A DNA stretch of 20,342 nucleotides from positions 1-20,342 of the IMG/VR virus record IMGVR_UViG_3300030943_000200, one strand, 5' to 3'. The position numbers were made by a program, and so were the translations under genes. The notes under the pieces were generated by a model. It searched no databases. It was not told the DNA's origin and saw only the letters and a list, made by a program, of their open reading frames with translations. Origin of the DNA: a virus. Below are positions 1-20,342 of this stretch, in pieces (within the stretch, counting starts at the first letter, position 1; every line of letters begins with the position of its first letter).

Positions 1-1
1 G

Positions 2-511
2 GCACAAGAAGGTGACTACATTATTTTGGTTGACGACGCCGACGGCATGATCGTCGTTGCGCCGAAAGCACGTTTCGAAGAAAAGTACCGGATTTATGAA
101 GCCTCCGAAGAGTCCGACGAATCCAAATCAAACACAGTCAAACCGACCTTCGAATCCACCGAAAACCGTCTCCTGAACGCATTCCCGCGTCCGGACGCGC
201 TGAACGAGATCTATTCAACCGGAGATGTCGACCACCGCGGTGTTCCGGTGAACTACTCCATCCAGCGTGGCGATCACTCCATCATGGGAATGACGGGCAT
301 CCTGTTCGAAAAAGGATTCATCGAGGAGGACGATTACCAGGAAGGCGTAGAGGACACTGACCTGCTCGAAATGGTTCACGATCGTCTGCTATCGCTGAAC
401 GGCTATATCGTAGATGGGTCTGAGATCGGAGAAGCAATCCTCGCTGTAGCGGATGCGATTAGATGCCTGTTGCGGTACAGAGATCGCTGCCGCGAATCCA
501 GCGAGGATTAA
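2..511 (+). CDS. Phage accessory protein, 5'-truncated (possible Tad/Acb-type small-protein relative)
   Basis: The reading frame is open to the left edge (it begins AQEGDYIILVDDADG before the first possible start), so the N-terminus lies outside the window. The visible ~169 residues have two parts. The first ~35 residues (GDYIILVDDADGMIVVAPKARFEEKY) look like the end of a small phage domain usually seen as 'GDWIV...G..Y...P..FE..Y'. An acidic/polar linker follows. The C-terminal part reads DLLEMVHDRLLSLN, then AILAVADAIRCLLRYRDRCRES. This helix pair resembles small phage proteins of the 'GVNG..LL.IV.DRL..FQ...A...L..AL..L..R' type. Function is not established by the sequence. The gene ends just before a 340-base non-coding block. 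The coding call is secure; the family resemblance is by eye only. Confidence 0.7.
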   Translation, partial: AQEGDYIILVDDADGMIVVAPKARFEEKYRIYEASEESDESKSNTVKPTFESTENRLLNAFPRPDALNEIYSTGDVDHRGVPVNYSIQRGDHSIMGMTGILFEKGFIEEDDYQEGVEDTDLLEMVHDRLLSLNGYIVDGSEIGEAILAVADAIRCLLRYRDRCRESSED

Positions 512-517
512 CTTCTA

Positions 518-535
518 GCCGCGCACGCGCGCGGC
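518..535 (+). other. GC-rich hairpin just upstream of tRNA-like element
   Basis: GCCGCGC (518-524) is perfectly complementary to GCGCGGC (529-535), with loop ACGC. It lies 7 bases after the stop of the first gene. No T-run follows, so it is not a standard intrinsic terminator. It could protect or process the RNA that follows. Confidence 0.6.
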
Positions 536-539
536 ACAT

Positions 540-652
540 GGGGCGTTTAGCTTAGGAGCTGCTGCAGCAGCTCCACGGAAGAGCAACCGCAAGGTGTCGG
601 AGTATCGGGCCGACTGCGGGAAGGGTGCCGGTTTGAATCCGGCAGCACCCCA
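540..652 (+). ncRNA. tRNA-like RNA element with enlarged D and anticodon regions
   Basis: The tRNA features are as follows. Acceptor strand GGGCGTT (541-547) pairs with AGCACCC (644-650) with one C-A mismatch, and G540 can pair with C651. U8-A9 equivalents are T548-A549. A textbook D arm GCTC / CACGGAA / GAGC occupies 570-584. The T arm GCCGG / TTTGAAT / CCGGC (627-643) abuts the acceptor strand exactly as in tRNA. Two things are abnormal. About 20 extra bases sit in the D-arm region, and 555-574 is a perfect 20-base palindrome. The anticodon loop position (591-615) holds 25 bases instead of 7, including a hairpin GTCGG (596-600) / CCGAC (610-614). Removing 20 + 18 bases leaves a 73-nt tRNA-sized core. 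No anticodon with U33 is evident in the 7-nt loop position and CCA is not encoded, so decoding function is doubtful. It could be a tRNA mimic, a degraded tRNA or a tRNA-derived attachment sequence. Confidence 0.42.
555..574. repeat. Perfect 20-base palindrome inside the tRNA-like element
   Basis: GGAGCTGCTGCAGCAGCTCC is identical to its own reverse complement. It lies in the D-arm region of the tRNA-like element. It could form a hairpin in RNA, a cruciform in DNA or a dimeric protein site. Confidence 0.7.
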
Positions 653-680
653 CATAGTACCTTCTTCCTTCCATCCCAGC

Positions 681-698
681 GGAGCGCTTCGGCGCTTC
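681..698 (+). other. UUCG-tetraloop hairpin
   Basis: AGCGC (683-687) and GCGCT (692-696) close the very stable C(UUCG)G tetraloop at 687-692. The stem extends to G681-C698 through one G-T wobble. Its 3' strand overlaps the left arm (695-706) of the larger inverted repeat that follows, so the two structures would be mutually exclusive. Confidence 0.55.
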
Positions 699-828
699 GC
701 GATGAGAATCAGCACGGGGTCGGGGGACGCGCTGTGACAAGCAGCGGCTCTCGCGGGCAGGTCGGGCCCGCACCGGATGGTTTTTCTTCTTTTTCCCATC
801 CGCTCCCCGTGCGCTCCTCATCGCGAAG
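695..828 (+). ncRNA. Long branched inverted repeat / candidate structured RNA
   Basis: CTTCGCGATGAG (695-706) is perfectly complementary to CTCATCGCGAAG (817-828). After a 5/4-base internal loop, GCACGGGG (712-719) pairs with CCCCGTGC (805-812). Inside this 20-bp outer stem are three smaller hairpins: CGCTG/CAGCG (730-734/742-746), GCGGGC/GCCCGC (753-758/766-771) and CGGATGG/CCATCCG (774-780/796-802). The last has a pyrimidine-rich loop. No gene is convincing here. The block ends 10 bases before the ribosome binding site of the 40-residue gene at 851. It could be a leader or regulatory RNA, a stand-alone ncRNA or a DNA structure. No known riboswitch was recognised. Confidence 0.55.
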
Positions 829-850
829 CATCGAACTGGAGGAAACCAAC

Positions 851-973
851 ATGGAAAAGCGATACGGCACGCTGATGATCAGCATCTATCTCACAATAGC
901 GACCATACGCCGCCGCATCGCGCACCGGAAAGGGGGCATTCATGCTCTGCAAAAAGTGCGGAAAACAGATTGA
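851..973 (+). CDS. Small basic 40-residue protein
   Basis: The gene starts at ATG 851, with GGAGG at 838-842 eight bases upstream. An earlier in-frame start at 734 is rejected because it lies inside the structured block and has no ribosome binding site. The product MEKRYGTLMISIYLTIATIR... has a short hydrophobic stretch near residues 7-19 followed by an Arg/Lys-rich half, so it may associate with membrane or nucleic acid. Its 3' end overlaps the next gene by 32 bases in another frame, which argues for translational coupling. No family was recognised. Confidence 0.5.
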   Translation: MEKRYGTLMISIYLTIATIRRRIAHRKGGIHALQKVRKTD

Positions 974-1331
974 GTTTATCGAGATGTCGAACGGCAAGAA
1001 GATGCCGGTCGATGCGCAGAAGGTATACGTGCGCGAAGATCCGGACGGATTAGTGCAGGCAATCAAAGTGATTGGCCGATATGGTCACCAATTCAATGCG
1101 ATTTATGCCAATCAGGGCGCGCCGGGCACGGTGAAGGAGTACCAAACCCATTGGCCGAACTGCGCAGATGGAATAACACGCACAGCGAAGCTAAGCCAGA
1201 TGGAATGGCGCAAGCGGCAGAATGAAACCCGGCCGGCGCGCGCGACGAAGTCCAGCACGCATCATCCGCATGGAGACACGCTCCGCAAGAAGGAGCTGCC
1301 TCCAATAGACAAGCAAATAGCGCTGTTTTAG
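942..1331 (+). CDS. Zinc-finger hypothetical protein with C-terminal clamp-binding-like peptide
   Basis: The 129-residue protein begins with a CxxC knuckle (MLCKKCGKQIEF). A likely second half-site (WPNCADG) lies about 60 residues later, suggesting a small zinc-binding fold. The region after residue ~85 is polar and probably disordered. The last residues are DKQIALF, which fits the QLxLF peptide that docks proteins on the bacterial sliding clamp (DnaN). That fits a role near replicating DNA but is inference. The start ATG 942 has a GGGGG-type ribosome binding site at 931-935. Confidence 0.7.
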   Translation: MLCKKCGKQIEFIEMSNGKKMPVDAQKVYVREDPDGLVQAIKVIGRYGHQFNAIYANQGAPGTVKEYQTHWPNCADGITRTAKLSQMEWRKRQNETRPARATKSSTHHPHGDTLRKKELPPIDKQIALF

Positions 1332-1369
1332 TGCATTGCATATCAAAAACAAAAAAAGGAGAAAAACAC

Positions 1370-1729
1370 ATGGAAACGGAGAGAAACCTTGCTCACATCG
1401 GCCAGAGCATCAAAAGGGTGCGGAAAGCCGCTGGAGAAACACAACAGCAGCTGGGCGAAGCGGTTGGCGTCGTGCAGCAGAGCGTCGCGGCGTGGGAGGC
1501 AGCGCGTTGCATGCCGGATCTGCAATCGTTGATCAACATCGCGAAGCATTACAACATCACCACTGACGCACTGCTGGGCCTCGGAGGCTCACTGCCGGAT
1601 TTGGAACACGGGAACCTGAACGAATTGCGCGAGAATATGGAGCTCGCGCGCAAACTGCCGGAGGAGCTGCGCGCCAGCATCCTCGCATTGATCAGGCTCG
1701 ATCGCGCCGGTCTGCAGATCGCAAGTTAA
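1370..1729 (+). CDS. XRE-family HTH transcriptional regulator
   Basis: This 119-residue protein has a Cro/CI-type helix-turn-helix at about residues 8-65. It contains IGQSIKRVRKAAGETQQQLGEAVGVVQQSVAAWEAARCMPDLQSLINIAKHYNI with the usual Q-x3-A...V-x-x-WE spacing, followed by 'TTDALLG'. The C-terminal third is helical. ATG 1370 is preferred over GTG 1331 because AAGGAG (1357-1362) precedes it at normal spacing. It lies immediately upstream of the repeat-rich putative origin. Proteins of this type are phage repressors or regulators of the early region; the operator is not identified, though the inverted repeats downstream are candidates. Confidence 0.85.
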   Translation: METERNLAHIGQSIKRVRKAAGETQQQLGEAVGVVQQSVAAWEAARCMPDLQSLINIAKHYNITTDALLGLGGSLPDLEHGNLNELRENMELARKLPEELRASILALIRLDRAGLQIAS

Positions 1730-1745
1730 TCTTCTTATATATATG

Positions 1746-1778
1746 CAAGGGCGAAAAGATCTATTTTTTTCGCCCTTG
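1746..1778. repeat. 12-bp inverted repeat downstream of XRE regulator (terminator-like)
   Basis: CAAGGGCGAAAA (1746-1757) pairs perfectly with TTTTCGCCCTTG (1767-1778). It starts 17 bases after the XRE stop. The T-run lies inside the stem rather than after it, so it is not a canonical intrinsic terminator. It may still end transcription, or it may belong to the origin repeat cluster. Confidence 0.6.
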
Positions 1779-1804
1779 TATACGGTGATAACAATTCGTG
1801 TAAA

Positions 1805-1823
1805 GCATGTAAGCAGTACATGC
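1805..1823. repeat. Inverted repeat in putative origin
   Basis: GCATGTA (1805-1811) and TACATGC (1817-1823) are perfect reverse complements around AGCAG. This is one of a series of repeats between the XRE gene and the replication initiator. It could be an operator or an iteron-like site. Confidence 0.55.
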
Positions 1824-1836
1824 CAGCACCTGCAAC

Positions 1837-1851
1837 CACATCGCAGATGTG
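1837..1851. repeat. Inverted repeat in putative origin
   Basis: CACATC (1837-1842) and GATGTG (1846-1851) are perfect reverse complements around GCA. This short palindrome is typical of a dimer binding site and lies within the repeat cluster upstream of the Rep gene. Confidence 0.5.
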
Positions 1852-1877
1852 AATAGTAATATCGTTCCCTAGCAGCA

Positions 1878-1949
1878 GGCGGTGGGCAGAGTGGGCAATG
1901 CGGATAAGTCTAACGCCCTTATCCACATTGTCTCACGCTATCCACCGCC
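1878..1949. other. Candidate replication origin (nested inverted repeats with DnaA boxes)
   Basis: An outer repeat GGCGGTGG (1878-1885) / CCACCGCC (1942-1949) encloses an inner repeat CAATGCGGATAAG (1896-1908) / CTTATCCACATTG (1918-1930). The inner pair is 13 bp with one mismatch and a 9-base spacer. The inner right arm carries TTATCCACA (1919-1927), a perfect DnaA box. The left arm carries the inverted near-match TTATCCGCA (1899-1907 on the opposite strand). The structure sits 39 bases upstream of the HUH replication initiator, the usual position for a Rep nick/binding site. The nick position cannot be read from the sequence. Confidence 0.6.
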
Positions 1950-1987
1950 ACCCCCGTGGCAAAAAAAACACAAACGGAGGCAAGAAC

Positions 1988-3019
1988 GTGAAAAAGCGAC
2001 AGTACGCAGCAGAGCGCTATGAAGATCTCTACAGCGTTGATGGCGAACGCGAGCTGCGAGATTCTATTTCACGGTTTGTCACGACATACTGCGGAAAAAC
2101 CAACTACGCCGGAAATATGCTGGAATTTGACGGGTATGCCCTATGGAACACACACGCCCAGGTGATCGAGGCGAATAAAGCGCGACGCGAGCAGAGTGCG
2201 AAGGTGATCCAGAACCGCAACCATCAGAAGGCAGAGCGGAAGATCATACAGCTTATTCATGAGAATTTTAAGACAGGCGATCTTGAAATGATGGCATCGT
2301 TTGCAAAAGAGCCGGAAAACGGAAAAGAGGCACGCCGTGCATTGGATTGGTTTGTTCGTGAGTTGCGGGAAATATACAAAGAGCAGGGTGTCGAGCTGAG
2401 ATACCTTTACGTTGACGAATCCGAAGGGAAAGACGGGGAGCCGCTGCGCTTCCACTACCACATCTTCATGAATCTCGACGGAGTGATAAACCGCGACATG
2501 GTGGAAGACCTATGGCGGTCTCGCTTTGGGATCGCAAATGGGACACGCCTGTTTGAAACAGAGTTCGGGCTGACAGGATTCTCAAAGTATGTTCTCAAAG
2601 CCTCGCTGGCCGTGAAGAACCGCAGAAAGTGGAACTGTAGCAGAAACATGCGAAAGCCGGAAGAGCGCCGCAGCACCCGGCTTCCAAACGGAAAGACTCT
2701 GACCAAGAAACGCATGCAGGATTTACTTGAAAACAGGCTGGATCCGCGCAAATTTTTCGAAGACGCATTTCAGGGATACCGCTTTATTGACATACGCTCC
2801 AAAAGTTCGGAATTCGTCGGCGGCGTCTATCTCTATGTGCGGATGCGCAAAATACATGAGTCGGACAGTCGGACACCAAGTGCGTGCGCGCCCATGCGCA
2901 CACACGCGCACCAATATCAAAGCAGTAGCAACGCCCGACAACGCAGCAGCGGCGCGGGCGGCATGCCGGATTCTGATCCGGACAATCGGACAAAAAGAAA
3001 CGGAGTAAAAAATGAATAG
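1988..3019 (+). CDS. rep: HUH-type replication initiator (Rep, ORF2/G2P-like endonuclease)
   Basis: The 343-residue protein is a probable strand-nicking initiator. The metal-binding HUH motif is H156-Y157-H158 (FHYHIFMNLDG), preceded by a long helix and strand (ALDWFVRELREIYKEQGVELRYLYVDE). This is the typical order of rolling-circle replication proteins. The following GFSKYVLKAS carries a single candidate catalytic tyrosine, Y201. N-terminal residues 35-70 (CGKTNYAGNMLEFDGYALW...KARRE) are conserved-looking but of unknown role. The last ~55 residues are low-complexity and polar. GTG 1988 is chosen because GGAGG (1976-1980) lies 7 bases upstream; the open frame upstream runs through the origin repeats. 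It overlaps the next gene by 8 bases. Confidence 0.8.
   Translation: MKKRQYAAERYEDLYSVDGERELRDSISRFVTTYCGKTNYAGNMLEFDGYALWNTHAQVIEANKARREQSAKVIQNRNHQKAERKIIQLIHENFKTGDLEMMASFAKEPENGKEARRALDWFVRELREIYKEQGVELRYLYVDESEGKDGEPLRFHYHIFMNLDGVINRDMVEDLWRSRFGIANGTRLFETEFGLTGFSKYVLKASLAVKNRRKWNCSRNMRKPEERRSTRLPNGKTLTKKRMQDLLENRLDPRKFFEDAFQGYRFIDIRSKSSEFVGGVYLYVRMRKIHESDSRTPSACAPMRTHAHQYQSSSNARQRSSGAGGMPDSDPDNRTKRNGVKNE
2860..2981. repeat. Cluster of short direct and inverted repeats in the 3' end of rep
   Basis: GTCGGACA is tandemly duplicated at 2860-2875. TGCGC (2885-2889) pairs with GCGCA (2896-2900), enclosed by GTGCG (2880-2884) / CGCAC (2907-2911). CCGGAT (2966-2971) pairs with ATCCGG (2976-2981). 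The encoded protein tail is low-complexity, so DNA or RNA structure may be what is retained here. Confidence 0.45.
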
Positions 3020-4475
3020 CCAAATCGTTTACCTCGATGTGAGGTCTCTTACTGCGCATCCTGATAACCCGCGCAAGGATTTGGGCGACCTGAAGGAGCT
3101 TGCTGAAAGCATCTGGCAGAATGGCGTGCTGCAAAACCTGACGGTTGTCAAAGATGACACGAATATCAACGTGCTGGGGACGGAACACCAGTATTACCGA
3201 ATTGTGATCGGGCACCGGCGCGCGGCAGCTGCGAAGCTGGCGGGCGTTGAAACGGTACCGTGCATCATCAGCACCATGAGCCCACGAGAGCAGGTTGAAA
3301 CTATGCTGATGGAAAACATGCAGCGCAGCGACCTGACTGTGCTCGAGCAGGCACACGGGTTCCAGATGATGCTGGACTTCGGCTCTTCGATCGATGAGGT
3401 TGCGCAGCGCACGGGGTTCTCGCCCAGCACGGTGCGGCGCCGCGTCAAGCTCATGGAGCTCGACCAGAAGCATCTGGAAAAGGCGGTTGCGCGCGGCGGC
3501 AGCCTGATGGACTACATGGAGCTAGACAAAATCGAGGATGCGGAACTGCGCGACAAGGTTCTTTGCTCCATCGGTACCGAAAACTTCAAGGCGACGCTTA
3601 TGAGCGCGCTACGTGCAGAGAAAAGCAAGGCGCGGATGATCGATTGGGAAGCGGACGTCGCGACCTTTGCTGAAAAGATCGAGAAGCGCAATTTCATCGG
3701 CGAAGAAGCGTTTCCGATGGACTACATCCGTAATTACGCGGAGTGGAATACGAAAGATGACACCATTGAAGTTCCTGCCGATGCTGACAAGGTCAGATAC
3801 TTCTACGTGGTCGGCCGCGATCAAATCGACCTCTACAGCGAGCATATTGAAAGGGCTAATTCGGCTGATGAAGCGCGAAAAGTTGCCGATGATGAGTTCC
3901 GAAAAATCAAAGCTCAGCTAAGCGGAATATCTGACGGGCATTACGAACTTCGCATGGGTTTCGTGCGTAATTTCTCAGGGGCAAAGAAACACATGCCGGA
4001 GATATCCAAACTCGTTGGTATCGCGATCATTGGAGACGGTAAATATCACGGCAATGAGCCCATAAGCCCCTACGCACTGGAACATCTGTTTGGCTTGCAA
4101 ATCGAAGATGACATTCCCTATTCGGAGTTGTACGTGCTTCTGGAGGACTTTTTTAAGGATAAGCCGGAACACACGATGTTTGCCTTGGCATATGCCGCAC
4201 TGGATAAGCAAAGAGGGTATTTCACGAACATTTGGAACAAGGATATGGTCCGTTTCCAATGCGTGCACGAAGAAAACACGCAACTGGACATGCTTTATTA
4301 TTTCCTCAATCTGATTGGCTACGAGATGTCGGATGAAGAACGCGAAATGCAGTATGGTACGCACCCGCTTTTGGAGAAGGTTGAGGAATCAGAGCAGTCT
4401 GAACCTTCCCGCGCGATCGATGACATCGAAGACTATGACGATGATGATGAAGATGAGGGTGATGCAGATGCCTAA
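3012..4475 (+). CDS. ParB/Spo0J-like DNA-binding protein with acidic tail
   Basis: The 487-residue protein has the ParB N-terminal CTPase fold. It shows IVYLDVRSLTAHPDNPRKDLGDLKELAESI (residues 5-34), then IVIGHRRAAAAKLAG with the nucleotide-binding G67-x-R69-R70, and ENMQR (101-105, the ENIQR motif). A helix-turn-helix (IDEVAQRTGFSPSTVRRRVKLMEL, ~127-150) follows. The large C-terminal half is not recognised and ends in a highly acidic DDIEDYDDDDEDEGDADA tail. ParB proteins bind parS-like DNA and slide as clamps. No ParA is in the window, so a partition role is unproven; phage ParB-like proteins can also be regulators or nucleases. It overlaps rep by 8 bases and the next gene by 8 bases. Confidence 0.85.
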   Translation: MNSQIVYLDVRSLTAHPDNPRKDLGDLKELAESIWQNGVLQNLTVVKDDTNINVLGTEHQYYRIVIGHRRAAAAKLAGVETVPCIISTMSPREQVETMLMENMQRSDLTVLEQAHGFQMMLDFGSSIDEVAQRTGFSPSTVRRRVKLMELDQKHLEKAVARGGSLMDYMELDKIEDAELRDKVLCSIGTENFKATLMSALRAEKSKARMIDWEADVATFAEKIEKRNFIGEEAFPMDYIRNYAEWNTKDDTIEVPADADKVRYFYVVGRDQIDLYSEHIERANSADEARKVADDEFRKIKAQLSGISDGHYELRMGFVRNFSGAKKHMPEISKLVGIAIIGDGKYHGNEPISPYALEHLFGLQIEDDIPYSELYVLLEDFFKDKPEHTMFALAYAALDKQRGYFTNIWNKDMVRFQCVHEENTQLDMLYYFLNLIGYEMSDEEREMQYGTHPLLEKVEESEQSEPSRAIDDIEDYDDDDEDEGDADA

Positions 4476-5052
4476 AAACATTGCGCTGGAGTATGCAGAA
4501 GGCGCGCGCGGCATCGACCGAAAGACACTCAACATCCTCGGCGGCTCTTGGGACTGTCCAGAGAACGCGATCGAAGCGCTGATGCAACGCGTAGCCGCCG
4601 GGCGGGATATCTTCGATCACGGCGAGGCCATCGGAAAAGCGGTCACGCTCTATCAGCCGTACGCCTCATTCATGGCGGTGAATGAAAAGTTCAACGAAAC
4701 GCGCAGCTGGAGCACGAAGTATCGCGGGACGGTATTCATCCACGCAGGCAAGCGGCTGCCCGCGCCGAGATCTGCGGAGGAGGCGCACGCGCAGGAGCTA
4801 CTGCGCGGATCCGCGTATCTATCGGACACCCCGCTGCAGAACCTTCCCCGCGGCGCGCTGATCAGCTGCGGCACCCTGGTCGATTGTGTGCTGATGGACG
4901 CAGCGTTCTGTGCGCGGATGGAGGACACCCGCGAGCTTCAACTCGGTTGGTATTCACCTGGCCGATACGCGTGGAAGTTTGAAAACATGCAGCCGCTGCC
5001 GGAGATCGTTCCGATGCAGGGGCAGCTAAGCTTATGGGATGTGAGGATTTGA
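4468..5052 (+). CDS. ASCH-domain protein
   Basis: The 194-residue product has an ~55-residue N-terminal helical extension. An ASCH (PUA-like, RNA-binding beta-barrel) domain follows: AVTLYQPYASFMAVNEKFNETRSWSTKYRGTVFIHAGKRLP, then PRGALISCGTLVDCVLMD, and LGWYSPGRYAWKFENMQPL. The Q-P-Y/W-A...E-R-x-W...RG...IHA pattern is characteristic. The C-terminus is QGQLSLWDVRI, where QLSLW resembles the sliding-clamp-binding peptide QLxLF. ATG 4468 is used because it follows a GAGGG ribosome binding site and overlaps the ParB stop; longer in-frame versions would run into the ParB acidic tail. Phage ASCH proteins are thought to act on modified nucleosides or RNA; the substrate is unknown here. Confidence 0.8.
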   Translation: MPKNIALEYAEGARGIDRKTLNILGGSWDCPENAIEALMQRVAAGRDIFDHGEAIGKAVTLYQPYASFMAVNEKFNETRSWSTKYRGTVFIHAGKRLPAPRSAEEAHAQELLRGSAYLSDTPLQNLPRGALISCGTLVDCVLMDAAFCARMEDTRELQLGWYSPGRYAWKFENMQPLPEIVPMQGQLSLWDVRI

Positions 5053-5399
5053 TGATGGCACAAGAAAAGACACTCTATGAACTGATCAACATCGCAAACG
5101 GCGTGCAAACGCTGGTTATCTCCACTAACGACAAGAAGCTGGCACGGCAGATGTACCAGAAGCAGTTCCGCTCAAGCGGCACAACCCCGCGCGTGTTCGT
5201 CAACGGTGTGAAGCTGACCATATCTGAGGGTGACAAACTCTTCATTGATGCGAATGAAGCAAGCCCGTGGCGCGGTAACAAGTCGGGGACAGCAGAAGGC
5301 AAGAAAACACCACCGAAGTACACCGACAGACATACATTAATTGCCAAAGAAAAAACGCGTACATGCCACAAGCAACCCCGTGGGGGCGGGCAAGTGTAG
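5052..5399 (+). CDS. Hypothetical small protein
   Basis: The 115-residue product begins MMAQEKTLYELINIANGVQTLVISTNDKKLARQMYQKQFRSSG. It has a compact predicted alpha/beta N-terminal half and a basic, disordered C-terminal half rich in Lys, Thr and Gly. The start overlaps the previous stop in TGATG (5050-5054), indicating translational coupling. ATG 5055 is an equally possible start. No family was recognised. Confidence 0.6.
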   Translation: MMAQEKTLYELINIANGVQTLVISTNDKKLARQMYQKQFRSSGTTPRVFVNGVKLTISEGDKLFIDANEASPWRGNKSGTAEGKKTPPKYTDRHTLIAKEKTRTCHKQPRGGGQV

Positions 5400-5470
5400 C
5401 CTAACGGCGGTATCTTTCAAGCATGGCACGTTTGAGGGGCTTCAAAGACTGATTGAAACGGGGTGTAGAC

Positions 5471-5953
5471 GTGATAAAGAACAACATTGGCAAGGAGCTG
5501 AAAAAAGCGGATAAATCGCAGGCGTGGTTATCCTTGTTTACGGGCATCTCCACGGGCATGGTTTCGCAGCTGGTCAGCGGACGATCAATCCCGACGCAAC
5601 CGGAACTATCTCTGATGTGCGCTGCGTTTCTATGCCATCAGGAGAACCTGTATTCAGCTGACGTACTTGCCTTGATCAAGGGCACAGAGAAGCCGGAGCA
5701 GGTGGGCGGCAAATCCTACCGGGGCAAACACGTGCTGCTCACAGATGAGCTGGCAGGTGACGTGGACGCATATGGCGCACGGTATGGACTGACACGCAAC
5801 GAAGCGTCACGCACACTGATCATAATTGGTCTGCGCGATAAGGAACCCGTAGAGACCGTAGCGGTTGGAGCGGATAAAAACTGGCTGGAGGAGGTTTTGA
5901 AAAATGTGGAAGCGAATAGTAGCGCTGGCGCTACTGACCCTGCTGACGGTTGA
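5471..5953 (+). CDS. HTH plus ribbon-helix-helix-like DNA-binding regulator
   Basis: The 160-residue protein has an XRE-type helix-turn-helix at residues ~1-45 (IGKELKKADKSQAWLSLFTGISTGMVSQLVSGRSIPTQPELSLMCA). The second half (KHVLLTDELAGDVDAYGARYGLTRNEASRTLIIIGLRD) has the strand-helix-helix look of Arc/CopG ribbon-helix-helix proteins. Two DNA-binding modules in one short protein suggest a regulator, but the targets are unknown. GTG 5471 is preferred because GGGGTG lies just upstream; TTG 5453 is also in frame. It overlaps the next gene by 50 bases. A 71-base gap upstream carries only a small inverted repeat (TTTGA / TCAAA, 5430-5445). Confidence 0.7.
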   Translation: MIKNNIGKELKKADKSQAWLSLFTGISTGMVSQLVSGRSIPTQPELSLMCAAFLCHQENLYSADVLALIKGTEKPEQVGGKSYRGKHVLLTDELAGDVDAYGARYGLTRNEASRTLIIIGLRDKEPVETVAVGADKNWLEEVLKNVEANSSAGATDPADG

Positions 5954-6491
5954 GCTTGCGCACGCGGCGTTTACGTCTGCTGCGCGCGCGGAGATGCCGG
6001 TGCCGACACCAACGCAGGTTCCGCTGCAGGTCGTAAAGATCATCACAGAGCCAACACCGAGCGCAAAGCCGATTGATCGGCCGACGCCAGTGATCTATGA
6101 CTACCACGTCGGTAAATCGCACATAGATGCGGTCGCGCGCGGTATGTGGGGGTTGAACTCGGAAGATGAGAAACGCGGGTTTGCATTTTTGATCGTGAAC
6201 CGCACCTATAGCCGACGAATGCGCGCGGATGGGCAAAGAGAGTTCGCCGACAATATCAAAGGCAACGTGGAGCAGCCGGGCGAGTTTTTCTTTTATGATC
6301 CTGACGCGCCTGCATCAGCAGAAAACTGTGCGTTGGCGGAACTCTACATCAACGCGCAGATCACGTTCATCCTAACGAAGGAATTCACCGGGTACCCGTT
6401 TCCCTCCACAATGCTGTTCATGGCCTGGGACGGCGAGACACTGTGCTTCATGACGGAGCGCGGCGGCGAACCGTGGTATTACGGGGCATAG
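5904..6491 (+). CDS. Exported SleB-like (cell-wall-hydrolase-related) protein
   Basis: The 195-residue protein starts with a signal peptide: MWKR, a hydrophobic core to about residue 18, and a likely cleavage near AHAAF or ARAEM. A Pro/Thr linker (PVPTPTQVPLQ...PTPSAKP) follows, and then a domain related to the spore-cortex/cell-wall hydrolase SleB family: DAVARGMWGLNSEDEKRGFAFLIVNR, GNVEQPGEFFFYDPDAPASAENCALAELYINAQ. The segment corresponding to the family's conserved 'GE(A/C)RG' loop is shortened to GLNSEDE, so catalytic activity is questionable. GGAGG (5887-5891) precedes the start inside the upstream gene. The location among early genes, away from a lysis cassette, suggests a surface or envelope role rather than lysis; this is inference. 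Confidence 0.6.
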   Translation: MWKRIVALALLTLLTVELAHAAFTSAARAEMPVPTPTQVPLQVVKIITEPTPSAKPIDRPTPVIYDYHVGKSHIDAVARGMWGLNSEDEKRGFAFLIVNRTYSRRMRADGQREFADNIKGNVEQPGEFFFYDPDAPASAENCALAELYINAQITFILTKEFTGYPFPSTMLFMAWDGETLCFMTERGGEPWYYGA

Positions 6492-6492
6492 T

Positions 6493-6792
6493 ATGGCAAA
6501 ACTGGTTGAACGCTTTATATGCCCGGTATGCAAGCGACATTCCACGAACGAGCCTGAAGCACTGAAGTGCCGAAATTCCCATGCGGTCATCAAAGAAGTA
6601 TGGGCGGTATCAGAACAGTACAAAGAGCCGTGGAAGAATAAGGCGTGCAATGTTGCACATTATGGCGAAGAACGAGCACTATTCGAGGCAGATCTTCCTG
6701 ACGATATCGCTAAACGCAAGCAAAAAATAGCTGAACTGATCGATACAGACCCAGAGAAATGCCGGCGACTTGGTTACACGCAGAAAAGCTGA
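6493..6792 (+). CDS. Small zinc-binding hypothetical protein
   Basis: The 99-residue product begins MAKLVERFICPVCKRHSTNEPEALKCRNSH. The C-P-x-C pair followed by C and H about 14 residues later looks like a single zinc knuckle. The rest is helical and charged. It starts two bases after the previous stop, so it is co-translated with the SleB-like gene. No family is named with confidence. Confidence 0.7.
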   Translation: MAKLVERFICPVCKRHSTNEPEALKCRNSHAVIKEVWAVSEQYKEPWKNKACNVAHYGEERALFEADLPDDIAKRKQKIAELIDTDPEKCRRLGYTQKS

Positions 6793-6804
6793 TAGGAGCG
6801 GACT

Positions 6805-7443
6805 ATGGAACAGAGCAAGCAAACAACAAAACAAACCATCTGCTGGGGGTGCGCGCGGGCACTGCTCATACCCGGCGTTGCCTGCCCGTGGTCGCTTTAC
6901 TTTCATCCTGTGCCCGGATGGACGGCGCGTAGAAACGATATCGTTTCGCAAAACAACGGGTTGAGAACGAAACGATCAACAGAATCATACGTTGTCAGCC
7001 AATGTCCGCTCTTTTTGAGCGATGAAGACTATAACAAAAAAAACAAAAACAAGGAGGAATTTATCATGCAACAAGGCATCAACACCAGCGACACTTCCAA
7101 AATGGAACGGTTTGACATGAAAACCAAAGATGCAGTTCCGGAGATCAAAATCAAAGACCGCTCCATATCGCTGCCAGCGGTAGATACATTCGACGCAGGA
7201 AAAGAAATCGTCGTGTTTATCAGTAAAGACGGGCAGCGGATTGAGCTCGAGCAGGGTGCCGACGGGTTTCCTGTAAGCGCGACCGGCCGTGGCGGCGCAG
7301 GGCGCATTATTTACTGCCAGATCGCAATCGCCAGCCTAAAGAAACGCGGGATTCAAATTCCGCAGCGCGCAGAAGTGCAATGCAATGGCACCGGAAAGTG
7401 GTTCGCGGAGCTGAAGACTGCGGAAGCGGGGGTAAACACATGA
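6805..7443 (+). CDS. Long in-frame product: 'CPW/PVPGW' Cys-rich module fused to a downstream hypothetical protein
   Basis: From ATG 6805 (TAGGAG upstream) the frame is open for 212 residues. Residues 12-72 (CWGCARALLIPGVACPWS..FHPVPGWTARR......SYVVSQCPLF) match a common stand-alone small phage protein with C-x2-C, CPW, PVPGW and C-P-x-F signatures, probably zinc-binding. That protein normally ends soon after 'CPLF'. Here no stop codon occurs. Translation runs through a linker (LSDEDYNKKNKNKEEFI) that is really an A-rich leader plus ribosome binding site, and into the next gene. This suggests loss of a stop codon, or production of both a fusion and a short protein from ATG 7066. Confidence 0.6.
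   Translation: MEQSKQTTKQTICWGCARALLIPGVACPWSLYFHPVPGWTARRNDIVSQNNGLRTKRSTESYVVSQCPLFLSDEDYNKKNKNKEEFIMQQGINTSDTSKMERFDMKTKDAVPEIKIKDRSISLPAVDTFDAGKEIVVFISKDGQRIELEQGADGFPVSATGRGGAGRIIYCQIAIASLKKRGIQIPQRAEVQCNGTGKWFAELKTAEAGVNT
7066..7443 (+). CDS. Hypothetical protein from internal start (second half of 6805-7443)
   Basis: ATG 7066 has an ideal ribosome binding site AAGGAGG (7051-7057) eight bases upstream, and an A-rich leader like those before the XRE and rep genes. The 125-residue product (MQQGINTSDTSKMERFDMKTKDAVPEIKIKDRS...) is predicted mostly beta. It ends with the segment AEVQCNGTGKWFAELKTAEAG. It is probably the main product of this half; the upstream Cys-rich module is in frame with it. 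The stop overlaps the next start in ATGA. No family was recognised. Confidence 0.65.
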   Translation: MQQGINTSDTSKMERFDMKTKDAVPEIKIKDRSISLPAVDTFDAGKEIVVFISKDGQRIELEQGADGFPVSATGRGGAGRIIYCQIAIASLKKRGIQIPQRAEVQCNGTGKWFAELKTAEAGVNT

Positions 7444-7733
7444 ACCCAACAACGTTCAAGGAAAAGAACCGCACCCTCACGCGCCCGCCGGACATGACGG
7501 AAGAGCAATGCACCCCGCTGGACGTCTTCACAGACGGCGAAACCTGCGTCAGCAGCTGGCGCATGACACTGCGCGAGCGGCTCTCCGCACTGTTCTTCGG
7601 CCGCTGCTGGATCGGCGTGCGCAGCGGCGCGACGCAGCCACCGATCTGGCTCATGTGCAGCCGCAGCGCGTTCCTGAAGCCGAAGAAGGAGAAGAAGGTG
7701 AAACCGGATGGCAAAGTCTCAGGCGACGTTTGA
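7440..7733 (+). CDS. Conserved phage hypothetical protein ('TQPPIWL' type)
   Basis: The 97-residue protein has the layout MNPTTFKEKNRTLTRPPDMTEEQCTPLDVFTDGETCVSSWRMTLRERLSALFFGRCWIGVRSGATQPPIWLMCSRSAFL. This matches a very common small protein in phages and mobile elements of gut bacteria. Hallmarks are the 'F...N..L..P..M..E.C..L.V..DG..C.S.W..S..ER' and 'V.SG.TQPP.WL' blocks. Its function is unknown. The start overlaps the previous stop (ATGA), and the basic C-terminal tail overlaps the next gene by 26 bases. Confidence 0.8.
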   Translation: MNPTTFKEKNRTLTRPPDMTEEQCTPLDVFTDGETCVSSWRMTLRERLSALFFGRCWIGVRSGATQPPIWLMCSRSAFLKPKKEKKVKPDGKVSGDV

Positions 7734-8610
7734 AATCGAAATGGCGCTTTATGGTGAACGGAGGAAAATGGCCGTTTACGGATGCTTCGAAGTGTCGATA
7801 GGCTTTTACCGCCACCACCCTGCGTACGGTGATCAGCGCGTCGACTTCATCACGATGGACTCGCAAGGGATTTTCAGGGCATACGAGATTAAAGTCACAA
7901 AGGCGGACTTTCACAGCAAATGCGCCAACTCGTTCGTCGGTCACTATAACTACTATGCGATGCCGCTGGAGCTCTACGAACAGGTAAAACATGAAATTCC
8001 GGATCACGTCGGTGTTTGGTGTAATGGCGTAGTCAAGAAGCCCAAGCGCGTCGAGCCGAGCGTTCCAACTGACGTTCTTGCAATGTCGATGGTGAGATCT
8101 CTCTCAAGGGATGCCGACAGGTATTTGCAGGCGATTATGGACGGCGACAAACCGGAAAATCGAAAGCTGGCAAGCGAACGCAAAAAGAACCAAAAAACCA
8201 TTCACGAGCTGCGCAGGAGCGTGCAGCACCTGCAGGAAAGTCTTTCGTTCTACAAGGGCAGACCATTTGTAGACCTCGGAGAGAAAGCCGATTCCATCAA
8301 GCTGTATAGGCGATTATTCAGTCAGGCGCAGAAGGAAACGAGAGAGCTGCGCAAAGAAGTATCTGACCTGCGCGAGCGGACGACGCCGATGCCTGCCCGG
8401 CGTGACATCGCCGAGGAGCCGACCAAGGACGTTAACGGCGGTATCTTCGGCAAGGGCGTACCAATCTGGTTCTGTCCGAAGTGCGGAATGTTTAACACCC
8501 CATCGCATGCGTTCTGTTGGAAGTGCGGGCAGGCGCTGTCGTTTGACATTCCGGGTAAGCGCGCGGGCGCACACGCGAGAGAGGAGACCTATGAAGAAGG
8601 CAACGTCTGA
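7708..8610 (+). CDS. PD-(D/E)XK-like nuclease-fold protein with coiled coil and C-terminal zinc ribbon
   Basis: The 300-residue protein has three parts. Residues ~1-110 look like a PD-(D/E)XK restriction-like fold. RVDFITMD (D46) is followed by FRAYEIKVTKADF, where E60-x-K62 is the E-x-K catalytic pair. This is the layout of MmcB-type and related DNA repair or accessory nucleases. Residues ~150-225 are a long charged helix or coiled coil. Residues ~253-275 (WFCPKCGMFNTPSHAFCWKCG) are a CxxC...CxxC zinc ribbon. It may act in DNA processing or repair. GAAGGAG ribosome binding sites precede ATG 7708, and the end overlaps the next gene by 20 bases. Confidence 0.7.
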   Translation: MAKSQATFEIEMALYGERRKMAVYGCFEVSIGFYRHHPAYGDQRVDFITMDSQGIFRAYEIKVTKADFHSKCANSFVGHYNYYAMPLELYEQVKHEIPDHVGVWCNGVVKKPKRVEPSVPTDVLAMSMVRSLSRDADRYLQAIMDGDKPENRKLASERKKNQKTIHELRRSVQHLQESLSFYKGRPFVDLGEKADSIKLYRRLFSQAQKETRELRKEVSDLRERTTPMPARRDIAEEPTKDVNGGIFGKGVPIWFCPKCGMFNTPSHAFCWKCGQALSFDIPGKRAGAHAREETYEEGNV

Positions 8611-8797
8611 ATGTCACGTCTGCGGGGGAACGCAGCTGATTTATGCGTTTATGGCCATTGGAGTTGGCGTATCGCACTGCCCGACCTGCGGACAAACCTC
8701 GATCGGTGTAATAGAGCGCGAACAAAAGCGTCCCTTGCAAGGAAAAGAACGGATTGCAACGATTCTGAATTCGGAGGATAAACCCCATGCCAGTTAA
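8591..8797 (+). CDS. Small zinc-ribbon protein
   Basis: The 68-residue product MKKATSECHVCGGTQLIYAFMAIGVGVSHCPTCGQTSIGV has two CxxC pairs about 19 residues apart, a classic rubredoxin-type zinc ribbon, plus a basic tail. The start at 8591 has GAGGAG just upstream and overlaps the nuclease gene by 20 bases. Such proteins bind nucleic acid or act as protein adaptors; the partner is unknown. Confidence 0.7.
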   Translation: MKKATSECHVCGGTQLIYAFMAIGVGVSHCPTCGQTSIGVIEREQKRPLQGKERIATILNSEDKPHAS

Positions 8798-9203
8798 AAA
8801 CTACACATCCAACGTGGACAGCTTCACCAGCCTCGGCGAGCTGCAAGGCGCGCTCGCGCGCGGCGGAGCCAGCAAGATACTGGTCGATTATGAGGGCGGC
8901 AAGCCCACGGGCGTAACCTTCATGCTCCAGACCGAACGCGGCGCGCAAGGCTTTTCACTTCCGGCCAACGTCGACGGTGTGGTGGAGGTATTCCGCAAGC
9001 AGAAGGTGCGCGCGGATCGCGACCAGGCAGAGCGCACCGCGTGGCGCAACATCCGCGACTGGGTGCTGGCGCAGATGGCGTTTATCGAATGCGGCGCGGT
9101 CAAGATGGACGAAGTGTTTCTGCCGTACCTCTCGGACGGCCAGAAGACGCTGTATCAGCTATACCAGAGCGGGCAGCTGCTGCTGCCGGAGGGGAACAGA
9201 TGA
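8787..9203 (+). CDS. Conserved phage hypothetical protein ('ERTAWRNIRDW' type)
   Basis: The 138-residue protein has an N-terminal alpha/beta part (Y/F-T-S..DS..SL.ELQ..L...GA..I..DYEGG.PTGVTFML). A helical part follows (DQAERTAWRNIRDWVLAQMAFIECGAVKMDEVFLPYLSDGQKTLYQLYQSG). This arrangement is common among phages and plasmids of Bacillota and actinobacteria. Its function is unknown. GGAGG (8775-8779) lies seven bases before ATG 8787. It overlaps the next start in ATGA. Confidence 0.75.
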   Translation: MPVKNYTSNVDSFTSLGELQGALARGGASKILVDYEGGKPTGVTFMLQTERGAQGFSLPANVDGVVEVFRKQKVRADRDQAERTAWRNIRDWVLAQMAFIECGAVKMDEVFLPYLSDGQKTLYQLYQSGQLLLPEGNR

Positions 9204-9661
9204 ACGAGAAAGAGGCGATTGAGCGTATAAAGGATCATATGCGTGTTCACAAGATCGGTGAACCGCCGCATTTGCACATCGCGGAAGCTCTTAACATGGC
9301 ACTCGATGCGCTTGAGCATAAACAGCTCACCAAGAAGGCGATTGAGAACCCGCAACTGATTCAACGCGCCTTCGCATTGGCGTGCAGAATTCTAGGCGAT
9401 GAACTCTTTTGCCCAAGCGCCCTGTTTAATATTGTGTGGGTGGAGTGTGAAGGCGAAACAGAACAATGCGGCGATCGAGATGTGTGGAAATTCTGGCAAA
9501 AATACATCAACGAAACAGTTGCTTCGGAACGTGTATGCAGGGTTTGCGGGTGTACTGAAAACAACGCGTGCGTAGACGCGAACCATTGCACTTGCTCCTG
9601 GACAGTAGAGGATTTGTGCAGCTCGTGCGCACCCGAAACGAAAGGAGAGCTTCATGGGTAA
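9200..9661 (+). CDS. Cys-rich zinc-binding hypothetical protein
   Basis: The 153-residue protein has a helical N-terminal half and a dense Cys cluster near the end: CRVCGCTENNACVDANHCTCSWTVEDLCSSC. The C-x2-C-x-C...C...C-x-C-W...D-L-C-x2-C pattern is found in many phage and mobile-element proteins, often next to replication or ParB-like genes. It is probably a zinc-binding module; the role is unknown. ATG 9200 overlaps the previous stop in ATGA. Confidence 0.7.
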   Translation: MNEKEAIERIKDHMRVHKIGEPPHLHIAEALNMALDALEHKQLTKKAIENPQLIQRAFALACRILGDELFCPSALFNIVWVECEGETEQCGDRDVWKFWQKYINETVASERVCRVCGCTENNACVDANHCTCSWTVEDLCSSCAPETKGELHG

Positions 9662-9983
9662 AAACAACCTTCGCAACGCGATTATAAAAGCACTTGGAGG
9701 CTTTACCGAAGATCGTAATGGACCGCCAGATCTGCCGCCGAGCATTCTTCCGAGCGTGAAAGCGTTCAAGTTCGATCGGGTGAAAGCGGTCATAACCATA
9801 GAGAACGCGCAAGCTGATCCGCGCGGTACAGTCAGTGATCTGAGGATGAGGATTCTACTTCGCCAACAGCTTGCTGAAGAACTCGATCATAGAGGATTAA
9901 TCAAGTACGACAAGCAAACTGATGCGAGCGGTACCGTGCTCGCAGCGTCCATCTACGTCGGGAAAGCCGATGATCATGAGTAG
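9654..9983 (+). CDS. Hypothetical protein
   Basis: The 109-residue protein begins MGKNNLRNAIIKALGGFTEDRNGPPDLPPSILPSV. A short helix and Pro-rich segment are followed by an alpha/beta half (LRMRILLRQQLAEELDHRGLIKYDKQTDASGTVLAASIYVG). GAAAGGAGAG precedes ATG 9654. It overlaps genes on both sides by 8 bases. No family was recognised. Confidence 0.65.
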   Translation: MGKNNLRNAIIKALGGFTEDRNGPPDLPPSILPSVKAFKFDRVKAVITIENAQADPRGTVSDLRMRILLRQQLAEELDHRGLIKYDKQTDASGTVLAASIYVGKADDHE

Positions 9984-10188
9984 ACTAACCATCCTTCGTC
10001 CATATCTTCCACCGTGGTTATGCGCAAAGCTCGGGCACCCGTGGCGCGATACAAGGTCCAGGCAATACGTGAAGATCGACGGGAAGAAAGTTGACTGCTG
10101 GGTGAACGAACGCCACTGCGATCGATGCGGAGCGACGGAGACGCTCTCAACAAAACCGATTGAGGAAGGGGAAACCGATGAGCCTTAG
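9976..10188 (+). CDS. Small zinc-finger protein
   Basis: The 70-residue product contains LCAKLGHPWRD and, about 27 residues later, HCDRCGATE. This C...H / C-x2-C module resembles small phage zinc-binding proteins and looks related to the N-terminus of the next gene. ATG 9970 is in frame but would be too close to the GGGAAAG ribosome binding site, so 9976 is used. Function is unknown. Confidence 0.6.
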   Translation: MSRLTILRPYLPPWLCAKLGHPWRDTRSRQYVKIDGKKVDCWVNERHCDRCGATETLSTKPIEEGETDEP

Positions 10189-11029
10189 CACGTATTTCAC
10201 GCAGCTGTTCTGCAAGCATGATGATCGGGCGATCGCGCGAAGTCTCGATAATCGATCCGTATTGTCTAAATGCAAAAAGTGCGGTCGTCTACTTGAATTC
10301 GAGAAGTTTCTAAACATCGAATACAGCATATCTGAGAAGACGTTTAAAACAGAGCGCGGCAGGTGGCTTGACATTCCGCCGCCGATCCCACCGATAAGCA
10401 ATAAGTTTTTTGATCAAGCACTGATTGATATCGCCAAGACGCGCCTTGTACACGACGGTTCAGGCCAGAAGCGAGAAATCCCGACCAACAGCAGCAAGCG
10501 CGTGGAGTTTCGTCGATACGAGATGATCGCGTCGAAAGATCAGGATAACCCATCCGTAGACCAGAAAAGAGACCTCGCACACAAACTGAAGAACGTTCAC
10601 AGCAGTACTGACGGCTACACGCTGGTGTCCTTGTGCAACGAAGCGGCAGTTGAGATTGAGCGGCTGCAGCGCACGCAAAAGATCACCGGCAGCACTTCCG
10701 ACGGCTACCACACCTTTGATGAGCTGTATCGCCACCGCGGGATCCTCTTCGCGCTGATCTGCGCCGACCATAAGGAAATCGCGTGGAAGTCAAAGAAGCA
10801 CCACGACGGCACGATGTACGACGGCATGTTCCTCTGCGGTATCGACACACCGTATGGCCAGGCAACGTATCACATGGATCTCGAACCGTTCTGGAACATG
10901 ATCAAGGTGCGAGAGCTGGAAACCGCACCGGAGTGGGACGGGCACACGCCTGACATGGCGCTTAACCGCATTGCGGCTATGGCAATGGATCGGTTCATCC
11001 CAATAGAAAAGGGAGTTTTAGAAGAATAA
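10178..11029 (+). CDS. WDGH-domain protein with N-terminal zinc module
   Basis: The 283-residue product has a small zinc module at the N-terminus (FCKHDD, then CKKCGRLLEF: C12, H14, C32, C35). A polar middle region (~70-170) follows. The C-terminal domain (~173-270) contains DGYHTFDELYRHRGILFALICADHKEIAWKSKKHHDGTMYDGMFLCGIDTPYGQATYHMD and PEWDGHTP, the WDGH motif at 253-256. WDGH-domain proteins are common in phages of Bacillota; to my knowledge their biochemical role is not established. ATG 10178 is preferred over TTG 10160 because GAGGAAGGGG precedes it. It overlaps the previous gene by 11 bases. Confidence 0.75.
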   Translation: MSLSTYFTQLFCKHDDRAIARSLDNRSVLSKCKKCGRLLEFEKFLNIEYSISEKTFKTERGRWLDIPPPIPPISNKFFDQALIDIAKTRLVHDGSGQKREIPTNSSKRVEFRRYEMIASKDQDNPSVDQKRDLAHKLKNVHSSTDGYTLVSLCNEAAVEIERLQRTQKITGSTSDGYHTFDELYRHRGILFALICADHKEIAWKSKKHHDGTMYDGMFLCGIDTPYGQATYHMDLEPFWNMIKVRELETAPEWDGHTPDMALNRIAAMAMDRFIPIEKGVLEE

Positions 11030-11030
11030 G

Positions 11031-11046
11031 GCGCACGCGGTTGCGC
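11031..11046 (+). other. GC hairpin directly before ribosome binding site of 11060 gene
   Basis: GCGCA (11031-11035) pairs with TGCGC (11042-11046), and the ribosome binding site AGGAG follows at once. A similar arrangement occurs at 11466-11481 on the other side of the same gene. Confidence 0.4.
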
Positions 11047-11059
11047 AGGAGAAATAATT

Positions 11060-11452
11060 ATGGCAATAATTTTGAAAAGAGTTCAGTTAGGAGCATATGC
11101 GTTATTCATGCATGAACCTTCGGCGAAAGAATCAGCTGAAGTATCAACCAGCATACTGAATCAAATCGGGGTTGATATCAGAAAAGCAAAAGGGATATGC
11201 ATCTCGATTGACAGATTTGATATTATTTACCGAACGCCGGAAGATGATGCAGATTTTGAACGCCTGATGAAAAAGCTAGATCTAGTAAAAAGCCAAGTCC
11301 TTCCCCTGCAAACTGAAACGAAGTGGACGGTTGGAATCGCGACAGATCTGGAGTTTCTCATACAAGAAGAGGATCAACTAACCGCTTTCGAACTATGCAA
11401 AACACTGCTTGTAGAGGGCATTTCTCCGGAGCCGTTCAGGAGAATTGATTAA
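11060..11452 (+). CDS. Orphan hypothetical protein, AT-richer than neighbours
   Basis: The 130-residue product MAIILKRVQLGAYALFMHEPSAKESAEVSTSILNQIG... is predicted alpha/beta, with no Cys motif and no recognised family. AGGAG (11047-11051) precedes ATG 11060. Its base composition is visibly more AT-rich than the flanking genes. It is the only gene here separated from both neighbours by non-overlapping gaps, each carrying a GC hairpin. It may be a recently acquired cassette (inference). Confidence 0.65.
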   Translation: MAIILKRVQLGAYALFMHEPSAKESAEVSTSILNQIGVDIRKAKGICISIDRFDIIYRTPEDDADFERLMKKLDLVKSQVLPLQTETKWTVGIATDLEFLIQEEDQLTAFELCKTLLVEGISPEPFRRID

Positions 11453-11465
11453 CATGGTAATGATA

Positions 11466-11481
11466 TGCGCGCGGCCGCGCA
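11466..11481 (+). other. GC hairpin directly before ribosome binding site of the ArpU-like gene
   Basis: TGCGCG (11466-11471) is perfectly complementary to CGCGCA (11476-11481), with loop CGGC, and it runs into AGGAGGTGA. It could shield or expose the ribosome binding site, or mark a cassette junction. Confidence 0.5.
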
Positions 11482-11496
11482 GGAGGTGAGAGCAGC

Positions 11497-11940
11497 ATGA
11501 CGCTTGAGCAGCTGGATCAATACGGCAAACTCAAAACGCGGTGGGGTGTCCTGTACCGCAAGACCGGTGAACGCCGGGAAGAAAAGGTTGATTGTGTTGT
11601 TGACATCGTAGAGGGGTCAAACAGATCATTTCCATTTCAGCGCGTCCATTTCAGCATTGCGGGGCTGGATCCGGAGCAACTGCAGCGCAAGTCCATGCAA
11701 ATATGCGGCTGGGAACGCGAGATGACCGAGATTGATGCCGATCTGAAGCGGATAGAAGAGTATATCGCAGGGGCTACAGATCCCATCGTGAAGACCGCCA
11801 TGGAGCTGTATTACATCAGCGGGTCGACGTGGCCCATGGTGTCGACAGAGATCTACGGCAACGCATCAAACGGCAATTCAATTCGTATGGCTGTACAGCG
11901 TTATGTCGAGAAATATCCAGTTAATCCGGTGAAAGAATAA
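11497..11940 (+). CDS. ArpU/RinA-like phage late transcription regulator
   Basis: The 147-residue protein has the size and layout of ArpU-family (sigma-like) late activators. The start is helical (MTLEQLDQYGKLKTRWGVLYRK). A 'hydrophobic-strand' segment follows (RSFPFQRVHFSIAGLDPEQLQRKSMQICGWEREM), and then a C-terminal sigma-region-4-like HTH (YIAGATDPIVKTAMELYYISGSTWPMVSTEIYGNASNGNSIRMAVQRYVEKYP) with the family's 'I...D......I...RY..G..W..V...' pattern. Its position immediately upstream of the terminase genes is diagnostic. It probably activates the promoter at 11943-11976. AGGAGGTGA (11481-11489) precedes ATG 11497. Confidence 0.7.
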   Translation: MTLEQLDQYGKLKTRWGVLYRKTGERREEKVDCVVDIVEGSNRSFPFQRVHFSIAGLDPEQLQRKSMQICGWEREMTEIDADLKRIEEYIAGATDPIVKTAMELYYISGSTWPMVSTEIYGNASNGNSIRMAVQRYVEKYPVNPVKE

Positions 11941-11942
11941 AG

Positions 11943-11976
11943 TTGTGCGTTTTGTGCGTTTTTAATGTGTTAGAAT
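11943..11976 (+). promoter_or_regulatory. Candidate late promoter with tandem activator repeats
   Basis: TTGTGCGTTT occurs twice in tandem (11943-11952 and 11952-11961, 9-base period). Downstream is TGT-TAGAAT (11968-11976), an extended -10 element one base from TGnTATAAT. There is no consensus -35 at 17 bases, so activation is probably needed. The location between the ArpU-like gene and the terminase genes fits the late promoter that such regulators control. Confidence 0.55.
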
Positions 11977-11997
11977 CGAAACATAGAAATAGCGTCT

Positions 11998-12031
11998 GAA
12001 ACAGACCCGCTGCGCGCGGGCCTGTTTTTTT
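11998..12031 (+). terminator. Intrinsic terminator / attenuator in the late leader
   Basis: AACAG (12000-12004) plus CCCGC (12006-12010) pair with GCGGG (12016-12020) plus CTGTT (12022-12026), with one A-C mismatch, loop TGCGC, and seven Ts at 12025-12031. It lies just downstream of the predicted -10 (11971-11976). It could end the early operon and also attenuate late transcription. Confidence 0.7.
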
Positions 12032-12057
12032 ATGCGCACAAACGGCAGGTGGTGACC

Positions 12058-12756
12058 ATGGCGCGCGGCAAAATAGCATACTGGGCGTCTCCGGAGGGGC
12101 TGCGTCAACTGGAAGCCTGGACAGAAGAGAAGCTCACTGACGTGCAGATTGCTGCGAACGTCGGCATATCTCGCTCCACGCTCGGCGAATGGAAGCGGAA
12201 GAACGCGTTGATCGCGGATGCGCTGGATTTCAGCGAGGAGAAGGCAAACCGCAAGAAGTTCGAACACTGGATGACACCGGACGGCATGGTGCTGGTTCGC
12301 GCCTGGGCACGCAACGGGCTCACGGATGAGGAGCTGGCAACCAAGCTCGGCATCGTGCGATCGACGCTCAACGTTTGGAAGCTGAAGTTCCCGGCGTTCG
12401 CCTCCCTACTCGAAAAGACAAAAGAGATTGTCGACGTCGAGGTAGAGAACGCGGGACTAAAGTCGGCGCTGGGTTACGCATACACGGAGCAAACGGCCAT
12501 CAAGGTCAAAACCGAATGGTATGACCCGGATTCCGGCAAGAAAACGCTCGTAACGGAAGAAATCGTTATCGTTGATTTGCAGAAATGGCAGCCGGCAGAC
12601 ATCAAGGCAATTATCTTCTGGCTGAAGAACCGTGCCGGAGGCGACTGGAAGGAACGCCAGATAGTGGAGGTCAAGGGCATCTCGAAAGATGGAGTACGCT
12701 TCACATTTGAGAATCTGCCTGAGGACGTAAAACACGAGGATGAAATCATGGGGTAG
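12058..12756 (+). CDS. terS: Terminase small subunit with duplicated HTH
   Basis: The 232-residue protein lies immediately before the large terminase, the standard position of the DNA-recognition subunit. Residues 9-46 and 71-108 are an obvious internal duplication. W-x-(S/T)-P-(E/D)-G, A-W, LTD, G-I-x-R-S-T-L and W-K recur with a constant offset of 62 residues, giving two helix-turn-helix modules. Residues ~115-232 form the probable oligomerisation and large-subunit-binding region: VENAGLKSALGYAYTEQ..., then WQPADIKAIIFWLKNRAGGDWKERQIVEVKG, typical of small terminases. ATG 12058 is chosen with AGGTGG upstream; GTG 12049 is less likely. It presumably recognises a pac or cos site, which is not identified. 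Confidence 0.85.
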   Translation: MARGKIAYWASPEGLRQLEAWTEEKLTDVQIAANVGISRSTLGEWKRKNALIADALDFSEEKANRKKFEHWMTPDGMVLVRAWARNGLTDEELATKLGIVRSTLNVWKLKFPAFASLLEKTKEIVDVEVENAGLKSALGYAYTEQTAIKVKTEWYDPDSGKKTLVTEEIVIVDLQKWQPADIKAIIFWLKNRAGGDWKERQIVEVKGISKDGVRFTFENLPEDVKHEDEIMG

Positions 12757-14081
12757 TGAATCTAGGGTACAAGCCCAACCCACGGCAAATGGAGTTTTTC
12801 CGCGCTCGAGCACGGCATATTGGATACGGCGGTGCACGCGGAGGTGGTAAGAGCTGGGCAATGCGAACTAAGTTTGCGTTGCTTGCATCGAGATATAAGG
12901 AACTCAATTTGCTGCTCATGCGTCGCACGCTCACCGAACTGACGGAAAACCATGTAAATCCTCTGCTGAAAACGCTTGCGGGTTATGTGGATTTCAATAA
13001 GTCGGAGCGTGTGTTTCTTTTTCCGAACGGCAGCCGCATTAAACTCGGTTATTGCGATAACGAAAATGACGTATACCGCTATCAAGGGCAGGAATACGAC
13101 GTGATTGGACTAGAAGAAGCGACAACTTTCACAGAAAGTCAGGCGCAGTTCATATCGACCTGCAATAGATCAATCCGCACGGACTTCACTCCGCGCATGT
13201 ATTACACATGCAATCCGGGAGGAGTCGGGCACAGTTGGGTTAAGCGGCTGTTCATTACGTGTAGGTACAAAAACAGCGAGAGGGCAGAGGATTATGCATT
13301 CATCCCTGCTAGGGTTACGGACAACCAAGTTCTTATGAATGCAAACCCCGAGTACATCCAAGTGCTAAAAAACCTCCCGGAACACCTACGCCGCGCTCAT
13401 CTTGAAGGAGATTGGGACGCGCTTGCCGGACAATTCTTCGAAGAGTTTCGGAGAGATATGCATGTTATCCGGCCGATGGACATCCCCAAAGAATGGCGAA
13501 GATTTCGCAGTATTGACTGGGGCTACGCCGACCCGTGCGCGACGCTTTGGTTTGCGGTGGCTCCGAGCGGGCGCGTCATTGTGTATAGAGAGCGTTATAA
13601 AAACAAAACGCTTGCAAAAGATGTTGCAAAAGAAATCAGGGCACTTTCGGAGGGCGAAAAAATTACCTATACGGCAGCTTCGCCAGATATGTGGCAGGAG
13701 CGCGGGAATACTGACATCGCAGGAACGACGCTCGCGGAGACATTCTCGATTAGCGGTGTTCCGCTCATTCGCGCGGATAACACCCGCTCGTCGGGCTGGC
13801 AGCGGGTGAGGGACTTCCTTGCGCCGATGGATGACGGATTTCCAAGAATGTTGATTTTCAGCACTTGTGAAAATCTGATCCGTACACTGCCGGAAATGAT
13901 GTACGACGATCATTTCGTAGAGGACGTTGCCGACGGGCTTGAAGACCACGCACCGGAAGCGTTGCGATATGGTCTAATGTCGCGACCAGCTCCGAATATC
14001 ATAACACTGCCACCAGAACCAAAACCGTTTGACCCGCTGGCGCGCAACAAGCCGCGTGGCAATGGATTCTACAGCCAATAG
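12756..14081 (+). CDS. terL: Terminase large subunit
   Basis: This 441-residue packaging motor is ATPase plus nuclease. Walker A is GGARGGGKS (residues 25-33). Walker B is DVIGLEEA (115-122). A coupling motif TCNPGG starts at 151. The C-terminal RNase-H-like nuclease has acidic residues D254 (SIDWGYADP), D311 (SPDMW) and the DGLEDHAPEALRYG block (D393/D397). It translocates DNA into the prohead through the portal and cuts it. The GTG start at 12756 overlaps the small-subunit stop in TAGTG. A stop codon shortly upstream in this frame rules out an earlier start. Confidence 0.95.
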   Translation: MNLGYKPNPRQMEFFRARARHIGYGGARGGGKSWAMRTKFALLASRYKELNLLLMRRTLTELTENHVNPLLKTLAGYVDFNKSERVFLFPNGSRIKLGYCDNENDVYRYQGQEYDVIGLEEATTFTESQAQFISTCNRSIRTDFTPRMYYTCNPGGVGHSWVKRLFITCRYKNSERAEDYAFIPARVTDNQVLMNANPEYIQVLKNLPEHLRRAHLEGDWDALAGQFFEEFRRDMHVIRPMDIPKEWRRFRSIDWGYADPCATLWFAVAPSGRVIVYRERYKNKTLAKDVAKEIRALSEGEKITYTAASPDMWQERGNTDIAGTTLAETFSISGVPLIRADNTRSSGWQRVRDFLAPMDDGFPRMLIFSTCENLIRTLPEMMYDDHFVEDVADGLEDHAPEALRYGLMSRPAPNIITLPPEPKPFDPLARNKPRGNGFYSQ

Positions 14082-14090
14082 GAGGGCATC

Positions 14091-15836
14091 ATGAAACTTG
14101 GTGAAAAGGTCAAAAAGGTCGCAGCGGCAGTAACTTCGGCGCTGAACCCGCCGGCGCAGCACGCGCCGAAGGAGCTTGATGACCCTGAACTGGTCAATCG
14201 AGCGTATGCGTTGCTGAAGGAGTATGAAAGCGCATACGCAGGCGAGAAAACCCGCTTGGAGAAATGCGAGCGGTATTACAACAACAAGCACTGGGATGAC
14301 GTCACGAAGAAAGACGAAAACGAACCCCGCCCGGTCACCCCGTCGCTTCATTCCGCAATTGAGAGCGCAAAAGCGGAAATGATGGACAGATTCCCGCAGG
14401 CGACTGTTTTGCCGGAGACCAATGAGGATAAGCAGGTTGCGGACATCGTATCGGCGATCGTGCGGCAAAACCATGATGCTGCGCATTTCAAGAAAGAATA
14501 TGCGCATCTCGCTCATGATTTGTTCGTCTGCGGTTATTGCGTTCAGGAACCAGGCTACGACGTGCGTGCAAACCGCGGGATCGGCGGCGCATTCATCCGC
14601 TGGGTGGACGTCTACAACATCATGTTTGACCCACAGGCCACGCAGGACATCAACGACAGCCGAGCCGTGATCAAAGTGGTGCCGCGCACGATCGAGTGGC
14701 TGGAACAAGCCTACCCGCAGTACAAGGGTAAATTTGTGACAGATGCGCAGATTAAGGCTCGCGACATCAGTATCACGTTTGACGGCACGAAAAGCGCACT
14801 CATGCTCGAATTCTGGTGGCGCGAATTCGTTCCAGAGATGTATGAGGGCGTCGGAGGATACCGCGTACACATGGCGTTGATTGCCGGGCAGAAGCTGCTG
14901 GCAGATAGCCGGAACACAAAGCCGGAGGGATACTTTCCGGATGGCGAGTATCCGTTTGTGGTCACTTATCTATTTGATCGCAAGGGATCCCCTCTTGGGC
15001 ATGGCATGGTCGACGTTCACGGCGAGCAGCAGATGATGGCCGACAAGCTCGATCAGCAGGTTGCCATCAACGCGGTTCTCGCAAGCAAGCTAAAGCTGCT
15101 GGTCACGGAAGGCAGCGGATTCGATTCAGATGACCTGCGTGACTTCAGCAAACAGGTTCACAAGGGTACATCGCTAAACGGAATCACATGGTTCCCGACA
15201 CCGCCGCTGCCCGACTACCTACTGACGCACATCAACAACCTGCGCGCCAGCATGGGCGAAACGAGCGGAGCAAACGACGTTTCGCAGGGCAATATGAATT
15301 CGGGGATCACTTCGGCCCGCGCAATCATGTCGCTGCAGCAGGCGTCCAACAAACGAACGCGATCTGTGTCCGATCGGTTCATGGATGACCACAAGCGCGC
15401 CATCATCAAAGAAATCGAGGCGGAACGCGAGTACAATCTTCTTCCGCGAGAGGTGCTGATTAAACAGGACGGTAACCAGCACCGGGCAACGTTCGACAAA
15501 GACATGCTTTACCGCAAAACAGAGGCGGGCGTTGACGTGCCGATCGAGTTCTCTATCAGCGTGAAGGTTGAGGTCGAAAACAAGTGGTCGACCGAGGTCC
15601 ACAACAATTTCATTCTCGATGCGGTGAAAGCTGGAGTGCTCACCGCGCAGCAAGGGTTCGAGCTGATGATCGTTGAGGGAAAGGAAGCAATTATCGCTAA
15701 GATGCAGGAAAATCAGGAATCTGCGGATCCGGCCCAACAGGCGCAACAGCAGGCAACGGATCAGGCAAGCCAGCAGCAATCGCAGCTGACGGGCCAATTA
15801 CAACAGATGCAGTCACCGGACGCGGTGCTCGCATAA
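14091..15836 (+). CDS. Portal protein
   Basis: The 581-residue protein lies directly after the large terminase. The N-terminus is helical (KVKKVAAAVTSALNP). Next come the portal-like stretch LLKEYESAYAGEKTRLEKCERYYNNKHWDDVTKKDENEPRPVTPSLHSAIESAKAEMMDRFP and the core AHDLFVCGYCVQEPGYDV...FIRWVDVYNIMFDPQATQDINDSRAVI. The 'GxxNSGITSARAIMSLQQASNKRTR' segment is typical of podovirus-type portals (P22-like family). The tail is Gln-rich (residues ~545-575). The dodecameric portal is the DNA gate of the head. AGGAGG lies upstream of ATG 14091. Confidence 0.88.
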   Translation: MKLGEKVKKVAAAVTSALNPPAQHAPKELDDPELVNRAYALLKEYESAYAGEKTRLEKCERYYNNKHWDDVTKKDENEPRPVTPSLHSAIESAKAEMMDRFPQATVLPETNEDKQVADIVSAIVRQNHDAAHFKKEYAHLAHDLFVCGYCVQEPGYDVRANRGIGGAFIRWVDVYNIMFDPQATQDINDSRAVIKVVPRTIEWLEQAYPQYKGKFVTDAQIKARDISITFDGTKSALMLEFWWREFVPEMYEGVGGYRVHMALIAGQKLLADSRNTKPEGYFPDGEYPFVVTYLFDRKGSPLGHGMVDVHGEQQMMADKLDQQVAINAVLASKLKLLVTEGSGFDSDDLRDFSKQVHKGTSLNGITWFPTPPLPDYLLTHINNLRASMGETSGANDVSQGNMNSGITSARAIMSLQQASNKRTRSVSDRFMDDHKRAIIKEIEAEREYNLLPREVLIKQDGNQHRATFDKDMLYRKTEAGVDVPIEFSISVKVEVENKWSTEVHNNFILDAVKAGVLTAQQGFELMIVEGKEAIIAKMQENQESADPAQQAQQQATDQASQQQSQLTGQLQQMQSPDAVLA

Positions 15837-15871
15837 ATAAGGCGTTGACGGCCAACTGAACGGTCAAGCGG

Positions 15872-15890
15872 AGCGGGGCAAGTCCCCGCT
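15872..15890 (+). terminator. Hairpin between portal and scaffold genes (weak terminator-like)
   Basis: AGCGGGG (15872-15878) pairs with CCCCGCT (15884-15890) around CAAGT, followed by only three further Ts before CG. The T-run is short, so it may be a weak terminator or an RNA-stabilising hairpin that tunes scaffold and capsid expression. Confidence 0.5.
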
Positions 15891-15910
15891 TTTCGCATAG
15901 GGAGAATTAC

Positions 15911-16834
15911 ATGGATAACACTTCGGTCAATACGGCATCCGGACAGGGTGCCGAGGCAGGATCTGCCTTTGAGCCCGTCTCCGATTTTGCGTTTGCTCCT
16001 GAACCTGTGTCGCAAGGCACTGCAAATCAGGCGGCGCAACCCGCGGGACAAAAGGGCGCCGGTGCGGTTGACGCGCAGCGGTCGGCTGAAGCGCGGGGCA
16101 ATGAGCCGCGCAATGATTCGGCACAGAACAGATTCCAGCGTCAGCAACCGCAGAAGGACATCGGAAAGGCGTTCGACAAGGAAAGTGAGCGCGTCCGCAC
16201 TCAAGCGCAGCGCGAATACGAGCAGAAGCTCGCAGCAGATCCGCATCGTAAAGTCGCGATGCTGATGATTGCAGATGTCATGCGCAATGAAGGAATCACT
16301 GAAGAACAAGCGATTCAGAAAATCGAAAACGGCTTCTACGCTTCGATCGCGGAGCGTGAGGGTGTATCGATCGGCATGGCGCGAATGCTCTACGCCCAAC
16401 AGCAAGCGGCGACGCAACAGACGGTGTCCGGAGCAAATCCAGCACAAGACGTGAAGCCGAACCAAAACACGCAACAGCAGCAGCCGGCGCAACCATCGGT
16501 GAACGAGGAAGCTAGCGCAATCGTTGATGAACTCCTTTCGATGGACATGCCGGACGGGTTTGATCTTGATGCGGCTATTGCCGATATGGAGTTTACCAAA
16601 CTGCTGCGACAATACCCGACGGAAGCGGCCGTAGAAATCTATCAACTTAGGCAACAGGCGGCATCTGCATCCCAGGCTGCAGCAAATGCGCCGCAGCAAC
16701 TAGCGGACAAACTGCGCTCGCGCGCGGAGATTCCGCAATCCTCGCGTTCCTCTTCTGCAGCGGCGCCGCCAAACTTCAAAACCATGACGACGGAAGAATT
16801 CAGAATGTACCAGAGGGAACACAATCTAACATAA
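15911..16834 (+). CDS. Scaffold-like / head assembly protein
   Basis: The 307-residue protein lies between portal and major capsid genes, the usual scaffold position. It is rich in Ala, Gln, Glu and Ser and largely helical or disordered. A charged helix (KDIGKAFDKESERVRTQAQREYEQKLAADP) and a long C-terminal coil (QQAASASQAAANAPQQLADKLRSRAE) are visible. The end, NFKTMTTEEFRMYQREHNLT, is a helix typical of scaffold tails that touch capsid protein. No enzymatic motif is present. GGGAGAATTAC precedes ATG 15911. Confidence 0.7.
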   Translation: MDNTSVNTASGQGAEAGSAFEPVSDFAFAPEPVSQGTANQAAQPAGQKGAGAVDAQRSAEARGNEPRNDSAQNRFQRQQPQKDIGKAFDKESERVRTQAQREYEQKLAADPHRKVAMLMIADVMRNEGITEEQAIQKIENGFYASIAEREGVSIGMARMLYAQQQAATQQTVSGANPAQDVKPNQNTQQQQPAQPSVNEEASAIVDELLSMDMPDGFDLDAAIADMEFTKLLRQYPTEAAVEIYQLRQQAASASQAAANAPQQLADKLRSRAEIPQSSRSSSAAAPPNFKTMTTEEFRMYQREHNLT

Positions 16835-16852
16835 CCAAGGAGGAATCAACAC

Positions 16853-18046
16853 ATGATCACTGCAAAGGATAATACGCTTCTCAATAAGACGTATTACGAC
16901 AAGAACCTGCTCACTAATGCCGAACCGAAGTTCGTGCATCAGAAGTACGGGCAGAAACGACCGATTCCCGCGAACCAGGGCACAAAAGCGGTTTTCGACC
17001 GCTTCGAGCCGTTTGACGTGGATGAAGCAATGACCCCGCTCACGGAAGGCGTAACGCCGGAACCGCTGAGCCTCGAAAGCTCCACCGTTGAGGTGGAGGT
17101 TGCCCAGTACGGCCGTCACATCGTTGTGACAGACCTACTGAAGAAAACGAACTATCACAACGTCGTGCAGAAAAGCACCAAATTGCTCGGCCAGCTGCTT
17201 GGTACGGTGGTGGAGCGTGTTACACGCAACGCAATGTGCGCCGGTACGAACGTTCAGTTCGCAAACGGACGCACCAGCCGCCTGACGCTTGTCGCCGGCG
17301 ACAAACTGACCGTGCTGGAGATTCGGCGCGCTGTGCGCACGCTCAAAAAGGGCGGCGCAAAGATGTTCGAGTCAACGCCGGACGGGAAAACACGCCGTCC
17401 GCACTTCATTTGCATCTGCTCGCCGGATTCGACGTTCGATCTCCAGAGCGATTCGCTCTGGCAGGACGTTTCAAAGTATTCCAACGCGGAGCAGATCTAC
17501 TCCGGCGAACTCGGCCGCATGTTCAACACCGTTTTCGTTGAGAGCAATGAAGCGATGGTCTACCAGCAAAGCGTCCTGACTGCCATCGAATCCCATACTG
17601 CCGGTAGCGCAGATGTCGTGGTGGATGAAATCACCGATGCTGCAGCTAAGTACCTAGTTGCGGGCGCGAAGATCAAGATCGGGTCGACCGAACGCACGGT
17701 CGCGTCTTGCAACAAGACCACAAGAACGATTACGCTCTCAGCCGTAGTTGCAAGCGCTATCGCGGCTGACACGCTGGTATACAGCGAAGACGCCGGCGCG
17801 CTCGATTCCACCTCGAAGGCGGGTATTGACGTTCACGCAACGCTTGTTTTCGGCACGGAAGCGTACGGCATGACCGACATCGACGGAGACGGCACGGTCG
17901 AGACCATTCTCAACGGGCTCGGTTCGGCAGGCTCGGCGGATCCGCTCAAGCAGCGTGCAACGGTAGGCGCGAAGGTGGAAGCCTACGCCGCGAAAATGCT
18001 CAACAACGCCTGGCTCGTGCGCGTCGAGCACTCGGTCAGCGCGTAA
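16853..18046 (+). CDS. Major capsid protein, N4-gp56 family, with inserted beta domain
   Basis: The 397-residue protein shows the N4-gp56 pattern: LLNKTYYDKNLLTNAEPKFVHQKYGQKRPIPANQGTKAVFDRFEPF, TPLTEGVTPEPLSLESSTVEVEVAQYGRHIVVTDLL and ERVTRNAMCAGTNVQFANG, and near the end LVFGTEAYGMTDIDG...KAYAAKMLNNAWLVRVEH-like features. It forms the HK97-fold shell. Residues ~241-325 (SVLTAIESHTAGSADVVVDEI...KIKIGSTERTVASCNK...DTLVYSEDAGA) look like an extra beta-rich insertion relative to the shorter family members. A strong AAGGAGG lies before ATG 16853, as expected for the most abundant protein. Confidence 0.9.
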   Translation: MITAKDNTLLNKTYYDKNLLTNAEPKFVHQKYGQKRPIPANQGTKAVFDRFEPFDVDEAMTPLTEGVTPEPLSLESSTVEVEVAQYGRHIVVTDLLKKTNYHNVVQKSTKLLGQLLGTVVERVTRNAMCAGTNVQFANGRTSRLTLVAGDKLTVLEIRRAVRTLKKGGAKMFESTPDGKTRRPHFICICSPDSTFDLQSDSLWQDVSKYSNAEQIYSGELGRMFNTVFVESNEAMVYQQSVLTAIESHTAGSADVVVDEITDAAAKYLVAGAKIKIGSTERTVASCNKTTRTITLSAVVASAIAADTLVYSEDAGALDSTSKAGIDVHATLVFGTEAYGMTDIDGDGTVETILNGLGSAGSADPLKQRATVGAKVEAYAAKMLNNAWLVRVEHSVSA

Positions 18047-18052
18047 CAACAA

Positions 18053-18076
18053 AGGGGGTAGCGAGAGCTGCCCCCT
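18053..18076 (+). other. Stable GNRA-loop hairpin after the major capsid gene
   Basis: A 10-bp stem (18053-18062 with 18067-18076, including five G-C pairs and one G-T) closes a GAGA tetraloop. It starts 7 bases after the capsid stop. No T-run follows directly, so it is more likely an mRNA 3'-end stabiliser or processing element than a full terminator. Confidence 0.6.
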
Positions 18077-18101
18077 AAAACTATTTTAAGGAGGCAGAAT
18101 C

Positions 18102-18641
18102 ATGTCAAGACAATCAGAGAAACTTCCTGCAGAACTCACGGCAACCGGTGAAGCTACTGCAGCAACGGAATCCGCTTCTCAGTCTGAAGAAGCCGCAGCC
18201 GCCGCTGAAAAAGCTGCCGCTGAAAAAGCCGCTGCCGCAGCCGCCGCTGAAAAAGCTGCCGCTGAAAAAGCCGCTGCTGCTGCTGATAAAAAGGCAGCCG
18301 ATGCGAAAACAGCTGCCGAGCAAAAGAAAGCCGCTAAAGCGGAAGAAGCTCAGGCTGCCGCCGTCAAAGCGGCCACCAATGTCCCGTCCGATGCGATGCT
18401 GCAGCGGATCGAAAACAACGCCGCTGCGCAGGTCAATGCAGGCCCCCGGGTCACGATCTTCCTAACTCCGCAAAGCAAAGAAGACAAGCGAGTAGAAGTC
18501 ATCATCAACGGCCACTCGTGGAAGATCAAAAAAGGCGAGTGGGTTTCCGTTCCGCAGGACGTAGCAACGGTGTTGCGCCAGAGCGAGAAGGTTCTGGAGG
18601 AAAACGAACGACTCAAAGGGGACCTGATGGTTTTCAACTAA
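18102..18641 (+). CDS. Ala/Lys/Glu-rich coiled-coil structural protein
   Basis: The 179-residue protein is downstream of the major capsid gene. Residues ~25-95 are a low-complexity AEKAAAEKAAAAA helix, partly made by a 42-bp tandem repeat. The compact C-terminal ~75 residues (PRVTIFLTPQSKEDKRVEVIINGHSWKIKKGEWVSVPQDVATVLRQSEKVLEEN) resemble small head-decoration or connector-associated domains with an 'ING..W.I..G..V.VP..V...L..S' pattern. It is probably a virion component; the exact role is unknown. AAGGAGG lies upstream of ATG 18102. Confidence 0.7.
   Translation: MSRQSEKLPAELTATGEATAATESASQSEEAAAAAEKAAAEKAAAAAAAEKAAAEKAAAAADKKAADAKTAAEQKKAAKAEEAQAAAVKAATNVPSDAMLQRIENNAAAQVNAGPRVTIFLTPQSKEDKRVEVIINGHSWKIKKGEWVSVPQDVATVLRQSEKVLEENERLKGDLMVFN
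18192..18277 (+). repeat. 42-bp perfect tandem repeat (about two units) in coiled-coil gene
   Basis: Bases 18192-18235 recur exactly at 18234-18277 (period 42, in frame, 14 residues per unit). Each unit itself contains two GCTGAAAAAGC segments. Such repeats can change copy number by slippage and lengthen or shorten the helix. Confidence 0.75.
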
Positions 18642-18676
18642 CCGTCGGCATCGAACACTAAAGGAGGACACCGAAT

Positions 18677-19219
18677 ATGGCGTTAACATTAGAACAGATT
18701 GTGGCAAACGCGCTCGAGCAGATTGGTCATTCATCGGATGCCCAAAAAACAAGCGAATGGAATGATCAGTTTTTCGCTTATGCAAACGAAGCGCAGCTCG
18801 ACTTAGCACGCCACGTGCGCAAAAAGAGAACTGACGATATCATTGTCGCCGGCGGGAAAATATTGCGTACGGACTTCCCACGGGAGGTATTGAAGGTGTC
18901 CTCCATAAAAATGGACGGCACAGCCTACGGATTCAGCGCTGAAGATTCAGATTCAATTACTGTTTCAGGTCTGCAGGTCGGAACGGTTTCGGTAACGTAT
19001 GAATATGCGCCGGACAACATGAAGGATGGGCAGGATTATCCTGATATTCCGGGTTCGCTTCATATGGCCATCCCGCTTTTTATTTCCTACAGGTACTACA
19101 TGACGAAGGACCAGGGAAAAGCGGCGATGTTTAAAGACCAATACGACCAATTCAAGAAAAACGTCAATCAAAACATTGGCGGGAGCGAACAGTTTTCATT
19201 TCTAAACGTGTTTTCCTGA
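18677..19219 (+). CDS. Head-tail connector / adaptor protein
   Basis: The 180-residue protein starts LTLEQIVANALEQIGHSSDAQKTSEWNDQFFAYANEAQLDLARHVR. This is the helical 'phage adaptor' type fold that docks under the portal. A beta segment follows (VLKVSSIKMDGTAYGFSAEDSDSITVSGLQVGTVSVTYEYAP), and then a helix with IPLFISYRYYMTKDQGKAAMFKDQYDQFKKN. The order after the capsid genes and the DIPGSLHMAIPLFISYRYYM segment fit adaptor proteins. AAGGAGG lies upstream of ATG 18677. Confidence 0.75.
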   Translation: MALTLEQIVANALEQIGHSSDAQKTSEWNDQFFAYANEAQLDLARHVRKKRTDDIIVAGGKILRTDFPREVLKVSSIKMDGTAYGFSAEDSDSITVSGLQVGTVSVTYEYAPDNMKDGQDYPDIPGSLHMAIPLFISYRYYMTKDQGKAAMFKDQYDQFKKNVNQNIGGSEQFSFLNVFS

Positions 19220-19242
19220 TCATTAGATTGGAGGGCCGCGAT

Positions 19243-20342
19243 ATGGCGCTGAAAGAATACCGTGTTGAGGGGTTCAAAGGGATCGATCAGTCACGGTCGG
19301 AAAATGTTCTGGAATCCGGATACTCTCCTGATGCGCAGAATGTGGACACAGAGAACGGAGACCTCGCGGTCGCGAAGGGGTACGTCAAACACATCACAAT
19401 TCCAGTGCCGGGATCAGGGCGCATCCGTCGAATGTACACTTGGCGAACGCAGAGTGCGGATCGCCTTGTTGTGGTTGCAGGGAATACGGTTTATGCATGG
19501 TCGGGAACAGCGTGGGAAACGGTATACACATATTCCGTCGAGATTACGTCAAACGATTGGGACTTTGAAGAAGTCAGAATCGGAACAACCGACTATCTGG
19601 TTATTGCAAATGGCCAAACGCAGATCGTGAAGTGGAGCGGATCCGGAGCGGCAACGCTGTTCGGTTCAGGTTCTTATGTCTATGATGGAACGGTATCAGC
19701 CGTTTCCTACAACATGACAAAGGCAACCGCTGCTACATATGCAGAGGCGAGTGGCGTTGGAACATACACGCTGACCATGCCTGGCGGATGGTCGTATGTA
19801 CTAAACGTCGAAATCGCATTTACTGTTTCTTCCGCGGTTGCGACAGCGACATCTGTCAAAATTAAAATAGGAACGACGGAATATGTTGCAAACTATGTTC
19901 CGAGCTGGTTGGCTAACGACATCGCGGTCGTAAAGCTCACTTCGGCTGCTACGTGCGATATCTCACTGACGGTTTATGGCGTTGCTGCTGTCACACTTGG
20001 TACCGCGATCGCTGAGCAGTGGAAGCAACGCGCGATCGACGTCGGAGTACAACTCAACGGGGTCTCAGGTTCGGTTTCTGCCATCGATGCAGCACGAACG
20101 CTGGTAACGCTCAAGGATCCGTTTACCGGTGAATTAGCCGTTGGAAACACGGCGAAGGTTCGCGGCGGGGTCAGTGATGCGGCAGTCAACTTCACCGCAA
20201 TCCATTTCAGCAGGTTTTTTGCCGCAGGAGACTCTGCAAATCCAAGCCGTCTTTACTGGAGCCAGCCGCCTGGAGACACGCGATCGATTGAAGATTGGTC
20301 TGCAGACGAATACTCCGACGTTGCAAGCGGCGGGTTCATGGA
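19243..20342 (+). CDS. Neck/tail protein (gp10-like stabilisation or tail hub), 3'-truncated
   Basis: From ATG 19243 (GGAGGG upstream) the frame is open for ~366 codons to the window end. The start MALKEYRVEGFKGIDQSRSENVLESGYSPDAQNVDTENGDLAVAKGYVKH matches the 'GxDxS...SPDAxNxxxxxGxLxxRxGY' opening of phage neck and tail-accessory proteins. Beta-propeller-like repeats follow (RLVVVAGNTVYAWSGTAW, DYLVIANGQTQIVKWSG). Later the pattern HFSRFFAAGDSANPSRLYWSQPPGDTRSIEDWSADEYSDVASGGFM is typical of the same family. An internal beta insertion (~160-320) resembles the capsid insertion. It probably seals the portal or joins the tail. Confidence 0.75.
   Translation, partial: MALKEYRVEGFKGIDQSRSENVLESGYSPDAQNVDTENGDLAVAKGYVKHITIPVPGSGRIRRMYTWRTQSADRLVVVAGNTVYAWSGTAWETVYTYSVEITSNDWDFEEVRIGTTDYLVIANGQTQIVKWSGSGAATLFGSGSYVYDGTVSAVSYNMTKATAATYAEASGVGTYTLTMPGGWSYVLNVEIAFTVSSAVATATSVKIKIGTTEYVANYVPSWLANDIAVVKLTSAATCDISLTVYGVAAVTLGTAIAEQWKQRAIDVGVQLNGVSGSVSAIDAARTLVTLKDPFTGELAVGNTAKVRGGVSDAAVNFTAIHFSRFFAAGDSANPSRLYWSQPPGDTRSIEDWSADEYSDVASGGFM

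Follow-up and report, generated by a model that had tools for sequence, protein, structure and literature searches.

The window analyzed here (20,342 bases) is the complete record of an uncultivated tailed phage of the gut type. Genes for the terminase subunits, the portal and the major capsid protein lie in its right part, and the left part holds a cut gene (2-511), a gap (512-850), an operon (851-1729), Rep and a ParB-like protein. Relatives of the ParB-like protein were located in Faecalibacterium phages, Agathobaculum and Anaerotruncus, and the host therefore probably belongs to the same order. A further protein, encoded at 10160-11029, gave a strong match to the WDGH domain (PF25311, E = 5e-38). 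The gap and its surroundings contain the following features, P1 being the outer stem of the branched domain:

2-511, + strand: upstream gene phrog_2428, function unknown, truncated by the contig end
518-535, + strand: GC hairpin (GCCGCGC-ACGC-GCGCGGC) immediately 3' of the upstream gene's stop codon, from fold and sequence
541-651, + strand: tRNA-Val-derived RNA without an anticodon, from covariance-model matches, a cloverleaf scan and alignment
661-677, + strand: pyrimidine tract CTTCTTCCTTCCATCCC, which predicted folds pair, in several registers, with the Shine-Dalgarno (SD) sequence at 838-844
681-698, + strand: cUUCGg hairpin (pairs 681-687/692-698) overlapping the outer part of P1, with a predicted probability of about 0 when the whole domain is present
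689-834, + strand: branched RNA domain, from its predicted fold (z = -4.64, 0 of 200 shuffles as stable)
838-853, + strand: SD sequence GGAGGA and ATG of the 40-aa gene at 851-973, from sequence
851-973, + strand: 40-aa ORF with a strong ribosome-binding site (RBS), first gene of the operon, codon use weakly coding-like (0.19)
942-1331, + strand: 129-aa gene, phrog_5984, second gene of the operon
1370-1729, + strand: HTH_3 regulator, final gene of the operon
1742-1782, + strand: terminator-like long hairpin with a T run that ends the operon (predicted fold -26.0 kcal/mol; 12-bp inverted repeat)

None of the ORFs in the gap has coding-like codon use, on which ground a protein-coding gap was rejected, and the genes at 2-511, 851, 942 and 1370 do look coding. 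The initial annotation had described the gap as free of genes; this holds for protein genes, but the tRNA-derived cloverleaf at 541-651 had been overlooked. The upstream gene also carries, at its 3' end (436-509), an 11-bp perfect inverted repeat (AATCCTCGCTG/CAGCGAGGATT) with more hairpins inside.

The branched fold at 689-834 is real and unusually stable, and it lies in a non-coding gap. Its outer stem P1, initially counted as 12 bp, is perfect over 13 bp (694-706/817-829) and is extended outward by a further stem of 4 bp (689-692/831-834). The perfect 8-bp stem (P2; 712-719/805-812) and the three internal hairpins (722-752, 753-771 and 774-802) were found as first reported, and the hairpins form a four-way junction closed by P1 and P2. 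Hairpin 774-802 carries a U/C-rich loop of 15 nt (781-795), and the 3' end of the domain's stem (834) falls 4 nt ahead of the SD sequence of the 851 gene. The minimum free energy of 676-850 is -88.2 kcal/mol against a shuffle mean of -68.6 (z = -4.64; none of 200 dinucleotide shuffles as stable), and an equally stable fold of the leader 652-835 arose in 1 of 400 shuffles. When 512-850 was shuffled 2000 times, 8 of the shuffles (0.4%) contained a perfect inverted repeat of 12 bp spanning no more than 150 nt. Among the 270 plus-strand 150-nt windows scanned, 676-825 ranked seventh (z = -4.0), below the strongest folds at about 1651-2025, which include both the terminator-like hairpin and the long one preceding rep. 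An 81% direct repeat was also observed between 661-676 (CTTCTTCCTTCCATCC), before the branched domain, and 786-801 (CTTCTTTTTCCCATCC), in its third hairpin, both copies being complementary to the purine-rich SD sequence.

We consider it rather unlikely that the fold is functionless, its inverted repeat being an accident, or a remnant of decay near what was once a tRNA gene, in a GC-rich intergenic stretch (63% GC vs 54% for the window). In sequence of the window's size, chance would yield 0.22 inverted repeats of 12 bp confined to 150 nt, no conservation was found, and the tRNA-derived neighbor has lost its anticodon. However, the z-score of -4.6 was obtained with dinucleotides controlled, a second perfect stem and three hairpins are nested inside the first stem, and in the neighbor at 541-651 pairing is preserved where both partners of a pair have changed, which argues for constraint at 541-651. 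It appears quite improbable that the domain instead acts as DNA, as a single-strand origin or a binding site that works with the rolling-circle-type Rep. The phage does encode such a protein (phrog_3584; 1988-3019), weakly similar to REP_ORF2-G2P, and large inverted repeats are typical of rolling-circle-type origins. Yet no such domain was seen near the nearest Rep relatives examined, and a long hairpin directly before rep (1878-1948) is a better origin candidate; the DNA reading is less likely because this hairpin adjoins rep in a more strongly folded stretch. The hairpin (GGCGGTGG...CCACCGCC, with CAATGCGGATAAG/CTTATCCACATTG inside) lies where folding in the window is strongest (z about -5 to -7) and is a candidate replication origin.

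Judged from its sequence, the RNA at 541-651 is a remodelled descendant of tRNA-Val. The acceptor stem (541-547/644-650) contains one C-A mismatch, the D stem (550-553/581-584) encloses a loop that holds a 20-nt palindromic hairpin (555-574), the anticodon-like arm (587-591/615-619) is extended by a hairpin (596-600/610-614), and the T arm (627-631/639-643) has the loop TTTGAAT. A hairpin-bearing segment of 23 nt replaces the anticodon loop, and decoding is therefore impossible. This was the single match of a cloverleaf scanner in the window, with matches in 4 of 40,000 gap shuffles, a frequency that serves as a rough guide because the scanner was set after the sequence had been seen. A covariance model built from 541-651 (R1) and run on 394 host-order genomes gave 14 matches, and of the 12 retrieved the best 10 were tRNA-Val(GAC) and the other two tRNA-His.

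Alignment to the tRNA-Val(GAC) of Oscillospirales-type hosts is full-length except for the D-loop palindrome and the 23-nt segment, with about 75% identity over the shared positions by our own count; the acceptor, D, anticodon-stem and T-arm sequences align, and double changes keep the pairs. Changes on both sides with pairing kept affected 15 of the 33 pairs in the tRNA alignment, which was fitted to the model and includes a pattern-picked phage sequence (L063, below), and as many were reached in none of 500 shuffles. The phage RNA differs from tRNA-Val in its D-loop palindrome, its replaced anticodon loop, the acceptor C-A mismatch and the T loop TTTGAAT, and in that ARAGORN called neither a tRNA nor a tmRNA at 541-651; Rfam likewise made no call there. 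A functional tRNA was thus rejected (7-nt anticodon loop replaced, no callable anticodon, no ARAGORN call), as was a class II tRNA with a long variable arm, for which a stem of 5 bp with a loop of 7 nt could not be placed by eye.

We tentatively propose that the branched domain may be a cis-acting structured leader, an intergenic RNA, of the operon 851-1729, a reading that is the likeliest of those considered and falls a little short of probable. That this locus is transcribed and processed, and that it affects translation or responds to a signal, is inferred. All genes run in the same direction and the operon closes with a terminator-like hairpin, both of which count for a leader. In the transcript models tested with starts at 541-652, the SD sequence is predicted to pair with 661-677. 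The predicted probability that it is unpaired is 0.03 for a transcript from 652, 0.65-0.70 with the 5' end at 678-700, and about 0.24 with 5' ends at 720-800, where the 5' arm of P1 is absent. The 851 SD is also among the least accessible of the starts checked in the window. Against the leader reading, occlusion is weaker (0.21) when the fold begins at 512 or 541. Equal occlusion arose in 47 of 400 shuffles of 652-693 (12%) and in 36 of 400 shuffles of 652-835 (9%) and is not exceptional. A search of 400-1000 for promoters of sigma-70-like types found none. The leader was seen in no relative, and a distant one (L155) has a 942-like gene without a comparable leader.

In this leader model, read-through transcripts from the upstream gene would pair 661-677 with the 851 SD across the closed branched domain, and translation of the 851 gene would be reduced. 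A transcript started or trimmed at about 678-700 would keep the branched domain intact and leave the SD free, and the intact domain would hold an internal anti-SD CUCC (813-816, beside the P1 arm) away from the SD. The tRNA-Val-derived RNA, upstream on the same transcript, might be where RNase P and 3' processing cut, and such processing would part the upstream gene from the leader.

The initial annotation had suggested a switchable leader in which the UUCG hairpin competes with the left arm of the outer stem. The leader part agrees with where the domain lies, with a fold beyond that of shuffles and with the SD pairing predicted, but the switch fares less well, since the UUCG overlap is minor and SD occlusion of this degree is matched by 9-12% of shuffles. 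The hairpin does exist (681-687/692-698), but it conflicts with no more than the outer 5 bp of P1 and the 689-692 extension and is compatible with inner P1. Forcing it yields -117.4 rather than -123.4 kcal/mol, a cost of about 6 kcal/mol, and it is therefore a weak switch candidate and was rejected as the main switch. A terminator switch formed by pairing 671-676 with 775-780 was also rejected (23 kcal/mol worse).

In T4 genes e, soc, 49 and I-TevI, the SD is hidden in long transcripts, and transcripts made late are without the strand that hides it (PMC3014915). As in those leaders, a 5' segment is here predicted to pair with the SD and a shorter transcript would free it. Unlike them, the phage locus places a four-way junction of about 145 nt between the pairing strands, and no sigma-70-like promoter turned up where one would be needed.

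Relatives of the branched domain were sought widely. The search covered IMG/VR (five proteins, three DNA patterns), genome contigs (Rep, ParB) and, for the Rep protein, genomes of the order and family. No relative was found by blastn against phages and plasmids, by the stem pattern in IMG/VR, by a covariance model of the domain (R2) in the 394 host-order genomes, or among the retrieved phage relatives and the neighborhoods of the closest Rep genes. This absence is weak evidence because R2 was built on one sequence and the collections may lack the records closest to the window. The sole match to a T-arm pattern (L017) lay in apparent coding sequence and was set aside as chance, and the terminase relatives (L003-L016) have little in common with the phage besides the terminase. 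The phage of L130 has a major capsid protein 76% identical to the one encoded here. The Rfam search proposed with the initial annotation returned no family for the domain at threshold: among riboswitches, leaders, sRNAs and ribozymes, none reached the gathering score and the matches were of chance quality (E 0.1-4). The near-matches Ms_IGR-8 and PrrB/RsmZ fell far below threshold, and a YrlA or bacterial Y RNA was rejected (no Rfam match; no Ro/TROVE Pfam domain in the scanned ORFs). The domain is novel, as first suggested, solely in having no match in Rfam and the collections searched.

The lack of any relative in the genomes searched also counts against the branched domain being a stand-alone phage ncRNA, made together with the upstream tRNA-derived RNA and cut free, a reading that we regard as unlikely. 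The four-way junction is self-contained and very stable, it lies immediately 3' of the tRNA derivative, and the U/C-rich 15-nt loop of hairpin 774-802 (781-795) could pair with the SDs of other messages. On the other hand, we found no terminator past 834 and no promoter ahead of 689, and the RBS of the 851 gene starts 4 nt downstream of the domain.

If expressed as the leader reading proposes, the locus would present a phage leader with an anticodon-less tRNA module ahead of a large branched domain beside a ribosome site, a combination of which no description was found in the literature searched. Expression would point to phages taking over the bodies of host tRNAs for processing or sensing, in genes that the usual tRNA finders overlook. 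A highly speculative extension, to which we give very little credence, is that the branched domain works together with the tRNA-Val derivative as a single regulator: host tRNA machinery (RNase P, CCA addition or a synthetase) would read the tRNA part, its processing state would hide or free the ribosome site of the regulator operon, and the phage would thereby sense the translation state of its host.

Similar tRNA-like genes were observed in other phage contigs. Seven of these (L063, L050, L058, L068, L070, L073 and L087), retrieved by a tRNA consensus pattern and not by homology of the locus, share D-loop hairpin inserts with 541-651. The gene in L063 (3956-4069 of IMGVR_UViG_3300043621_000039) has expanded D and anticodon arms, the extended anticodon arm being a further likeness to 541-651; L063 has no branched domain resembling R2, and the stretch around the gene seems to contain more tRNA-like hairpins. 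The other six combine the D-loop inserts with an anticodon loop of about 4 nt (CCTGCC-TCAC-GGCAGG), are mostly uncalled by ARAGORN, and look like a common family of non-decoding phage tRNAs. Four more matches to the tRNA pattern (L060, L065, L076 and L084) have a long 'D arm' enclosing an extra arm with a CTCTAAA anticodon-like loop, and the unusual tRNA-like genes of L060 and L065 lie near tRNA-Pyl calls.
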